Shown: positions 1-64,000 of the stretch, in pieces
How the letters are laid out: each line of letters begins with the position of its first letter
Numbering within the stretch: the stretch's first letter is position 1
Assembly (NCBI GenBank): GCA_913063325.1
Contig: CAJXYE010000010.1
Coordinates: 36,308 to 100,307 of the forward strand
Origin: an uncultured Colwellia sp.
GTDB taxonomy: Bacteria > Pseudomonadota > Gammaproteobacteria > Enterobacterales > Alteromonadaceae
DNA length: 64,000 nucleotides
Direction: 5' to 3'
Made by a program: the position numbers and the translations under genes
Notes under the pieces: model-generated
Databases searched by the model: none
Told to the model about the DNA's origin: nothing
What the model saw: the letters and a program-made list of their open reading frames with translations, nothing else

Positions 1-1
1 A

Positions 2-715
2 GATATTGATAAAACAGCACAAGGTTACATTGACTTCTTTTCTAGCAGTGAATGTAAAGCTCAAGGCTGTGACCTTAATGCTGCATTAAATGCTGCAATT
101 TCTGAGTTTCCTATATATGCTGAGTCGCTACTTGCTGCAGCAATAAAAGCTGTAGGTCCAAATACTCCTGCAGCTAAAGAATTAGTTGCATCAGCTGTAG
201 CTGCAGTTAGTACAGACTCAACTTTGACTGCTACTCTATTAAAGACAGCAACCGAGGAAGGTGTAAACTTTAATACTGCCTTAGTCAATGAATGTCATGT
301 AAATTTTGATGACGATAAAGAGCTTGATATTGCAGACACAAAAGACTGTGATTTTATTACTGCTTTAGAGAATTCTATTACTGAAGACCCAACCTCAGCT
401 GAAGCGTTAGTTGCTGCTGCCCTTGCTGCTGCTGGTCCGGATTCTGAAATGGCTGAGTCAATTATTGCAACGGCAATAACTGCACTTGGACCAGATTCAC
501 CTCTTATTCCAAGCATATTAACTATTGCGACTAATGCTGGTGTTAACAGCGATATAGTAACAGGCATTGCGATTGCAAGTGGCGTTGATGCTACTATTGC
601 TTCTGAAGCTACAGCAGCTGGCCCAGGTACTACGGCAGGAACCAACACAGTTACGACTAATCGTGGCGGCGCTAACAACGGCGGCGGCGGTGGTGGTATT
701 TCAGACAACCAATAG
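2..715 (+). CDS. C-terminal part of an Ala-rich Cys-containing repeat protein (5' end outside window)
   Basis: The ORF track starts at an internal ATG (224), but the same frame is open back to base 2, so this is the 3' end of a longer gene. The visible 237 residues contain two tandem units of about 80-90 residues. Each begins with a Cys pair (ECKAQGC; NEC...DC) and continues as Ala-rich helix-like segments punctuated by VGPN, AGPD or LGPD turns. The C-terminus is a flexible Gly/Asn/Thr tail (GGGGGG). No catalytic domain is visible and I do not recognise the family. The composition suggests a secreted or surface structural protein, which would suit its place before a polysaccharide ligase-like gene, but this is inference. 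Confidence 0.7.
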   Translation, partial: DIDKTAQGYIDFFSSSECKAQGCDLNAALNAAISEFPIYAESLLAAAIKAVGPNTPAAKELVASAVAAVSTDSTLTATLLKTATEEGVNFNTALVNECHVNFDDDKELDIADTKDCDFITALENSITEDPTSAEALVAAALAAAGPDSEMAESIIATAITALGPDSPLIPSILTIATNAGVNSDIVTGIAIASGVDATIASEATAAGPGTTAGTNTVTTNRGGANNGGGGGGISDNQ

Positions 716-732
716 TCGGTTAGTTACCTTAT

Positions 733-758
733 AAAAAAGATCCTGCGGGGTCTTTTTT
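733..758 (+). terminator. Rho-independent terminator
   Basis: An A-run, a short imperfect GATCC/GGGTC stem and a T-run follow the stop codon of the Ala-rich repeat protein by about 18 bases. Confidence 0.75.
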
Positions 759-819
759 AGTTTTAGCGCTGTTATTTTGTTTCCTGGTCATACAGTTACT
801 CCGAGTCTCATCGCAAACG

Positions 820-877
820 TCATCTTCGAGTTTACTTGTCGAAGATCCATTGTCTTATAAGCTGGATTCAGTAAAAT
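820..877. repeat. REP-like repeat (GTCATCTTCGA type)
   Basis: This imperfect palindrome, GTCATCTTCGA...TCGAAGATCC followed by ATTGTCTTATAA, recurs at about 12247-12290. It occurs inverted near 2965-3005 and 3138-3175. It is one of several GTCAT-initiated intergenic repeat types in the window. Confidence 0.8.
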
Positions 878-946
878 GTGCATTCTGTTTAATCTACATC
901 TGCATGTTTTTAATTTTTCTATACACTACACAGTAATAAGGTTCCG

Positions 947-2263
947 TTGACTAAATTTTTCTTTTATAGCTTATGTACGCTTATTGTTTATGCCCCTATC
1001 CCTTTAGGCGCAAATAGAATTTGGGCAAGCTCTACCATCAGTTTTTGTATTTTTGCACTGTTTTTATGCCATTTACTTTCTAGCCTCAAAAACAAACAGC
1101 CATTTGCTCCACCAAAATACTCCCTCGCTGTACTTGTACCTCTTAGCATTACTGCGCTGTGGTTAGCCATTCAGATTACCCCTGGTTTAGGTCCGCTGTT
1201 AGGTCGTTCATTCTCTACGCTTTCATATGACCCCTCCTTAACCCATATTATGCTATTAAAGACGATTGCTTTAACTCAGTTTGCTTGGTTAGTGTTTTAT
1301 TATGTTAATACCAAAGCGCTGCTGTATAAGTTTGCCCTAAGCATACTGTTAGCTGGCTTGTTTCAGGCGTTATATGCCAGTTGGTTAAATCTTAATGAGG
1401 GCATGGCATCACCTATTTTTAATATCCCTTATTCAACCGCGGCAGTGGGTAGTTTTGTTTATAAAAACCAGTTAGCTAATTACTTAGCGCTGTGTTTATC
1501 TATTGGTATTGGCGTACTGATCAGCCAGCTTTCGATAAAAGGCTCAGGTGGGCAAATACGCCATAAAATTCGTGATATTGCTTCGGTTTTATTAAGCACT
1601 AAGATGCTGATCCGTCTGAGTTTGATTATTATGATCATTGCGTTAATTTTAACGCGGTCACGCATGGGTAATTCGGCGTTTTTCTTGGCTTTAGCTGCTA
1701 TCAGTATTTTCTCTTTTTTCTTTTATAACCGTAAACCCAAACACTTGCGTTTGTTGATATTGAGCTTCTTTATTCTCGACCTTATTTTAGTCGGTACTAT
1801 TTTTGGTGTTGAGAAGGTGAAACAGCGTTTGTTAGAAACCAGTTTGGCGTCTGAAACAAGAGATGAAGTGGTTCGTGATTCAATACCCATGATATTGGAC
1901 TACCCGGTTTTTGGCACAGGGGGAGGAAGTTTCTACTCAAGCTTTTCTAAATATCAAGCACAGCCCTATTCTGGTTTTTATGATCATGCTCATAATGATT
2001 ATATTCAATTTGCTGCTGAGCTAGGTTTACCGATTACGCTTTTATTAGGCACTATGGTGCTCTACTGTTTATTTATTTCATTGAAAACCATAGTAAAACG
2101 TAAAACCCCCTTGTATCAAGGCATCTCGTTTGGTTGTACGGCCGCTATTATCCATATGTTATTACATTCAACGGTAGATTTTTCCTTACAGTCACCCGCT
2201 ATAGCCCTGCTCTTTGTCAGTATATTGTCACTAAGTTTGATTGCGTCGAATTTGAAGAGATAA
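947..2263 (+). CDS. O-antigen ligase/polymerase-like membrane protein (Wzy_C family)
   Basis: This 438-residue polytopic membrane protein has about ten to twelve hydrophobic segments. A hydrophilic loop near residue 345 carries HAHNDYIQFAAELG, the His-rich signature of Wzy_C (PF04932) proteins that ligate or polymerise lipid-linked glycans at the periplasmic face. The start is TTG, preceded by TAAGG at a suitable spacing; no in-frame ATG lies nearby. It could be an O-antigen ligase (WaaL), a Wzy polymerase or a protein-glycan ligase, and the sequence alone does not decide. The upstream Ala/Gly-rich protein might be a substrate, but that is speculative. Downstream is almost 1 kb of repeats. 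Confidence 0.8.
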   Translation: MTKFFFYSLCTLIVYAPIPLGANRIWASSTISFCIFALFLCHLLSSLKNKQPFAPPKYSLAVLVPLSITALWLAIQITPGLGPLLGRSFSTLSYDPSLTHIMLLKTIALTQFAWLVFYYVNTKALLYKFALSILLAGLFQALYASWLNLNEGMASPIFNIPYSTAAVGSFVYKNQLANYLALCLSIGIGVLISQLSIKGSGGQIRHKIRDIASVLLSTKMLIRLSLIIMIIALILTRSRMGNSAFFLALAAISIFSFFFYNRKPKHLRLLILSFFILDLILVGTIFGVEKVKQRLLETSLASETRDEVVRDSIPMILDYPVFGTGGGSFYSSFSKYQAQPYSGFYDHAHNDYIQFAAELGLPITLLLGTMVLYCLFISLKTIVKRKTPLYQGISFGCTAAIIHMLLHSTVDFSLQSPAIALLFVSILSLSLIASNLKR

Positions 2264-2279
2264 TTAAGGTGCCACACTG

Positions 2280-2960
2280 AGCTAGATCTTGAAACGGTGA
2301 GTACCACACTAAATGAGATCCTGAAATGAATTCAGGATGACGAATTCAGGATGACGGGTTTTAACGTCATGCTGAACTCGTTTCAGCACCTCAAGCGACA
2401 AGTGACACACTGAACTAGATCCTTAAACCGTAAGTGCCACACTGAACGGGATCCTGAAATAAATTCAGGATGACGGATTGTAACGTCATACTGAACTCGT
2501 TTCAGTACCTATGTTTTTCGTCATACTGAACTCGTTTCAGCACCTCAATCGACAAATACCATACTGAATCAGTAAGTACCATACTAAATGAGATCCTGAA
2601 ATAAATTCAGGATGACGAGTTGGGGATGACAGATTGTAACGTCATACTGAACTCGTTTCAGTACCTATGTTTTTCGTCATGCTGAACTCGTTTCAGCACC
2701 TCAATCGACAAATACCATACTGAATCAGTAAGTACCATACTAAACGAGATCCTGAAATGAATTCAGGATGACGAGTTGGGGATGACGGATTGTAACGTCA
2801 TACTGAACTCGTTTCAGTACCTATGTTTTTCGTCATGCTGAACTCGTTTCAGCACCTCAAGCAGCAAGTGCCACATTTAACAAGATACTTAAACTATGAG
2901 TACCAAACTAAACGAGATCCTGAAATAAATTCAGGATGACGAACTAAAGATGACGAATTA
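2280..2960. repeat. Cluster of GTCAT-type palindromic repeats
   Basis: This intergenic block alternates two palindromes. One is GATCCTGAAAT..ATTCAGGATGAC and the other is GTCATgCTGAACTCGTTTCAG. A longer period of about 170 bases (gtcatactgaactcg... cctatgtttttcgtcat...) is repeated three times between about 2480 and 2870. No ORF of credible length lies inside, and no gene is seen in the 990-base gap between the Wzy_C gene and the FKBP gene. Confidence 0.9.
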
Positions 2961-2962
2961 AC

Positions 2963-3240
2963 TAAGACAATGGATCTTCGACAAGTAACCTCGAAGATGA
3001 CGTTTGATGGGTTTCGGAGTAAACCGCATAAGTCGTCATTTCCTAGGTGTTTTGTCGGACGTAGCATGGATGCTACTTATTAGAGAATGCAGGATGCACA
3101 TTCTCCTGAGCATATTCTCCTGAATCCAGTTCACTAAGACAATGGATCTTCGACAAGTAAACTCGAAGATGACGTTTGCTGGGTTTCGGAGTAATCCGCA
3201 TAAGTCGTCATTCCCTAGGTGTTTCGTCGAGAATCCAGTT
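2963..3240. repeat. Mosaic of inverted REP-like units
   Basis: Two inverted copies of the GTCATCTTCGA unit are interleaved with two copies of GTCATTyCCTAGGTGTTT. One copy of the third repeat type (tagagaatgcaggatgcacattctcctg) also lies here. The same modules in the opposite order occur at 12130-12310. Confidence 0.85.
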
Positions 3241-3254
3241 CACTAATGATATGA

Positions 3255-3749
3255 CTAATCCTGACAATACGCATCAACAAGGGTAATTTGCGAAACAAGT
3301 ACGCTATTGGGCGCTACTGAGCCCGGTAAGCCTTTGCTGCCATAGGCTAAATGGGGTGGTAAATAAAGCTCCCACGTTGCACCAACGTTCATCAAAGGTA
3401 CACCTTCACGCCAGCCTTTAATCATTTTAGTTAATCGAAACTTATTTGGCTTACCGCGTTGATAGCTACTATCTATTATTTTTTTCGATTCAACGGATAG
3501 CATTTTATAGTGCACGGTAACTTTATAATCTGAGTCGGGTTTACAGCCTGTACCTTGCTCTAAAATTTTATATTGTAAACCCGAGTCAGTGGTTACCACC
3601 CCATCACGTTTCAAGTTTATAGCTAACCAGTTTTTAGCTTTGATGCCATTGATTTCTACTGCGGTATACAAGCTGTCAGAGTTGTTTGAGCTAGCGCAGC
3701 TAAACAATAAGGAACAAACTAGGCTAACTGATAAGGTACGTATTAACAT
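3255..3749 (-). CDS. FKBP-type peptidyl-prolyl cis-trans isomerase, lipoprotein
   Basis: This 164-residue protein begins with a lipoprotein signal peptide with lipobox LLFSC, so it is probably anchored in the outer membrane. Residues 55-160 form one FKBP domain. The motifs VTVHY, GWREGVPLM and LPPHLAYGSKGLPGSVAPN are the usual FklB/FkpA pattern lining the proline pocket. It lacks the long N-terminal dimerisation domain of FkpA and Mip, so it is a short single-domain form. It catalyses prolyl isomerisation in envelope protein folding. It stands alone, with repeats on both sides. Confidence 0.9.
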   Translation of the reverse strand: MLIRTLSVSLVCSLLFSCASSNNSDSLYTAVEINGIKAKNWLAINLKRDGVVTTDSGLQYKILEQGTGCKPDSDYKVTVHYKMLSVESKKIIDSSYQRGKPNKFRLTKMIKGWREGVPLMNVGATWELYLPPHLAYGSKGLPGSVAPNSVLVSQITLVDAYCQD

Positions 3750-3934
3750 TTTATTTTCTCTACAATTAATTTAGTGGAAATTTGTGATTTATTGATATGA
3801 TGATGGCGTTTAATAAATTTTTTATCATTGAGTCATAACTTAGGCAAACTGATTTTATAGCGAAGTGATGCGAATGTCATGGCATTAAAGTAATCAACTC
3901 ATTCTGTGCTTGTTCTTTGCTTATTCTTTGATAC

Positions 3935-4244
3935 ATACCTGCTACCATTCAAGATGCAGGTTTCAGAGAGCTTGAGCAATGTTAATTCAAGGCGCTGTGA
4001 TGAAAGAATGGTTATTCAGGAGAATGTGCTCCTGCATTCTCTAATAAGCTATATCCGTATAGCGTCATTGTAAGTCACAGCAACGATGAAGTAATGTTGC
4101 TCAAGCACTTCTTTGATGGGTTTTAAATGACTTTATACCGCGTTAAATAATCAAACCATAGAATGACTATGCTTTACTTATTTTACTTATCTAAAGCCAT
4201 TTTAATTCCCACTGAAATCCTGCACTTTGATTGGTAGCGGGTAT
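3935..4244. repeat. MITE-like element, copy A
   Basis: The ends are inverted repeats of about 30 bases (atacctgctaccattcaag against ggtagcgggtat inverted, plus a ctgcaggtttcag-like extension). The interior carries the REP-like unit ttcaggagaatgtgctcctg followed by cattctctaataag. No transposase is encoded. Related copies occur at 40558, 51498 and near the window end. The element fills most of the 610-base gap before the toxin-antitoxin pair. Confidence 0.75.
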
Positions 4245-4316
4245 AGATATTCTAATAAGTCATTGCTTTGATATTACTGAGACTTGTTAATCGAATCGTT
4301 TAAATTACATTTTCAT

Positions 4317-4334
4317 GTGATACTATAGTGATAC
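4317..4334. promoter_or_regulatory. Candidate operator of the toxin-antitoxin operon
   Basis: GTGATAC occurs twice, 11 bases apart, overlapping the perfect palindrome ACTATAGT. It lies 28-45 bases before the antitoxin ATG. Antitoxins of this family typically bind such short repeats to repress their own operon; the assignment here is inference from position and symmetry. Confidence 0.5.
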
Positions 4335-4361
4335 ATTATATAGGTTACCAATGGATTTATC

Positions 4362-4619
4362 ATGAGAGTCGAACTAGTTACTACACTTAAACGGCAAGCA
4401 ACCAAAATACTGGCTGATTTACATTTGTCAAAAGAGCCCGTCTTAATTACAGAACATGGCAAGCCATCTGCTTATTTGGTTGATGTTGATGACTATGAGT
4501 TTATGCAACAGCGCATGGCGATCTTAGAAGGGGTAGCGCGAGGCGAACAGGCAATTAAAAATGGCGATACATTTTCTAATCTAGCAGCAAAAGAGAAAAT
4601 GAGTAAATGGCTGAAATAA
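4362..4619 (+). CDS. Type II antitoxin, Phd/YefM family
   Basis: The 85-residue protein matches the Phd/YefM fold: an N-terminal DNA-binding part (TLKRQATKILADL, ITEHGKPSAYLVDVDDYEFM) and a charged C-terminal tail that would wrap the toxin. It neutralises the adjacent toxin and represses the operon. It overlaps the toxin gene by 13 bases, a sign of translational coupling. The pair sits between a MITE-like element and a solute-binding protein gene, a typical accessory location. Confidence 0.9.
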   Translation: MRVELVTTLKRQATKILADLHLSKEPVLITEHGKPSAYLVDVDDYEFMQQRMAILEGVARGEQAIKNGDTFSNLAAKEKMSKWLK

Positions 4620-4906
4620 TTTGGACAGCTCCAGCGCTTAATAATTTAAATGACATAGCTGAATATATTGCTATAAGTAATTTAGCAGCAGCTAAGAAAT
4701 TGACTCAAGAAATATTTGATAAAATATCAAGATTAGAGAGTCACCCTGAATCAGGAAAAATTCCACTTGAGTTAGACAATTTGAATTATAGGGAAGTTAT
4801 TGTTAAGCCCTGCAGAATTTTTTATAAAGTAGAGAATACTAACGTCTATATTTTACATGTAATGCGCCAAGAGCGTGATCTAAGAAAGTTTATTCTACAG
4901 AGCTAA
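4607..4906 (+). CDS. Type II toxin, ParE/RelE superfamily
   Basis: The 99-residue protein has the ParE/RelE pattern: an N-terminal strand (IIWTAPALNNLNDIAEYI), a long helix pair (AAAKKLTQEIFDKISRLESHPESG), then YREVIVKPCRIFYKVENTNVYILHVMRQERDLRKF. The sequence looks more ParE-like (gyrase poison) than RelE-like (ribosome-dependent RNase), but sequence alone does not settle the target. It starts inside the 3' end of the antitoxin gene. Confidence 0.88.
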   Translation: MAEIIWTAPALNNLNDIAEYIAISNLAAAKKLTQEIFDKISRLESHPESGKIPLELDNLNYREVIVKPCRIFYKVENTNVYILHVMRQERDLRKFILQS

Positions 4907-4938
4907 CAAGCAAAGTCTGCTAGCTTATTCGTTAAATT

Positions 4939-5700
4939 TTATTGACCACTATCTAAACGGCTCTGCCATTTCTGTGTTAATTTTTTCAGGCTATTGTCCG
5001 CTTTCATGCTTTGCAATGATGTTGACAACTTTTGCACAACTGCCGGAGACGTTTTTAAGCTGCAAGCCAAGAAAAAATCGAATCTAAAGTCATGGATCAC
5101 AGGGTGCTTGCGGTATTTTTTCATCTTACTAGGCGAGTCAAGTTTGTTGACTAGGATCTCGTCATTAAGCAAAACTAAGTCAATGCTGTCTTTCCTTACC
5201 TCAAGCATTTTTAGCAAAGCATTGTAGTTTTTTAATACATATAAGTTTTTATCTTTTTCAAAACCTTTCTCCAGCAAGAAGTGGTGCGATGCATAATTTT
5301 CATTAACCGCGACCCTGTACTTAAGGGCATCGTCAAAATTTTGTAAAACAATATTTTTTTCACGCAATGAATAAAAAGACGTGCTAGCGCTGGTAATTTG
5401 CCCTACCCATTGAAACAAAGACTCGCGAAATGGCAGACGAACTATAGAATAAATGCAAACATCCCTTTGTTCTACAGCCTGTTGATAGGCGATTGACCAG
5501 TCACTGACTACAATGCTGTGGTTATAATTTGCTCTGTCGAAGATCTCCCTGACTATCTCCGTTGCCAGGCCCGTAATTTCTTTGTTTTTTTGCACTATTT
5601 GAAAAGGAGGTAAATTCTCAGTAACAATAGTTATCTGCTGAGCACTGAGTACATGACTCAAAAAGGCAAAAATAATAACAAAACTCTTTATGTATCCCAT
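4939..5700 (-). CDS. Periplasmic solute-binding protein, family 3-like
   Basis: This 253-residue protein has a cleavable signal peptide (about residues 1-20, ending LSAQQ). It then has a SBP_bac_3-type fold: ITIVTENLPPFQ at the first strand, GLATEIVREIFDRANY, and a second lobe with YRVAVNENYASHHFL. No permease or ATPase gene is adjacent. It therefore resembles the many orphan amino-acid-binding-like proteins of marine gammaproteobacteria, some of which act as sensors. The substrate is unknown. GGAAG precedes the ATG. Confidence 0.75.
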   Translation of the reverse strand: MGYIKSFVIIFAFLSHVLSAQQITIVTENLPPFQIVQKNKEITGLATEIVREIFDRANYNHSIVVSDWSIAYQQAVEQRDVCIYSIVRLPFRESLFQWVGQITSASTSFYSLREKNIVLQNFDDALKYRVAVNENYASHHFLLEKGFEKDKNLYVLKNYNALLKMLEVRKDSIDLVLLNDEILVNKLDSPSKMKKYRKHPVIHDFRFDFFLACSLKTSPAVVQKLSTSLQSMKADNSLKKLTQKWQSRLDSGQ

Positions 5701-6022
5701 TCATCTTCCTTAAGACCTGGTGATTTGTGTACTTAAAAATCTGATATTGTAAAATAGCACCATGGGTAACATCCGTGGACCATTTATACTATAACCTTTA
5801 TAACTAGGTAAAATAAGTGCCTGCATAGCATGAAACATCGGATCTAGTGTATTGGGATGAAATAGTATTATATTCTTAAGTTATTGAAGCGTGTATACTT
5901 CTTATTTCATTAAAATTGCTTTAATTTTTATAGACGTTTTTAAAATCGTCATAAAGAAGCAATAATGCTACAGCTCTTTTCAGAGCTACCTTAGCTCAAC
6001 TATAGTAAGAATTAGAAACAAC
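5701..6022. other. Divergent intergenic region
   Basis: This 322-base gap separates the solute-binding protein gene (leftward) from sbcB (rightward). An imperfect 18-base palindrome (GACGtttttaaaatCGTC) lies near 5933-5951 and a short hairpin (AGCTCT/AGAGCT) near 5972. No gene or known RNA family is recognised. Confidence 0.4.
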
Positions 6023-7480
6023 ATGATAGAGCACAGCAATATAGGAATACAGGAAACCATCTTGTGGCACGATTACGAGACATGGGGGATTTCACCTGCG
6101 TTTGATAAACCGTCACAATTTGCCGGTATTCGCACTGATCTCGACCTCAATATTATTGGTGAGCCTGAAATGTTTTATTGCTCGCCGCCTATTGATTATT
6201 TACCACATCCTGAAGCTTGCTTAGTTACCGGTATTACCCCACAAAAAGCACAACGTGAAGGTTTGTCAGAAGCGGAGTTTGCTGCGCGTATTCATACCCT
6301 ATTCTCTACTCCCAATACCTGCGTAGCTGGCTATAATAATATTCGTTTTGATGATGAAGTGACTCGATACCTTCTTTATCGTAACTTTTACGACCCTTAT
6401 GGCCGTGAGTGGCAAAATGGTAATAGCCGTTGGGACATCATTGATATGGTTCGTGCCACCTATGCGCTGCGCCCTGAAGGAATAAATTGGCCTACGGTAG
6501 AGCGTGATGGCGAACAGGTTGTTAGTTTTCGTTTAGAGTTGTTAACCAAGGCTAATGGTATTGCTCATGAAGCTGCCCATGATGCGATGAGTGATGTTTA
6601 TGCCACCATTGCCATGGCAAAGTTAATCAAAGAAAAACAACCTAAACTGTATGAGTTTATTTTCAACTTAAAAAGCAAAAACCAAGTTAAAGATTTGATA
6701 AATACTGCAGAAATGACGCCTGTTGTTCATACCTCTAGCAAAATATCATCAGCGCATGGTTGTACTAGTTGGTTTGCACCAATCAGTTACCATCCAGTTA
6801 ATAAAAACGCGGTGATCTGCGTCGATTTAGCACAAGATATTTCACCTTTGCTTGATTTAAGCAGTGAAGATATTAAAGCACGCCTATATACCCGTTATGA
6901 TGATTTAGCACCAGATGAAAAACCTATTCCGGTTAAGCTTATTCATGTTAATAAATGTCCGGTAATTGCGCCGGCCAAAACCTTATTACCTGAAAATGCC
7001 GAGCGCTTGGCAATACCCCGTGATTTTTGTTTAGAAAACTTAGCGTTATTGAAAAAGCATGCTGAACTTAGAGATAAGTTAAGCGATGTTTTTGCTACGT
7101 CTGACTTTGATAATGCGAACACGGATGCCGAGCAAGCTTTATACGGTGGCAGCTTTTTTAGTCATAGCGATAAAGCGCAAATGGATATTTTACGGGGCTT
7201 AACACCTGAGCAATTGGCTAATCACCCGTTTCAATTTCAAGATGAACGTTTGGACGTGTTGCTATTTCGCTACCGAGCGAGAAACTATCCACATACATTA
7301 TCAACAGCTGAGCAAGAAAAATGGCAACAGTATTGTCAGAACAAACTGCAATACGGTGGTAAAGGCATATTATCAATAGATGAGTTTATGATGACTATTG
7401 AAAACCTTGCCCATGAAAATGAAGAAAACAAAGCTAAAATGTCAGTGTTAAAAGCTTTATATGAGTATGTACAGGGTTAA
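6023..7480 (+). CDS. sbcB: Exodeoxyribonuclease I
   Basis: The 485-residue product matches ExoI in length and order. The N-terminal DEDDh exonuclease domain starts with WHDYETWG (catalytic Asp and Glu), has AGYNNIRFDDEVTRYLLYRNFYDPY (second Asp region), and ends with HEAAHDAMSDVYAT (catalytic His and Asp). The SH3-like and C-terminal helical domains follow. It degrades single-stranded DNA 3' to 5' in recombination and mismatch repair, and interacts with SSB. It appears monocistronic. Confidence 0.96.
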   Translation: MIEHSNIGIQETILWHDYETWGISPAFDKPSQFAGIRTDLDLNIIGEPEMFYCSPPIDYLPHPEACLVTGITPQKAQREGLSEAEFAARIHTLFSTPNTCVAGYNNIRFDDEVTRYLLYRNFYDPYGREWQNGNSRWDIIDMVRATYALRPEGINWPTVERDGEQVVSFRLELLTKANGIAHEAAHDAMSDVYATIAMAKLIKEKQPKLYEFIFNLKSKNQVKDLINTAEMTPVVHTSSKISSAHGCTSWFAPISYHPVNKNAVICVDLAQDISPLLDLSSEDIKARLYTRYDDLAPDEKPIPVKLIHVNKCPVIAPAKTLLPENAERLAIPRDFCLENLALLKKHAELRDKLSDVFATSDFDNANTDAEQALYGGSFFSHSDKAQMDILRGLTPEQLANHPFQFQDERLDVLLFRYRARNYPHTLSTAEQEKWQQYCQNKLQYGGKGILSIDEFMMTIENLAHENEENKAKMSVLKALYEYVQG

Positions 7481-7573
7481 TAGTAATAATCCGAAAACAG
7501 TGTCTAAAAGCAGGAAGTAATAGCCTACAAGATCTATACTTGAAATTAGTCTTACTACATTTTGAGGTGGGTC

Positions 7574-9280
7574 ATGGCTATTGCGTATAAGGACAAACTT
7601 AGCACGCGTTTATTTACTCCTCTGGTGATAATTTTCATAATTATCTTTGCCCTGCTCGCTTTTTACGTGCCAAACATCACCAAAAATAATGCCATTATAT
7701 CAGCCATAGACTCAGCTGAAGCCACGGTAAAACAGTATAAAACTATTCGTGGTTATTACACCAAGAATATCATCAAAAAAATACTTCCCATTGAAAATAT
7801 TAAACCCCACTACGAACATAAAGGTAGTGCGGGTGTTATTCCGTTACCTGCTACCTTTATTCATGATCTAAGTGAAGAGTTTTCAAAAAAAGGCATAATG
7901 ACGTTAAAGCTGTACAGCCCTTACCCTTTCCCCAATCGACAATCACGTCAACTCGATGATTTTGCAAGCAAAGCCTGGCAAGCCTTGAATACCAGCCCTG
8001 ATAAAAGCTTCTCGGTCACCGAAACGATAAACAATATCCAAGTCGTTCGTGTTGCTTTAGCTGATACTATGAGCCAACAAGGTTGTGTAAATTGCCATAA
8101 TACTCACCCAGACACGCCTAAAAATGATTGGCAACTTAATGATGTTCGTGGCGTACTGGAAGTTCAAGTGCCGATAGAAAAAGATCTTGCCAATGCAAAT
8201 CAGCTTAATTTTACTATCGCCGGCATTTTTTGTGTGGCATTAATTGCCACCGTCGCTTTGCTGTTTTTCATGTTTAGGCAGCTGATTTCTAACCGCTTAC
8301 GTAATGTTTATAGCGCACTTGATGATATTGCCACAGGGGATGGTGATTTAAGTCAGCGCTTAGAAGAAACACCTATAGATGAAATAGGGCTTATTGCCTC
8401 GGCATTTAACCGCTTTATCAAAAAGCTCGAGCAAATCATCTCAGGCATTAATAATCAAATTCATCAGCTAAGTGAAAGCACCCAAGCAATGCAAAACATT
8501 ACTAATAAAACCCAGCAAGGGGCATTAAACCAACAAACCCTTGCCGATCAAGTTGCCAGTGCGATGAATGATATGAAAGCATCGACCGAAGAAATGGCTG
8601 AAATAGCATCGGGCACTGCCGAAAATTCACAGCAAGCGCAACATCAGTCAGAGCAAAGCAAAGCTATTATTCAACAAAGTCTGCACTCTGTTGAAGAGTT
8701 ATCAACTATGATGCAGCAAGCTTCAGAGGTGGTTGGCGAACTTGAGTCAGACAGCCAAGATATTGGTGGTGTATTGGATGTTATACGTGGCATTGCCGAT
8801 CAAACAAATCTCTTAGCGCTCAATGCCGCCATTGAGGCTGCACGTGCAGGTGAACAAGGAAGAGGATTCGCGGTTGTTGCTGATGAAGTGCGTACACTTG
8901 CCAGTAGAACCCAACAGTCGACAGAAGAAATTAATACCATGATAATGCAACTGCAAACTGGCGCCAAATCAGCTGTTGAGACGATTAAAAAAGGCGATGG
9001 TAGTATTGATGAAAGCAATAGCAAAGCAAAAGAGACCAATGATATTATTAACGAAATGAGCGAAATTATTAATAATATTCAAGCACAAAATTTACAACTA
9101 GCGACAGCAGCAGAACAACAGGCAGCGGTAAGCAATGAGATCAACCAAAATATTGATACTATAAGAGACGTTTCTGCTACGGCAAGTGAAAGCAGCCAAG
9201 AGCTGCTTGATATGGCTGAGAAGATTAATCATAGCGTCGCAGCGATTAGTAAACAGTTAGAGCAATTTAGTAAAAGATAA
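7574..9280 (+). CDS. Methyl-accepting chemotaxis protein with haem c-type periplasmic sensor (DUF3365/Tll0287-like)
   Basis: The ORF track opens at a TTG (7562), but the ATG at 7574 follows AGGTGG and is the better start (568 residues). Transmembrane segment 1 is near residues 12-34. The periplasmic domain has DUF3365 (Tll0287-like) features and a single CVNCH haem c attachment motif near residue 170. Transmembrane segment 2 is near 215-235, followed by HAMP and the signalling domain with the hairpin-tip motif ([38 protein letters not shown]). It would sense a redox state or small ligand through haem and control CheA. No chemotaxis genes are adjacent. Confidence 0.9.
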
Positions 9281-9375
9281 AGGTGAGTTCAGGTGCTCAA
9301 GAGAGCACCTTACTTTGAAGCTAAGTTGCCAAGTTCTTTTGACTGAGCTGACATGGCTAAATAACGCTAAAAAAC

Positions 9376-10239
9376 TTATTTCTTAAACCGTGAAATCAAG
9401 CTTGATGTATCCCAACGACTCCCGCCATTCTCTTGGATTTCTTGGTAATAACCATCAAGTTGTTTAGTTACTGTTAAATCAGCGCCAAGTTTTTCCGCTG
9501 CTTCAAAGGCAATAGCTAAATCTTTTCTTACCCAATCAACAGCAAAACCAAAATCAAATTCTCCCGCACACATGGTTTTTCCACGATTATCCATTTGCCA
9601 AGAGCCTGCTGCACCTTTACCAATGGTATCAAGTAACTTATCAGTATCTAATCCTGCTTTTTTAGCAAAGTTTAAACCTTCTGCCAGACCTTGTACTGTA
9701 TTGACAAAACAGATTTGGTTAACCATTTTTGCCAGTTGCCCAGAGCCGACAGGACCCATTAGTTGGCTAAAACGAGCGAATGCCGCCATAACGGGTTCAA
9801 CTTTAGAGAATACGCTATCCTCACCACCCACCATTACCGTCAGCACGCCATTTTCAGCGCCCGCTTGGCCACCAGAAACGGGTGCATCTAAAAAGTATTG
9901 GCCATTTTCATCTGCAATACCAGCTAGTTCAATGGCAAGCTCTGCTGATGCTGTTGTATGATCGACAAAGATACTGCCTTTTGGAAGACCTGCGAAAATG
10001 CCCTCTTGCCCGAGAGATACTTGGCGAACATCGTCATCATTACCTACACAACAAAAAACGATGTCACAATCTTTTGCAGCCTGCGCGGGTGTAGCAGCAA
10101 TACTCCCTTCAAATTCTTTTTGCCAAGCTAAGGCTTTATCGTTATTACGGTTATATACACAAACTTGATGACCTGCTTTGATCAAATGCCCAGCCATTGG
10201 ATAACCCATAACGCCAAGACCAATAAATGCTACTTTCAT
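9376..10239 (-). CDS. NAD(P)-dependent beta-hydroxyacid dehydrogenase (3-hydroxyisobutyrate dehydrogenase / tartronate semialdehyde reductase family)
   Basis: This 287-residue enzyme has an N-terminal Rossmann fold (VAFIGLGVMGYPMAGHL; YNRNNDKA suggests NADP preference). It also has the substrate-binding signature DAPVSGGQAGAENG and the catalytic lysine helix GQLAKMVNQ. The C-terminal helical domain ends GGSRWDTSSLISRF. The family covers 3-hydroxyisobutyrate, tartronate-semialdehyde and succinic-semialdehyde reductases, and the substrate cannot be fixed here. AAAGG precedes the ATG. It is monocistronic, with a repeat cluster upstream. Confidence 0.88.
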   Translation of the reverse strand: MKVAFIGLGVMGYPMAGHLIKAGHQVCVYNRNNDKALAWQKEFEGSIAATPAQAAKDCDIVFCCVGNDDDVRQVSLGQEGIFAGLPKGSIFVDHTTASAELAIELAGIADENGQYFLDAPVSGGQAGAENGVLTVMVGGEDSVFSKVEPVMAAFARFSQLMGPVGSGQLAKMVNQICFVNTVQGLAEGLNFAKKAGLDTDKLLDTIGKGAAGSWQMDNRGKTMCAGEFDFGFAVDWVRKDLAIAFEAAEKLGADLTVTKQLDGYYQEIQENGGSRWDTSSLISRFKK

Positions 10240-10417
10240 ATAGTTACCTTTGATTCATTAATTTGTTAATTCATTCAATCAAGTCAGTTTACTTCAGTTT
10301 TTTATTTTGCTCTAGCAACTTTGCAATTCATCAGGATTCATTTACAATACACAGGTTGGTTGCGCACAACTTAATTGCAAGCAATCAAGCTACGAGCAAT
10401 AAATAATAACATTAAGT

Positions 10418-10842
10418 CGTCATCCTGAGTTCGTCATCCTGAATTTATTTCAGGATCTAGATCTCATTAGGTGTGACACTTGTTGGTTGAGGTGCTGAAA
10501 CCGTCATCCTGAATTTATTTCAGGATCAGCATGACGTGAAAATTCGTCATCAATAATTGCTCATCCTGAATTTATTTCAGGACCAGGATCTAGTTCAGTG
10601 TGGCACTTGCTGGTTGAGGTACTGAAACAAGTTCAGCATGACGATTTCAGGATCTAGTTCAGTGTGGCACTTGCTGGTTGAGGTGCTGAAACCGTCATCC
10701 TGAATTTATTTCAGGATCAGCATGACGTGAAAATTCGTCATCCTGAATTTATTTCAGGATCTAGTTCAGTTTGGCACTTGCCGGTTGAGGTGCTGAAACC
10801 GTCATCCTGAATTTATTTCAGGACCAGCATGATGTGAAAATC
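10418..10842. repeat. Cluster of GTCATCCTGAA palindromic repeats
   Basis: At least six copies of GTCATCCTGAATTTATTTCAGG lie here, separated by conserved spacers (ctagttcagtgtggcacttg, ctggttgaggtgctgaaac). These spacers also occur, inverted, in the 2280-2960 cluster. The block occupies most of the 655-base gap upstream of glutathione peroxidase. Confidence 0.9.
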
Positions 10843-10894
10843 AAATGACCTAGCCATTGAAAATGGCTTTGTATTTAACCTAAGGAATACCTAA

Positions 10895-11374
10895 ATGAGT
10901 AATATTTATCAATTTTCAGTACTGAACAATAAAGAAGAAACCATTGAATTAACACAGTTTACCGATAAAGTTATGTTGATTGTTAATACGGCTAGTGACT
11001 GCGGTTTTACCCCACAATATCAAGGGTTACAATCGCTATATGATTCATTTCAAGCAAAAGGTTTTGAAGTGTTGGCTTTTCCTTGTAATCAATTTAAACA
11101 ACAAGAATCGGGTACTAATGAAGAAATTCAGCAATTTTGTGATTTACGTTTCAATATAAAATTTCCATTATTTAACAAGATTGACGTTAATGGCGATAAT
11201 GCTGAGCCACTGTTTAGTTTTTTAAAACAAGAGGCACCCGGTATTCTTGGCTCTAAATCCATTAAATGGAATTTCACTAAATTTTTAGTAAATCGCCAAG
11301 GTGAAGTGGTTAAACGTTATGCGCCAACAACAAAACCAGAAGCAATAACCGCTGATATTGAAAAGTTACTGTAA
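10895..11374 (+). CDS. Glutathione peroxidase family thiol peroxidase
   Basis: The 159-residue protein has the GPx fold. The peroxidatic Cys is at residue 36 in NTASDCGFTPQY, followed by LAFPCNQFKQQESGTNEEI (resolving Cys and Gln) and the active-site Trp/Asn in KWNFTKFLV. Bacterial Cys-type GPx proteins usually use thioredoxin to reduce lipid and organic hydroperoxides. The gene lies 6 bases before an OhrR-like regulator, so the pair is probably one peroxide-responsive operon. Confidence 0.93.
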   Translation: MSNIYQFSVLNNKEETIELTQFTDKVMLIVNTASDCGFTPQYQGLQSLYDSFQAKGFEVLAFPCNQFKQQESGTNEEIQQFCDLRFNIKFPLFNKIDVNGDNAEPLFSFLKQEAPGILGSKSIKWNFTKFLVNRQGEVVKRYAPTTKPEAITADIEKLL

Positions 11375-11380
11375 TACCTA

Positions 11381-11812
11381 ATGAACGATAATTTACTATT
11401 AGAGAAGCAGCTGTGTTTTCGAATTTATAGTTTAAATAAATTAATGTGCCGCCTCTATGCGCCAATTTTGAAAGAGTTAGCCCTAACCTACCCTCAATAT
11501 TTAGCTATGTTGGTATTGTGGCAGCACAAAAAGGGGATTTCGGTTAAAGAGCTAGGTCATCAACTTGATTTGGATTCAGGCACGCTATCGCCATTATTAA
11601 AACGGTTGGAAACTCAGGGCTTAGTTTCGAGAGTTCGCCAGTCTCAGGATGAACGTGTGGTTATGATTAAACTCACTCAAAAAGGAGTGAGTTTACGACA
11701 AGCCGCAGAGCATATTCCTAAAAAAATGTTTTCCGTATCGGGATTAACACCTGAGAAATTACAGGGTTTAACTCTGGAGCTAGATCAGCTTATTGCTCAT
11801 CTTAGTGATTAA
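11381..11812 (+). CDS. MarR-family organic-peroxide-sensing regulator (OhrR-like)
   Basis: The 143-residue protein is a winged-helix MarR protein very like OhrR. The redox Cys (residue 12, QLCFRIYS) is followed by TYPQYLAMLVLW, then the recognition region LDLDSGTLSPLLKRLETQGLVSRVR and the wing QDERVVMIKLT. Oxidation of the Cys by organic hydroperoxides releases DNA in known OhrR proteins. The usual partner is ohr; here it is a glutathione peroxidase, which suggests the same signal drives a different enzyme. Confidence 0.9.
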   Translation: MNDNLLLEKQLCFRIYSLNKLMCRLYAPILKELALTYPQYLAMLVLWQHKKGISVKELGHQLDLDSGTLSPLLKRLETQGLVSRVRQSQDERVVMIKLTQKGVSLRQAAEHIPKKMFSVSGLTPEKLQGLTLELDQLIAHLSD

Positions 11813-11865
11813 ACCAATTTAGGCTTATTAAAGTGCTGCGTCATTAAGGTGGAAAGTGAGTAAGG

Positions 11866-12310
11866 ATTCAGGAGAATGTGCATCCTGCATTCTCTAATAA
11901 GGTACGTCCTGTACCGTCTGCATTCTCTTCTAAGTAACATAAAATTAAGTTGTTGATTTGTAATTAGATAACAAAAATATAAATACCGTCATCTTCGAAG
12001 TCTCTGATCGAAGATCCATTGTATTTTAGAAACTGGATCTTCGATCAGAGACTTCGAAGATGACGAACAAAGCTTTGCTGTACTTGCGGATAAAAATGTT
12101 ACTGGTAGATGGTTGGGGCGCAGCGGCTGATTCTCTAATAAGTAGCATCCTGGATTCAGGAGAATGTGCGTCCTGCATTCTCTAATAAGTCGCATCCATG
12201 CTACGTCCGACAAAAGACCTCGGGAATGACGACTTCATTGTAAGCGTCATCTTCGAGTTTACTTGTCGAAGATCCATTGTCTTATAAACTGGATTCAGGA
12301 GAATGTGCTC
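11866..12310. repeat. Mosaic REP-like repeat block, left of the insertion sequence
   Basis: The order is: ggattcaggagaatgtgc unit, ctgcattctctaataagg unit, a segment with a 77-base hairpin, further ctctaataagtagcatcc units, GTCATTCCC and GTCATCTTCGA units. A final ggattcaggagaatgtgctc is then broken by the insertion sequence. Bases from about 11885 to 12153 are nearly identical to 13679-13993 on the other side. Confidence 0.85.
11988..12064. repeat. Perfect 31-bp inverted repeat, copy 1
   Basis: Two perfectly complementary 31-base arms (starting GTCATCTTCGAAGTC, ending GACTTCGAAGATGAC) flank a 15-base loop. No T-run follows, so it is not a simple terminator. An identical hairpin lies at 13815-13891. 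Confidence 0.9.
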
Positions 12311-12339
12311 AGGATAATTGCTTATATGGACTCCTCATA

Positions 12340-12520
12340 TTGTGCAATAACAATTTAAAAATATTAGATGCGTGCTTATATACGGACTCTTAGTGGGAAG
12401 CTATCCCGGTCACTTTGATGTATTCGCACCTTCATGCCTAATCTCCTGCACGACATTATAAATATGTTCAGAGCAATTTACAGGCTGTTGAAGGTTGGTC
12501 TAACCATTTTAAAGATCTTT
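12340..12520 (-). ncRNA. Candidate bridge/seek RNA of the IS1111-group element
   Basis: IS1111-group elements are known to encode their guide RNA downstream of the transposase gene. In the transcript sense this segment contains UGCAGGAG (complement of 12443-12450), identical to the 8 bases just left of the insertion point read in the same sense. About 14 bases later comes GUGC (complement of 12426-12429), complementary to the first bases right of the insertion. A GCAUCU (complement of 12366-12371) could pair with the element's own terminal AGATGT, with one wobble pair. Ends and fold are not determined; the match of the other donor guide is poor. Confidence 0.45.
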
Positions 12521-12550
12521 ATTGAACAATATTAAACGCTTTATAACTTT

Positions 12551-13588
12551 TTAAGCCGCAATCAATACGGGCTTGTAATCCGTGTTGTTTTTCAATAATG
12601 CATAAGCGGTTCGTGCTGTTTTATTGGCTAACGCCATCGATGCACAATTAACTCCTCTACGTTCTATTAAGGCTTTTAACCAACGTTCTTTTTCTGTTTT
12701 GGCGGGCCTATTTTTTAGTTTCGACACCACAGCTCTCGCCCCTAAGAAAATACAACTGCGTAATGGCTTATCGCATGAGCCTTTTCCTACCGACCCCAAT
12801 TTTACTTTACCGCCACTGCTATGCTGTTTTGGCGTAAGGCCGATACAAGCGGCGACTTGCCTGCCACTGTTGAAGTGCTCACCATTGCCTAGCTGTATTT
12901 TCAGCCTAACCGCAGTAATAGGCCCAACACTTTCAAGCTTCATTAATTTTTGGCAATCACTATCTTGTGCGGTTAATTGTATTAACTCATTATTTATTTC
13001 TTCAAAATCGTCTTCAAGACGAGAATAGAGTTCCCACATTTGAAGTAACCCTTTTCTCATCGGGAAAGTTAAATCATTTTCAGCATCTTCTAAAATTTCA
13101 GGTATCCGTTCTTTAAAGCTTTTAATACTTTTATTGATAACAAGGCCAAACTCTAGCAACAAGCCACGTACTTGATTTGATAGTTGTAGCTTCTGCTTAT
13201 CAATCAGGCTTCTCATCTTTTCAATAGATTGAAGCCCTTGTTGTTCGACAGATAAAATCCTAGCGGGCTTTATATTAGCTGCTCGACTTGCAACGGCAAT
13301 CGCTACGGCATCATTCGCATCGGTTTTTTGACCGGTTCTAAACGGTTTAACTTGTTTAGGGGGTATAACCATTACTTTATGGCCTAAAGACTGAGAAAAT
13401 CTTGCCCAATAATGAGCACCGCCACAACTTTCCATAGCAATAAGAGAAAGCTTTTGTTTAGCTAACCATTCTTTTAACTTGGCTCTATTCATCGCTTTAT
13501 TAACAATTATTTTTCCATGTGTGGTCATAATGCAAACTTGAAAAATATCTTTTGCTAAATCGATAGCAATTACGTTACATTGTTCCAT
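12551..13588 (-). CDS. IS110-family DEDD transposase (bridge recombinase type)
   Basis: The ORF track opens at 13684, but the ATG at 13588 (MEQCNVIAIDLAKDIFQ) follows AGGAG at 8 bases and gives the usual 345 residues. The N-terminal RuvC-like DEDD domain shows Asp in AIDLAKDIFQ, Glu in AMESCGG and Asp pairs in KTDANDAVAIA. A coiled-coil linker follows (about 130-210). The C-terminal Transposase_20 domain has LESVGPITAVRL and GLTPKQHSSGGK with the catalytic Ser. No frameshift or stop is present, so it should be active. Confidence 0.95.
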   Translation of the reverse strand: MEQCNVIAIDLAKDIFQVCIMTTHGKIIVNKAMNRAKLKEWLAKQKLSLIAMESCGGAHYWARFSQSLGHKVMVIPPKQVKPFRTGQKTDANDAVAIAVASRAANIKPARILSVEQQGLQSIEKMRSLIDKQKLQLSNQVRGLLLEFGLVINKSIKSFKERIPEILEDAENDLTFPMRKGLLQMWELYSRLEDDFEEINNELIQLTAQDSDCQKLMKLESVGPITAVRLKIQLGNGEHFNSGRQVAACIGLTPKQHSSGGKVKLGSVGKGSCDKPLRSCIFLGARAVVSKLKNRPAKTEKERWLKALIERRGVNCASMALANKTARTAYALLKNNTDYKPVLIAA

Positions 13589-13678
13589 TGTGTGGACTCC
13601 TGGTAAAAGTTGATTTGAGTGAATGCTTTTCACTTTATACCGTAAATCTCCCGTTAAGGGGAGGAGTCCATACATCTC

Positions 13679-14022
13679 CTGCATTATCTAATAAGGTACT
13701 TCCTGTACCGTCTGCATTATCTAATAAGGTACGTCCTTTACCGTCTGCATTCTCTTCTAAGTAACATAAAATTAAGTTGTTGATTTGTAATTAGATAACA
13801 AAAATATAAATACCGTCATCTTCGAAGTCTCTGATCGAAGATCCATTGTATTTTAGAAACTGGATCTTCGATCAGAGACTTCGAAGATGACGAACAAAGA
13901 TTTGCTGTACTTGCGGATAAAAATGTTACTGGTAGTTACTGGTAGATGGTTGGGGCGCAGCGGCTGATTCTCTAATAAGTAGCATCCATGCTACGACCGA
14001 TCGGACAACTCGGGAATGACAA
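13679..14022. repeat. Mosaic REP-like repeat block, right of the insertion sequence
   Basis: The block resumes the interrupted repeat (ctcctgcattatctaataagg). It then has one extra ctaataaggtacgtcc unit and about 240 bases almost identical to 11919-12150, and ends with GTCATTCCCGAG in inverse. Together with the left block it brackets the insertion sequence in direct repeats. Confidence 0.85.
13815..13891. repeat. Perfect 31-bp inverted repeat, copy 2
   Basis: This copy has the same arms and the same 15-base loop as the hairpin at 11988-12064, in the same orientation. Confidence 0.9.
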
Positions 14023-14046
14023 TAAAGCCGCTAGCTATCAGTAATC

Positions 14047-15429
14047 TTATGAAAATAGCGTGTTATGTAATTTTTCAACAACAGAGTTAGCATCACTTTC
14101 ATCAACTAAAAAGCATAAGTTGTTGGCACTTGCACCATGGCAAATTAAACGAATATTAATATCGTTTATGGTATCAAAAATAGTTTGGCCAATACCTTTA
14201 GCGCTCGTTAAACCATTGCCGATCACGGCGACAAGTGATAATCCATGCTCAACGCTTACTTCACAAAGTTGCTCTAACTCTGCAACAACCGTATTAGTAA
14301 TTACTGATTGCGTTGAACCACTTGGATTATCGAAGGTTAACGCAACACTAATTTCACTGGTGGTGATTAAATCAATACTCAATTCATGTTTAGCTAATAT
14401 GCCAAATACTTTCGCTAAAAAACCACTGGCATGTAACATAGCCGGGCTTTTAACCGTAACAAGGGTTTGTTCACGTCTTAAGGCAATAGAACGATATGTT
14501 GGGTTCGATTCAACTTTTTTCTTAATTTGGGTCCCACCCTTTTCTGGCTCTTTACTTGAACCAACAAAAACGGGGATATTACGTCGCATAGCAGGAATAA
14601 GCGTTGCTGGGTGTAATATTTTAGCGCCAAAGGTAGCCATCTCCGCAGCTTCGCCAAAACTAATTTCTTTGATCGCGCGTGCTTGATCAGTAATACGTGG
14701 ATCAGTAGTGAAAATGCCAACTACGTCAGTCCAAATTGATAAGTTATTACCGTTTACCGCCTCGGCAAGTAACGCTGCTGAATAATCAGAGCCGCCTCGC
14801 CCTAACGTTGTCGTATGGCCTTGACTGTCTTGACCAATAAAACCTTGAGTAACAATCACTTTATTAACAAGTTTTGGCAGTAAAAGCTGTTTGCTTTGCT
14901 CACTTAACTGATTAATATCTACTACGGCTTTGCCATGCAAGCTATTAGTTTTCATTACTTGTTGTACATTGAAGTATTCACCAGCAATATCAATAGACTG
15001 TAAAACTTGGGCAAATACACGTGAACTTAATTGCTCGCCAAAGGCAAGGATCGCATCCGTAGTTTTAGTGGTGAATTGTAATGATTGCGTCAAAGCATGT
15101 TGCGTTAATTCATCAAGTAAGCTGTCTATTTCTTGATTAAGCTCTGCTTCTACTTTACTCGATAAGTGCTGAGTAATGTTGAGCTGAATTGCTCGAATGC
15201 TTTCAACGATATCTTTCTGCTCATCCAACGAAATATTCTTTTGGCTTAAACGTACTAAATAATTAGTAACGCCAGCACTGGCTGAAACAACAATTAAGCG
15301 GTTACTGGTATCGTTTTTAATAATATGAGCGCATCGTAACATTGCTTGAAAATCGGCTACGCTGGTGCCGCCAAACTTAGCTACGGTTAATGATGGTGTT
15401 GATTGTACTGAGTTTTGTACTGAATTCAC
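14047..15429 (-). CDS. lysC: Aspartate kinase, lysine-sensitive monofunctional type
   Basis: The 460-residue protein has the aspartokinase catalytic domain (VAKFGGTSVADFQAM at residue 17; TLGRGGSDYSAALLAEA; IWTDVVGIFTTDPR) and two C-terminal ACT domains that bind the feedback inhibitor. There is no homoserine dehydrogenase domain. The length fits LysC (AK III). It makes aspartyl phosphate, the first step to lysine, threonine and methionine. The lysine riboswitch in its leader confirms lysine as the controlling end product. It stands alone. Confidence 0.95.
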   Translation of the reverse strand: MNSVQNSVQSTPSLTVAKFGGTSVADFQAMLRCAHIIKNDTSNRLIVVSASAGVTNYLVRLSQKNISLDEQKDIVESIRAIQLNITQHLSSKVEAELNQEIDSLLDELTQHALTQSLQFTTKTTDAILAFGEQLSSRVFAQVLQSIDIAGEYFNVQQVMKTNSLHGKAVVDINQLSEQSKQLLLPKLVNKVIVTQGFIGQDSQGHTTTLGRGGSDYSAALLAEAVNGNNLSIWTDVVGIFTTDPRITDQARAIKEISFGEAAEMATFGAKILHPATLIPAMRRNIPVFVGSSKEPEKGGTQIKKKVESNPTYRSIALRREQTLVTVKSPAMLHASGFLAKVFGILAKHELSIDLITTSEISVALTFDNPSGSTQSVITNTVVAELEQLCEVSVEHGLSLVAVIGNGLTSAKGIGQTIFDTINDINIRLICHGASANNLCFLVDESDANSVVEKLHNTLFS

Positions 15430-15584
15430 AAATTTCTCCCATAAAAATACTAGCCATTTACTGGACTCTTTATCGAGATTATACCGAGTAAATAACTATT
15501 GGAAGAGCATGACTGATTAGTTAACGAATGAAAATTTTGCAAGTTTAGTAGGAATAGATAAACCGCAAATAAACGAAACATTTT

Positions 15585-15830
15585 CAGCCAGAAGCTCTCC
15601 ACCTATTAATTAATGCATAATGATACCTTATATATATACAGGTATTATTTAACAAATACGTCAGGTGACAATCATAAGGATTCAACCTTAGTGACCGAAT
15701 AGTTAAGTCCACCACTTAACTATTCTCGGCGATAACTTCCCTCAAAAACGGTTATTGGAATGTGGTTCCTGTCGTTTTCTACCTAAGCTTCGCACCTCTT
15801 CTGGTGCATCGCATTTTAGAGTATTGACCC
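15585..15830 (-). promoter_or_regulatory. Lysine riboswitch (L box) in the lysC leader
   Basis: On the minus strand the leader contains the L-box elements in order: AGAGGTGCG, GAGGGAAGTTATCGCCGA, GGTTGAATCC and TTGTCACCTGA. They match the known E. coli lysC aptamer pattern. Further down, GGTGGAGAGCTTCTGGCTGAAAA resembles the E. coli expression platform. Its CTTCTGG can pair with CCAGAAG at the 5' side of the aptamer, so ligand binding would switch between two folds. The likely effect of lysine is to shut off lysC by hiding the ribosome site or by termination. Confidence 0.92.
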
Positions 15831-15986
15831 TAAACCACAATGCGAAATCATTAAACCCGATTTTTCACAATATTGCAACAGGATTTTAGCCCGTATATAT
15901 AAATTATTTTCCAGTCTGGATTGATTGTTATTCGCTGATTTCTCTCATTGTTAGGCATATAGCTCATGAAAAATCTCATCAAGACA

Positions 15987-16042
15987 GTCATCCTGAATTC
16001 GTCATCCTGAATTCGTCATCCTGAATTCGTCATCCTGAATTT
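15987..16042. repeat. Tandem 14-mer (GTCATCCTGAATTC) x4
   Basis: Four head-to-tail copies of the left arm of the GTCATCCTGAA palindrome lie here, the last changed to ...GAATTT so that it leads into the right arm. Confidence 0.95.
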
Positions 16043-16046
16043 ATTT

Positions 16047-16100
16047 CAGGATCAGGATCAGGATCAGGATCAGGATCAGGATCAGGATCAGTATCAGTAT
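16047..16100. repeat. Hexanucleotide tandem repeat (CAGGAT)7(CAGTAT)2
   Basis: Nine six-base units extend the right arm of the same palindrome. The repeat is noncoding and lies between the lysC leader and elyC. Confidence 0.95.
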
Positions 16101-16236
16101 GACGTGAAACTCATTACGGCTTGTGAGTTCCTGAATAGACTACATAGGCATCTAAATTGATCTGCTTGGTTTTACCAAAGATTTAACTGGGCAGCATCAC
16201 GCAATACTTGATATAGTTAATAAATCTTAATATTTT

Positions 16237-17029
16237 AGGTCACTTAGCTGAATCACATGGATTTATTTCTTCTTAAAAAGATCATCACCGTATTGGTCAT
16301 GCCCATCAATATAGTGCTTTTATTACTTATTTTTGCCTTAGTTGTTCATCGAAAAAGCCCTAAAAAAAGTATTAAGTGCCTATCAACAGCTATTGTGATT
16401 TTATTTCTCAGCGCTTTCCCCCCTTTTTCAAGTACGGTTATGACTGCCATTGAAAATGATTACCCGCCTTATGTTAAAACGAATTTAGCCATCGATTATA
16501 TTATTGTGCTAGGTTGCGGCCATAGTACCAATGCTAATTTACCGGTAACGTCACAGTTAGCCAATTGCTCTTTGCAACGCATGGTTGAAGCTTTACGTAT
16601 ATATCAATTACATCCCGAAGCGAGAATAATCACTTCCGGCTCTAGCGGGCATAATCAGATATCGAATGCAGAAACCGTTAAGCAATCATTAGTACTTTTG
16701 GGCGTTCCAGCACAAAAAATTATTACTGAGAACTTCCCCAAAGATACTGAAGAAGAAGCACAACTTATTGCGCCGCGTGTACAAGGTACCCAAGTGATAC
16801 TTGTGACCAATGCAGAACATATGCCTAGATCTATGAATTACTTTCAAACAGAAGGAATATTTCCAATTGCCGCACCTACCGGTTACTGGGTAAAAAATCC
16901 AGATGGCGATAAAAGCTGGGGTTATTATATGCCCAGTAGTAGAACATTAAACCAGAGTACCGTTGCCTGGTATGAAAGTTTGGGCTTAGTCGTACAATGG
17001 TTTAAAACACTGTATTAGCTAAGTGACCT
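16237..17029. repeat. 13-bp inverted repeats bracketing elyC
   Basis: AGGTCACTTAGCT (16237-16249) lies just before the start codon. Its perfect complement AGCTAAGTGACCT (17017-17029) overlaps the stop codon. The pair encloses exactly one gene. Significance is uncertain because a chance pair of this length is not excluded in 64 kb. Confidence 0.6.
16257..17018 (+). CDS. elyC: ElyC/SanA/YdcF-family envelope protein (DUF218)
   Basis: The 253-residue protein has two N-terminal membrane helices (about 10-30 and 38-58). A DUF218 domain follows: DYIIVLGCGH, RMVEALRIYQLHPEARIITSGSSG, NAETVKQSLVLLGVP and DTEEEAQLIAP. This is the architecture of E. coli ElyC, which affects lipid-carrier-dependent peptidoglycan and glycan assembly. 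The DUF218 family contains paralogues, so the symbol is probable rather than certain. The ribosome site is weak. Confidence 0.8.
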   Translation: MDLFLLKKIITVLVMPINIVLLLLIFALVVHRKSPKKSIKCLSTAIVILFLSAFPPFSSTVMTAIENDYPPYVKTNLAIDYIIVLGCGHSTNANLPVTSQLANCSLQRMVEALRIYQLHPEARIITSGSSGHNQISNAETVKQSLVLLGVPAQKIITENFPKDTEEEAQLIAPRVQGTQVILVTNAEHMPRSMNYFQTEGIFPIAAPTGYWVKNPDGDKSWGYYMPSSRTLNQSTVAWYESLGLVVQWFKTLY

Positions 17030-17038
17030 GATAAAAAT

Positions 17039-17797
17039 TTAAACTGGGTTATCAATATCAACAAAGAGTACTTCAACTCCGTGCTCTTTCGCTAAATGTT
17101 CACCTAAAGCCTTTACGCCATAACGTTCAGTGGCGTGATGGCCGGCAGCAAAAAAATGAATATCCATTTCATGTGCAATGTGAGTTGTCTGCTCTGATAC
17201 TTCTCCTGTTAAAAAAGCATCTATGCCCTGCTCAGCAGCCAGTTCGATATAGCCTTGACCACCACCAGAGCACCAAGCAATAGTTTTTATTGGTTTATTA
17301 CTTTTTGCAGGGATATGCAGACATTCTCGCTCTAGGGTGCGATTAATTAACTTAGCTAAATCGTCGCTGCTACATTCATGCTTGAAATTTCCCTGCATTG
17401 CGACACTTAACGGGTTACCAAGCTCTAATGGGGCAACATCATCAATGTTAAATAACTTAGCTAGTTGTGCGTTGTTACCTAAGGTTGGATGAATGTCTAA
17501 CGGTAAATGATAAGCAAACAAGTTAATATCATTGACCAAAAGTGCCTTGATACGATCATGTTTCATACCACGAATTACATATGATTCGTTTTTCCAAAAA
17601 TAGCCGTGATGCACCAATATAGCATTCGCTTTTTCACTGATAGCTCGTTCGATAAGCGCTTTAGAGGCAGTAACACCTGTGACTATTTTATTGATGGTTT
17701 CACTCCCTTGAACTTGTAGTCCATTAGGTGTGAAGTCTTTTATTTGCTGTGGTTTTAACAGCTCTGTTAAGTAGCGTTCTAGTTCAATTGCACGCAT
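17039..17797 (-). CDS. NIF3/YbgI-family metal-binding protein (GTP cyclohydrolase 1 type 2-like)
   Basis: The 252-residue protein matches the Nif3 family: DFTPNGLQVQG, the metal-site His pair in ILVHHGYFWKNE, FAYHLPLDIHPTLGNNAQLA, and the C-terminal GHHATERYGVKALGEHL. It forms dinuclear-metal hexamers in characterised members. The cellular role is not firmly established, although database names call it GTP cyclohydrolase 1 type 2. It converges with elyC, with a gap of only 20 bases. Confidence 0.9.
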   Translation of the reverse strand: MRAIELERYLTELLKPQQIKDFTPNGLQVQGSETINKIVTGVTASKALIERAISEKANAILVHHGYFWKNESYVIRGMKHDRIKALLVNDINLFAYHLPLDIHPTLGNNAQLAKLFNIDDVAPLELGNPLSVAMQGNFKHECSSDDLAKLINRTLERECLHIPAKSNKPIKTIAWCSGGGQGYIELAAEQGIDAFLTGEVSEQTTHIAHEMDIHFFAAGHHATERYGVKALGEHLAKEHGVEVLFVDIDNPV

Positions 17798-18133
17798 CAG
17801 TATTTATGCTCTCAAGTTAGTTTTCAATATCATACGACATCAATCACTTTTTTGACACTCTAAGCGCGTGAACCCATTGAATATAAACACTGATTTGCTG
17901 TATTCACCTGCAATAGTTTACTCTACCGAATAGAATTATTGCATACAATATACACTATAACACATTGATTATGTGTCAAAATGTTTTTGTTTCATCTCAT
18001 GAAAGTTTTTGATATAACTTTCATATCGTAGTTTACCTTTAATAACAGTTTGTTATAGGTTTGTTAACAAATCGTTATTATTGGTAAGTACAGATACTTA
18101 AAAATAATTATAAATAAATCAAAGGAATATATA
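17798..18133. promoter_or_regulatory. Upstream region of the TonB receptor with three short palindromes
   Basis: Three perfect inverted repeats lie here: ACACAT-N5-ATGTGT (17960-17976), ATGAAAGTT-N8-AACTTTCAT (17999-18024) and TTTGTTAACAAA (18060-18071). They are candidate operator sites for the receptor gene. The regulator is unknown, and no clear Fur box is seen. Confidence 0.4.
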
Positions 18134-20725
18134 ATGAGATCTACACTGAGGAAGAAGCATTTACTTGCGCTAAGTATTTCAACGGCACTTCTAGCTGGTC
18201 AAAGTTTTAGTACTTTAGCAGCTGAAACTGAAGAAGTTGAACGAATAGAGATAACTGGCTCACATATCAAACGTACCAGCATGGAAGGTCCATCTCCTGT
18301 TACCAGCCTCTCACAAGAAGATATTAAAAATTCTGGGGTTACCGACCTTATTAGCCTTTTTACTAAATTACCCATTGCTGGCCAAGGCACCTTTTCAACG
18401 CAAGCGAATAGTAGTGATGATACTGCAAATGGCGGCTCCTCCGTTTCTTTACGTGGCTTAGGTGCAGACTCAACTCTCATATTAATTAACGGCCGTCGTG
18501 TCTCAGTATCTCCTTTTGCTAAGGGCATAGATACCGCTTTTGTTGACATTAATAACATTCCACTTGCTGCTATAAAACGTGTAGATATTTTAAAAGATGG
18601 CGCTTCTGCCACCTACGGCTCTGACGCCATTGCCGGCGTTATTAATATTATCTTACGAGACGATGTTGAAGGCCCTGAATTAACCGCTAAGATGGGTGCA
18701 ACCGCTGACGGTGGTGGTGAAGAGCAAAGTATTAGTTTAGTTTTTGGTAATAGTTCCGACAACAGCAGTCATACTTTTATTTTAGAGTATTTTAATCGTG
18801 ATGAAGTCCTTTATGCTGACAGAGCTTATTCAGCGACTTCCAACCAGTTAGCCCGTACTGGCGATCCTGATGCTACAGACTTTAGAAGCTCTGCAGGTAT
18901 TCCAGGCACTATCGCGTTAAAAGATGATCCCACAAATAGACTAATAGACCTTTATGGTAATGACAAATGTGCCGCGGAAGATATTGATTTAGCAAATAAT
19001 TTGTGTCGTTATGATTACGCACCGCCAATGAGTATGATTCCAGCTTCAGAACGTTTCAGCTGGAATTACATGGGTAAATATGAAATCAATGACAATACCA
19101 GAGCTTTCACCGAATTAAATGGCCAAAACTCTAAATCAACGGTACGTGGTGCCGGTAGCCCAAGTTTTAATGAATTATTTATGGATGGCGATAACCTTAA
19201 CCACCCATTCGCCGATATGCCAAGCCATGAGTTTTATCAGCAAGATTTAACCATGCGTCGCAGAACGGTTGATATTGGTAACCGTGAAAAACGCGTTGAT
19301 TCAGACTATTACCGTGTGATACTTGGTTTACAAGGTGAAATTAACGACTGGAACTGGGAAGGCGCTTATAGCTATATTAAAAGTAGCCAAGTTGAACGTG
19401 GCGTTAATGGCTTTCCAAATAAACGCCGTACTCAAGAAGCGATAGATAGTGGTTTATGGAACCCGTTTGAACCTTCAAGTAACTCTCAAGAAGCTTTAGA
19501 TTATATTGAAACCACGACGACCCGTGTCGGTAAGTCGACTATGGAGTCTATCGACTTTAAAATCTCAGGACCTGTGTTGGAGATGCCTAGTGGTGAATTG
19601 ATGATAGCACTTGGTACTGAATACCGTGAAGAGTCAATCAGCGATAACCCAGATGATCAATTTTTACGTGGTGAAGTCTTTGGTACTGAAGCGACACAAG
19701 CCAATGGCTCTCGCGATAATTTATCTTTATTCGCTGAAGTAGCAATTCCAGTACTAGATACATTAGAAGTTCAAATTGCTGTTCGTTATGAAGATTATAG
19801 TGACTTTGGCACTACCACAGATCCGAAAATAGCCTTTTTATGGTCACCAATGGAAGACTTAAGTCTTCGAGGCTCTTACGGTACTGCTTTTAGAGCACCT
19901 TCACTTCACCAACTAGGTTTAGGCCGAACAGATGAGTCGCCTAATCTTGTTGATACTATGCGTTGTGATGCAATTGGCAATCAAGACAGAGCCTGTGATC
20001 CACAAGAATATACCGCTGTATTTGAAGGTAACCCTGATTTAGGTCCTGAAACGTCTGAAAGTTATAACCTAGGTGTAATTTATAATATTACCGACGATTT
20101 AAACTTTACTCTCGATTATTATAATTATGACATTACCGATATTATTGACTCTGATACTCAATTTGTCATGGATACTTATGGTCTAGATGGCACGATTGTA
20201 GAACGTCGCCCAACGTCAATTGCTAATGATCCAGGTGAAGTCATCCAAGTAAATGATAGCTTCCAAAATATCGGTGATTTACAAACTTCAGGCATTGATT
20301 TAGACCTTAGATACAATCTAGAAACGGGTGCTGGTACCTTTAAATTTGGTTACGTAATGAATTATGTGCTTAGTTTTGAAGATCATAAAAACACCAAAGA
20401 AGGTGGTTTTGAACAGCCTCAAATGCGCTGGACAACTTCTATTGATTGGGTATTAGATAATGTTAGCGCCCGAGCTGCTATAAACTATGTTGATTCGTTT
20501 GAGCAAGAAGCCTCACTGAACTTGAGTCAAAATGTTGATGCTATGGTTACGCTTGATGCATCTATTAATTACTTTGGTTTTGAAGACTTGGTATTAACGG
20601 TTGGTGCAACAAACTTAACAAACGAAGAGCCTCCTTTTGCTTACCATGATTTTATGGGCTTTGCAGTAAATGTGCATAGTGGTCAAGGTCGATTTGCTTA
20701 CGCACAAGCAAGTTATAAGTTCTAG
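18134..20725 (+). CDS. TonB-dependent outer membrane receptor
   Basis: The 863-residue protein has a signal peptide (about 1-29, ending LAAE) and a TonB-box-like segment (RIEITGSHIKR). The plug domain is at residues 45-165 (LRGLGADSTLILINGRRV; VDILKDGASATYGSDAIAGVINI). The 22-strand barrel ends in SYKF, the terminal Phe that the BAM complex recognises. The NGRRV plug type is common in carbohydrate or peptide receptors of Alteromonadales; the ligand is unknown and no transporter is adjacent. AAAGGA precedes the ATG. The stop codon is the first unit of a microsatellite. Confidence 0.93.
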   Translation: MRSTLRKKHLLALSISTALLAGQSFSTLAAETEEVERIEITGSHIKRTSMEGPSPVTSLSQEDIKNSGVTDLISLFTKLPIAGQGTFSTQANSSDDTANGGSSVSLRGLGADSTLILINGRRVSVSPFAKGIDTAFVDINNIPLAAIKRVDILKDGASATYGSDAIAGVINIILRDDVEGPELTAKMGATADGGGEEQSISLVFGNSSDNSSHTFILEYFNRDEVLYADRAYSATSNQLARTGDPDATDFRSSAGIPGTIALKDDPTNRLIDLYGNDKCAAEDIDLANNLCRYDYAPPMSMIPASERFSWNYMGKYEINDNTRAFTELNGQNSKSTVRGAGSPSFNELFMDGDNLNHPFADMPSHEFYQQDLTMRRRTVDIGNREKRVDSDYYRVILGLQGEINDWNWEGAYSYIKSSQVERGVNGFPNKRRTQEAIDSGLWNPFEPSSNSQEALDYIETTTTRVGKSTMESIDFKISGPVLEMPSGELMIALGTEYREESISDNPDDQFLRGEVFGTEATQANGSRDNLSLFAEVAIPVLDTLEVQIAVRYEDYSDFGTTTDPKIAFLWSPMEDLSLRGSYGTAFRAPSLHQLGLGRTDESPNLVDTMRCDAIGNQDRACDPQEYTAVFEGNPDLGPETSESYNLGVIYNITDDLNFTLDYYNYDITDIIDSDTQFVMDTYGLDGTIVERRPTSIANDPGEVIQVNDSFQNIGDLQTSGIDLDLRYNLETGAGTFKFGYVMNYVLSFEDHKNTKEGGFEQPQMRWTTSIDWVLDNVSARAAINYVDSFEQEASLNLSQNVDAMVTLDASINYFGFEDLVLTVGATNLTNEEPPFAYHDFMGFAVNVHSGQGRFAYAQASYKF

Positions 20726-20773
20726 TTCTAGTTCTAGTTCTAGTTCTAGTTCTAGTTCTAGTTCTAGTTCTAG
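20720..20773 (+). repeat. Hexanucleotide repeat (TTCTAG)9 overlapping a stop codon
   Basis: The first unit encodes the last Phe and the TAG stop of the TonB receptor. Eight more units follow in frame, so the transcript carries nine consecutive in-frame stops. Confidence 0.97.
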
Positions 20774-20806
20774 TTCTTAAGAATAAAGCTAAAGAAAATA
20801 GTTAAT

Positions 20807-20843
20807 AAAAGGCAAAATCATTTATCATGATTTTGCCTTTTTT
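20807..20843 (+). terminator. Rho-independent terminator
   Basis: A 14-base perfect stem (AAAAGGCAAAATCA and complement) with a T-run follows the TonB receptor. It can also serve the convergent yafS gene, which ends at 20861. Confidence 0.9.
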
Positions 20844-20860
20844 ATGCACTATTTATGAGG

Positions 20861-21613
20861 TTATTTATCCGCGTTAGATTTATGTGTGCGTAAAGTGGTT
20901 GCTTTTACCGGTTGAAAACCCGGTCTGATCTGCCATTTTGGTTTAATCGGTGTTAACGGTAGTACACGTTTTTTTGCAACGATAACATAAACAGACCCTA
21001 AGGCTGGTAGGTAGTTTTTGGCAAAGGTATGCCACTTTTGTTGTAAACTTTCACTACCCACTTTGCCTGTTAAGTTGCTATGTAAACAACGTTGATCAGC
21101 TAAAATTTCAAACCCCATCAAATGTAACCAATCTTTGACTCGCATCGGTGAAAAAAAATGTTCATTCCATGGTGTTTTGTTTCGTCTATACGGTAATAAG
21201 CGATTTAAACCAACAAGACTTAACGGATTAAAACCAGTTAACACTAAATACCCATTAGGGATCAGCACTCTGTTTGCTTCGCGGACCACATGATGAGGAT
21301 CAAGAGAAAATTCTAAGGCATGACTCAACAAACACACATCAACGCTGTGTTCTTGCAGGGGTAAATCATCAATATCTCCTACCACATCAGTCAGATTATT
21401 TTTAATACTAATATTTACTTGATGATTTATAGTGCAGTCGGGGATTTCAATTTCACTACTTAAAGCACCAAGCTTAATTAAATGATAACCAAAGAATTTT
21501 GACCACCATGGAGCAAGCTCTTGCTCTATCGCCTTTTTAATTACTTCCCCATTTGGCAGGTCTTGCCATGAGTGAGGATAATGCGGTTGTCGAAAAGCTA
21601 ACGCAGGTTTCAT
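20861..21613 (-). CDS. yafS: Class I SAM-dependent methyltransferase (YafS-like)
   Basis: The 250-residue protein has a Methyltransf_11-type core: DLPLQEHSVDVCLLSHALEF, DPHHVVREANRVLIPNGYLVLTGFNPLSLVGLNRLLP. The glycine-rich motif I is degenerate. It is divergently placed next to gloB, the arrangement known for E. coli yafS, and that context supports the name. The substrate is unknown. Confidence 0.8.
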   Translation of the reverse strand: MKPALAFRQPHYPHSWQDLPNGEVIKKAIEQELAPWWSKFFGYHLIKLGALSSEIEIPDCTINHQVNISIKNNLTDVVGDIDDLPLQEHSVDVCLLSHALEFSLDPHHVVREANRVLIPNGYLVLTGFNPLSLVGLNRLLPYRRNKTPWNEHFFSPMRVKDWLHLMGFEILADQRCLHSNLTGKVGSESLQQKWHTFAKNYLPALGSVYVIVAKKRVLPLTPIKPKWQIRPGFQPVKATTLRTHKSNADK

Positions 21614-21705
21614 AGAGTCTTCTCTAGGCGTATAATGGAATTAATACCAAGTTGATTAAGTATCTTCTTATCTCAGTATATAACGAACTAAAGGTAAAAT
21701 CTCAT

Positions 21706-22503
21706 ATGGCTAATTCTCAACCAGTAGTTACGGCAATTAACGCTTTTAATGATAATTACATTTGGGCTATTTCCAGTAAAATAAACAATAAAATAGCACT
21801 TGTCGATCCCGGTGATGCTTTAGTATGTATCGCGTATATTCAAAAAAATAACGCAATCCTATCTGATATATTGATTACCCATCACCATAAAGATCATGTG
21901 GGGGGTATTAAAGAGTTACTTGAGTATGCCGAAAGTAAAGGCTGGCCGGTAACGGTTTACGGCCCAGCGAGTGAAAACATTAAACTGCTTGAGGTAACGC
22001 TTAAAGAAAATGATACCGTCAACTTAGCTGAGCTTAATTGTCAGTTTACTGTACTCGACCTACCAGGCCATACAAAAGGCCACATTGCTTATCATAACGA
22101 TAAGGTGATTTTTTGTGGTGATACTTTATTTTCAGGGGGCTGTGGTCGATTATTTGAGGGTACAGCTAAACAAATGCACCACTCTCTTGCTAAGTTGTCG
22201 AACTTACCCGCTGATACCTTAATCTATTGCGCTCATGAATATACTCAAGCGAACTTGGCTTTTGCCTTAGCTGTTGAACCCAACAATAGTGATCTGCATA
22301 ACTATGTAGCGCAAGTAAATAAAAAGCGTCAACAAAACCAAGCGACTATCCCCAGTAATATAGCGCAAGAACTGCAGATAAACCCTTTTCTACGGTGTCA
22401 TGAACAGTCAATTAAGCAAGCGGCACAATCTTATAGTAAACAAGAGCAAGTCTGTGAAAGTGACGTATTTTCGGTTATCCGAGCATGGAAAGACAACTTT
22501 TAG
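21706..22503 (+). CDS. gloB: Hydroxyacylglutathione hydrolase (glyoxalase II)
   Basis: The ORF track begins at a TTG (21652), but the ATG at 21706 (MANSQPVVTAINAFNDNYIW) aligns with known GloB starts and has AAAGG upstream. The 265-residue protein is a metallo-beta-lactamase-fold hydrolase with THHHKDHVGG, LPGHTKGHIAY, CGDTLFSGGCGRLFEG and CAHEYTQANLAFA, then the C-terminal HAGH domain. It hydrolyses S-lactoylglutathione to lactate and glutathione in methylglyoxal detoxification. Confidence 0.95.
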   Translation: MANSQPVVTAINAFNDNYIWAISSKINNKIALVDPGDALVCIAYIQKNNAILSDILITHHHKDHVGGIKELLEYAESKGWPVTVYGPASENIKLLEVTLKENDTVNLAELNCQFTVLDLPGHTKGHIAYHNDKVIFCGDTLFSGGCGRLFEGTAKQMHHSLAKLSNLPADTLIYCAHEYTQANLAFALAVEPNNSDLHNYVAQVNKKRQQNQATIPSNIAQELQINPFLRCHEQSIKQAAQSYSKQEQVCESDVFSVIRAWKDNF

Positions 22504-22608
22504 TAACCGGGGTTTAATCCCTTTATAGCGGGAACTATTTTTAACTATTGATTAATTATGCTAATCTGCTTAATCATTTTTTAATTCCCGCTTATTTACT
22601 GGTTATTC

Positions 22609-24249
22609 ATGAAGTATTTATTATTACCCGTTGTAGTTCTCCTATCAGGCTGTCAAAGCCTACCCCAAAGTGATGATAATTCCGTCGCTGATACTCACAT
22701 TCAAACCGCAAACTCAGTTGAAATAAATCAAGCGCTATTAGCTGATGAGAGCATTGATGTTATCCATCCTATTGCTGATATTGATTTTTCTTTAAATAAC
22801 ACCTTAAAAGATCAAAAAGCCATTGATGAGAATAATATTTGGCCACGTATTCGTAGCCAAATAACCTTTGATATTCCAGAACACAAACGTCTTGTCTCCC
22901 AGCGAAACTGGTACGTCAAACATCCTAGTTACCTTAAACGTGTCGCTAAGCGCGCAGAGCCATTTCTTCACTACATTGTTGAAGAATTAGAAAAAAATGA
23001 TATGCCAATTGAGTTGGCTCTTTTACCTATTGTAGAAAGTGCTTTTGATCCCTTTGCTTATTCACATGGTCGCGCTTCAGGCATGTGGCAATTTGTACCC
23101 GGTACCGGTGAACGCTTTGGTATGAAGCAAAACTGGTGGTATGACGGCAGACGTGATGTCGTAGCTTCAACCGAAGGCGCGATTAAATACCTCAAGTATT
23201 TAAATAAGTATTTTGATGGTGACTGGATGCTTGCATTAGCCGCTTATAATTCAGGAGAAGGTCGTGTTAGCAGGGCTGTAAAAAAGAATAAAAAACTAGG
23301 AAAGCCAACTGATTTTTGGTCACTTGACTTACCAAGAGAAACTCGTGCTTACGTTCCAAAGTTATTAGCATTGGCTGATATTATCAAACGTCCTGAAGAC
23401 TTTAATTTATCACTTTATTCAATTGATAATAAAAGTGTTTTAACTCAGGTTGATATTAAATCACAACTCGATTTAGCAAAAGCGGCAACCCTAGCTGGCT
23501 TGTCTCTAGCTGAATTACAGCGTTTAAATCCTGGCTTCAACCGCTGGGCGACAGATCCAGATGGTCCTCACCGCTTATTATTACCCTCTCACAGTGTCGA
23601 AAAATTTGAGCTTGGTCTGAATAAACTGAGTAAAAAAGACAGACTTGCGTGGCAACGTTATAAAATTAAAAACGGTGATAACTTAGGGCTTATTGCCAAT
23701 AAATTTAATACCCGTGTTGATTTAATACAACAAGTGAATAACATCGATGGTAACCAAATTCGTGCAGGTAAACACTTACTTATCCCAGTTGCAGCAAAAT
23801 CACTCGACAGTTATGTTTTCTCACAAGAACAACGCATTGCTAAAAAACAAAGTAGACCACAGAAAGGTCGAAAAGTGGTTCATACAGTTAAATCTGGTGA
23901 TAATTTATGGGACATAGGCCGTAAATATAAAGTAAATAGCAAGAGTATTGCAAAATGGAATGGCTTTGCGCCAAGGGATACCTTAAAGCTGGGTCAAACA
24001 TTGGTTATTTGGCAAAAAGAGACTAGCAAATCAAGCTATGCCAACAATAGAACGGGTAACAAGGTAGAGAATGCCATTATGCGTAACATTACTTATAAAG
24101 TTCGCCGCGGGGATTCTTTTGCTCGCATAGCGGATAAGTTCAATGTGCGCATTAGTGATATAGAACGTTGGAACAATCTTGATCGGAAAAAATACTTACA
24201 ACCCGGTCAACGATTAAAACTTGCTGTTGATGTAACTAATAATATTTAA
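22609..24249 (+). CDS. mltD: Membrane-bound lytic murein transglycosylase D
   Basis: The 546-residue lipoprotein (lipobox LLSGC at about 15) has a lytic transglycosylase domain: LALLPIVESAFDP with the catalytic Glu, GRASGMWQFVPGTGERFGM, and LALAAYNSGEGRVSRAV. Three LysM peptidoglycan-binding modules follow, starting at about residues 350, 425 and 495 (YKIKNGDNL, HTVKSGDNLWDIG, YKVRRGDSFARIA). Three LysM repeats is at the upper end for MltD. It cleaves glycan strands to 1,6-anhydro-muropeptides. The yafS-gloB-mltD neighbourhood is as in enterobacteria. Confidence 0.95.
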   Translation: MKYLLLPVVVLLSGCQSLPQSDDNSVADTHIQTANSVEINQALLADESIDVIHPIADIDFSLNNTLKDQKAIDENNIWPRIRSQITFDIPEHKRLVSQRNWYVKHPSYLKRVAKRAEPFLHYIVEELEKNDMPIELALLPIVESAFDPFAYSHGRASGMWQFVPGTGERFGMKQNWWYDGRRDVVASTEGAIKYLKYLNKYFDGDWMLALAAYNSGEGRVSRAVKKNKKLGKPTDFWSLDLPRETRAYVPKLLALADIIKRPEDFNLSLYSIDNKSVLTQVDIKSQLDLAKAATLAGLSLAELQRLNPGFNRWATDPDGPHRLLLPSHSVEKFELGLNKLSKKDRLAWQRYKIKNGDNLGLIANKFNTRVDLIQQVNNIDGNQIRAGKHLLIPVAAKSLDSYVFSQEQRIAKKQSRPQKGRKVVHTVKSGDNLWDIGRKYKVNSKSIAKWNGFAPRDTLKLGQTLVIWQKETSKSSYANNRTGNKVENAIMRNITYKVRRGDSFARIADKFNVRISDIERWNNLDRKKYLQPGQRLKLAVDVTNNI

Positions 24250-24272
24250 CCGCTAGTTATCAAAAGTACCAA

Positions 24273-24300
24273 AAAAAACGAGCAGTATTGCTCGTTTTTT
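24273..24300 (+). terminator. Rho-independent terminator
   Basis: A perfect 12-base stem AAAAAACGAGCA with a GTAT loop and T-run lies 24 bases after mltD. It can act in both directions for the convergent gene at 24333. Confidence 0.93.
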
Positions 24301-24332
24301 CTTTTATTATTAATTTAAATTAGCCTAGCAAA

Positions 24333-24866
24333 CTATAAACGCTGACTAGTAAAGTCGATAAAGAATGTTTGTGTTTTATTTTCAACCTCTACCGTTACCC
24401 ATAAACGCCAAACCATCTGTTCTTCACTACAACTTGCCAATAGACTTTGCGCAAGATAAATACCTTCATTAGCCCCTTGCTCGAAGAAAACAGGTACCTT
24501 GCCCATAAACATCTCCTTACCTTCAAGATAAGCTGATACTTTAGTTATGCTTTTCTGAATACTGTGTACCGTACTTTGCTCATTACTCTGTTTAGTATTG
24601 TGCTCTGAATTCTGTTGAAGGTGAGACAATTCAATAAAAAACGGTAATTCAGTTTTAACATTCTCTGATAGCTGTTGTTGAGAAAATTTTAGATTGAAAC
24701 TACCTAAGTCGGTAGTCACTTCACATTGACTCTGACTCTTAATACATTGTAATCTTGATGGATTATTAATATTTACAGCACTACTTTCAGCCACAGGTTT
24801 ACAGCCACTGACGAACAATATAAGACCGACCAATATAACCCCAACAAATATAATTTTTCTTAACAC
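24333..24866 (-). CDS. Hypothetical lipoprotein
   Basis: The ORF track starts at 24932, but a GTG at 24866 has GGA about 9 bases upstream. It yields a classic lipoprotein signal peptide (VLRKIIFVGVILVGLILFVSGC), so I prefer the 177-residue form. The mature part has two Cys-containing strands (LQCIKSQSQCEV), a low-complexity Gln/Ser/Asn stretch, and a conserved-looking core (LEGKEMFMGKVPVFFEQ). No family is recognised. It is divergent from the FNR-type regulator, so it may be part of the respiratory locus, but this is inference. Confidence 0.7.
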   Translation of the reverse strand: MLRKIIFVGVILVGLILFVSGCKPVAESSAVNINNPSRLQCIKSQSQCEVTTDLGSFNLKFSQQQLSENVKTELPFFIELSHLQQNSEHNTKQSNEQSTVHSIQKSITKVSAYLEGKEMFMGKVPVFFEQGANEGIYLAQSLLASCSEEQMVWRLWVTVEVENKTQTFFIDFTSQRL

Positions 24867-25008
24867 GTTATTAAATCCTATATATTTACACTCTGAATTA
24901 ACGACCTTGTACTGTAACATTGTTATTATCAACTAACGCCCGTAAACTAGCTAGTCTAAGTATTAACTAGTCTAAGTACTAGCTATCTAAATTACTCGTG
25001 GTAAGTAA

Positions 25009-25779
25009 ATGACCCTGCCTAGTAAATCAAAAAATAAAGCCCCCTCACGCTTCATAGACTGCAAAAATTGCTCAATGCAAGCAATCTGTCAGCCTATTGG
25101 CTCTGAAGATCAATCCATTGATTTAAGCAATAATTACTTAACCAAACGTATTGAGATAAGTGCTGAGCAAAATGCGTCACAACATCTTAACCAAGCAGCT
25201 GGCGCAAAACTGTTTGAGCAGGCTAAACCACTAACGGCAATATTTGCTGTATGTTCAGGTACCTTCAAACTAACTCAGAAAAATGAAGAAGGTATTGAAA
25301 AGGTGATAGGTTTTCGCTTCCCTGGTGAACTTATCGCAGAAGACGCCTTATTTCTAGAAAGTTATAACTACAGTGCCGTTGCCCTAGGCGATAATTCAGT
25401 TTGTGAGGTTTTTGTCGAAAAACTTTCTGCTTGCTCAAAATTAGCTCCACAATTACAACTAAATTTGATCCGGTTACTAACAAAGCAAAGCTACCAACAG
25501 CAATGTAATAGCCAAGCTCTAGTAGGTAAAAAGTCTGCCGAGTCTTTGTTGGCCGCTTTTTTACTGAATATTTGCCAACGTAGTGCAAAACACTCGGGAA
25601 ATAGTGCAAAATTAAGCCTGACCATTAGTCGTCATGATATCGCGTGCTTCTTAGGCATGCGTCGTGAGACTTTAAGCCGTTTATTATCAAAACTCCAACA
25701 AGAACAACTTATTAAAATCAGTGGCAAACAACTGTCTTTATTAGCCATAGATACCTTACGCCAGCTTGCTAATAATTAA
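25009..25779 (+). CDS. CRP/FNR-family regulator with FNR-type Fe-S cysteines (divergent paralogue)
   Basis: The 256-residue protein has CKNCSMQAIC (Cys 18, 21, 27, the C-X2-C-X5-C of FNR) and a central Cys in NSVCEVFVEKL, so it could hold an O2-labile 4Fe-4S cluster. The cyclic-nucleotide-binding-like barrel has a 10-15 residue insertion (around EQNASQHLNQAAGAKL) compared with the FNR at 33733. The C-terminal HTH has RRETLSRLLSKL, keeping the E--SR contact residues for TTGAT half-sites. It lies directly upstream of ccoNOQP and may control it. Confidence 0.87.
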   Translation: MTLPSKSKNKAPSRFIDCKNCSMQAICQPIGSEDQSIDLSNNYLTKRIEISAEQNASQHLNQAAGAKLFEQAKPLTAIFAVCSGTFKLTQKNEEGIEKVIGFRFPGELIAEDALFLESYNYSAVALGDNSVCEVFVEKLSACSKLAPQLQLNLIRLLTKQSYQQQCNSQALVGKKSAESLLAAFLLNICQRSAKHSGNSAKLSLTISRHDIACFLGMRRETLSRLLSKLQQEQLIKISGKQLSLLAIDTLRQLANN

Positions 25780-25994
25780 TATCCTCTACTCCTTTTAGCC
25801 CAGCAAGGTTTATATCTCCCATTCGCTTTTAATTTACTGAAAAGGGTCTATAAATAAGGCTATAGCAATTTGCGTCATATTTAGTTTGAATGAAAAATAA
25901 ACAGGGGAGTAATTCCTGCTAACTCATTGAGTTTTTATTACCTTTTCATTTGGAAGTAAATATCCATATTTGATTTAGGGCTAATTCTCTTTTA

Positions 25995-26008
25995 TTGATC
26001 TACATCAA
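25995..26008 (+). promoter_or_regulatory. FNR box upstream of ccoN
   Basis: TTGATCTACATCAA is an exact TTGAT-N4-ATCAA palindrome. A TTTATA/TTATAT -10-like hexamer about 30 bases downstream would place it near -41, the class II activator position. Confidence 0.85.
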
Positions 26009-26089
26009 ATTTAAACGCGCATAGTTGTTGATTTATATCCTCTGCAAAGGGTAAAATTGCTGGGATTTTGACACATTTACTTACACGGA

Positions 26090-26105
26090 TGTGACATATC
26101 TCACA
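26090..26105 (+). promoter_or_regulatory. CRP-like site upstream of ccoN
   Basis: TGTGACATATCTCACA matches TGTGA-N6-TCACA exactly. It lies 120 bases before the ccoN ATG and downstream of the FNR box. It could be an activator site for a second promoter or a repressor site for the first. Confidence 0.65.
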
Positions 26106-26225
26106 GCTCAATGAGCAAACACATAGAATTAGTATAAATTGTGTCCTATATCTAAGGCTTTTCATGTTTAGGTATTACAGCAAGAGATACTTTCTGTTTA
26201 ATAATAACACTGCGGAATCCTTAAC

Positions 26226-27650
26226 ATGACCACAAGTAATACGTCAGCAGTAGACTACAACTTCGATGTTGTACGTCAATTTACTGTAATGACTGTAATC
26301 TGGGGAATCGTTGGTACACTAGTAGGTGTACTTATCGCGGCACAATTAATTTGGCCTGCGTTAAACTTCGATACACCTTGGTTAACCTACTCCCGTCTTC
26401 GTCCACTTCATACTAATGCTGTAATTTTTGCTTTTGGTACAAGTGCTTTATTTGCTACTTCTTATTACGTTGTGCAACGTACTTGTCAAACACGTTTGTT
26501 TGGCGGTAAATTAGCAGCTTTCACCTTTTGGGGTTGGCAAGCAGTCATTGTTGCTGCGGTAATTACCTTACCTTTAGGTTATACCTCATCAAAAGAATAT
26601 GCTGAACTAGAGTGGCCAATTGATATTCTTATAGCCGTGGTTTGGATTTCCTACGCCATTGTTTTCTTTGGTACGTTAATTAAACGTAAAACTTCACATA
26701 TTTACGTTGCCAACTGGTTCTTTGGTGGTTTTATTATTACGGTTGCGGTATTGCACATTGGTAACTCAATGGTAATCCCTGTATCGGCAATGAAGTCATA
26801 CTCTATCTACTCTGGTGCTATCGATGCCATGATGCAGTGGTGGTATGGACATAACGCCGTTGGTTTCTTATTAACTGCTGGTTTCTTAGGTATGATGTAT
26901 TACTTCGTACCAAAACAAGCGGAACGTCCTGTTTACTCATACCGTTTATCTATTGTTCACTTCTGGGCATTGGTTTCTTTATATATTTGGGCTGGTCCTC
27001 ATCACCTACATTACACTGCATTGCCTGATTGGGCACAGTCTGTTGGTATGGTAATGTCTATCGTATTATTCCTACCTTCATGGGGTGGTATGATCAACGG
27101 TATTATGACCTTATCTGGTGCTTGGCATAAACTTCGTACTGACCCTATTTTACGTTTCTTAATCGTTTCATTATCTTTCTACGGTATGTCTACCTTTGAA
27201 GGACCAATGATGGCGATAAAATCAGTAAATGCATTATCTCATTACACTGATTGGACTGTTGGTCACGTACATTCTGGCGCACTAGGTTGGGTTGCTATGA
27301 TTTCAATTGGTGCTATGTACCACTTGATCCCCGTTTTATTCAATCAAGGTCGTATGTTCAGCATCCGCCTTATTAACGTGCATTTTTGGTTACACACTTC
27401 AGGCGTAGTACTTTATATTGTTGCTATGTGGATTTCTGGTGTAATGCAAGGGTTAATGTGGAGAGCGGTAAACAGTGACGGTACCTTAACGTACAGTTTT
27501 GTTGAAAGTTTAACAGCCTCTTACCCATTCTACTTTATACGTTTCGTTGGTGGTGTATTAATCGTTGCTGGTTTCATCTTAATGGCCTACAACATGTTTA
27601 AAACAATTTATGCGAAAGACGCAAGTCTTAAGCCTATTGAAGCTGCATAA
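26226..27650 (+). CDS. ccoN: Cytochrome c oxidase cbb3-type, subunit I
   Basis: The 474-residue haem-copper oxidase has about 12 transmembrane helices. Haem and CuB ligand motifs are seen in [51 protein letters not shown] and [16 protein letters not shown]. It reduces O2 to water with high affinity and pumps protons. It is the first gene of ccoNOQP, under probable FNR control. Confidence 0.97.
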
Positions 27651-27661
27651 GGAGAACAGAC

Positions 27662-28306
27662 ATGAAAAATTCACATGAAAAAGTTGAAAAGAACGTTGGT
27701 TTGTTCTTCTTATTTACTGTTTTTGCTATCAGTATCGGTGGTCTAGTAGAGATCACGCCGTTGTTCTTTCAAAAAGAATTAGCAACGCCGGTTGATAACT
27801 TAAAACCGTATACTGCACTGCAAATGGAAGGTCGTGATATTTATATCCGTGAAGGCTGTAGTAACTGTCATAGCCAAATGATCCGTCCATTCCGTGCTGA
27901 AACAGAGCGTTACGGTCACTATAGTGTTGCTGGTGAGCACGTTTGGGAACATCCATTTTTATGGGGTTCAAAACGTACTGGTCCTGATTTAGCACGTGTT
28001 GGCGGTCGTTACAGTGATGATTGGCATATTGCCCATTTAACTGATCCTCGTTCAGTGGTACCTGAGTCAAACATGCCAGCTTATAACTGGTTAAACACTA
28101 ATACCCTTGATGGTGAAATCACTGGTAAGAAGTTAGCAACATTTAACTTCTTAACTCGTAACCGTAGTCATAAAGACGAAAATGGCAAGGCAATTCCGCT
28201 TTATACTCAAGCAGAAATTGACGGCGCTAAAGATGCGGTTAAAGGTAAAACTGAAATGAGTGCCTTGATTGCTTACTTGCAATCACTTGGCCATGCGTTG
28301 AAGTAA
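27662..28306 (+). CDS. ccoO: Cytochrome c oxidase cbb3-type, subunit II (mono-haem)
   Basis: The 214-residue protein has one N-terminal membrane helix (about 12-32) and a periplasmic cytochrome c domain with CSNCHSQM and an axial Met in [12 protein letters not shown]. It passes electrons from CcoP to CcoN. It starts 11 bases after ccoN with a GGAG ribosome site. Confidence 0.96.
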
Positions 28307-28317
28307 CCGGAGTAATC

Positions 28318-28524
28318 ATGGATTACGGAACACTGAGAGGGTTTTTTGCCCTTCTTATACTGGCGTTGTTTATTATCATTGTTGTATGGTCTTATTCAAA
28401 AAAGCGTAAAGACTCATTTGATGATGTCGCAAACTCTATTTTTGAAGAAGACAAAAAAGATACTGCAGATAAAAAACAACCTCTTGATAAAGATATCAAA
28501 CAGGAGACGAATAATAATGTCTAA
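28318..28524 (+). CDS. ccoQ: Cytochrome c oxidase cbb3-type, subunit IV
   Basis: The 68-residue protein has a single membrane helix (LLILALFIIIVVWSYSKKRK) and a charged cytoplasmic tail, as usual for CcoQ, which stabilises the complex. Its end overlaps the ccoP start by 8 bases. Confidence 0.92.
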   Translation: MDYGTLRGFFALLILALFIIIVVWSYSKKRKDSFDDVANSIFEEDKKDTADKKQPLDKDIKQETNNNV

Positions 28525-29488
28525 CTTCTGGAATATATGGGTTTGGGTTCTTACCCTTGGCTCTCTAGTAGGTTGTTTTTTACTACTACGTATGTGCTTA
28601 AAGAACTTTGCAGGCGTTGAAGAAGGCGAATCAATGGGTCATACCTTTGATGGCATTGAAGAGTTAAACAATCCTTTACCTAAATGGTGGAGTACGTTTT
28701 TCTTAGTTACTATCGTTTGGGCATTTGGTTATATAGCCCTTTATGGCTTAGGTAGCTGGACTGGTGCTTTAGGCTGGAAAAGTTCTAACCAAGGTATTCT
28801 CAATCTCGCGGAATCTAAAGCTAAAACTTTAGAGTACTTAGAAAAAGACTCTGGTGTGCTAGTTCAATATGACCGTGAAGTTGCTGCTGCTGATGCTAAA
28901 TTTGGTCCTATCTTTGAAGCATACGCTGCGCGTAGCATTGAAGATTTAGCGACTGATGAGGAAGCATTAAAAGTGGGCCAACGTCTGTTTATTCAGAACT
29001 GTTCACAGTGTCACGGCTCTGATGCTCACGGTACTACTGGCTTCCCTAACCTAGCTGATAAAGACTGGTTATATGGCGGCAGTCCTGAAGCAATTAAAGC
29101 AACTATTATGAATGGTCGTATTGCCTCTGGCATGATGGCTTGGGAAGGCGCTTTAGGCGGCGACCAAGGTGTTAAAGAAGTTGCTGCATACGTGATTAGC
29201 TTAAGTGGTCGTTCAGTTGACCCTGACTTAGCAAAAGCAGGTAAAGGTAAGTTTGCTTTATGTGCTGGTTGTCATGGTTCTGAAGGTCAAGGTAGCTTAG
29301 CATTAGGTCTACCTATGGGTGCGCCAAACCTAACTGATAACATTTGGTTATATGGCGGTTCAAAACGTGCAATTGAAGAGTCTATTCGCAATGGTCGTGC
29401 AGGTGTTATGCCGCCATGGAAAGATATTCTTGGTGAAGAAAAAGTTCACCTAATTAGTTCTTATGTTTACAGTCTTTCTCAAGATTAA
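28517..29488 (+). CDS. ccoP: Cytochrome c oxidase cbb3-type, subunit III (di-haem)
   Basis: The track start (28346) lies inside ccoQ. The real start is ATG 28517 (MSNFWNIWVWVLT) with AGGAG 10 bases upstream, giving 323 residues. There are two N-terminal membrane helices (about 8-28 and 58-80), then two cytochrome c domains with CSQCHGSDAHG and CAGCHGSEGQG. It accepts electrons from soluble or membrane cytochromes c. It is the last subunit gene and is followed by a terminator. Confidence 0.96.
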   Translation: MSNFWNIWVWVLTLGSLVGCFLLLRMCLKNFAGVEEGESMGHTFDGIEELNNPLPKWWSTFFLVTIVWAFGYIALYGLGSWTGALGWKSSNQGILNLAESKAKTLEYLEKDSGVLVQYDREVAAADAKFGPIFEAYAARSIEDLATDEEALKVGQRLFIQNCSQCHGSDAHGTTGFPNLADKDWLYGGSPEAIKATIMNGRIASGMMAWEGALGGDQGVKEVAAYVISLSGRSVDPDLAKAGKGKFALCAGCHGSEGQGSLALGLPMGAPNLTDNIWLYGGSKRAIEESIRNGRAGVMPPWKDILGEEKVHLISSYVYSLSQD

Positions 29489-29522
29489 CTTATAGTGCTG
29501 CGCGGTTAAAACCCCGCCTACA

Positions 29523-29560
29523 AAAAGCCCTTGTTACACTTTGTAACCAAGGGTTTTTTT
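29523..29560 (+). terminator. Rho-independent terminator after ccoP
   Basis: A CCCTTG-TTACA / TGTAACCAAGGG stem with one bulged base is followed by a seven-T run. It separates ccoNOQP from the assembly genes. Confidence 0.88.
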
Positions 29561-29607
29561 ATGTCTGTTTAGCCGGTAGAAAACTAGCTGCCTCTTCATA
29601 AAAAAGG

Positions 29608-29613
29608 TATAAT
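29608..29613 (+). promoter_or_regulatory. Candidate -10 element before ccoH
   Basis: A perfect TATAAT lies 36 bases before the ccoH ATG and downstream of the ccoP terminator. The -35 is not obvious, so this may be an activator-dependent promoter. Confidence 0.4.
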
Positions 29614-29648
29614 CCTGCCCCATATTCTACTGTTAACGTAAGCAATTT

Positions 29649-30143
29649 ATGAAAACTTCATGGTACCGCGAGCCTTGGGCTTGGTTTGTTTTTTCTCTTC
29701 CTGTCATCTCCATGGTAGTTGGTATTACCTACTACAATATTGCTAATAATAATGCCGATAGCATGGTCGTTGGCGATTATTATAAAAAAGGCAAATATAT
29801 TAATTTTGAAGTGGGTAAAGTAAAGCTGGCCCAAAAGTTGGGCATGCGCTTCGCACTTCAGTTAAAAGGTAATGAATTAATCATAAAGCCAACGGGTATT
29901 GAAAAAATATTCCCATTACTTAATATTAATTTTTTCCACCCAACCATAGAAGAACGAGATTTTTACTTATCAATGACTCCTGACGGCAATGGCCATTTTA
30001 GGCACAAATTTGATAAAGAGGTCACGGGGAAATGGAAGGTAACCTTAAGTTCTTTTGAAAATACCTGGAAAATACAAGACACTGTTAATTTACCGCAAAG
30101 TGACTTTATTGACCTCATTCCAGATCCAACCAAAGTGCAATAA
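29649..30143 (+). CDS. ccoH: FixH/CcoH-family cbb3 oxidase assembly protein
   Basis: The 164-residue protein has one N-terminal membrane helix (WAWFVFSLPVISMVVGITYYNI) and a periplasmic domain of the FixH family (DSMVVGDYYKKGKYIN). FixH/CcoH binds the assembling cbb3 oxidase and is needed for its maturation. CcoG, the usual fourth member of the set, is not in this window. Confidence 0.88.
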   Translation: MKTSWYREPWAWFVFSLPVISMVVGITYYNIANNNADSMVVGDYYKKGKYINFEVGKVKLAQKLGMRFALQLKGNELIIKPTGIEKIFPLLNINFFHPTIEERDFYLSMTPDGNGHFRHKFDKEVTGKWKVTLSSFENTWKIQDTVNLPQSDFIDLIPDPTKVQ

Positions 30144-30168
30144 GTTAAATAGTATTAAACCGTTTTAT

Positions 30169-30202
30169 CACGATAGTGAAGACCCTAACATTCTCTATCG
30201 TG
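30169..30202. repeat. Inverted repeat between ccoH and ccoI
   Basis: CACGATAG and CTATCGTG, perfect 8-base arms with an 18-base spacer, lie just before the ccoI start. It may be an mRNA hairpin or an operator; no T-run follows. Confidence 0.4.
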
Positions 30203-30228
30203 TCCCCAAAGTTAATAAGAAATAAGCC

Positions 30229-32700
30229 ATGACCGCCAAATGTTTTCACTGTAATGAAGTTGTTCCTACTGGCATTAACCTTTGTGTTGAAATTAGTCAG
30301 ATTCAGCAAGCTATGTGTTGTATTGGCTGCCAAGCTGTGGCTCAAACTATTGTTGATAATGGGCTAACTCAATATTATTCGGTAAGAACTGAACCTGCAA
30401 ACAAAGGTCAATCGTTAGTACCTGAGCAATTACAAAAAAATAAATTACTTGATGAAGCTGTCTTGCAGAGTGAGTTTGTTTTTCAAAGTGACAGTCAGGA
30501 TGATGCTCAAGGCAAGAGTTATAAAGAAGCCATATTAACTATCGATGGCATAAGCTGTGCCGCTTGTGCTTGGCTTATTGAAATGCAGCTAGTTAAACTT
30601 AAAGGTTTAGACAATATTAATGTTAATGCCTCGAGCCAAAGAGCGACAGTTAAATGGCAAGATAGTGAGATAAAGCTAAGCGATATTTTACTCGCTATCG
30701 AAAATATTGGTTATCAAGCCCTACCTTTTAAAGCCAATGAAGCAGAGTTAATCAATAAAAAACAAAGCAAAGCCTTTATCAAACGCCTTGGTATCAGCGG
30801 CATTTTAATGATGCAAATAATGATGATTGCCTTTGGCCTTTATTTTGGTGCCTTCTCTGACATGGCTGAGCACAATAAAGTATACCTTCGCTGGGTTAGC
30901 TTTATTTTGGCAATTCCTATCATTTTTTATGGTGCTCAGCCGTTTTATATTGGTGCGATAAAAGCGATAAAAGCTAAACGTTTATCGATGGATGTCCCTG
31001 TATCTATTGCCATTATTTTAGCCTTTAGTGCTAGCGCTTGGGCAACGGTTACTCAACAAGGTGAAGTCTATTTTGAGTCCGTATCCATGTTCACCTTCTT
31101 ACTGCTCATTGGTAAATTTTTAGAGTTTAGAGCGCGTTCACGTGCTGCTCAAGTCTCCGCTAACTTATTAAAGTTAATGCCGATGACAGCAACTAAGATA
31201 ATTGCCACTAGCGATACCATCAGCGAAAAGTCACAATCTCAAGAAGTATTGGTTGCTGCTAAACTACTCATTCAAGGTGATATCGTTCTTATTAAACCCG
31301 GCGAGGTTGTACCTGCAGACGGTGTGATCACTTCAGGACATAGTCAATTAAATGAAGCCATGTTATCAGGTGAGCAATTACCCATTAGCAAAACAGTAAA
31401 CGACAAGGTTTTCGCCGGTACCATTAATGGTGATGGTAATATTACCGTACTGGTCAAACAAGCCTCAAGCCAATCATTTTTGAGCCAGCTCATTCGTTTA
31501 AGCGAACAATCTCAAGCACACAAACCCAAAATGGCCAAATTATCAGATAAAATAGCGCAATACTTTGTTGCCCTTATTCTATTGACCTCGATTGCTACTG
31601 CAATTTATTGGCAACAACATATGCCAGAGGAAGCTTTTTGGATAACCCTTTCCGTTTTAGTCGCTACCTGCCCTTGCGCACTTTCATTAGCAACCCCTAC
31701 CGCCTTAACGTGTGCAACCACACGTTTAAACAAAGCGGGCATAATGATCAAAGGCGGTCATGTGATGGAAACTATGCCGAAAATAAACTGCTTTGCTTTT
31801 GACAAAACGGGTACGTTAACCACTGGCGAGTTTACCATTGACAGGATTGAATTAGCTCACAACAATGCAGACTATAAGCAAACACAAATACTTGCCATTG
31901 CTGCAGCATTAGAAGCGCACTCTGAGCACCCTATCGCTAAACCTTTTAGTGAGTATAGAAACTACAGTTTGACAGCTGATCACGTTAAAGTGCATTCAGG
32001 CCAAGGAGTCACTGGCACGGTAAACAATATCGATTATGCTATTGGTAAATATGCTTGGTTAGCAAAAAACATCTCTTGCGGTGATGCACAGACTCAGTCA
32101 TTTAACTCTGATGTAAGCGGTGCCAGCTGTATCTTAGTGGCCAATGGACAAATTATTGCAGCCTTTTATCTTATTGATAAGATTCGTGAGGACGCTTTTG
32201 AAGCGGTATCGACTCTCAATAAGCAGCATAAAACGCTATTATTATCTGGTGACAGTCAAATAGCTTGCGACACTATTAAGCAAAAACTTCCCGTAAATTC
32301 GGCGCTTGGTGGCCTGAGTGCTCAAGATAAAATGCAACAAATTAAAGACGCCCAAACACAGGGTTATAATGTCGCTATGACAGGTGATGGTGTTAACGAT
32401 TCGCCGGTCTTGGGTACTGCTCATGTTTCCATCGCTATGGGTTGTGGCGCTGATATCACTAAAAGTGGTGCTGATGTAATTTTACTCAACAATAAACTGA
32501 GCAGCATAAATACCTTGATCAATGTTTCACATAGAACTCGTCGAATAATTTTTCAAAATTACTTATGGGCTTTTGGTTATAATGCTATTGTATTACCATT
32601 AGCTGTGGCTGGTTATATAACACCTTACATGGCTGTTATTGGCATGTCGGCCAGCTCTATTTTAGTTATTACCAATTCGTTACGTTTACTTAAAAAGTAA
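30229..32700 (+). CDS. ccoI: Copper-translocating P-type ATPase for cbb3 oxidase assembly
   Basis: The 823-residue P1B ATPase begins with a Cys-rich FixI-type metal-binding segment (CFHCNEV... MCCIGCQAV). An HMA domain follows with GISCAACAWLIE near residue 107, then eight membrane helices with the CPC metal site (VATCPCALSLATPTA). The phosphorylation site is DKTGTLTTG and the hinge is MTGDGVNDSPVLG. CcoI exports copper for the CuB centre of CcoN. Confidence 0.95.
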   Translation: MTAKCFHCNEVVPTGINLCVEISQIQQAMCCIGCQAVAQTIVDNGLTQYYSVRTEPANKGQSLVPEQLQKNKLLDEAVLQSEFVFQSDSQDDAQGKSYKEAILTIDGISCAACAWLIEMQLVKLKGLDNINVNASSQRATVKWQDSEIKLSDILLAIENIGYQALPFKANEAELINKKQSKAFIKRLGISGILMMQIMMIAFGLYFGAFSDMAEHNKVYLRWVSFILAIPIIFYGAQPFYIGAIKAIKAKRLSMDVPVSIAIILAFSASAWATVTQQGEVYFESVSMFTFLLLIGKFLEFRARSRAAQVSANLLKLMPMTATKIIATSDTISEKSQSQEVLVAAKLLIQGDIVLIKPGEVVPADGVITSGHSQLNEAMLSGEQLPISKTVNDKVFAGTINGDGNITVLVKQASSQSFLSQLIRLSEQSQAHKPKMAKLSDKIAQYFVALILLTSIATAIYWQQHMPEEAFWITLSVLVATCPCALSLATPTALTCATTRLNKAGIMIKGGHVMETMPKINCFAFDKTGTLTTGEFTIDRIELAHNNADYKQTQILAIAAALEAHSEHPIAKPFSEYRNYSLTADHVKVHSGQGVTGTVNNIDYAIGKYAWLAKNISCGDAQTQSFNSDVSGASCILVANGQIIAAFYLIDKIREDAFEAVSTLNKQHKTLLLSGDSQIACDTIKQKLPVNSALGGLSAQDKMQQIKDAQTQGYNVAMTGDGVNDSPVLGTAHVSIAMGCGADITKSGADVILLNNKLSSINTLINVSHRTRRIIFQNYLWAFGYNAIVLPLAVAGYITPYMAVIGMSASSILVITNSLRLLKK

Positions 32701-32719
32701 AGATAATCGTGAGCCAAGT

Positions 32720-32932
32720 ATGAGTATTATATATATTTTAATTCCTGTCGCCGTTTTGTTAACGGCTTTGGGTATTTACCTCTTTTTTTGGGCTGTTCGA
32801 ACGGAACAGTTTGAGGACCTTGAAAAACAAGGAATGAGTATCCTTTTTGATGATGATCAACAACAAATCATCACTAGTGAAAAAAAAGAGGATGAAGTAG
32901 AAAACACTAAAAAAAGCTCAGATAAGCAATGA
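32720..32932 (+). CDS. ccoS: cbb3 oxidase assembly protein CcoS/FixS
   Basis: The 70-residue protein has one membrane helix and the family motif FFWAVRTEQFEDLEKQGMSILFDDD. It is required for cofactor insertion into CcoN in other bacteria. Its stop overlaps the next start by 4 bases (ATGA). Confidence 0.94.
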   Translation: MSIIYILIPVAVLLTALGIYLFFWAVRTEQFEDLEKQGMSILFDDDQQQIITSEKKEDEVENTKKSSDKQ

Positions 32933-33678
32933 GTTTAGATCTATTCTCTGCTTTTATCATAGGTTTACTTGGCTCTGGTCATTGCTTAGCCATGTGTGGC
33001 GGTATTACCACTATGCTAACGTCTGCTATTGATAACCCTGCTAATCCAAAAACATCTAAAGTAAGCGCCCACGGTGACATAGCGGTATCGGTAAACACGC
33101 AACAGTCAAGCTGCTCTGCACCGACCTCACGTTTAAATTTGGTACTATTTTATCATATTGGACGTATTGCTAGTTATTGTTTAATTGGTGCTATTGTTGG
33201 TTTCACTGGCTCTATTGCCGCTAAAAATGTTGGCTTGCCTATTGCTGGATTACGTTTAGTTGCTGCAGTTTTTCTCATTCTACTTGGTTTATATATTGGC
33301 CAATGGCTTTTATGGTTAAACCGAATAGAAACCTTAGGCAAGGGCTTATGGGGCTATTTGTCACCTATGGCTAAACATGTCATCCCTGTAAATAACAGCC
33401 GAAAAGCGCTTGGCTTAGGCGCTCTATGGGGCTGGTTACCTTGTGGATTGGTATATTCAACCCTAACTTGGGCACTTGCTAGTGGCAGTAGCTTAACTGG
33501 CGCGACTATCATGTTATTTTTCGGTTTAGGTACTTTACCCGCCTTAGTTGCACTCTCATTAGGTATCGGTAGCATAAAAAAACTACTCGTCAATGCCATT
33601 TTTAGAAAAATCATGGCGATTTCACTTATTAGCTATGGTATCTACAGTTTTATTGTTGCATATCAACTAACGTTCTAA
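32929..33678 (+). CDS. SafE/DsbD_2-like membrane protein linked to cbb3 maturation
   Basis: The 249-residue protein has about six membrane helices and the motif GSGHCLAMCGGI in helix 1, with LWGWLPCGLVYSTL in helix 4. The conserved Cys pair is typical of the sulfite exporter TauE/SafE or DsbD_2 group often found beside ccoS. Translational coupling to ccoS suggests a role in copper or thiol handling for the oxidase; this is inference. Confidence 0.82.
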   Translation: MSLDLFSAFIIGLLGSGHCLAMCGGITTMLTSAIDNPANPKTSKVSAHGDIAVSVNTQQSSCSAPTSRLNLVLFYHIGRIASYCLIGAIVGFTGSIAAKNVGLPIAGLRLVAAVFLILLGLYIGQWLLWLNRIETLGKGLWGYLSPMAKHVIPVNNSRKALGLGALWGWLPCGLVYSTLTWALASGSSLTGATIMLFFGLGTLPALVALSLGIGSIKKLLVNAIFRKIMAISLISYGIYSFIVAYQLTF

Positions 33679-33732
33679 TAACATATACTTGCCCTAAAGT
33701 TAGCATAAATAGCTACGTCATTGAGTAATACC

Positions 33733-34452
33733 ATGCCAAATAAAAATTGTCCTACAACTCAACATATTAACTGTCAAAATTGCAGTATTAGTGAGTTATG
33801 TTTACCTTTTTCTTTGAGTAACAAAGAACTAGATTCTCTTGACGACATTATTGATCGAAAACGTCCAATTCATAAAGGTGACAAGATTTTTTCTGATGGT
33901 CAAGAATTACATGCTTTATTTGCTATACGTTCAGGTACCTTTAAAACCTTTACTGTAAATGAACAAGGTGAAGAGCAAATAACCGGCTTTCATTTAGCAG
34001 GCGATTTACTTGGTTTTGATGCCATTGCAGAAAGTGAACACCCTAGCTTTGCTCAGGCACTTGAAACCTCAATGGTTTGTGAAATTCCCTATGATAATTT
34101 AGATCAATTATCCAATACCATGCCTAAACTTAAAAAGCAGGTATTGCGTTTAATGAGTCACGAAATTAAAACTGACCAAGAAATGCTGACACTGCTTAAT
34201 AGAAAAAATGCTGAGCAACGTGTTGCTACGTTCATCGTCAGTTTAAGTGAGCGTTACCATGCCCGAGGTTTATCTGCGACTGAGTTTCGTTTAACCATGA
34301 CGCGTAGTGATATTGGTAATTATATTGGCTTAACTGTTGAAACAATTAGCCGTTTATTAAATCGCTTCCACAAAAGTGGCTTAATTAAAGTTGATGGTAA
34401 ATTAATTTCGATTATTGATATCGACAAGCTTTGCGATACCGCTGCCCTATAA
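33733..34452 (+). CDS. fnr: Oxygen-responsive regulator FNR (EtrA-like)
   Basis: The track starts at a TTG (33721); I prefer ATG 33733 (239 residues), though neither has a strong ribosome site and an in-frame stop excludes anything further upstream. The cluster ligands are [10 protein letters not shown] plus the central Cys in [12 protein letters not shown]. The HTH recognition helix [12 protein letters not shown] is identical in key residues to E. coli FNR. It is the canonical FNR, followed by uspE as in E. coli, and probably controls the FNR box before ccoN. Confidence 0.93.
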
Positions 34453-34515
34453 CCCCTACAGCCTTATTGTTATTGGTTTTCATTGTCATTGCTCAATGAA
34501 AAACCAATAACAAAC

Positions 34516-34529
34516 TTGATTTAAAACAA
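34516..34529 (+). promoter_or_regulatory. Degenerate FNR box upstream of uspE
   Basis: TTGATTTAAAACAA differs from TTGAT-N4-ATCAA at one base. It lies 66 bases before the uspE start codon, at a reasonable distance for an FNR-activated promoter. Confidence 0.45.
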
Positions 34530-34594
34530 GCATTAATCTGTCAACTTTGCTATAAATAACTTATCTTTATTATTTTATTTTGCTAGAGGTTGCC

Positions 34595-35545
34595 ATGGAC
34601 ATGTATCAAAACATCCTCGTTGTTATTGACCCGACAACAGATGAACAAAAAGCACTTAACAGAGCCGTTGATCTCGCCACTAGAATTAATATAGCGGATC
34701 CTACACAGCAGCTACGTATTACTGCCTTTTTTAGCATTTTCGATTTTTCTTATGAAATGACCACATTTTTGTCTAGTGGCGAGCGCGATAGCATGCGGCA
34801 AATAGTGATTAGTGAAAAACAACAATGGATTGATGACATCATATCAGTGACCAATACTTCAATAAACATTGTCAGTAAAGTTGTTTGGCATAATCGTCCC
34901 TTTGAAGCGATTATCAACCAGGTCATTGAGCAAAAACATGATTTAGTGATCAAAGGTACACATCAGCACGACAAATTCAAATCAGTAGTATTCACACCAA
35001 CCGACTGGCATATTTTGAGAAAATGCCCTTGTCCGGTATTACTGGTCAAAGATCATGAATGGCCTCTACAAGGCAATATATTAGCAGCGCTTAATGTCGG
35101 TAGTGATGAGGCTGAACATCTCTCTTTAAATAAGACTATTACCAAGCAAGCTAAAAATATTGCTCAACTGATCACAGCTAATGTGCACTTAGTTAACTCT
35201 TATCCTGGTACTCCGGTAAATATTGCTATAGAAATCCCTGAGTTTGATGCCAGCGAATATAACAACGCTATGCAGGCACATCATAGAGAAGCAATGAATG
35301 AGCATGCTAATAGTTTTGATATTCCCTTAACCAATACTTATGTTGAAGAGGGTTTACCGGAAACAGTTATTGAAGAAGCGGCTTTAAAAATTGATGCTGA
35401 ATTGGTTATTTTAGGGACAGTTGGTCGTACAGGTATTTCCGCCGCGCTTATTGGTAATACAGCTGAGCATGTCATTGATTTATTAAACTGTGATGTTTTA
35501 GCATTAAAACCTGACGGTTATATATCGCCAATGGCTCACAAATGA
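34595..35545 (+). CDS. uspE: Universal stress protein UspE
   Basis: The track begins at a TTG (34580); the ATG at 34595 has AGAGG at 5 bases and is preferred (316 residues). Two tandem Usp domains are present: MYQNILVVIDPTTDEQKALNRA, and a second from about residue 150. ATP-loop-like residues appear in the second (VILGTVGRTGISAALIGNTAEHV). The fnr-uspE order is conserved in enterobacteria and Shewanella. It acts in stress resistance and motility control. Confidence 0.92.
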   Translation: MDMYQNILVVIDPTTDEQKALNRAVDLATRINIADPTQQLRITAFFSIFDFSYEMTTFLSSGERDSMRQIVISEKQQWIDDIISVTNTSINIVSKVVWHNRPFEAIINQVIEQKHDLVIKGTHQHDKFKSVVFTPTDWHILRKCPCPVLLVKDHEWPLQGNILAALNVGSDEAEHLSLNKTITKQAKNIAQLITANVHLVNSYPGTPVNIAIEIPEFDASEYNNAMQAHHREAMNEHANSFDIPLTNTYVEEGLPETVIEEAALKIDAELVILGTVGRTGISAALIGNTAEHVIDLLNCDVLALKPDGYISPMAHK

Positions 35546-35589
35546 TTTAGCCCTGCTTTATGTAGTTATAAAATTTTAGCGTCACGAAT

Positions 35590-35622
35590 AAAAAAGGCAA
35601 TCGATAATCGATTGCCTTTTTT
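35590..35622. terminator. Bidirectional Rho-independent terminator
   Basis: AAAAAGGCAATCGA-TAA-TCGATTGCCTTTTTT is a perfect hairpin with A/T runs on both sides. It lies between the convergent uspE and pxpC genes. Confidence 0.95.
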
Positions 35623-35648
35623 ATGACTGCTGGATTAATGGTATTAAC

Positions 35649-36617
35649 CTAACTACAGTTAATCAGTTGTGTTTGAGTAAATTTGCTCAAGTTAAGATGA
35701 AATAAATTATCCGCTTTTGACAGTGAAATAGGCTCAAAACGCACGTTATCACCTTGACGACATTGTGAGAGCTTAGCGCAATCTTGCGAAATCACCGCGC
35801 CAATTTTGGCATAACCACCAATAGTTTGCCTATCATTGAGTAAAACAATGGGTTGACCATCTGCTGGTATTTGTACCGCGCCATAACATATCCCCTCAGA
35901 TAGAATACCAGTAATATCCGCCTTTATCGCTCGGCCTTGTAAACGATAGCCCATGCGATCCCAATGTTTACTGACTTGATATTCACTTGAGAAAAATAGT
36001 CTTTTCTCTATACGAGAAAAATGCTGTTGCTGATAACTCAATACTGTGTGTAATATTACTTCATTCGAATATTTTGGCTGTTCGTGCTCAGGCAACATAA
36101 GTTGTTTAAGTTTATGGCCCGCTTTAGGTGCTAATTGGCAAGGTAATACATCATTCTCGACCAGTTTGCCGCCACGAAGTCCACCTATAGCTTCTCTACA
36201 TACTGTTGAGGTGCTACCAAACATTGGCTTTATATCAAAGCCACCCGCTATAGCTAAATAACAACGTACACCGCGCTGCGTAAAGCCTAAATGAATGCTA
36301 TCGCCTGCCTTAACAAACACACTTCGCCAAAGCTCTGTGCCTTGGCCATTAATGGTCAGTGGCATAGGTGCGCCCGTAACGGCAATAACACAATCAACTT
36401 GTGCTATTAGCTGCAAGCCTCCCAAACTAATTTCGATGGCTGTTGAATTGAGCTCGTTACCACATAATCTGTTCGCCCAATAAAAGGCAAGCGGATCTGC
36501 TGGACCGCCATTAGTGAGCCCTAAATTAAAGGCACCATAACGTCCTGCATCTTGAATTAAACTCAATATGCCAGCACTGGTAACCTTAAGTCCTAACTCA
36601 TTGTCACTCTCAGTCAT
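35649..36617 (-). CDS. pxpC: 5-oxoprolinase subunit C (biotin-dependent carboxyltransferase-like, KipA family)
   Basis: The 322-residue protein matches YbgK/PxpC: SAGILSLIQDAGRYGAFNLGLTNGGPADPLAFYWANRL near the N-terminus and DRMGYRLQG with VLLNDRQTIGGYAKI near the C-terminus. With PxpA and PxpB it forms the prokaryotic ATP-dependent 5-oxoprolinase that opens pyroglutamate to glutamate. It overlaps pxpB by 8 bases. Confidence 0.93.
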   Translation of the reverse strand: MTESDNELGLKVTSAGILSLIQDAGRYGAFNLGLTNGGPADPLAFYWANRLCGNELNSTAIEISLGGLQLIAQVDCVIAVTGAPMPLTINGQGTELWRSVFVKAGDSIHLGFTQRGVRCYLAIAGGFDIKPMFGSTSTVCREAIGGLRGGKLVENDVLPCQLAPKAGHKLKQLMLPEHEQPKYSNEVILHTVLSYQQQHFSRIEKRLFFSSEYQVSKHWDRMGYRLQGRAIKADITGILSEGICYGAVQIPADGQPIVLLNDRQTIGGYAKIGAVISQDCAKLSQCRQGDNVRFEPISLSKADNLFHLNLSKFTQTQLINCS

Positions 36618-37380
36618 TTAAACTCTCTTGATTTGGCAAATCACCACCTAACTCAAGAAACTCGAATTTAGTAATGGCAACAAACTTTACTCTATCTCCT
36701 ACTTCAATAGGCATGCTTGGCTTGGCATGTGCGTTAAACATATCAACAGGACATAAACCGATGATATTCCAACCTCCCGGAGACTGGGCTGGGTAAACAG
36801 CGGTTTGCCTATCGGCAATAGCTATAGCTCCCTTGGGTACTTTTAGTCTCGGTGTCGCTAACCTTGCCATAGCAATACGCTCATCAACCTCACCTAAATA
36901 GGCAAAACCAGGGGCAAAGCCTATAGCATAAACACGATATTCCTGTGCTTGATGTAAAGAGATAACTTGCTCAACAGTTAACTTAGCGTGTTTGGCAATG
37001 CGCGCTAAATCAACTCCTGATTCAAGTGAATAATAGGCAGGTAACTCAACTAATCGACCTTGCTTGCTACTTGCACTGTCACATTGTTTCAAAACCTTTT
37101 TTAGCTTATTGCGTAAATGGTGGTGATCTATTTCAAGTAAATTAAATACCACTAAAATTGAGGCATAAGACGGAATGAGATCAATGATCTCAATGGTGAA
37201 ATGTCTACGTATAAGCTGAACCGCTTGGTAAACATTATTGCTAATGTTAGGAGATATTTCAGCGGTAATTACCGAAGTTGTCTGCTCATTCGAATAATTT
37301 TTATTTGAAGTAAAATAAAGCATCAAAGCATTTTCACCGGCAACTTCAAGACGTATAGTCTCATTTATGCGGGCTGTCAT
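36610..37380 (-). CDS. pxpB: 5-oxoprolinase subunit B (KipI family)
   Basis: The 256-residue protein has the KipI/cyclophilin-like pattern: IIDLIPSYASILVVFN, VIGFAPGFAYLGEVDERIAMARLATPRLKVPKGAIAIADRQTAVYPAQSPGGWNIIG-type core. The part YAIGFAPGFAYLG and SPGGWNIIGLCP is diagnostic. It carries an N-terminal extension of about 25 residues compared with YbgJ. It is the middle gene of the pxpABC operon, with overlaps on both sides. Confidence 0.93.
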   Translation of the reverse strand: MTARINETIRLEVAGENALMLYFTSNKNYSNEQTTSVITAEISPNISNNVYQAVQLIRRHFTIEIIDLIPSYASILVVFNLLEIDHHHLRNKLKKVLKQCDSASSKQGRLVELPAYYSLESGVDLARIAKHAKLTVEQVISLHQAQEYRVYAIGFAPGFAYLGEVDERIAMARLATPRLKVPKGAIAIADRQTAVYPAQSPGGWNIIGLCPVDMFNAHAKPSMPIEVGDRVKFVAITKFEFLELGGDLPNQESLND

Positions 37381-38111
37381 TTGCTCAGTAAGTCTTTAAT
37401 TTCGCGCATAGCCTGCACACCTGCAATATTATCACCATGAACACATAAACTATCTACGCTCAGCTTAAGTACCTTGCCTGAGATAGTAGTAATGCTTCCT
37501 TGTGTCGATAATTGCTTAACCTGGTTGAGCATGGCTTCTTTATTTAACACAGCCCCCTGTTGGCTACGAGCTAGTAGTCTACCTTCATCGTCATAACAGC
37601 GATCGGCAAAAGCTTCACTATAAATAGTAATGCCTACTTTTTTTGCCTGAGCTTTATAATCGTCTATATCTGCTGTTGCTTGTAACATCAAAGCAAGTTT
37701 TTTAGGATATTGCGAAATAGCAGTTAAAATAGCGTCAAACACTTCAGGTTTACGCATCATGTCGTTATACAGTGCGCCATGAGGTTTTACATAATCTAGT
37801 GATATCCCTTGAACATTCGCCATACCATCAAGTGCTGCCACCTGATAATGGATTAGCGCTATGATCTCTTCTGACGTGCAATTTATTGAGCGACGGCCAA
37901 AGCCGACTAAATCGGGATAACTAGGATGCGCGCCAATGCTCACCTTATATTGTTTAGCTAATGCCAGCGTTTTTTGCATCACTAAAGCATCACCAGCATG
38001 AAAACCGCAGGCAATATTTGCTTGGTCAATATGAGGCATCACTTCATCATCAAGTCCCATGGTCCAAGCACCAAAACTCTCACCTAAATCACAGTTCAAT
38101 TTCATCGTCAT
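37377..38111 (-). CDS. pxpA: 5-oxoprolinase subunit A (LamB/YcsF family)
   Basis: The 244-residue protein starts MTMKLNCDLGESFGAW and has the YcsF signatures IDQANIACGFHAGDALVM, IGAHPSYPDLVGFGRR, VKPHGALYNDM and LCVHGD. The start could also be the third residue. It is the first gene of the operon and overlaps pxpB by 4 bases (ATGA). Confidence 0.94.
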   Translation of the reverse strand: MTMKLNCDLGESFGAWTMGLDDEVMPHIDQANIACGFHAGDALVMQKTLALAKQYKVSIGAHPSYPDLVGFGRRSINCTSEEIIALIHYQVAALDGMANVQGISLDYVKPHGALYNDMMRKPEVFDAILTAISQYPKKLALMLQATADIDDYKAQAKKVGITIYSEAFADRCYDDEGRLLARSQQGAVLNKEAMLNQVKQLSTQGSITTISGKVLKLSVDSLCVHGDNIAGVQAMREIKDLLSK

Positions 38112-38216
38112 CTTAATCGCTTGTGTCTTCTTTAATAAATTATTATATACCCAAAGCTAGTGGTTAAAACAGTGACTTATCAAGCTGAAGGGGAAATAGA
38201 GGCGTTATAAATACAA

Positions 38217-38246
38217 AAGCCGACAAGTGTTTCCACAAGTCGGCTT
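38217..38246 (-). terminator. Probable terminator after the 2OG oxygenase
   Basis: An AAGCCGAC/GTCGGCTT stem with internal pairing is followed on the minus strand by a short T-rich stretch (cttttgta). Confidence 0.65.
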
Positions 38247-38279
38247 AAATGATGTAGCTCAATAAGTTAATTTGTTCAG

Positions 38280-39122
38280 CTAAACCTTAACGCCTAATTC
38301 GCGTAACCGCTCTAGTAAGTAACTCGCTTGAGTATGTTTGTCTGATAACACAACTTCACTGCGAGGATGTAAGAATAACGGCAGTGAAATACGAGACTTA
38401 TCGCTTCCCTTACCTGTAGGGTTGATAACTCGATGACTGGTCGATGGAAAATACCCCCCCGATGCTTCTTGTAACATATCACCAATGTTAATAATCAAGT
38501 TACCAAAATCAGATGGTACATCAATCCATTCGCCATTTTGACGTTGAACTTGTAAGCCAGGTTCATTGGCTGCGGGTAAAATCGTTAATAAATTAATATC
38601 TTCATGCGCAGCTGCTCTCACGGCTCCCGCTTCTTCATCACCGGTAAGCGGTGGATAATGTAATATGCGTAACAAGGTATTTGGCGTATCTTTAATCATA
38701 TTAGATAACGCTTCTGAATATTTATCAGCAACGTCAGCTGGACTATATTCTTCTACCCAATCAAGTAACTCCGATGCTAACTCAGAGGCTAACCGGTAAT
38801 ACTCTAGGATTTCATCATTGAGTTGTTTAGGAATACGGCCCCAAGGGTAAACATGGAAATATTCTTTTATATCTTTTTTACTATGACCTTTTGCCGTTTC
38901 AGAGATATCAGGAGAGAAATAACCATCTTGCTTAACGGGATCAAAAGCAAAGCTATGTTTTTCTTCACTTAAGAAAAATGCTTGCCAGTTTTTGTAAATA
39001 GACTCAACTAGACTCTGTTTGATTGGGTGATTGATAAGCACGCCAAAACCAGTTTCATGTAAACTTTTAACAAATTTTTCTGCCGCGCCTTTGGCTGTGT
39101 AATCGACAACTTGTACTTGCAT
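38280..39122 (-). CDS. 2-oxoglutarate/Fe(II)-dependent oxygenase, isopenicillin N synthase-like
   Basis: The 280-residue protein has the N-terminal DIOX_N-like part (GFGVLINHPI) and the 2OG-FeII core. The iron ligands are His/Asp in AAAHEDINLLTIL and His in STSHRVINP, and the 2OG-binding Arg is in SRISLPLFLHP. It resembles the IPNS family of unknown substrate common in marine Proteobacteria. It is not overlapping the pxp genes and has its own terminator. Confidence 0.88.
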   Translation of the reverse strand: MQVQVVDYTAKGAAEKFVKSLHETGFGVLINHPIKQSLVESIYKNWQAFFLSEEKHSFAFDPVKQDGYFSPDISETAKGHSKKDIKEYFHVYPWGRIPKQLNDEILEYYRLASELASELLDWVEEYSPADVADKYSEALSNMIKDTPNTLLRILHYPPLTGDEEAGAVRAAAHEDINLLTILPAANEPGLQVQRQNGEWIDVPSDFGNLIINIGDMLQEASGGYFPSTSHRVINPTGKGSDKSRISLPLFLHPRSEVVLSDKHTQASYLLERLRELGVKV

Positions 39123-39567
39123 AATTTTACTTCTCTTTAGTCATAATATTAGGGGCTGTTGATCTTTCAGGGTTAAAATTTATTCAATTTAAAACGAATT
39201 TAATCGCGACGCGAGCTTTGTATCATAGTCATTCTATTAAAAAAGCGAGCAACAATGAGTAAATTGGTTTTAAATGAACCCTAAAGGGCAGCACTTGTTT
39301 GAAATTTAGTCTACGTTATCGTCTGTTCGAGTAGCCAGATACACCTCACATACTCTGCATTGTCTAAATACCAAACAAGTTACTGTAAAAGTAATCTCGA
39401 AAGTTCAACAGACCCTAATGATTTTACTCTTTTATCGATTTTGTTCAACACCTGAAAGACAATAACCTGACCAATTGGTTTGTTTATTGTAAAATAACTA
39501 ACTTGCATCAATTTACATTCTTCGCTAACTTAGCTTTTCTTTCTTTGTGTGTTAATAAAGGCTACTA
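39123..39567. other. Divergent intergenic region with palindrome ACCAATTGGT
   Basis: This 445-base gap contains no credible ORF. A perfect 10-base palindrome ACCAATTGGT (39470-39479, within TGACCAATTGGTTT) lies about 90 bases before the phosphoesterase gene. A similar site, TGACCAACTGGTCA, lies between deoB and udk. No repeat element of the REP type is seen here. Confidence 0.5.
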
Positions 39568-40575
39568 ATGACCATAGACATATTTTCATCGAAATACAGC
39601 TTGCAAGCCCTTGTTTTTTTATTACTTACTAGTACTTGCTCAACACTTTGGGCGCAAACAATTGTTATATTGGCCGACACCCCCTACAGCGATAAAGAAA
39701 AACAGATGTTACAAGGGCCTAGTGGCTTATTATATCGCCTAGTCAATGAGGTTAAGCCCAGTGTAGTTATGCACCTTGGCGATTTAAAAAGTGGTGGTAA
39801 GTCATGTACTGATGATTTATTAAAAGAACATAAGGCCCTTTTGGAACAAATCTACCCAGGTAAAGTTATCTACACCCCCGGAGATAATGATTGGACTGAC
39901 TGTGACCGAAAATATTTACCTTACAGCTTTGATGAATTAGAAAGACTCGACTTTTTAATAAAGCTGATGTTTCAGACTCCGTCACTATTAACTGAAAATT
40001 TACCCTCAATCATGACGCAGCATTCACAAATTGAGAATAAATTATGGATTAACGAGCGCTTAGCAATAAGTACTGTGCATATTGTTGGCACAAGTAATGG
40101 CCGAGTTAATATCAGTAAATCCAATCAACAGCTTGCTATCAAAAAAGCTGATGAACGAGACGATAAAAACCTTGCTTGGTTAAAACAAATTGAAGAAAAC
40201 TCAGAAAATTTTGATGCCTTAATCATTGGTTTTCAAGCTGATATCTATCAACAATCAGTATTAGCAAGTGACTCTTGTGGTGACTCATCATTAAAAACAT
40301 GTGATGCTTTTACTGCTTATCGTCAAGCGTTTAAAGACCTAGCTAAACGCATCAATAAACCGGTCCTCATTAGTCACGGTGATACAGGTGAGTTCTGTTA
40401 TGAGAAGTTAGACACTAATCTATGGCATTTAAATGCTGCTGGTGACTTTCGCTACCTTGATGCAACAAAAGTTAGCTTTAATAAAGGCTCCGCGGAAAAT
40501 CCATTTATTGTAAACGGTTTGATTAATACCAACTTGCCAACTATTGGTTGTAATAACTATACCCATCCCACTTGA
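39568..40575 (+). CDS. Secreted metallophosphoesterase-like protein, 3' end formed by a MITE-like element
   Basis: The 335-residue protein has a signal peptide (ending TLWAQ, about residue 30) and calcineurin-like motifs: ILADTPY (Asp), MHLGDLKSGG, TPGDNDWTDC and VLISHGDTGEF. It is probably a periplasmic or secreted phosphoesterase; the substrate is unknown. The last four residues (THPT) and the TGA stop are encoded by the terminal inverted repeat of the MITE-like element at 40558, so the original C-terminus may have been altered. It begins the nucleic-acid utilisation locus. Confidence 0.78.
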   Translation: MTIDIFSSKYSLQALVFLLLTSTCSTLWAQTIVILADTPYSDKEKQMLQGPSGLLYRLVNEVKPSVVMHLGDLKSGGKSCTDDLLKEHKALLEQIYPGKVIYTPGDNDWTDCDRKYLPYSFDELERLDFLIKLMFQTPSLLTENLPSIMTQHSQIENKLWINERLAISTVHIVGTSNGRVNISKSNQQLAIKKADERDDKNLAWLKQIEENSENFDALIIGFQADIYQQSVLASDSCGDSSLKTCDAFTAYRQAFKDLAKRINKPVLISHGDTGEFCYEKLDTNLWHLNAAGDFRYLDATKVSFNKGSAENPFIVNGLINTNLPTIGCNNYTHPT

Positions 40576-40823
40576 AGATGCTAGTTTCAGGAAACCAGAG
40601 CGATTCATAATCAAGATGCATTTTTTATTAATGGTTGTTCCCTTAATGACAAATGCAGCGCTGAGTATGATTTGCTCTGTTTTCCCCTTCGGGCTGGTTT
40701 AGAAGCGTTTTATGCTGCGTTAAATTAATTGAAAATAGAATAACTATTAAACAACTAATTTGCCTTGCCTAAAGACGCTTCTAATTCCAGCTGAATCCTG
40801 CATCTTCAAGTGGAATGGGTATA
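40558..40823. repeat. MITE-like element, copy B
   Basis: This 266-base element has inverted ends of about 30 bases (tatacccatcccacttgaag; inverted cttcaagtggaatgggtata). Its interior matches copy C, but it lacks the central REP-like unit. It overlaps the stop codon of the phosphoesterase gene. Confidence 0.85.
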
Positions 40824-40940
40824 AAGCTATATTTTCAATAATCTTTGGTTTTTTTTGCAGTATAACTAGTGTACTGTTGCAACCCAGACAAATCCTGACC
40901 GTATGGTTAGATAAAGGCGATAAACTAAAGAGAAATTTTG

Positions 40941-41891
40941 ATGAAAAAATTGATATTGATCACTTTATTATTAGCTATTGCTAGCTGTAGTAGTCATTCA
41001 ACTACAGACGCTTCCCCAGAAAGTGATGCGAACATAGCGGCGAAAAATAATGCCGATGAAATAAAAATTGCCTCATGGAACATCGCTTGGTTAGGATCGC
41101 ATGAATATAATAAACGTACTACCGATGATTACCAGCAACTTGCACATTATGCCAAACAATTAGATGCTGACGTTATTGCCCTACAAGAAGTAGAGAGTGA
41201 GTATTGGGCGCGTAAAGTTTTTGGTAATGACTATGATTATTATTTTTCGACCAAGGACTGGGTACAACGTGTCGGCGTTGCAGTTAAAAAATCTACTGGT
41301 TTGAAAGTTATAGCAAAAGAGTATAAAGCTTTAGATGTAGGTAAAGTACGCCATGGTATGGATCTAACCCTGACAAAAAATGACAAAACACTGCATTTGT
41401 TAGCCGTACATTTAAAGTCTGGCTGTTTTGCTGCACCATTAGATATTAACAGTGTTAGTGCTATGCCGAGCACATCGGTTAAAGAAGAGAAACGAAAAGA
41501 GGCCTGCACTAAACTAAGTAAACAAATATCGCCGTTAGAGCAATGGATTGATTTACATGCCAGCCAAGATGCTGCGTATATTGTTTTAGGTGACTTCAAC
41601 CGACGTTTTTCTCAAGATATTGCTTTGCAGTACTCTGAAGAAAAGGGTTTGTGGCAAGCATTAAATGATGAAGCACAAGAAGCGTTATGGACGCCAACAG
41701 CAACAGCAAACTCAGAGTGTTGGGGCGGATATTACAAAGACTATATAGATCATATTATTTTCAGCCCTAAGGCCAAAGAAGACTATGTCGATGCTTCATT
41801 CGAACAACTGGTCTTTAAGCCTAAATACACTAAAGAACTCTCTCGAAACTTAAGCGACCATTGCCCAATATCAATAAAGCTTAAGCTTTAA
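40941..41891 (+). CDS. Lipoprotein of the endonuclease/exonuclease/phosphatase (EEP) family
   Basis: The track opens at a TTG; ATG 40941 gives MKKLILITLLLAIASC, a lipoprotein signal with lipobox. The 316-residue product has the EEP (DNase I-like) motifs in order: SWNIAWLG (Asn), LQEVES (Glu), HLKSGC, GDFNRRF (Asp, Asn), DYIDHIIFS and SDHCPI (Asp-His). It is exported and membrane-anchored, and its position before add and deoD suggests a nuclease or nucleotidase that supplies nucleosides. The substrate is inferred. Confidence 0.85.
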   Translation: MKKLILITLLLAIASCSSHSTTDASPESDANIAAKNNADEIKIASWNIAWLGSHEYNKRTTDDYQQLAHYAKQLDADVIALQEVESEYWARKVFGNDYDYYFSTKDWVQRVGVAVKKSTGLKVIAKEYKALDVGKVRHGMDLTLTKNDKTLHLLAVHLKSGCFAAPLDINSVSAMPSTSVKEEKRKEACTKLSKQISPLEQWIDLHASQDAAYIVLGDFNRRFSQDIALQYSEEKGLWQALNDEAQEALWTPTATANSECWGGYYKDYIDHIIFSPKAKEDYVDASFEQLVFKPKYTKELSRNLSDHCPISIKLKL

Positions 41892-41922
41892 CTTTTAGAA
41901 CAGGCTAATGACGTCTATAATT

Positions 41923-41951
41923 AATAGTTAAAAATACTATTTTTAACTATT
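41923..41951. promoter_or_regulatory. 29-base perfect palindrome before add
   Basis: The arms AATAGTTAAAAATA and TATTTTTAACTATT meet around a single C. It lies 30 bases before the add start codon. It may be an operator or, with the flanking T-rich DNA, a terminator for the EEP gene. Confidence 0.6.
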
Positions 41952-41981
41952 AAGTTTTCACTGCTAGGACAAACTTTTATC

Positions 41982-42977
41982 ATGTTTAATAACCAACTTC
42001 CCCTTATAGATTTGCATCGCCACTTAGATGGCAATATACGGCCAAAAACTATTTGGCAACTAGCACAGAAAAATCACATACAATTGCCCGAGGATAATTT
42101 CGAGGCATTTTTACCTCATGTACAAATTGTCGAAAGTGAAGCTGATCTTTTGGCCTTTTTGAAAAAGCTTGATTGGGGTGTAGGCGTTATTAAAACACTC
42201 GATGATGTCGTACGTATTGGCTTTGAAAATGTCGAAGATGCCAGTATCGCTAACATTGATTATGCTGAGTTACGTTTTTCCCCTTATTACATGGCTATGA
42301 CTCACAACTTACCTATTGAAGGCGTGGTTGAAGCCCTTATTGAAGGCGTTAATCTTGGCCGAAATAAATTCAACACTAAAATTAATTTAATGGGTATTTT
42401 AAGTCGTACTTTTGGTGTTGAGCATTGTCAAAGTGAACTTGACGCCCTACTCGCTTATAAAAATGATTTAGTGGCAATAGATCTTGCTGGCGATGAATAT
42501 AACTTTCCAGGCACGCTGTTTGAAAGCCATTTTAAACAAGTTCAAGATGCTGGCCTTAATGTCAGCGTACACGCCGGTGAAGCAGCCGGACCAGAAAGTG
42601 TTTGGCATGCCATTAAAAAATTGGGCGCGACGCGCATTGGTCATGGCGTAGCATGTGCCACCGATCCAGTCTTAATGGATTACATGCGAGAGAATAATAT
42701 AAGCATAGAGTCTTGTCTTACTTCAAACTACCAAACGGGTACAATTAAAGACTTGTCAGTACATCCAGTAAAAACATTTTTAGCAAATGGCCTGACGGTT
42801 TGTTTGAACACTGATGATCCAGCCGTTGAAAATATTGAGCTCGCCGGTGAGTTTCAGGTAGCAAGAGAAGTACTTGGGTTTAATGATGAGCAGATAACTC
42901 AATTACAACGAAATGCCGTGCAAATGAGTTTTTTATCTGACCAGGAGAAGCAAGCGCTTCTCACAATTAAAGTCTAA
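41982..42977 (+). CDS. add: Adenosine deaminase
   Basis: The 331-residue protein has the zinc-site motif LIDLHRHLDGNI, the catalytic region VSVHAGEAAGPESVWHAI, RIGHGVAC and LNTDDPAV with the metal-binding Asp. It converts adenosine and deoxyadenosine to inosine and deoxyinosine, feeding DeoD. The stop codon is the first base triplet of a tandem repeat. Confidence 0.95.
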   Translation: MFNNQLPLIDLHRHLDGNIRPKTIWQLAQKNHIQLPEDNFEAFLPHVQIVESEADLLAFLKKLDWGVGVIKTLDDVVRIGFENVEDASIANIDYAELRFSPYYMAMTHNLPIEGVVEALIEGVNLGRNKFNTKINLMGILSRTFGVEHCQSELDALLAYKNDLVAIDLAGDEYNFPGTLFESHFKQVQDAGLNVSVHAGEAAGPESVWHAIKKLGATRIGHGVACATDPVLMDYMRENNISIESCLTSNYQTGTIKDLSVHPVKTFLANGLTVCLNTDDPAVENIELAGEFQVAREVLGFNDEQITQLQRNAVQMSFLSDQEKQALLTIKV

Positions 42978-43029
42978 ACTAAAACTAAACTAAAACTAAG
43001 CTAAAACTAAGCTAAAACTAAGCTAAAAC
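42975..43029 (+). repeat. Tandem 11-mer (TAARCTAAAAC)5 starting at the add stop codon
   Basis: Five 11-base units begin exactly at the TAA stop of add: two TAAACTAAAAC and three TAAGCTAAAAC. Confidence 0.95.
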
Positions 43030-43213
43030 TTTATTGTCTACTTGAACGATATTCAACTAAGCATTATTATTAACAGTGCTCGTAGATAAAGCACTTACTA
43101 TAGTAAAAATTAACAACAACCATATCAGTAAAAAATCCTTGATAGCAGCATGAATGATTCTATTCTGGCTAGAAACTTACTGAGTTATATTTCATATAAA
43201 AAGGATAACTCTT

Positions 43214-43918
43214 ATGCCAACACCACATATTGAAGCACAAGCCGGCGAATTTGCAGAAACAGTCTTAATGCCAGGCGATCCGCTTCGAGCAAAATTTATT
43301 GCCGACAACTTTCTAGATGATGCTAAATGTATCACCAAAGTTCGTAACATGTTTGGCTATACTGGTACTTATAAAGGTAAGCGCGTTTCTGTTATGGGCT
43401 CAGGTATGGGTGTACCAAGCGTATCAATTTATGCGACTGAACTTTATAAAGATTATGGCGTTGAAAAAATCATACGCATTGGCTCTTGTGGCGCAGTACG
43501 TGATGACATCAAGATTCGTGATATTGTTATTGGTATGGCTGCAAGCACTGACTCAAATGTTAACAGACAACGTTTTCATAATGTTGACTTTGCTGCTTGT
43601 GCTGACTTCTCTTTACTAAAAAGTGTCGTTGATACCGCGGAAAAATTGGGTAAACCGGTACATGTTGGTAATATTTTTACTGCTGATTTATTTTATTCAC
43701 CGCAACCAGAAATGTTTGCCACGATGGAAAAATATGGAATTTTAGCGGTAGAAATGGAAGCAGCTGGCCTTTATGGCGTAGCCGCTGAATACGGTAAAAA
43801 GGCACTAACAGTATTAACGGTTAGTGATCACATTAAAACCGGCGAACAAACCACTGCTGCAGAGCGAGAAACAACCTTTAAAGATATGATGGAACTAACA
43901 CTAGAAAGCGTATTATAA
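43214..43918 (+). CDS. deoD: Purine nucleoside phosphorylase DeoD-type
   Basis: The 234-residue protein matches hexameric [67 protein letters not shown] and [10 protein letters not shown] with the catalytic Asp. It splits purine (deoxy)nucleosides with phosphate into base and (deoxy)ribose-1-phosphate. The latter is the substrate of DeoB nearby. AAGGA precedes the ATG. Confidence 0.96.
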
Positions 43919-43958
43919 GCCTTCTGATGTGTGTTTAGCATCACGTTTAAATTGATAT

Positions 43959-43992
43959 AAAAAAAGGGTTAGCATTTTGCTAACCCTTTTTT
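43959..43992. terminator. Bidirectional Rho-independent terminator
   Basis: AAAAAAGGGTTAGCA and its perfect complement form a stem flanked by A and T runs, between deoD and the convergent TonB receptor gene. Confidence 0.95.
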
Positions 43993-44015
43993 GTTTTTCT
44001 TTACGTGTTAGCTAT

Positions 44016-46325
44016 TTAAAAGAAGTTAACTTTAAATTCAACGCCGTAAAAACGCTCTTCATTAACAATTGCGGTATTGTTAGTAAAATCAACCGCGCCA
44101 ATTGCTTGTTGTTCATCAGTAATATTTCTTACAAATAAAGCAACGTCATAATCTTTGTCATCGCCATCCCATTTGTAACCAGTTCGCACTCCACCTTCTA
44201 AAAGTGACTCGCCACTAAATTCAACCGAATTATATAAGAAGAAACTAATTTCATCACGATAAGACCAATCTGTGTAAGCATAAAATTCGCCGTCACCTAC
44301 TTCTGCTGTGTATTGCGCGGTGAAATTGAAAATCCACTCAGGAGCGTGAGGTAAGCTATTACCATCAATGATAGCTCGACCATCAGCATTTAAGGGATCA
44401 GTTACCGTACAAGACGCACAAACAGGCACAGTCAAGGTGCTATCATTTATCTGGGTATTGTTATAACTAACATTTGCGGTAACCAATAAATTATCAGTAA
44501 CTACAAATTGTGAATCAATTTCAAAACCATAACCGACCGTTTCATCAGCATTGAGTAAACGGGCAGTATTACCACCATCACCACCAACTGAAGTAATTTG
44601 TTGATCATTCATAGTGTAATAAAAAACTGAAGCATTGATTCTGCCCATATTATCCAAAATATCAGCCTTAATACCAGCCTCATATGAAATAATAGTTTCA
44701 GATTCAGCAACAGAAATTCCATCATCAAAGGCAAACAATGAACGCCCTTGAATACTTGGTGCTCTAAAGGTGTCAGCTACACGCGCATATAGGTTAATAT
44801 CATCAGTGTACTTATGCGAAACACTAATATCCCAACTAACATGACTATCACTATTTTTCACAGCGCCAGCAGCGTAATCAGGTGCACCTAGAAAGGCTAT
44901 CGGCGATTGTGTTCTTTCATTAGTATAATCTTTGTCATCGTCAGAATAACGTAAACCTACTGTGACTGATGTTTTCTCTGTTAGGGTATAATCAACAGAG
45001 CCAAATACCGCCAACGCAGTGGTTTCCTGATTTTGAACAACATAGCCATTTTCAAGTCCAGTTGGCCCACCAAAGGCGGCTAACGCATCATATGAAAAAC
45101 TTTCAATGGTTAAATCTTCATTAAAATAGAAAAGACCTATTTGATAGTTTATGTCGCCATCAAAATTACTGGTTAGTCTTAACTCTTGAGTAATTTGTGT
45201 ATGGTCTGGAATAGCATCCGCAGTTTCAGAGCTAAGATTAATAACCCCTGGACCACTATCAAGTGGAACGGGAGGACAACCCCAACCATTACAACCGTAA
45301 CCACCATCAACATCAGCACGAGAGAATAACTCGGCGCTTTCATAACCGGTAATTGACGTGATAGTATGTTGGTCTAGCTCAAATTCTAATTTTAAACTCG
45401 CGCCTTCAGTTTCAACCTGCTGCGTCGCACGTGCGGCTGAGTCGTGATATACGGTATCACGGCTAAAATCATCGACTAATTTGTTACTACCTGATTTAAT
45501 TCCATTAGCATAAAATGCTACTGGTTTGCCGTCAAGATCACGCATGTGATAATTGAACAAGGCATTAAAATCATTACCTTCATAGAGAAATTGTAAACGT
45601 AGTGCTTGGTCAGTATATCCACCTAAAACATCATTTTGCTCAAAACCCGGCGCCATATTGTCAATATAATTATCACGGTCTTGACGTAGAACTGAAATAC
45701 GTGCAGAAAGGTCATCCGTTAAACCACCACCAACAGCGGCTCTCAGATCTGATGTATTTTTACTGCCATAAGATAATGATGCAAAACCATCGAAATCTTG
45801 AGTAGGTTTAGCTGAGTCAATTTTTACTAGCCCGGCGGGGGTATTTCTACCAAACAAGGTACCTTGCGGTCCGGCCAATACTTCAATTCGTTCTAAATCA
45901 AAAACAGGAAAACCTTTTAAAATAGGGTTTTCTTGTACAACATTATCGACAACAAGAGAAACAGGTTGAGACGCATTTAAATCAAAATCTGAATTACCTA
46001 AACCACGCATATAAAAACGAGGAAAAGTTCGACCAAAAGAAGACTCTACTGACAGGCTAGGAATTTTTGCATTCAAAAAGCGAATATCCATAGCTCCTGA
46101 GCTATAAGCATCAAGATTATCACCTTGTAATGCCGTAACTGCAATAGGTACTTCTTGAACATTTTCAACACGTTTACGTGCTGTTACATTTATAACCTCA
46201 ATACCAACAACTTTTTCTTTTTTTACTTCTTCCGCAGCTAGCGCGGTAGTAGAAACACTTGCAATACTCGCCATTAGTGACGCTTGCACACAAAGTGTTA
46301 GTGCACTTTTTTGAAACATTCTCAT
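44016..46325 (-). CDS. TonB-dependent receptor, probably for nucleosides or nucleic-acid fragments
   Basis: The 769-residue protein has a signal peptide (ending TALAAE, about 31) and a TonB-box-like stretch (EVINVTARKR). The plug domain is at about residues 55-165 (MRGLGNSDFDLNASQPVSLVVDNVV, IEVLAGPQGTLFGRNTPAG). A barrel ending in VEFKVNFF follows. The family is recognised confidently. The ligand is inferred only from its place between deoD and deoB in a nucleoside locus. AGGGAG precedes the ATG. Confidence 0.93.
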   Translation of the reverse strand: MRMFQKSALTLCVQASLMASIASVSTTALAAEEVKKEKVVGIEVINVTARKRVENVQEVPIAVTALQGDNLDAYSSGAMDIRFLNAKIPSLSVESSFGRTFPRFYMRGLGNSDFDLNASQPVSLVVDNVVQENPILKGFPVFDLERIEVLAGPQGTLFGRNTPAGLVKIDSAKPTQDFDGFASLSYGSKNTSDLRAAVGGGLTDDLSARISVLRQDRDNYIDNMAPGFEQNDVLGGYTDQALRLQFLYEGNDFNALFNYHMRDLDGKPVAFYANGIKSGSNKLVDDFSRDTVYHDSAARATQQVETEGASLKLEFELDQHTITSITGYESAELFSRADVDGGYGCNGWGCPPVPLDSGPGVINLSSETADAIPDHTQITQELRLTSNFDGDINYQIGLFYFNEDLTIESFSYDALAAFGGPTGLENGYVVQNQETTALAVFGSVDYTLTEKTSVTVGLRYSDDDKDYTNERTQSPIAFLGAPDYAAGAVKNSDSHVSWDISVSHKYTDDINLYARVADTFRAPSIQGRSLFAFDDGISVAESETIISYEAGIKADILDNMGRINASVFYYTMNDQQITSVGGDGGNTARLLNADETVGYGFEIDSQFVVTDNLLVTANVSYNNTQINDSTLTVPVCASCTVTDPLNADGRAIIDGNSLPHAPEWIFNFTAQYTAEVGDGEFYAYTDWSYRDEISFFLYNSVEFSGESLLEGGVRTGYKWDGDDKDYDVALFVRNITDEQQAIGAVDFTNNTAIVNEERFYGVEFKVNFF

Positions 46326-46412
46326 TCGTTTACTCCCTGGACTGTTTTGTTTGTTATTGTATTTTATCTTTCTGTTTTTATTATTTTATTATTTGTGGTA
46401 TAGCTTACTATA

Positions 46413-47627
46413 TTACTGATCGTATAATTCAGACAGAAAACTTGTACCATAATCCATCGCTTCTACCTTAAATAGTTCGGCAACAGTTTGCCCTAAATCG
46501 GCAAAGGTTTTACGGTTACCTATATTAACAGATCCGATCAGTTGATGGTAAGCAATAATGGGAACATATTCCCTTGTATGCTCACTGCCTGGCCAAGTAG
46601 GATCACAACCGTGGTCGGCAGTCATAAATAGTACATCATCGGCTGACATCGCTTGGAACAGTTCAGGAATACGGGCATCAAGTGCTTCTAGCTCTTGTGC
46701 ATACCCGATGGCATCACGCCTGTGGCCGAAATCTTGATCAAAGTTAACCAAGTTGGTAAAAATGAGTGAATTGTCTCTTGCTGTATTAATATGTTCTAAG
46801 GTCGCATCAAAAAGTGCATCAAGTCCGGTCGCTTTTGTTTTTTCATCGATACCTTGATGAGCGAAAATATCTGCAATTTTACCAACACTAATAACATGCG
46901 TACCCGCCTGTGATACTTTATCAAGCACGGTAGGCGCTGGTGGTAATACTGAGTAATCTCTACGGTTACCTGTCCTTGCAAAGTTATCGGCACTATCACC
47001 TATAAAAGGCCGCGCAATAACGCGTCCTATATTTAAATCACCTAATAACTCTCGAACCGTTTCACAGTATTCATAGAGATTATCTAAACCAAAATGGTCT
47101 TCATGTGCTGCAATTTGAAAAACACTATCTGCCGAGGTATAACAAATAGGTAAACCTGTTTTTATATGCTCTTCGCCTAAGCGTTTAAGAATTTCAGTGC
47201 CTGATGCATGACAATTACCTAACATGCCATCAAAGCCTGTGCTTTTATTAATATTCTCAATTAACTCTATTGGAAAGCTATTCTTTTTATCAGTAAAGTA
47301 GCCCCAGTCAAAAAGCACGGGTACCCCCGCCATTTCCCAATGGCCACTGGGTGTATCTTTACCTGTACTTATTTCTTGTGCAAAACCATAAGCACCTTTA
47401 CTTGGCTCTTGGCCCTGATAAGGAAATGTTTGATTAGATGCTTGTTCACAAGCCTTTACTAGTCCTAGTGCTGATAAGTTGGGTAATGAAATTTTATTGC
47501 CCGTTTCTTCATAATAGGCACGAGATAAGTTAGCAAATGTATTTGCACCAACATCACCAAAATCAACGGCATCAGGAGAGTAACCGATACCAAAACTATC
47601 AATAACCATAATTATTGCACGCGCCAT
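46413..47627 (-). CDS. deoB: Phosphopentomutase
   Basis: The 404-residue alkaline-phosphatase-superfamily enzyme has [29 protein letters not shown] with the phosphorylated Thr, [23 protein letters not shown] and the C-terminal [10 protein letters not shown]. It interconverts (deoxy)ribose-1-phosphate and 5-phosphate, linking DeoD to DeoC. It is transcribed divergently from udk. Confidence 0.96.
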
Positions 47628-47693
47628 AATGTTTCCTTTCTACTTTGTTAATAACAAAAATTGACAAAGATTAAAATAATTCGTCAATAAATA

Positions 47694-47707
47694 TGACCAA
47701 CTGGTCA
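47694..47707. promoter_or_regulatory. Palindromic operator candidate between deoB and udk
   Basis: TGACCA-AC-TGGTCA has 6-base perfect arms. It lies 67 bases before deoB and about 205 before udk. It matches TGACCAATTGGTTT upstream of the phosphoesterase at 11 of 14 positions. Confidence 0.55.
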
Positions 47708-47911
47708 AGTTGTGTTAATTTACCACCTTTACAATTACGGGTAAATAAAGCTTCTCTACTTACAGCTTATTTATCTAAAGTATAGTCATACCCATTGAAC
47801 TAATTTATTAATTAATGCATTTGGTATAACATCTTGCGACTATCATTAACAAAGCTCAAGATAGTAACTCGACTATAATTATTGATATTTGCTCTGACAA
47901 CAGGCTGAACA

Positions 47912-48562
47912 TTGAAAACTATTAAACCCACTATTATTGCTATCGCTGGCCCATCAGCATCAGGTAAAACACTTTTTGCTAAAACTATTCATGATGAACT
48001 GATTGAAGAGCTTGGTGAAAATGGTATTTCTATTATTTATGAAGATGCATATTACCGTAATCAATCACATTTATCTATGCAAGAGCGTGAGCAAACAAAT
48101 TATGATCATCCCAATGCGTTTGAGCATGAGCTGCTATCAAAACATTTAAAAGCACTTACTAACAACCAGATTATTCATAGTCCTGTGTACTGTTATAAAA
48201 CACATACACGCATCAATGAAACAAGAGAATTTCTACCTACTAAAATAATTCTAGTTGAAGGTATTTTACTGCTCTCCAATAAAGAGCTTAGGGAGTGCTT
48301 TGATATTAAAGTCTACATGGATACACCATTAGATATTTGTCTCATAAGAAGAATTAAACGCGATTTAGTTGAGCGTAGTCGCAGTATTGAGTCAGTTACT
48401 AACCAATATTTAGCAACAGTTAGACCTATGTATCATCAATATATTGAACCCTCTAAAGCTTGGGCTGATATTGTTATCACCAGAGGTGGTAAAAATAGAA
48501 TGGCCATTGAGGTGATCAAAGCAAAAATACGCCAGATTTCGCAACCCGCTCCACAACAATAA
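47912..48562 (+). CDS. udk: Uridine kinase
   Basis: The 216-residue P-loop kinase has the Walker A IAIAGPSASGKTLFAKTI, EDAYYRNQ, NYDHPNAFEHELL and the lid IRRIKRDLVERSRS. It phosphorylates uridine and cytidine with ATP or GTP. The start is TTG with CAGG about 8 bases upstream. The end PQQ-stop is the first unit of a 12-base tandem repeat. It is first in a probable udk-nupC-deoC operon. Confidence 0.93.
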   Translation: MKTIKPTIIAIAGPSASGKTLFAKTIHDELIEELGENGISIIYEDAYYRNQSHLSMQEREQTNYDHPNAFEHELLSKHLKALTNNQIIHSPVYCYKTHTRINETREFLPTKIILVEGILLLSNKELRECFDIKVYMDTPLDICLIRRIKRDLVERSRSIESVTNQYLATVRPMYHQYIEPSKAWADIVITRGGKNRMAIEVIKAKIRQISQPAPQQ

Positions 48563-48586
48563 CCACAACTATAACCACAACTATAA
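48551..48586 (+). repeat. Tandem 12-mer (CCACAACTATAA)3 spanning the udk stop codon
   Basis: Unit 1 (ccacaacaataa) encodes Pro-Gln-Gln-stop. Two more units follow in frame, each with another TAA. Confidence 0.93.
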
Positions 48587-48609
48587 TTATAAAAATATAA
48601 GAGGTATTC

Positions 48610-49854
48610 ATGGAATTAGGTGCTTTTAGAGGTGTGCTAGGCATTTTCGTATTGTTAGGTCTTGCTTACGCTTTATCTAGCGGAAAGAAGTCTATAAATT
48701 TTCGTACAGTCGGTTTAGCTTTTGCACTGCAAATATTACTGGGTGCTTTTGTCTTATATGTGCCCTTTGGTAAAGATGTTTTACTGTCTATGACCAATGG
48801 CGTGCAAAGTGTTATTGATAGCGCCAAAGTAGGCATCAATTTTCTTTTTGGTGGTTTAGGCACAGATGCCATGTTTGAAAATGGTGTTGGTTTTGTTTTT
48901 GCTATTAGAGTATTGCCTAATATTATTTTCTTTTCATCCTTAATTGCTGTGCTTTATTACCTCGGCGTAATGCAATGGGTTATTAAAATCATTGGTGGCG
49001 GTTTACAAAAGCTTTTAAAAACCAGTAAACCAGAATCACTTTCAGCAACAGCTAATATTTTTGTCGGTCAAACCGAAGCACCGCTTATTATTCGTCCTTA
49101 TATTAAAACCATGACTCAATCAGAGCTTTTTGCCATTATGGTTGGTGGCTTGGCATCGGTTGCAGGTTCAATTTTAGCGGGTTATGCCGGTCTTGGCATA
49201 GAACTCAAGTACCTGATAGCCGCTTCATTTATGGCTGCCCCAGGTGGTTTATTAATGGCTAAAATCATTTGTCCTGAAACTGAACATGATAAAATAGTTA
49301 ATGAATCAGTTGATTATGATGATGAAAATGATAAACCCACTAATGTTATTGATGCCGCAGCCTCTGGTGCTGCTTCAGGCCTTAAATTAGCGGTAAATGT
49401 TGGTGCTATGTTACTTGCCTTTATTGCCTTAATCGCTTTATTAAATACTCTAGTTGGCGGTATTTTTGGCTTGTTCGGTTATGAAGATATCACCATAGAG
49501 TTTTTCTTAGGTTACTTATTTGCCCCTTTTGCCTTTGTAATTGGTGTTCCCGTGAATGAAATGCTGCAAGCAGGCAGTTTTATTGGCCAAAAAGTTGTCG
49601 TCAACGAATTCTTTGCTTATGTTAATTTTGTTGAAATAAAAGACACCTTAAGCCCTGCAACACAGGCGATTGTAACCTTTGCTCTTTGTGGATTTGCCAA
49701 CTTATCGTCCATAGCAATATTACTGGGTGGCATAGGCTCTATGGCGCCAAGTCGTCGTCATGATATTGCGAGATTAGGCATGCGAGCAATGCTTGCTGCG
49801 ACTTTAGCGAATTTAATGAGCGCGGCCATTGCGGGCATTTTCATTTCCTTATAG
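48610..49854 (+). CDS. nupC: Concentrative nucleoside transporter, NupC/CNT family
   Basis: The 414-residue inner-membrane protein has about ten helices and CNT motifs: GFVFAIRVLPNIIFFSSLIAVLYYLGVMQWV, NIFVGQTEAPLIIRPYI (nucleoside and cation binding), and NEFFAYVNF with FALCGFANLSSIAI. It imports nucleosides with H+ or Na+. GAGG lies before the ATG. It lies 47 bases after udk. Confidence 0.95.
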   Translation: MELGAFRGVLGIFVLLGLAYALSSGKKSINFRTVGLAFALQILLGAFVLYVPFGKDVLLSMTNGVQSVIDSAKVGINFLFGGLGTDAMFENGVGFVFAIRVLPNIIFFSSLIAVLYYLGVMQWVIKIIGGGLQKLLKTSKPESLSATANIFVGQTEAPLIIRPYIKTMTQSELFAIMVGGLASVAGSILAGYAGLGIELKYLIAASFMAAPGGLLMAKIICPETEHDKIVNESVDYDDENDKPTNVIDAAASGAASGLKLAVNVGAMLLAFIALIALLNTLVGGIFGLFGYEDITIEFFLGYLFAPFAFVIGVPVNEMLQAGSFIGQKVVVNEFFAYVNFVEIKDTLSPATQAIVTFALCGFANLSSIAILLGGIGSMAPSRRHDIARLGMRAMLAATLANLMSAAIAGIFISL

Positions 49855-49890
49855 GAAAAACAAACAAGAATAAAGTAGGAACACAAAATT

Positions 49891-50682
49891 ATGACTAATA
49901 ACTCAATAAACTCAGACAATAAAGCGATTGCTCAACGAGCATTGTCACTGATGGATTTAACTAGCCTGACTAACACAGAAACTGATCAAGATATTATTGA
50001 CCTGTGTAATCAAGCAAAGTCACCTGCCGGTGAAACTGCAGCTATTTGCATTTTTCCGCGCTTTATTCCTGTCGCCAAAAAGGCACTCAAAGCGCAACAA
50101 ACACCCCATGTTAAAATAGCAACGGTGACTAATTTCCCACATGGAAATGACGATATTGACATTGCCTTAGCCGAAACAAAAGCGGCTGTAGCTTATGGCG
50201 CCGATGAAGTGGATTTAGTATTCCCTTACCGCGCATTAATGCAAGGTAACGAAACGATTGGCTTTGATATGGTCAAGGTGTGTAAGCAAGCCTGTGAAAA
50301 TTCTGCCAGGTTAAAAGTTATTATAGAAACCGGTGAGCTTAAGTCTGAAGATTTAATACGAAAAGCCAGTGAAATTGCCATTAACGCGGGAGCCGATTTT
50401 ATTAAAACATCGACAGGTAAAGTCCCTGTCAATGCAACGCCAACCGCTGCACAAATAATGTTAGAAGTGATAAAACAAAAAAACACTTCCGTGGGATTTA
50501 AACCCGCTGGTGGCGTAAGAAACGCAGAAGATGCCGCTGTTTACCTTGATTTAGCAGATAGTATCTTAGGCAATGAATGGGCCGATGCTAATCACTTTAG
50601 ATTTGGTGCTAGTAGCTTACTAACCAGCTTATTAGATACTTTAGGACATCAAAGCAACACTAAAACCTCAAGTAGTTACTAG
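49891..50682 (+). CDS. deoC: Deoxyribose-phosphate aldolase
   Basis: The 263-residue class I aldolase has [50 protein letters not shown] and the Schiff-base lysine in FIKTSTGK, then [11 protein letters not shown]. It cleaves deoxyribose-5-phosphate to glyceraldehyde-3-phosphate and acetaldehyde, completing DNA sugar catabolism. Confidence 0.96.
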
Positions 50683-50687
50683 CAACT

Positions 50688-50724
50688 CTTACCTGCCAAT
50701 AGCTGTAAGTTATTGGCAGGTAAG
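50688..50724. terminator. Strong hairpin between deoC and tdk
   Basis: A 14-base perfect stem CTTACCTGCCAATA and complement encloses a 9-base loop, 6 bases after the deoC stop. No T-run follows, so it may stabilise mRNA or act as a Rho-dependent or weak terminator. Confidence 0.6.
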
Positions 50725-50799
50725 CTATTGGTGGGCAATTATTATATAGATAAAGGTGTTACCATAACCTATTGGCTATACTTAAAAAAAGAAGAGAAA

Positions 50800-51378
50800 A
50801 TGGCACAACTTTATTTTTACTATTCCTCAATGAATGCAGGAAAATCAACCCACCTATTACAATCTTCTTATAACTACCAAGAACGTGGTTTAGCAACCGC
50901 TATTTATACCGCTAAAATTGATGATAGGTTTGCTAAAGGTAAGGTTGCCTCAAGATTAGGCATTGATGCAGATGCTTTTTTATTTGATGATAACAGTCAT
51001 TTCTTCGAAGATGTAAAACAGAAAAATCATGCCAAAAAACTGGATTGTATCTTGATAGATGAAGCGCAATTTTTATCAACAGAGCAGGTTAAGCAGCTTA
51101 CCGATATCGTCGATCTGTTACATATTCCTGTACTGGCTTATGGCATACGTACGGACTTTTTAGGGCAAACGTTCTCTGGTAGTGCCGCCCTACTCGCTTG
51201 GGCAGACAAATTAGTTGAATTAAAAACAATTTGTCACTGCGGCCGAAAAGCTAACTTTGTTATCAGGCAAGATATCAAAGGTAAAGCGGTGCAAGCTGGA
51301 GAACAAGTTGAAGTGGGTGGTAATGAACGTTATGAGCCACTGTGTCGTGCTCATTTTAAAGAATTAGTTTGGGTATAG
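50800..51378 (+). CDS. tdk: Thymidine kinase
   Basis: The track starts at 50713, but ATG 50800 ([21 protein letters not shown]) is the family start; 192 residues. It has the P-loop [19 protein letters not shown] (Walker B), [23 protein letters not shown] and the zinc-site cysteines in TICHCGRKA and EPLCRAHF. It phosphorylates thymidine and deoxyuridine for salvage. Confidence 0.95.
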
Positions 51379-51497
51379 ATTTTAATTATTTATTCTATTT
51401 TTTACTGCATCACAGAAAATTTAAACTGTTAATTCCGCATTCAAAGAAAGTACAAAACCTTAACAAGAACGTCTTCCTGTTAAGGTATTAATATTTA

Positions 51498-51812
51498 TAT
51501 ACCCGCTCCACTTGAAGGTGCTCGTTTCAGGAAATTTGAGTGAATCATAATCAAGGCACATTTTTTTGTTAAGGGTTATTCCCTTAAAAACAAATGTAAC
51601 GGCGAGTATCTTTTGCTCAGACTTCCCCAAGGGGCTGGTTTATAAACGCTTTATGCTACGTTATTGATTTCGACAATAACGCTACAAGGATGTAGCTTAA
51701 TAGAGAATGCAGGAGCATATTCTCCTGAATAACTATTCTCTTCAATAAATGCCTTGCCTAAAGGCGTTTATAATTCCAGCTGAATCCTGCATCTTCAGGT
51801 GGAACGGGTATA
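51498..51812. repeat. MITE-like element, copy C (with embedded REP-like unit)
   Basis: This 315-base element has inverted ends of about 33 bases (tatacccgctccacttgaag; inverted cttcaggtggaacgggtata). Compared with copy B it carries an additional segment of about 60 bases (ctacaaggatgtagc ... gcaggagcatattctcctg). It ends 2 bases before the stop codon of the leftward gene at 51815. The gap 51379-51497 holds nothing recognisable. Confidence 0.88.
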
Positions 51813-51814
51813 AA

Positions 51815-52183
51815 CTAATCTATTCCTTCTAACTCATCTAATACTTTGCGTGCTTGCGCTAAAGTACAATCAGTCTGTGCCATCAATGCAGCGATAGTCA
51901 GAGTATTGAAACGGCTTGCTAGTTTAACTAGACTTTCATGATTTAAATGCTGGTATTCTTTTTTTAGACGTTTTTCTAACCATAACCAGCTGGTTTCATT
52001 TTCTTGTTCAATAAAAGCAACAATGGCCTGTAATTGAGTGAAATTTGCTTTTAATTGCCAATTTCTAGAGCGCCCTATACGGCTTAATTGGCAACCTTGT
52101 TGTCTTATATAGAGCTTGAGTGTCTGAGTTTTAATAGAGCGGCGTACAAAGCTCGGCAGGCTAATCGTGTTAATTATTTCCAC
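51815..52183 (-). CDS. Small conserved protein, RRF_GI-like (ribosome recycling factor-like family)
   Basis: The 122-residue basic protein starts MEIINTISLPSFVRRSIKTQTLKLYIRQQG-like and has IGRSRNWQLKANFTQLQAI. It resembles the small RRF_GI group (PF12614) of Vibrio and Shewanella; the match is from memory and the function is unproven. It is not the true ribosome recycling factor Frr. Its 3' end abuts a MITE-like element. It may form an operon with the upstream coiled-coil protein. Confidence 0.65.
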   Translation of the reverse strand: MEIINTISLPSFVRRSIKTQTLKLYIRQQGCQLSRIGRSRNWQLKANFTQLQAIVAFIEQENETSWLWLEKRLKKEYQHLNHESLVKLASRFNTLTIAALMAQTDCTLAQARKVLDELEGID

Positions 52184-52243
52184 AGTATTAATTGTCTTGA
52201 ATGATTTAAGATAAACCAGTAATAATCACCTTTGGCTGAAAAG

Positions 52244-53014
52244 TTACCATTTTTTCTTTGGTTGAAATAATAAATCTAATTCATTCTCTTCGCTTTTAGC
52301 TTTTTTCTCAGCATCTTTGGCATTGGTGTGTTTTAAAGCGTCGGTAATATCTTCTAATTGTTGGGTAATATCAGCTTGCCTAGTTGTTACATATTCATTC
52401 CTAACCGTGCTGCTGGCTAAACTTTGTAAAGCTTTTTCAAAATACTGTCTAGCGGAGCCAAGCATTTCTTTATTAAAGGCCATAGTGCCACGTTTAACTA
52501 AACTTTCGATATTAATCTTCAATTGCATTACCGCTAAACGCTGATCTTCTGCGGTAAACGTTTGCGCATCTAATGCACCTTTACTTTGCTCAGACTTAAG
52601 TACAATACGTAATTTTTTAATGCACTGTAAAATGGCAACAAGCTGCTGCTCATTATCAGGTAAGGTAAAAGCTTCCTCGCTACCCGATTGATTATCAGCA
52701 AGATCTTCAGAGGCTTTCAGTCTAGACGTTAACTCTTGAACTCTTTTTTTAATGCCTTTAACTTCTGGCATAAGCTCTTGCATGGTTTTAGCTGCGTTTA
52801 AGCTTCGACGATTTAATATTTTAACGACACTTGGGTTATTAGGCATGTTGGCTAAGTTTAAAATAAGCTCTTCACTTTCATCAATGACAGCTTTTTGTTT
52901 AGACACTTTAACGCGCTTTTCAGCTTCTAACTTTTCTTTATGTTGTTGAATAGAGGTAACTACAACAACAATTACAATTAAGGTAATAATTAAGCCAACA
53001 ATAATAGCAATCAT
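52244..53014 (-). CDS. Membrane-anchored coiled-coil protein, hypothetical
   Basis: The 256-residue protein has one N-terminal membrane helix (IAIIVGLIITLIVIVVVVTSI) followed by long charged helices with coiled-coil character. A TPR-like stretch (KRGTMAFNKEMLGSARQYFEKALQSL) lies near residues 170-196, and the tail is basic (FQPKKKW). I do not recognise a characterised family. It lies divergent from cysB, as in related Alteromonadales as far as I recall. Confidence 0.7.
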   Translation of the reverse strand: MIAIIVGLIITLIVIVVVVTSIQQHKEKLEAEKRVKVSKQKAVIDESEELILNLANMPNNPSVVKILNRRSLNAAKTMQELMPEVKGIKKRVQELTSRLKASEDLADNQSGSEEAFTLPDNEQQLVAILQCIKKLRIVLKSEQSKGALDAQTFTAEDQRLAVMQLKINIESLVKRGTMAFNKEMLGSARQYFEKALQSLASSTVRNEYVTTRQADITQQLEDITDALKHTNAKDAEKKAKSEENELDLLFQPKKKW

Positions 53015-53281
53015 TTAAGGTTCTCTTGAATAAATAAACTACTAAGCAGTCTACAAAAAATGCCTTACTTAGGATAGCGCTAGTTGCACATTTAGTTTAA
53101 AAATGGCTGAAAATAGCATTGATGAATAAAGTATAAGCAAGGAAGAAATAATTTTTACGATATTTAAAGGAAGTGGGCAGTTTTATTTACAAAAAGAAAG
53201 AAATTGTTATGGAATAAAAGTTTGATTAAGTATATTCTTTTGGCATAAGAAAGTAAGAGTCACGCATTTTTAATGCTATAG

Positions 53282-54265
<984 letters not shown>

Positions 54266-54362
54266 TAATATATCCGCTATCATTTATGGTTACTTTGAAA
54301 TAGCTCTTGATTACTAGCGGTTATGATAGTCGAGCAATAGCCTTTATTGCTCGAATTAACTA

Positions 54363-54477
54363 ATACCAATTTCATTAAATTATTGCCACTTGTGCTGGTT
54401 AAAATACTCCATGACCGCGTTGCCCTGATTTATTTTCTCTACGCACAACAAGATCACAAACTTAATGAAAATAGTAT
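54363..54477. repeat. Short inverted-repeat element (115 bases)
   Basis: The ends ataccaatttcattaa and ttaatgaaaatagtat are inverted repeats with two mismatches. A similar start (ataccaattacactaatga) is seen at 63716. It is probably a nonautonomous element. Confidence 0.6.
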
Positions 54478-54495
54478 AATTACTCAAATAATTAT

Positions 54496-54741
54496 CTAGC
54501 CATGTAAGCGAATAAATTTTGCTAATAAAGCATCTTCATCTTCGACATTATCTAAATCAGGTTTTACGCAATCGATGGGACAAACACTGACACAAGTTGG
54601 TTTGTCGTAATGACCCACACATTCAGTACATTTATCTACATCGATTTCATAAATATTAGTGCCTAGCGTTATTGCGCCATTAGGACATTCAGGATCACAC
54701 ATATCACAGTTAATGCATGAGTCTAATATTTTTAATGCCAT
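54496..54741 (-). CDS. yfhL: YfhL-family 4Fe-4S dicluster ferredoxin
   Basis: The 81-residue protein has CINCDMCDPECP and CTECVGHYDKPTCVSVCP, the two cluster motifs with the characteristic longer second loop of YfhL-type (Alvin) ferredoxins. It lies 47 bases after yegQ in the same direction, so the two are probably one operon and may be partners. Confidence 0.93.
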   Translation of the reverse strand: MALKILDSCINCDMCDPECPNGAITLGTNIYEIDVDKCTECVGHYDKPTCVSVCPIDCVKPDLDNVEDEDALLAKFIRLHG

Positions 54742-54788
54742 ATCACTTTTAACCTTTTAACATCGTAATTGTCCAAACGACTATAGCG

Positions 54789-56180
54789 CTAGGCTTTTTG
54801 GTTTTGTGTAAAAGGCTGACGAGTAGTGCCGTCTTCATCTAAGTAACGCATGATAATACCAAAAGAGAGATCTAACTCAGTATTAAGTTCAATTGCGACT
54901 TTATGGCCAGAGCCTTTAGCATCATCAATATTTTCCCCTGTTTTACTATGAATCATCATGTTTAAGGTAAATGTTTGATTGCCAGCAGGTGTCATTAACT
55001 CAAGTTGATCACCGGTAAGGAACTTATTTTTAACATCAATTTCTATGAGGCCCGTTACTTCATTTCGTCCAAGTACTTCACCAACAAATTGTTGAGTATC
55101 ACTTTTTGAATAACCATATTCATAGTTCTGTGTATCACCATGGCGATGGCGCTGTAAGAACCCTTCGGTATAACCACGGTGCGCTAAGTGTTCTAACTCA
55201 GTATTTAGGTTTTGATCAAAAGCTTTGTCTGCTACGGCATCATTAATGGCTTGACCATATACTTGCGCCGTTCTAGCACAATAATAAAATGATTTAGTTC
55301 GACCTTCTATTTTGAGTGAGTGCACACCAATTTTAACCAAGCGTTCTACATGCTCTACAGCTCTTAAATCCTTTGAATTCATGATGTACGTACCATGCTC
55401 ATCTTCAAAAGCTGGCATGTATTCACCTGGGCGGCTTTGCTCTTGCAATAAAATAATATCGTCAATAGGCTTTTGATCGGGGGCGATAATATCTTTTTCA
55501 GGCATGTAAACTTCAACTGTGTCAGGCTTAACTGCAATAATATCACCCGTTTCAGTTTCTTTTGCTTCGTGAGTATCATACTTCCAGCGACAAGAGTTGG
55601 TACAAGTTCCCTGGTTCGGATCTCTTTTATTGATATAACCTGATAGTAAACAGCGTCCGGAATAGGCCATACAAAGGGCGCCATGCACAAATACTTCTAA
55701 CTCCATTTCGGGGCAATGAAAACGAATATCCTCGATTTCATCTAGAGAAAGCTCTCTCGATAATATTACTCGCTCTACTCCTTGCTGTTGCCAAAACTTA
55801 ACGGTTGCCCAATTGACAGCGTTTGCTTGAACTGACAAGTGAATTGGCATGTCGGGAAAGTTTTCTCTTACTAGCATGATAAGACCAGGATCTGACATTA
55901 TCAGTGCATCGGGTCTCATAGCAATTACGGGGGCGATGTCTTTAAGGAATGTTTTCAGCTTACCATTATGCGGCGCTATGTTGTTAACAAGGTAGAACTT
56001 TTTACCTAGTTGGTGTGCTTCATTTATGCCTATTTGAATATTTTCCAAACTGAATTCATTATTTCTAACACGTAAGGAGTAACGTGGTTGGCCAGCATAA
56101 ACGGCATCCGCACCGTAGGCAAAAGCATAGCGCATGTTTTTCAAACTACCGGCAGGAGAAAGAAGTTCAGGTTTTAGCAT
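54789..56180 (-). CDS. yegQ: U32-family tRNA hydroxylation protein (YegQ/TrhP)
   Basis: The 463-residue protein has the U32 signatures ELLSPAGSLKNMRYAFAYGADAVYAG, EVFVHGALCMAYSGRCLLSGYI, and DPNQGTCTNSCRWKY with Fe-S cysteines, then IEGRTKSFYYCA. YegQ (TrhP) is known to hydroxylate U34 in certain tRNAs, an Fe-S- and prephenate-linked reaction. The length is right for YegQ, longer than UbiU and UbiV. Confidence 0.93.
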   Translation of the reverse strand: MLKPELLSPAGSLKNMRYAFAYGADAVYAGQPRYSLRVRNNEFSLENIQIGINEAHQLGKKFYLVNNIAPHNGKLKTFLKDIAPVIAMRPDALIMSDPGLIMLVRENFPDMPIHLSVQANAVNWATVKFWQQQGVERVILSRELSLDEIEDIRFHCPEMELEVFVHGALCMAYSGRCLLSGYINKRDPNQGTCTNSCRWKYDTHEAKETETGDIIAVKPDTVEVYMPEKDIIAPDQKPIDDIILLQEQSRPGEYMPAFEDEHGTYIMNSKDLRAVEHVERLVKIGVHSLKIEGRTKSFYYCARTAQVYGQAINDAVADKAFDQNLNTELEHLAHRGYTEGFLQRHRHGDTQNYEYGYSKSDTQQFVGEVLGRNEVTGLIEIDVKNKFLTGDQLELMTPAGNQTFTLNMMIHSKTGENIDDAKGSGHKVAIELNTELDLSFGIIMRYLDEDGTTRQPFTQNQKA

Positions 56181-56445
56181 GAGGTACTCAAAGTTATGTT
56201 GGGATGAAAACGGTAAAAAATTAGCGGCGAATTATACTTGTTAGTGGCTTGTGTAACTATTGAGAATTAAGCTAAACATGATTTGGATCAAGATTTATTT
56301 TCTATTAAGTGCTCTGAGCAGCAATGTATTTTTAGCGAAGGATAATTACCCATGCTATTAGCTTGAAAAATATTGAGAAAAAACATTATTTTTTTAAAAA
56401 TGTGCTACTTTTAATAGTAAGCATAATAAAAATAAAGGTGAACTT

Positions 56446-57288
56446 ATGGCAACTGAAAATGCACTGTATACAATTTTGACGGAAAAGATAAAACAAGACA
56501 CTCTTGTACTACCAACATTACCTGAGGTGGCATTAAAAGTACGAAGTGCTGCTGATGATCCTGATATTAATTTAAATCAAATGAGTGATATTATTGCACA
56601 AGATCCTGCCTTATCCTTAGGTATGCTCAAAGTTGCTAATAATGCTATTTTGGGACGCAGTATTAAAGTGGAAACGGTTCCACAAGCAGTAACACGTATT
56701 GGTTTGAGACAGATTAAGAGTATTGCAACGGCAATGGCTATTGAGCAAGTATTTGTTTCAAATAATGATATTGTGACTATGTATATGAACAAGGCGTGGA
56801 TAAAAACGATAGATATAGCCTCTGTGGCGATTAGTTTAATGGATAGCTATTTAAAAGAGAATAAACATGCATCGCTCTCCTTAGACACTATTACTTTAGC
56901 CGCTTTAGTACATAATATAGGTGTTTTACCTATCTTAACCGAAGCTGAGAATCACCCTGATGTTTTTGCTAATCCTACCTTTTTACAACAAGCTATTATT
57001 AAATTATCAGGGCGAGTCGGTGGGGCAATTACCCGCAGTTGGGGCTTTTCGGAAGAGTTTACTTTATTAGCTGAGAGTTGGAGTGATTTAACTGTTTTAC
57101 CTACTGAAGTGCATTATTTAGATTTTATACGAGCAGGGGCTATTTATCATAATGTATTTAAGAATGAGTCAACCAAAGAAGCATTATTGAATAGTTATAC
57201 CAAGAAAGGTATTTTACCTGAAATTGATTACATGGAATCTGATGAATTTAAAGAAAAATGTGATGGGGTAAAGGCTATGTTTATTTAG
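56446..57288 (+). CDS. HDOD-domain signalling protein
   Basis: The 280-residue protein is almost wholly an HDOD domain: LPTLPEVALKVRSAADDP, IIAQDPALSLGMLKVANNA, VPQAVTRIGLRQIKSIATAMA and LAALVHNIGVLPIL. HDOD proteins lack phosphodiesterase catalysis and act as adaptors in stress, motility or c-di-GMP signalling. No partner domain or adjacent signalling gene identifies the role. AAAGGTG precedes the ATG. Confidence 0.9.
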   Translation: MATENALYTILTEKIKQDTLVLPTLPEVALKVRSAADDPDINLNQMSDIIAQDPALSLGMLKVANNAILGRSIKVETVPQAVTRIGLRQIKSIATAMAIEQVFVSNNDIVTMYMNKAWIKTIDIASVAISLMDSYLKENKHASLSLDTITLAALVHNIGVLPILTEAENHPDVFANPTFLQQAIIKLSGRVGGAITRSWGFSEEFTLLAESWSDLTVLPTEVHYLDFIRAGAIYHNVFKNESTKEALLNSYTKKGILPEIDYMESDEFKEKCDGVKAMFI

Positions 57289-57318
57289 TTACAAGTAAAG
57301 CCAAGTGTAATGCAATAA

Positions 57319-57344
57319 AAAAGGGCAATGTTATTTGCCCTTTT
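57319..57344. terminator. Bidirectional Rho-independent terminator
   Basis: AAAAGGGCAA with a 6-base loop and TTGCCCTTTT lies between the convergent HDOD gene and rdgC. Confidence 0.9.
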
Positions 57345-57365
57345 AGTCGAGATTAGTACGCTACC

Positions 57366-58289
57366 TTATTCTTTTTCCAAGGGATCTGTTGTCTTCATGG
57401 AAAACTCAGCCAAGAGTTCGACAATAAAGCGATTTAACTCTCCCGCCATTAGGGCGAAATCAGCGTCTAGTTTAGCAACTACGTCGTCACTATCCATGTC
57501 ATCATTTTGTTCATGAATAACATCAAAAAACTTCACGCGTTTTATCGCTAAGTCTTCACATAAAATAAATGATAATGATTCATCCCACTCTAAGGCGACC
57601 TTTACTACGTATTTATCCGCATCTAAATGTGATTTAATCTCTTCACTCAAGAGGTCTTGATTTTTAACACGAACCACAGCACCATCATCACCTAAAGCAT
57701 TAAATTCAGCTTCCATACCTAAAGTAAACTTACCACCTAGGCTTTTTTCATTTAGCCAGTCTGTCATCGTTTCATCAACACAAATATCAGGATCAAAGCT
57801 GGTGACAGGCAAAGTACCAAGTACTTTGCGTAATAAGGCTAATAAGTCTTCTGCCTTACCACGTGAGCTTGAATTTATGACGATAATATTATTAACAGGA
57901 CTAATATATGCGTGCGTATCGGTTATGCGAGAAAAGGCACGTGGCAGTAACTCGAAGGTTATATCTTCTTTGAATTGTTCTTTTTCTTTTTTGGTTGCTC
58001 CGCGGCCTTGCTCTAGTTCTAGCAAGTTTATTTTTTCTTCAACCATATCTTTGATAACTGAAGCGGGTAGCATTTTTTCTTCTTTGCGTGCGCAAATAAG
58101 AAAGTTACCATTTGCACTATGAACACTGGTATCACCATGCTTTCCTAGTGCATTTATCCAACCAAAATGAGAAACTTCTGTAGAGCCTAAAGGAGTAAAA
58201 AGGTGCTCAGATAAATGTTTTTCTAAGTCTTCTTCAGACCATTCAAATGGACGAGTGAAGGCGAAAAAGTAAAGGTTTTTAAACCACAT
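57366..58289 (-). CDS. rdgC: Recombination-associated protein RdgC
   Basis: The 307-residue protein begins MWFKNLYFFAFTRPF and has HFGWINALGKHG, with RDGC motifs over its full length (DLLALLRKVLGTLPVTSF; KSLGGKFTLGMEAEFN). RdgC forms a ring on double-stranded DNA and limits RecA filament activity. It is monocistronic. Confidence 0.95.
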   Translation of the reverse strand: MWFKNLYFFAFTRPFEWSEEDLEKHLSEHLFTPLGSTEVSHFGWINALGKHGDTSVHSANGNFLICARKEEKMLPASVIKDMVEEKINLLELEQGRGATKKEKEQFKEDITFELLPRAFSRITDTHAYISPVNNIIVINSSSRGKAEDLLALLRKVLGTLPVTSFDPDICVDETMTDWLNEKSLGGKFTLGMEAEFNALGDDGAVVRVKNQDLLSEEIKSHLDADKYVVKVALEWDESLSFILCEDLAIKRVKFFDVIHEQNDDMDSDDVVAKLDADFALMAGELNRFIVELLAEFSMKTTDPLEKE

Positions 58290-58363
58290 AAGTAAATCCT
58301 TGGCTGATAAGGGAGTATTTTGGCGATTATCATACCTGAATTTTATTGTTAAGACAGTAGCTT

Positions 58364-60106
58364 TTAACTATACCTCATATCGGGTAGTGTCATGTGGTAA
58401 CTCAAGCCTTCGCCTTCTACAGACTGTGCGTCGATAGTCCCATTAAGTGTACCCATCACTAGATTTTTAATAATATGTGTACCTAGTCCCGTGCCGCCTT
58501 TATCTGCTTGGGTAGTATAAAAGGGGTCAAATAACTTGCTTAACTGCTCTTCATTAATGCCAGAGCCATTATCTCGGTAAACAATACTTAATCGTTGTTG
58601 CTCTATGATCACGTCTATATTCATTATTCCTCGATTTACATTATGAAACCCGTGGACAATAGAGTTAATGATTAAATTAATTATTATTTGGGCAATTGCG
58701 CCAGGGTGTGTATAAATTTCAATATGTGGATCGCAGGTAATTTTGACGCAATGATTGGTTTTTTTTAATTTTGGATGGATAGATTGGATAATTTCATCTA
58801 GATATTTTGCAACATTGATTAATCGCACTCTATCATTGGTTTGATCAACCGCAACTTGTTTAAAGCTACTAATGAGTTCAGCAGCTCTTTGTAAGTTATT
58901 TGAAAGTAGTTCAATACTTTGTTGAGCATTACTTATAAAGCTGTCAATGGTACGTTTTGACAGCTTATTTGCACTAATGTCTTGTTGTAATTTATTGATT
59001 ATATCTGATAAATAACTTGTTGAAGTAATGCTAATACCAATAGGAGTATTAATTTCATGAGAGACTTCAGCACTTAGCTGTCCTAAAGATGACATTTTTT
59101 CGGCTTCTAATAATCTATCTTGGGCCTTGCTCAAATCTAAAATTGAATTTTTTAACTCTTTATTGGTGGTGATTAACGTGCTTTCTGTTTTACGGCGACG
59201 ATTGTTTTCAGCTTCTAGTTGTTCTTGCTGGACTAACATCTCTCTTTGCTGTACTTCCATACGTAATAAAGTACTGCTTAGTGTGGAGGTTTTTTTCGCC
59301 ACTTCTTGTTCAAGCAGTAAATTTTGCTCATCTAACTTATCATTTGCTAAATTTGTTTCTCGTTGAGATAAGGATAACTTATCCTTAAATGCAACAAGTT
59401 CATCAATCAAGTTGTTATAAGCATCTTCAAGGATATTCAGTTCATTTTTTTCACCATTCATACTATGAAATTTAGAGGCTTCAGGGTCATGTAAATCAAG
59501 TTGTTTCATTTGATCGGTAAGCTCTTGTAAGGGCTCAGTCAAAAGTTTAGTAAAAGCTAACAAAAATAAGAAAACTAAAAAGGTTGTTTTTAAAATAGCA
59601 TTGCCGATTAGAAAATATATACCGACCTCAATACGACTAAAAATAACATCATTGCTTGATAATAAAGTAACAGTGCCGACGGTCGTCGTTCGACCTGAAA
59701 ATTCAAAAATTAATGGGAAAGAATGACCGAATAGACCTTCTGCTATGGAGCTTATACTTTGATGCTCACTGGAAGTTTCTTGTGATGCTTGTGATGGGGC
59801 CGATAATACTTCGCCAAGTTGTGTTATAACGTTATTAGCTTCATCGGTTACGGTTATCCCTTTTATCATAGGGATAGCAATTAAGCCTTCGGAAATATCC
59901 ACTGCTTGTTGTGTGTTAAGTTCCCATACCGCACGAGTTAAACTACCACTGATGGTTTTTTGTAAAGTGAGTAGTTCGCTTGTTATGTGACTTTTGGTAT
60001 TAAAATATTCAGCTATTATCTGAATGCCAGTAACGCTAATGGTTAAGATAAAATATACAGAGAGTACTCTTGTTAGCAGCTTACGCGATATGCTGGTTAT
60101 TTTCAT
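58364..60106 (-). CDS. Orphan membrane sensor histidine kinase
   Basis: The 580-residue protein has membrane helix 1 (about 12-32), a periplasmic domain to about 160 and membrane helix 2 (about 160-185). A HAMP-like linker and a long coiled coil (about 235-345) follow, then HisKA with SLGQLSAEVSHEINTPIGI (His) and HATPase_c with QIIINLIINSIVHG, DNGSGINEEQ and GGTGLGTHI. The architecture is like other EINTP-type kinases lacking a receiver. No response regulator is adjacent, so the partner is elsewhere or it acts on PhoB-type partners; the latter is speculation. Confidence 0.9.
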   Translation of the reverse strand: MKITSISRKLLTRVLSVYFILTISVTGIQIIAEYFNTKSHITSELLTLQKTISGSLTRAVWELNTQQAVDISEGLIAIPMIKGITVTDEANNVITQLGEVLSAPSQASQETSSEHQSISSIAEGLFGHSFPLIFEFSGRTTTVGTVTLLSSNDVIFSRIEVGIYFLIGNAILKTTFLVFLFLLAFTKLLTEPLQELTDQMKQLDLHDPEASKFHSMNGEKNELNILEDAYNNLIDELVAFKDKLSLSQRETNLANDKLDEQNLLLEQEVAKKTSTLSSTLLRMEVQQREMLVQQEQLEAENNRRRKTESTLITTNKELKNSILDLSKAQDRLLEAEKMSSLGQLSAEVSHEINTPIGISITSTSYLSDIINKLQQDISANKLSKRTIDSFISNAQQSIELLSNNLQRAAELISSFKQVAVDQTNDRVRLINVAKYLDEIIQSIHPKLKKTNHCVKITCDPHIEIYTHPGAIAQIIINLIINSIVHGFHNVNRGIMNIDVIIEQQRLSIVYRDNGSGINEEQLSKLFDPFYTTQADKGGTGLGTHIIKNLVMGTLNGTIDAQSVEGEGLSYHMTLPDMRYS

Positions 60107-60290
60107 AGCTGTTATCTTTTAGGTGATTTTTAGGAACTTATTGTTAATTCTAGTGAATTATTTTTAAAATGCGCAAAAATAAATTATATAGTCTAAAATT
60201 GTAATAATTAACATATTAACCTAATTGAAACATTTTTTAAAATAAATACTATGACATTTATAAGTGTTTTTTATGAACATAATATTACTA

Positions 60291-60308
60291 TTGTAACAAA
60301 GCTGTAAT
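60291..60308 (+). promoter_or_regulatory. Pho-box-like site before the porin gene
   Basis: TTGTAAC-AAAG-CTGTAAT has two 7-base half-sites 11 bases apart, as in PhoB sites (CTGTCAT-N4-CTGTCAT), but with A in place of C at the fifth base of each half-site. It lies 67 bases before the ATG. Confidence 0.6.
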
Positions 60309-60374
60309 AAAGTTCTTGTACAGTACACAGAAATTATTCCTCTTAGTTAAAATATAAAATATTTAAGGATATTT

Positions 60375-61397
60375 ATGAAACGAGTAAAAACTTTTATAGC
60401 AATGACTGTTTGTTCTCTATTGATTATGCCAACCTTTGCTGCGGAACAAGTAACTAGCAAAGTACAAGAAAATAAAGAAGTTATCGATTTTTACGGTAAA
60501 TTAAACATCTCATTACAAGCAAGCGAAGAGAAAGGGGAGTCTTTTAATGAGTTAAGAAGTAACGCCTCTCGCGTAGGTGTTAAAGGTAAGTATTATTTAG
60601 ATAACGGTTTAACAGCTATATATAAGCTTGAATGGCAAGTTAATGTAAACGATGACAGCAAAGATACCTTAACTGCACGTAATCAATGGGTTGGCCTGAA
60701 AGGTAACTTTGGGGAGGTCACGGTTGGTCGCTCTGATACTACGTTGAAAGTATCACAAGGTAAGTTTGATTTGTTTAATGATTATGAAGGTGATTTAAAA
60801 CACCTTTTTATTGGAGAGAATCGTGTCGCAGATTCAGTGACTTATAAGTCTCCTGTTTTTAAACATTTTCAATTATTAACCAGCTATATTATTGCAGATG
60901 ATCATGAAGCCGATGACCCATATTCTGTAGGGGTGTTTTTTGGTGATTTAAACTTGAAGAAAACAGACTTTTTCTTATCCGTTGCTCACGATGAAAATAT
61001 GCCGGTTAAATTTAAACGTAGCATGGATGGTACGACAGAAAAAACAACAGAGCCATTAGCTAACTCTCGTGTTACCGGCATGTACCAATTGGGTGATTTA
61101 CGTTTAGGTGTAATGTATGTTGATACAGAAGTTATCACAACAGGTAAGTCAGAAGCAGGCTATGCGGCTAACGTGTCATATAAAATAGGTAAGGTACTTG
61201 CCAAAGTTGAGTATCAAGAGTTTGCTGGCGGAGATTCAATTAGTGTAGGTGCAGATTATAAGCTAGGTAAGCGCACTAAGGTATATGCTTGGTATACAGA
61301 CAGAAGTAGTAATGATGTTATCGGCGATGATGGCTATCTTTATCATCTTGCTGAAGCGGGTCAGTATTTTGCTATCGGCATGGAACAAAAATTCTAA
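60375..61397 (+). CDS. Gram-negative general porin, possibly phosphate-regulated
   Basis: The 340-residue protein has a signal peptide (ending TFAAE, about 23). The porin pattern includes FYGKLNISLQAS at the first strand, NQWVGLKGNFGEVTVGRSDTTLK, DSVTYKSPVF and the terminal strand FAIGMEQKF with the essential C-terminal Phe. It forms a 16-strand trimeric barrel in homologues. Its position before phoBR, behind a Pho-box-like site, suggests phosphate-starvation expression like PhoE or OprP; that is inference. AAGGA lies before the ATG. Confidence 0.9.
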   Translation: MKRVKTFIAMTVCSLLIMPTFAAEQVTSKVQENKEVIDFYGKLNISLQASEEKGESFNELRSNASRVGVKGKYYLDNGLTAIYKLEWQVNVNDDSKDTLTARNQWVGLKGNFGEVTVGRSDTTLKVSQGKFDLFNDYEGDLKHLFIGENRVADSVTYKSPVFKHFQLLTSYIIADDHEADDPYSVGVFFGDLNLKKTDFFLSVAHDENMPVKFKRSMDGTTEKTTEPLANSRVTGMYQLGDLRLGVMYVDTEVITTGKSEAGYAANVSYKIGKVLAKVEYQEFAGGDSISVGADYKLGKRTKVYAWYTDRSSNDVIGDDGYLYHLAEAGQYFAIGMEQKF

Positions 61398-61431
61398 ACG
61401 CTAATAAATAAAGCAGATGTTGTTTAAGTGA

Positions 61432-61464
61432 GGTCGTTAATTCAAGTGGGTTAACGGCCTTTTT
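61432..61464 (+). terminator. Rho-independent terminator after the porin
   Basis: GGTCGTTAA and TTAACGGCC arms (one G-T pair) with a 10-base loop are followed by five T. Confidence 0.85.
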
Positions 61465-61512
61465 ACATTTGAATACTTGCTAAAGCGTTAAGCATGCTAG
61501 ATAATTTTCTTT

Positions 61513-61530
61513 TTGTCATAAAACTGTCAC
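61513..61530 (+). promoter_or_regulatory. Pho box upstream of phoB
   Basis: TTGTCATAAAACTGTCAC matches the PhoB consensus CTGTCATAWAWCTGTCAY at all but the first position. A weak -10 (ACAATA) lies about 12 bases downstream. It indicates autoregulation of phoBR. Confidence 0.92.
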
Positions 61531-61629
61531 TTAACTTCTGCACAATAACTTATCAAGTGTGATCTTTTGTTAATGCTCCTTTTGTTAACCCTAGATTCCA
61601 TCAGTTAGTCATAATATTAGGATGTACAC

Positions 61630-62337
61630 ATGAGTCGAAAAATTTTAGTCGTTGAGGATGAGACCCCTATTAGGGAAATGATTAGTTTTGTCTTAGATCA
61701 AAATGGATTTAATGCGATTGAAGCGTGCGATATTGAGCAAGCCTTAGCTAAAATTCATGAACCTTACCCAGATTTAATCTTACTTGATTGGATGTTACCT
61801 GGGGGCACGGGTGTTTCGTTGGCAAAAAAATTAAAACAAAATGAGTACACGCGAAATATACCTATTATTATGCTGACAGCTCGAAGCGATGAAGATGACA
61901 AAGTAAAAGGTTTTGAAGCAGGAGTCGACGACTATGTAACTAAACCTTTTTCGCCAAAAGAGCTTATTGCTCGTATTAAAGCGGTGATTCGTCGTGTGTC
62001 TCCCACTTCCCTTGAAGAAGAGGTTGATTTTCATGGGCTAAAGCTTGACCCTGTAGCTCACCGTGTCGCGATTAACGGTAATAGCTTAGATTTAGGACCA
62101 ACGGAATTTCGTCTATTACACTTCTTTATGACCCATACAGAAAGAGTGTATTCACGTGAGCAATTGTTGGATAATGTTTGGGGCACAAACATTTATGTTG
62201 AAGATAGAACTGTAGATGTTCACATAAGACGCTTGAGAAAGGCTATTTCTGGCGAAGGGCACGACGATTTTGTACAAACAGTACGTGGCGCGGGTTATCG
62301 TTTTTCAAGTAAATTAAAAAAAGTCAGTTCATTGTAA
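61630..62337 (+). CDS. phoB: Phosphate regulon response regulator PhoB
   Basis: The 235-residue OmpR-type regulator has a receiver domain with VVEDE acidic pair, phosphoacceptor Asp in [13 protein letters not shown] and Lys in YVTKPFSP. A winged-helix domain follows ([40 protein letters not shown]). The IREMI/WMLPG type is PhoB rather than another OmpR member, and phoR follows 37 bases later. It activates phosphate-uptake genes under phosphate limitation. Confidence 0.96.
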
Positions 62338-62374
62338 CTATTCCCTCTTCTCCTTGGAAAGTAATTAGACCGGT

Positions 62375-63679
62375 ATGCACTTTCGTTTATCTTTTATAAA
62401 TATCCTTTACCGCCTACTAGGCATATTGCTAGTAAGTGCTTTTGTTGGTTGGTTATTTGATTATGTGCTGCTAGCTATGCTTGCGAGCAGCATATTTTTA
62501 TTGGTATGGCATTATCATCATTTATTTAAACTGATTAATTGGCTTTGGCAATCTAAAGCACTTTCTCCTCCACAAGCAAAAGGTGTGTGGGGGTATTTAT
62601 ATGATGGCTTGTATCGACAAGTTAAACAGCAACGGAATAAACAAAAGCAATTAAATGAAAAAATCCGTCGTTTTCGTGATGGTGCTGAAGCTCTTCCAGA
62701 TGCAGCATTAATGTTATCTGAGGAACTAACAATAGAGTGGGGGAATAAAAAAGCCCAGAGATTATTGGGGGTTCGTTGGCCCGATGATTTTGGTCAGCGT
62801 ATTGATAACCTTTTACGTGCACCTGAATTTTCAGATTACTTAGCCCATGAAAATTTCGAATTTCCTTGTTTATTAAGTTCTCCCATGCATTCAGATGTTC
62901 AACTCGAAATACGGCTGATGGCGTATGGCAGTGAGCATGTTTTACTTTTGGCAAGAGATATATCTAATATTCAGCGTTTAGAAGACATGCGTCGTGACTT
63001 TGTTGCTAATGTTTCACATGAATTAAAAACGCCATTAACTGTAGTTCGTGGTTATGTTGAAATGATCCAAGCTTCACAGGGCTCCTTTGAACCTCATTGG
63101 CAAAAAGCATTTCAAACTATTGAAGGGCAAGTCTCTCGAATGGATCGTTTAGTTGAGCAATTACTTAATTTGGCGAAAGTCGAAAATAATAGTGATGAAG
63201 AGAGACAATGCGTCAATATGGCACAATTGATTCGTACATTAGTTGATGAAGTTACTTGGCTTAACCAAGATAAACAGCATGAAATAAGCCTAGATATATC
63301 TACCGATGTGTTTGTATTAGGTTCTGAAACTGAATTAAAAAGCGCCTGTGCTAATCTATTATCGAATGCTATTGCATATACTCCAGCTAATGGTCGTATT
63401 GATGTTAGTTGGCGATTGATGGGCAATAAAGCTGTTTTTGCAGTAAAAGACAATGGTGATGGCATTAAACCTGAAGATGTAAATCGTTTAACTGAACGCT
63501 TTTATCGTATAGATAGATCCCGCTCAAGAGATACTGGTGGCTCTGGTCTAGGGTTAGCCATAGTGAAGCACGTCTTACATCATCATCAAGCTGAATTAGT
63601 GATTAATAGCCACTGGGGCAAGGGGAGTGAGTTCTCAATTTATTTTGATCCAAGTACCCTGTCTGATACTGGGTGTTAG
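62375..63679 (+). CDS. phoR: Phosphate regulon sensor histidine kinase PhoR
   Basis: The 434-residue kinase has two close N-terminal membrane helices (about 8-55) with almost no periplasmic loop, a PAS domain (about 95-205) and HisKA with FVANVSHELKTPLTVVRGYVEMI. The ATPase domain has SACANLLSNAIAYTP, VKDNGDGIKPEDVNRLTERFYRID and GGSGLGLAIVKHVL. This is the PhoR architecture that senses phosphate through the Pst-PhoU complex rather than directly. Confidence 0.96.
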   Translation: MHFRLSFINILYRLLGILLVSAFVGWLFDYVLLAMLASSIFLLVWHYHHLFKLINWLWQSKALSPPQAKGVWGYLYDGLYRQVKQQRNKQKQLNEKIRRFRDGAEALPDAALMLSEELTIEWGNKKAQRLLGVRWPDDFGQRIDNLLRAPEFSDYLAHENFEFPCLLSSPMHSDVQLEIRLMAYGSEHVLLLARDISNIQRLEDMRRDFVANVSHELKTPLTVVRGYVEMIQASQGSFEPHWQKAFQTIEGQVSRMDRLVEQLLNLAKVENNSDEERQCVNMAQLIRTLVDEVTWLNQDKQHEISLDISTDVFVLGSETELKSACANLLSNAIAYTPANGRIDVSWRLMGNKAVFAVKDNGDGIKPEDVNRLTERFYRIDRSRSRDTGGSGLGLAIVKHVLHHHQAELVINSHWGKGSEFSIYFDPSTLSDTGC

Positions 63680-63711
63680 TTTGTAAATTATTTCCTTAAT
63701 ACACTTCTACT

Positions 63712-64000
63712 GTTATACCAATTACACTAATGAATTGATCAGCTTAGAGTTATGTTAGCGAGCTTAGAACAAGCAAAATTACTTAAACATAGTTACTCTA
63801 TATTTCTTTAATTTTGAACCGTTATTGGTTCGCTAATAAACTCCCAAAGGGCGAGTGTCTAATAAAAGGCAAAGGCTTACATGCGTCGTTATTGATTTCG
63901 ATAAGGACGCTACAAGGATGGTGTTCTTAGAGAATGCAGGAGCTTATTCTCCTGAATAACCATTCTCTTCAATCAATGCCTTGCCTCTAAGCCTTTTAAT
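63712..64000. repeat. MITE-like element, copy D (runs off the window)
   Basis: From about 63840 the sequence follows copy C closely (gctacaaggatg, agagaatgcaggagc, tattctcctgaataac, tgccttgcct). The left end (ttataccaattacactaatga) differs from the other copies and resembles the 54363 element. The region after phoR holds no gene. Confidence 0.7.

What the first reader, a model, noticed from the sequence alone, without database searches (positions are those of the whole stretch)
12311..13678. Intact IS1111-group element inserted precisely inside a REP-like repeat
The insertion splits a repeat whose uninterrupted form is present near 4014 and in related form at 11868. Joining the flanks restores ggagaatgtgctcctgcatt. 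The element has 12-base perfect subterminal inverted repeats, a complete DEDD transposase and the long noncoding region on the 3' side. IS1111 relatives are known to target REP sequences, so this suggests that the local GTCAT/AGGAGAATG repeats act as landing sites in this genome.
Basis: partly seen in the sequence, partly recalled or inferred. Interest (0 to 1): 0.75.

Follow-up and report, generated by a model that had tools for sequence, protein, structure and literature searches.

The report
RNA-guided IS1111 element in hairpin repeat
A bacterial jumping gene in a Colwellia genome sits exactly inside a dispersed hairpin repeat because it appears to carry a small guide RNA whose sequence matches that repeat; this is a clear new example of a recently discovered, already known mechanism.

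Summary
The stated ends are wrong. Relatives and uninterrupted copies place the element at 12322-13676. Joining those flanks gives AGGAGAATGTGCTCAGGATAATTGC|TCCTGCATTATC..., part of a 69-nt stretch identical to unoccupied repeats in two sister species.

Targeting is supported, but not by the proposed copy count: the genome holds one full-length copy. Relatives from other species (95% and 88% identical transposase) sit at the same base of the same hairpin family. The 3' noncoding region carries two guide segments in a conserved RNA scaffold, one complementary to the right side of the target top strand, the other identical to its left side. Across 36 natural elements, guides match their own flanks far better than others' (0 of 20,000 permutations as good). 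A second, 44%-identical element in this genome sits in another hairpin module, with matching guides.

This is the known seekRNA/bridge RNA mechanism: a new member of a known kind. 'REP' in the strict, RAYT-linked sense is not supported. RNA expression and transposition are inferred, not shown.

The parts
12322..13676 (-). IS1111-type insertion sequence, 1355 bp (GATG...TAA; 12321-13675 equally possible because one G is shared)
   Evidence: Ends conserved in about 35 relatives; flank joining reproduces uninterrupted repeats over 69 nt
12551..13588 (-). transposase gene, 345 aa, PF01548 + PF02371, NF033542
   Evidence: the 377-aa ORF starts upstream, outside the element
13661..13672 (-). left subterminal inverted repeat TATGGACTCCTC
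12325..12336 (-). right subterminal inverted repeat GAGGAGTCCATA
12372..12505 (-). predicted seekRNA/bridge RNA region: conserved scaffold with compensatory outer stem
   Evidence: limits approximate, inferred
12469..12480 (-). guide 1 (TAAATTGCTCTG; AATTGCTC is complementary to target top strand GAGCAATT)
12437..12451 (-). guide 2 (GTGCAGGAGATTAGG; TGCAGGAG is identical to target top strand)
12417..12427 (-). putative donor guide (GCGAATACATC; ATACATC is complementary to the left end GATGTAT)
   Evidence: interpretation inferred
12372..12385 (-). putative donor guide (CCGTATATAAGCAC; resembles the right end CCATATAAGCA)
   Evidence: interpretation inferred
12342..12347 (-). putative outward -35 (TTGCAC), 17 nt before a TAAGAT that would form at the circle junction TAA|GAT
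   Evidence: TTG at -26 or -27 from the right end in all 36 elements listed; promoter role inferred
12295..12321 (+). left part of the interrupted repeat (TCAGGAGAATGTGCTCAGGATAATTGC)
   Evidence: identical to unoccupied sites L199 and L200 over 27 nt
13677..13718 (+). right part of the interrupted repeat (TCCTGCATTATCTAATAAGGTACTTCCTG...)
   Evidence: identical to unoccupied sites L199 and L200 over 42 nt
3083..3122 (-). unoccupied repeat with the same tandem layout (CAGGAGAATATGCTCAGGAGAATGTGCATCCTGCATTCTC)
4018..4040 (+). unoccupied single hairpin copy AGGAGAATGTGCTCCTGCATTCT
11870..11892 (+). unoccupied hairpin copy (GCATCC variant)
12158..12180 (+). unoccupied hairpin copy (GCGTCC variant)

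Best explanation
This is an intact IS1111-group insertion sequence that inserts by RNA-guided recombination. Its 3' noncoding region encodes a seekRNA/bridge RNA. An internal loop of that RNA carries two short guides, one pairing with each strand of a dispersed hairpin repeat. The transposase-RNA complex therefore inserts the circular element at one fixed base in the hairpin loop, adding and removing no target bases. Shown here: ends, empty sites, guide-target matching across relatives, and the conserved RNA scaffold. Inferred: that the RNA is made and binds the transposase, that the intermediate is a circle, and that the element is still mobile.
For: Complete transposase with catalytic residues and a match to NCBI's RNA-guided transposase family. 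Ends conserved across relatives. Exact empty site, 69 nt, in two sister species. Relatives L014 and L015 sit at the same base of the same hairpin family with different stems (GACAAT/ATTGTC in L015; GATAAT/ATTATC here). Guides match their own target: guide 1 own mean 6.67 against 3.17 for other targets, guide 2 5.78 against 2.97, 0 of 20,000 permutations as high, also in 31 non-redundant targets. Close pairs change guide and target together: this element and L014 (95%), L036 and L002 (93%), L042 and L087 (97% over the part compared). Scaffold with compensatory base pairs, guides in the internal loop. Guide order as published for IS1111 (PMC11187229).
Against: Only one full-length copy in this genome, so no within-genome target series. 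L016 and L017 have right flanks that do not match guide 1; L016's flank is transposase-coding sequence and L017's right end resembles another element's, so both look rearranged. The permutation test does not correct for shared ancestry. No RNA or transposition data.
Confidence: 0.93

Rival explanations
1. The transposase recognises the hairpin's folded shape rather than its sequence; the guide match is incidental.
For: The target is a hairpin, and several relatives also sit beside palindromes (L021, L023, L025).
Against: Guide segments track target sequence across 31 distinct targets, several of which show no obvious palindrome. Guide and target changed together between 95%-identical elements.
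Confidence: 0.04
2. One reading: element 12311-13678 inserted into a single hairpin, the flanks restoring ggagaatgtgctcctgcatt.
For: The joined sequence AGGAGAATGTGCTCCTGCATTATC resembles a real single-hairpin form found elsewhere in the genome (L141).
Against: Conserved element ends fall at 12322 and 13676. The longer tandem site is found uninterrupted over 69 nt in two species and in a variant form in the same genome and window.
Confidence: 0.02
3. The location is coincidence: the intergenic region is rich in repeats and any insertion there would hit one.
For: The gap between the flanking genes is 2.2 kb and packed with repeats; only one full-length copy is available in this genome.
Against: Same base of the same hairpin family in two other species; guide match; a random insertion would hit that base of any of about 43 copies in 4.9 Mb with probability near 1e-5.
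Confidence: 0.01

Closest known systems
IS1111 group with seekRNA (ISEc11, ISPa11, ISKpn4, ISPst6; PMC11187229)
   Same: DEDD transposase of similar length, 12-bp subterminal inverted repeats, 3' noncoding region, top-strand-complementary guide 5' of the bottom-strand guide, no target duplication, natural guide switching.
   Different: Different target (a Colwellia-genus hairpin repeat). The left terminal extension is 4 bp here, fixed by real empty sites, against the 7 (or 6) bp reported; the right one is 3 bp as reported.
REP-targeting IS elements (ISPa11, ISPpu9, ISPpu10, ISPsy8, ISRm22, ISRm19; PMC1525189)
   Same: Precise insertion into a dispersed extragenic palindrome.
   Different: The palindrome here is a different family and shows no link to a RAYT gene.
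IS110 bridge RNA systems such as IS621 (PMC11208160)
   Same: Two guides in an internal loop, one for each target strand; putative second pair of guides for the element's own ends.
   Different: Guide RNA lies downstream of the gene, long subterminal inverted repeats, reversed guide order.

Membership tests
IS1111 group | DEDD (RuvC-like) N-terminal domain plus Transposase_20 C-terminal domain, about 330-350 aa | tested here: met
   345 aa, PF01548 and PF02371 above cut-off, NF033542, conserved D10/E53/D90/D93 and SG motif
IS1111 group | Subterminal inverted repeats of about 11-13 bp | tested here: met
   12 bp perfect, conserved in relatives
IS1111 group | Long noncoding region downstream of the transposase gene | tested here: met
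   229 bp downstream (12322-12550) against 88 bp upstream
IS1111 group | seekRNA guides in the downstream region: top-strand complement first, bottom-strand complement second | tested here: met
   Sequence match and covariation with targets; RNA itself not tested
IS1111 group | No target-site duplication | tested here: met
   Joined flanks equal uninterrupted repeats over 69 nt
IS1111 group | Terminal extensions of 7 (or 6) bp left and 3 bp right (usual, not used to define the group) | tested here: inconclusive
   Right 3 bp agrees; left is 4 bp by the empty sites and by the second element L002. The count depends on how far the inverted repeat is taken to reach.
IS1111 group | Circular intermediate | not testable with these tools
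   Only a possible junction promoter was seen
REP element (loose sense) | Short dispersed palindrome in many copies | tested here: met
   33 exact and 10 near copies of one form in the own genome, up to 94 exact in another genome of the genus
REP element (strict sense) | Linked to a RAYT (Y1-type TnpA-REP) gene that mobilises it | tested here: inconclusive
   No PF01797 match in the own genome, which is 87.6% complete. No correlation across 39 genomes (Spearman 0.15, p 0.36), 5 genomes with at least 10 hairpins and no Y1 gene, none of four Y1 loci checked carries the hairpin.

The most novel reading that the evidence does not exclude
In Colwellia, different IS1111 lineages have repeatedly retuned their guide RNAs to follow different modules and stem variants of one dispersed composite hairpin repeat, so that repeats and guides evolve together and the repeats act as safe, renewable landing sites.
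Probability: 0.35. Interest if true: 0.55.

Novelty: new member of a known kind. Interest (0 to 1): 0.36.

Why it matters
It gives a natural series of guide and target pairs in one clade, including close relatives whose guides and insertion sites have changed together. It shows how an insertion sequence can settle in dispersed intergenic repeats, and that element ends called from one sequence alone can be off by a dozen bases unless an empty site is found.

Tried and rejected
Counting copies within the genome: only one full-length copy by protein or DNA, so no series. Rfam search: only miRNA- or sRNA-like chance matches, all below gathering score, on the long inverted repeats near 11987-12065 and 13814-13892. 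RAYT link: not supported. Orthologous empty site: nine sister genomes keep the MarR-like gene next to the aspartokinase gene with a gap of about 90-300 bp and no element, but most lack the repeats too, so they show only that the insertion is absent there; L185 has one intact hairpin copy. Generic promoter scan: no more promoter-like sites than in shuffles. L016, L017, L027, L031, L088 and L163 were not counted as clean target evidence because of damaged, rearranged or missing ends.

Full report
The window is part of a draft genome (126 contigs, 87.6% complete) whose closest named relatives for this element are Colwellia. At 12551-13588 on the minus strand lies a complete 345-aa transposase with DEDD_Tnp_IS110 and Transposase_20 domains, matching NCBI's 'IS110 family RNA-guided transposase' at E 6.6e-82. 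D10, E53, D90, D93 and the GLTPKQHSSGG motif are present. Twelve-base perfect inverted repeats lie at 12325-12336 and 13661-13672. The observation of an intact IS1111-type element is correct.

The ends need correction. In about 35 relatives the left end reads GATG-TATGGACTCC and the right end GGAGTCCATA followed by TAA, TAC or TAT. The corrected empty site, AGGAGAATGTGCTCAGGATAATTGC|TCCTGCATTATC, is a tandem of a half repeat and a full hairpin (GATAAT/ATTATC). It is found uninterrupted and identical over 69 nt in two other genomes of the genus, and with small differences at another place in this genome. The same tandem layout is unoccupied at 3083-3122 in the window itself. No target bases were gained or lost.

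The repeat is real. The own genome holds 33 exact and 10 near copies of one hairpin form, with none for the reversed control pattern; 30 of 39 genomes of the genus have exact copies, up to 94 in one. Calling it REP in the strict sense is not supported: no Y1-type transposase was found in the own genome, and repeat number does not correlate with Y1 genes across the genus.

Targeting could not be tested by copy number, because the genome has only one full-length copy. Comparison across species answers it. L014 (95% identical transposase) and L015 (88%) are inserted at the same base of the same hairpin family, L015 with stem GACAAT/ATTGTC instead of GATAAT/ATTATC. The chance that one random insertion lands at that base of any of about 43 copies in 4.9 Mb is of the order of 1e-5.

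The mechanism is visible in the noncoding region. An alignment of relatives shows a conserved scaffold with two variable segments at fixed positions. The first is complementary to the right flank of each element's own target. The second is identical to the left flank. In this element they are AATTGCTC (against GAGCAATT) and TGCAGGAG. Scored over 36 elements, guides match their own flanks much better than those of others (6.67 against 3.17 and 5.78 against 2.97; 0 of 20,000 permutations as high), and the result holds for 31 distinct targets. Shared ancestry is not corrected for, but close pairs point the same way. This element and L014 differ by AT/TA in the guide and by the matching bases in the target. 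L036 and the second element of this genome (L002), 93% identical, have guides TGATTCCC and TGATCTTC with targets GGGAATCC and GAAGATCC. L042 and L087, 97% identical over the part compared, changed both guides and both flanks. The RNA scaffold has an outer stem with many compensatory changes, and the two guides lie in its internal loop. Two further segments match the element's own ends and may be donor guides; this is inference. In the own genome the exact core AATTGCTCCTGCA occurs at one unoccupied place (L196), so the occupied site is one of two exact matches in the draft.

The second, 44%-identical element in this genome (L002) sits in the other hairpin module of the local composite repeat, GTCATCTTCGAGGTGATTTAATC|GAAGATCCA, again with matching guides. 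Two IS1111 lineages in one genome therefore use two modules of the same dispersed repeats.

Compared with what is known, this is the IS1111 seekRNA mechanism (PMC11187229; guide order and natural reprogramming as published) and follows the bridge RNA logic (PMC11208160). Specific insertion of IS elements into extragenic palindromes was reported in 2006 (PMC1525189). The left extension of 4 bp differs from the 7 (or 6) bp usually reported, a small variation fixed here by real empty sites. The finding is a well-supported new member of a known kind. RNA expression, transposase binding and present mobility were not tested.

Noticed in passing
window 11885-12108 and 13712-13935: A 224-nt composite repeat block is duplicated at 99% identity on the two sides of the element, each copy holding a perfect 32-nt inverted repeat; recent local amplification of the intergenic repeats seems likely.
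   Followed up: partly
window 13589-13601: A third, partial copy of the terminal inverted repeat (AGGAGTCCACACA) overlaps the likely ribosome-binding site just before the transposase start codon and is present in the close relatives; it could serve autoregulation.
   Followed up: no
L002 (G000:C73:20100-21125): A second IS1111 element of the same genome, 44% identical, is inserted in the GTCATCTTCGA...TCGAAGATCCA hairpin module with matching guides.
   Followed up: yes
L017 2501-3700: This relative looks like a hybrid: left part like the present element, right end and right flank like the L020 type; natural recombination between elements or a metagenome assembly error.
   Followed up: partly
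window 11812-14047: The gap between the MarR-like gene and the aspartokinase gene is about 2.2 kb here but only about 90-300 bp in nine sister genomes, so both repeats and element are lineage-specific additions.
   Followed up: partly
window 12342-12347: TTG at 26-27 nt from the right end is present in all 36 elements listed, placed so that joining the ends would form a promoter (TTGCAC-17-TAAGAT here, TTGACA-17-TAAGAT in L020).
   Followed up: partly

What the first reader, a model, noticed from the sequence alone, without database searches (positions are those of the whole stretch)
12340..12520. Candidate bridge (seek) RNA with an 8-nt match to the target repeat
In the transcript sense the region has UGCAGGAG, identical to the left flank of the target. 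This is followed within one loop length by GUGC, complementary to the right flank. The order (left guide first, right guide second) and the place (downstream of the transposase in an IS1111-type element) agree with the known RNA-guided recombination of this family. GCAUCU further on could read the element's own end. This would be a natural bridge RNA programmed for a REP-like repeat.
Basis: partly seen in the sequence, partly recalled or inferred. Interest (0 to 1): 0.85.

Follow-up and report, generated by a model that had tools for sequence, protein, structure and literature searches.

The report
IS1111 bridge RNA aimed at repeats
A Colwellia jumping gene carries a small two-loop RNA that picks its landing site by base pairing, and close relatives whose RNA guide differs by only two letters sit in correspondingly different copies of the same genomic repeat; this is a clear new example of a known mechanism.

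Summary
The candidate bridge/seek RNA is real, but one of its two target guides was misassigned. A 1.35-kb IS1111-type element (12323-13675, transposase on the - strand) lies in an interspersed repeat. An exact empty copy of the site gives target TGCAGG-AG-CAATT (AG = 2-nt core). Its GUGC is not a guide: the real right flank is CAATTATCC, and GUGC is conserved scaffold (donor-loop stem). A relative 95% identical in protein has four substitutions in about 260 nt of the non-coding region; two fall in this guide and match its different right flank (CATATT). Across 33 elements guides fit their own flanks (permutation p<=5e-5) and sister pairs confirm it. Two loops are supported by covariation, and a covariance model built without the window's clade scores it 100 bits. 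A donor loop reads the element's own ends and core and changes with them. RNA and activity were not observed. Verdict: new member of a known kind (IS1111 seekRNA/bridge RNA).

The parts
12323..13675 (-). IS1111-type insertion sequence, ends excluding the 2-nt core
   Evidence: Ends fixed by empty site, by the L013/L052 comparison and by sTIRs common to relatives
12551..13588 (-). DEDD transposase/recombinase, 345 aa (GLTPKQHSSGG motif)
   Evidence: PF01548 E 1e-18, PF02371 E 6e-15; ISCro4 and IS621 structures match by sequence
12364..12498 (-). bridge RNA / long seekRNA core, two loops
   Evidence: CM built without the window's clade: 100 bits, E 2.9e-23, only significant hit in 64 kb; covariation
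12489..12495 (-). target-loop closing stem, 5' arm ACCUUCA
   Evidence: columns 5-10/88-93 of A1: 100% paired, 5 of 6 pairs with changes on both sides
12428..12434 (-). target-loop closing stem, 3' arm UGAAGGU
   Evidence: as above
12471..12478 (-). right target guide AAUUGCUC, complementary to GAG+CAATT
   Evidence: differs from L013/L052 exactly as their right flanks differ; own-flank test
12443..12450 (-). left target guide UGCAGGAG, identical to left flank + core
12417..12423 (-). right donor guide AUACAUC, complementary to the left end G+ATGTAT
   Evidence: changes to AUACAUU in CA-core elements L015, L016, L098
12375..12381 (-). left donor guide AUAUAAG, identical to right end ATATA + core AG
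   Evidence: 7/7 to own RE class in 65% of elements versus 2% of other classes
   Evidence: helix 4, 93.5% paired
   Evidence: helix 4
13676..13677 (-). 2-nt core (AG) at the left end
   Evidence: LE core = RE core in 33 of 35 relatives
12321..12322 (-). 2-nt core (AG) at the right end
13661..13672 (-). subterminal inverted repeat, left end (TATGGACTCCTC)
   Evidence: sequence
12325..12336 (-). subterminal inverted repeat, right end (GAGGAGTCCATA)
   Evidence: sequence
12312..12320 (-). true right flank of the target, CAATTATCC
   Evidence: empty site L042/L043
13678..13687 (-). left flank of the target, ..ATAATGCAGG
   Evidence: empty site L042/L043

Best explanation
The segment encodes a bridge RNA (long seekRNA) of an IS1111-group element. 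The RNA folds into a target loop and a donor loop. In the target loop the 5' strand AAUUGCUC pairs with the top strand GAG+CAATT on the right of the insertion point, and the 3' strand UGCAGGAG pairs with the bottom strand on the left; the two overlap in the AG core. In the donor loop AUACAUC pairs with the element's left end and AUAUAAG matches its right end including the core. The DEDD recombinase then exchanges strands at the 2-nt core, as shown for IS621, inserting the circular element without gain or loss of bases into an interspersed REP-like repeat. Transcription probably starts at a promoter formed when the ends join in the circle. Shown here: site, ends, guide-flank match, co-variation, fold. 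Inferred: transcription, RNP formation, strand exchange and current activity.
For: Empty site identical to the joined flanks. 95%-identical relative with two compensating guide changes. Own-flank score 10.73/12 versus 8.91 for other elements' flanks, permutation p<=5e-5, guides at a fixed place in most elements. Among sister elements with 85-99% identical scaffold whose guides and right flanks differ, own right flank beat swapped right flank in nearly every pair not involving the rearranged L054, and lost in none. Equal cores at both ends in 33/35. Covarying two-loop structure, 177 cells with double changes versus 53.6 shuffled. CM without the window clade: 100 bits. Donor guides follow their own ends. 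Three bridge-RNA loci in the genome, each with a right guide matching its own right flank.
Against: No RNA-seq or activity data. Single-sequence fold is not unusual (z -1.21). Only one full copy in this genome. L054 and L055 right flanks do not match (L054 carries a partial second copy, L055 a decayed right end). Only one further perfect site in the genome, so the element may be inactive. Permutations do not remove relatedness; the sister-pair test does.
Confidence: 0.94

Rival explanations
1. One reading: right target guide is GUGC (12426-12429), left guide first, right flank GCACATTC.
For: GUGC is complementary to GCAC, which lies 13 bases beyond the right end.
Against: Empty site puts the right flank at CAATTATCC. 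GUGC is nearly invariant in relatives with different right flanks and lies in stems. L013/L052 changes its flank and AAUUGCUC together while GUGC stays.
Confidence: 0.02
2. The target loop alone works (short seekRNA, ISEc11 model); the donor-loop resemblance is processing scaffold and end recognition is by protein binding to the sTIRs.
For: An 82-nt seekRNA was sufficient for ISEc11 transposition (PMC11187229).
Against: Donor guides change together with element ends over at least six changes on the tree, including CATA, TGTA and TACA ends and the core letters; AUACAUU appears with CA cores. Durrant 2024 also predicted IS1111 donor nucleotides (PMC11208160).
Confidence: 0.2
3. A decayed, inactive element whose guide match is a relic.
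For: One full copy, one remaining perfect empty site.
Against: Transposase frame intact, ends and guides intact; a relative with retargeted guide and intact frame.
Confidence: 0.15
4. Guide-flank matches are chance or reflect shared ancestry of flanks and NCR.
For: Related elements share repeats as targets.
Against: Sister pairs with 85-99% identical scaffold but different flanks keep their own match.
Confidence: 0.01

Closest known systems
IS1111-family seekRNAs (ISEc11, ISPa11, ISKpn4, ISPst6; Siddiquee 2024, PMC11187229)
   Same: Downstream NCR, top-strand guide 5' of bottom-strand guide, overlapping matches, sTIRs, no target duplication, target loop of about 70-80 nt; ISPa11 also targets a REP; ISEc11/ISXne4 natural redirection
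   Different: Target is a Colwellia repeat; retargeting by two bases at 95% protein identity; donor-loop co-variation documented here, not discussed there
IS621 bridge RNA (Durrant 2024 PMC11208160; Hiraizumi 2024 PMC11208158)
   Same: Target loop plus donor loop, two guides each, dinucleotide core, REP target
   Different: RNA 3' rather than 5' of the gene; guide order reversed in both loops; core AG/CG/CA instead of CT; long sTIRs
Predicted IS1111 bridge RNAs (Durrant 2024, Fig. 6 and Extended Data Fig. 10)
   Same: RNA in the right end with target, donor and core complementarity
   Different: Those were found by manual inspection of six IS110/IS1111 elements; here tested by co-variation on 33-66 elements

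Membership tests
IS1111 group of the IS110 family | DEDD transposase with PF01548 and PF02371, 330-350 aa, GLxPxxxxSG motif | tested here: met
   345 aa, GLTPKQHSSGG in the sequence
IS1111 group of the IS110 family | Subterminal inverted repeats of 7-17 bp | tested here: met
   12 bp TATGGACTCCTC/GAGGAGTCCATA
IS1111 group of the IS110 family | Long non-coding region downstream of tnp | tested here: met
   about 225 nt between tnp stop and right end
IS1111 group of the IS110 family | Insertion without target duplication | tested here: met
   joined flanks = empty site L042
IS1111 seekRNA | Two short matches to both target strands, top-strand match 5' of bottom-strand match | tested here: met
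IS1111 seekRNA | RNA of about 80 and 150 nt bound to the transposase | not testable with these tools
   no RNA data; a predicted target-loop fold of 68 nt (12428-12495) exists
IS1111 seekRNA | Promoter at the circle junction | tested here: inconclusive
   -35-like TTG and -10-like TA-rich hexamer across the core in all 36 relatives, scores 7-11 of 12; consensus match only
Bridge RNA (IS621 type) | Target loop and donor loop each with two guides, dinucleotide core | tested here: met
Bridge RNA (IS621 type) | Left guide 5' of right guide; RNA in the left end; CT core | tested here: not met
   order reversed, RNA in right end, AG core

The most novel reading that the evidence does not exclude
IS1111 RNAs carry a true, co-evolving donor loop that reads the element's own ends and core, so they are full two-loop bridge RNAs with both guide orders reversed; near-identical elements switch between subfamilies of a host repeat by two-base guide changes.
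Probability: 0.75. Interest if true: 0.5.

Novelty: new member of a known kind. Interest (0 to 1): 0.4.

Why it matters
It supplies a natural experiment for IS1111 targeting: elements 95% identical in protein whose RNAs differ by two guide bases, each sitting in the matching subfamily of the same repeat. It also gives evolutionary evidence that IS1111 RNAs read their own ends, which published work left open (donor nucleotides predicted by inspection in one study, long RNA of unclear role in the other). The 36-sequence alignment and the model allow such RNAs and their targets to be read off genomes.

Tried and rejected
Rfam gave nothing here at gathering or relaxed threshold. Single-sequence folding was not significant; only the alignment is informative. 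The first alignment was in the wrong orientation. The repeat pattern excluded the real sites by its end letters; replace it. The reversed guide order (left first) also exceeds permutations (mean 10.03) because one guide alone still matches somewhere, but less than right-first (10.73). In A1 the inner donor stem is misregistered by one column between AG- and CG-core groups, so its 67% pairing is an underestimate. Literature searches found no IS1111 structural or donor-loop study after 2024 in the open library; preprints and subscription journals are not covered.

Full report
The element. A 345-aa transposase (window 12551-13588, - strand) matches PF01548 and PF02371 and, by sequence, the solved ISCro4 and IS621 recombinases. 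It is the only full copy in its genome; the closest relative is in a Colwellia. All positions below are window coordinates; the RNA is read on the - strand.

Ends and target. A 95%-identical element, L013/L052 (G001), shares everything between ..GCAGGAG|ATGTATGGACTCCTC and GAGGAGTCCATATA|AG.. and differs outside. The sister genome G001 holds an empty repeat (L042) GACGGTACAGGAAGTACCTTATTAGATAATGCAGGAGCAATTATCCTGAGCACATTCTCC, which is exactly the window's two flanks joined; the window's own genome has another, near-identical one (L043). In 33 of 35 relatives the two bases beside both ends are the same (AG 17, CG 13, CA 3; the other two are CG/TG), which marks a 2-nt core.

Guides. The partner is AAUUGCUC (12471-12478), complementary to GAG+CAATT, lying 5' of it. 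L052 has AAUAUGCUC, complementary to its own flank GAG+CATATT; the non-coding regions of the two differ by four substitutions in about 260 nt, and two of them are these (chance about 3e-4). L053 (88%) has the same right guide as L052 and the same flank CATATT. The order, top-strand guide first, is the one published for IS1111 seekRNAs and the reverse of IS110 types (PMC11187229).

Family-wide test. For 33 elements with defined ends, the two 6-nt flanks (core excluded) were scored against every RNA: own 10.73 of 12, others 8.91 (sd 0.80); observed sum 354, largest of 20,000 permutations 316. In most elements the matching sites fall at the same place in the RNA. Among sister elements with 85-99% identical scaffold and differing guides and right flanks, own right flank beat the swapped one in nearly every pair not involving L054, and in none did the swap win; the remaining pairs tie, for example L071/L056. 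This controls for relatedness. Some residual mismatches are G.U wobbles (L056, L021).

Exceptions. L054's right end runs into a transposase fragment followed by a second identical RNA copy, whose outer flank CAGCAC fits the guide at its first three positions; its genome holds a repeat CGCAGGAGCAGTT that fits better (L143). L055 has a decayed right end, and its genome holds GCAGGAGCAATT repeats fitting its guide.

Fold. On 36 relatives a hand-drawn two-loop structure has 89.1% paired cells (70.2% shuffled, at most 48% when slid), 17 of 24 pairs with changes on both sides and a covariation score of 0.530 versus 0.185; the target-loop closing stem is 100% paired with 5 of 6 pairs covarying. The structure was drawn from these sequences, so the slide control leans towards it. 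A covariance model built from 25 relatives without the window's clade finds 12364-12498 with 100 bits, E 2.9e-23, and no other significant hit in 64 kb. In the whole genome it finds three loci, each beside an intact or broken IS1111 transposase and each with a right guide fitting its own right flank.

Donor loop. That loop holds AUACAUC (12417-12423), complementary to the left end, and AUAUAAG (12375-12381), identical to the right end plus core. Across 66 elements the right-end match is 7/7 in 65% against 2% for ends of another class. Where the right end reads CATA, TGTA or TACA instead of TATA the loop reads the same, with at least six changes on the transposase tree, and CA-core elements L015, L016 and L098 carry AUACAUU. 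Durrant et al. predicted donor nucleotides in IS1111 RNAs by inspection (PMC11208160); Siddiquee et al. found an 82-nt RNA sufficient for ISEc11 (PMC11187229). The present data favour a working donor loop but cannot settle it.

Target specificity in the genome. The window's genome has 41 copies of GCAGGAGCNNATT, all fitting most of the left guide, and one empty TGCAGGAGCAATT. The element sits in a CAATT site, while L052 and L053 sit in CATATT sites, the commonest form in their genomes (most pattern hits). The site is an imperfect palindrome with the core beside its loop, so REP-like is a fair description.

Expression. Joining the ends places a conserved TTG-type -35 and a TA-rich -10 across the core with 16-18 nt spacing in all 36 relatives, as described for ISEc11; this is a consensus match only.

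Conclusion. The finding is real in kind and wrong in detail. It is a new, well-defined IS1111 bridge RNA; the mechanism is known, and the added value is natural retargeting by two bases and co-variation support for a donor loop.

Noticed in passing
G000:C73:20100-21396 (L002, L008, L148): A second IS1111 element of the same genome (44% protein identity) with guides GAUCUUCG and UUAAUCG for another host repeat; copies of that repeat lie in the window near 11987-12075 and 13813-13890.
   Followed up: partly
G000:C81:13022-13152 (L149): A bridge RNA with right guide CUAUCUCG fitting its own right flank CGAGATAG beside a transposase broken by stops.
   Followed up: partly
window:15584-15808: Lysine riboswitch (Rfam RF00168, 87 bits) upstream of the aspartokinase-like gene 14047-15429 (-).
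   Followed up: no
L054:2642-3665: Element with a partial second copy: right end, transposase fragment, second identical bridge RNA and right end in tandem.
   Followed up: partly
L036, L037, L096, L101, L117, L119 and similar: Relatives whose flanks look like integron attC sites (left flank ..TAAC, right flank GC..), as known for ISKpn4-type elements; they match the R1 RNA model.
   Followed up: no
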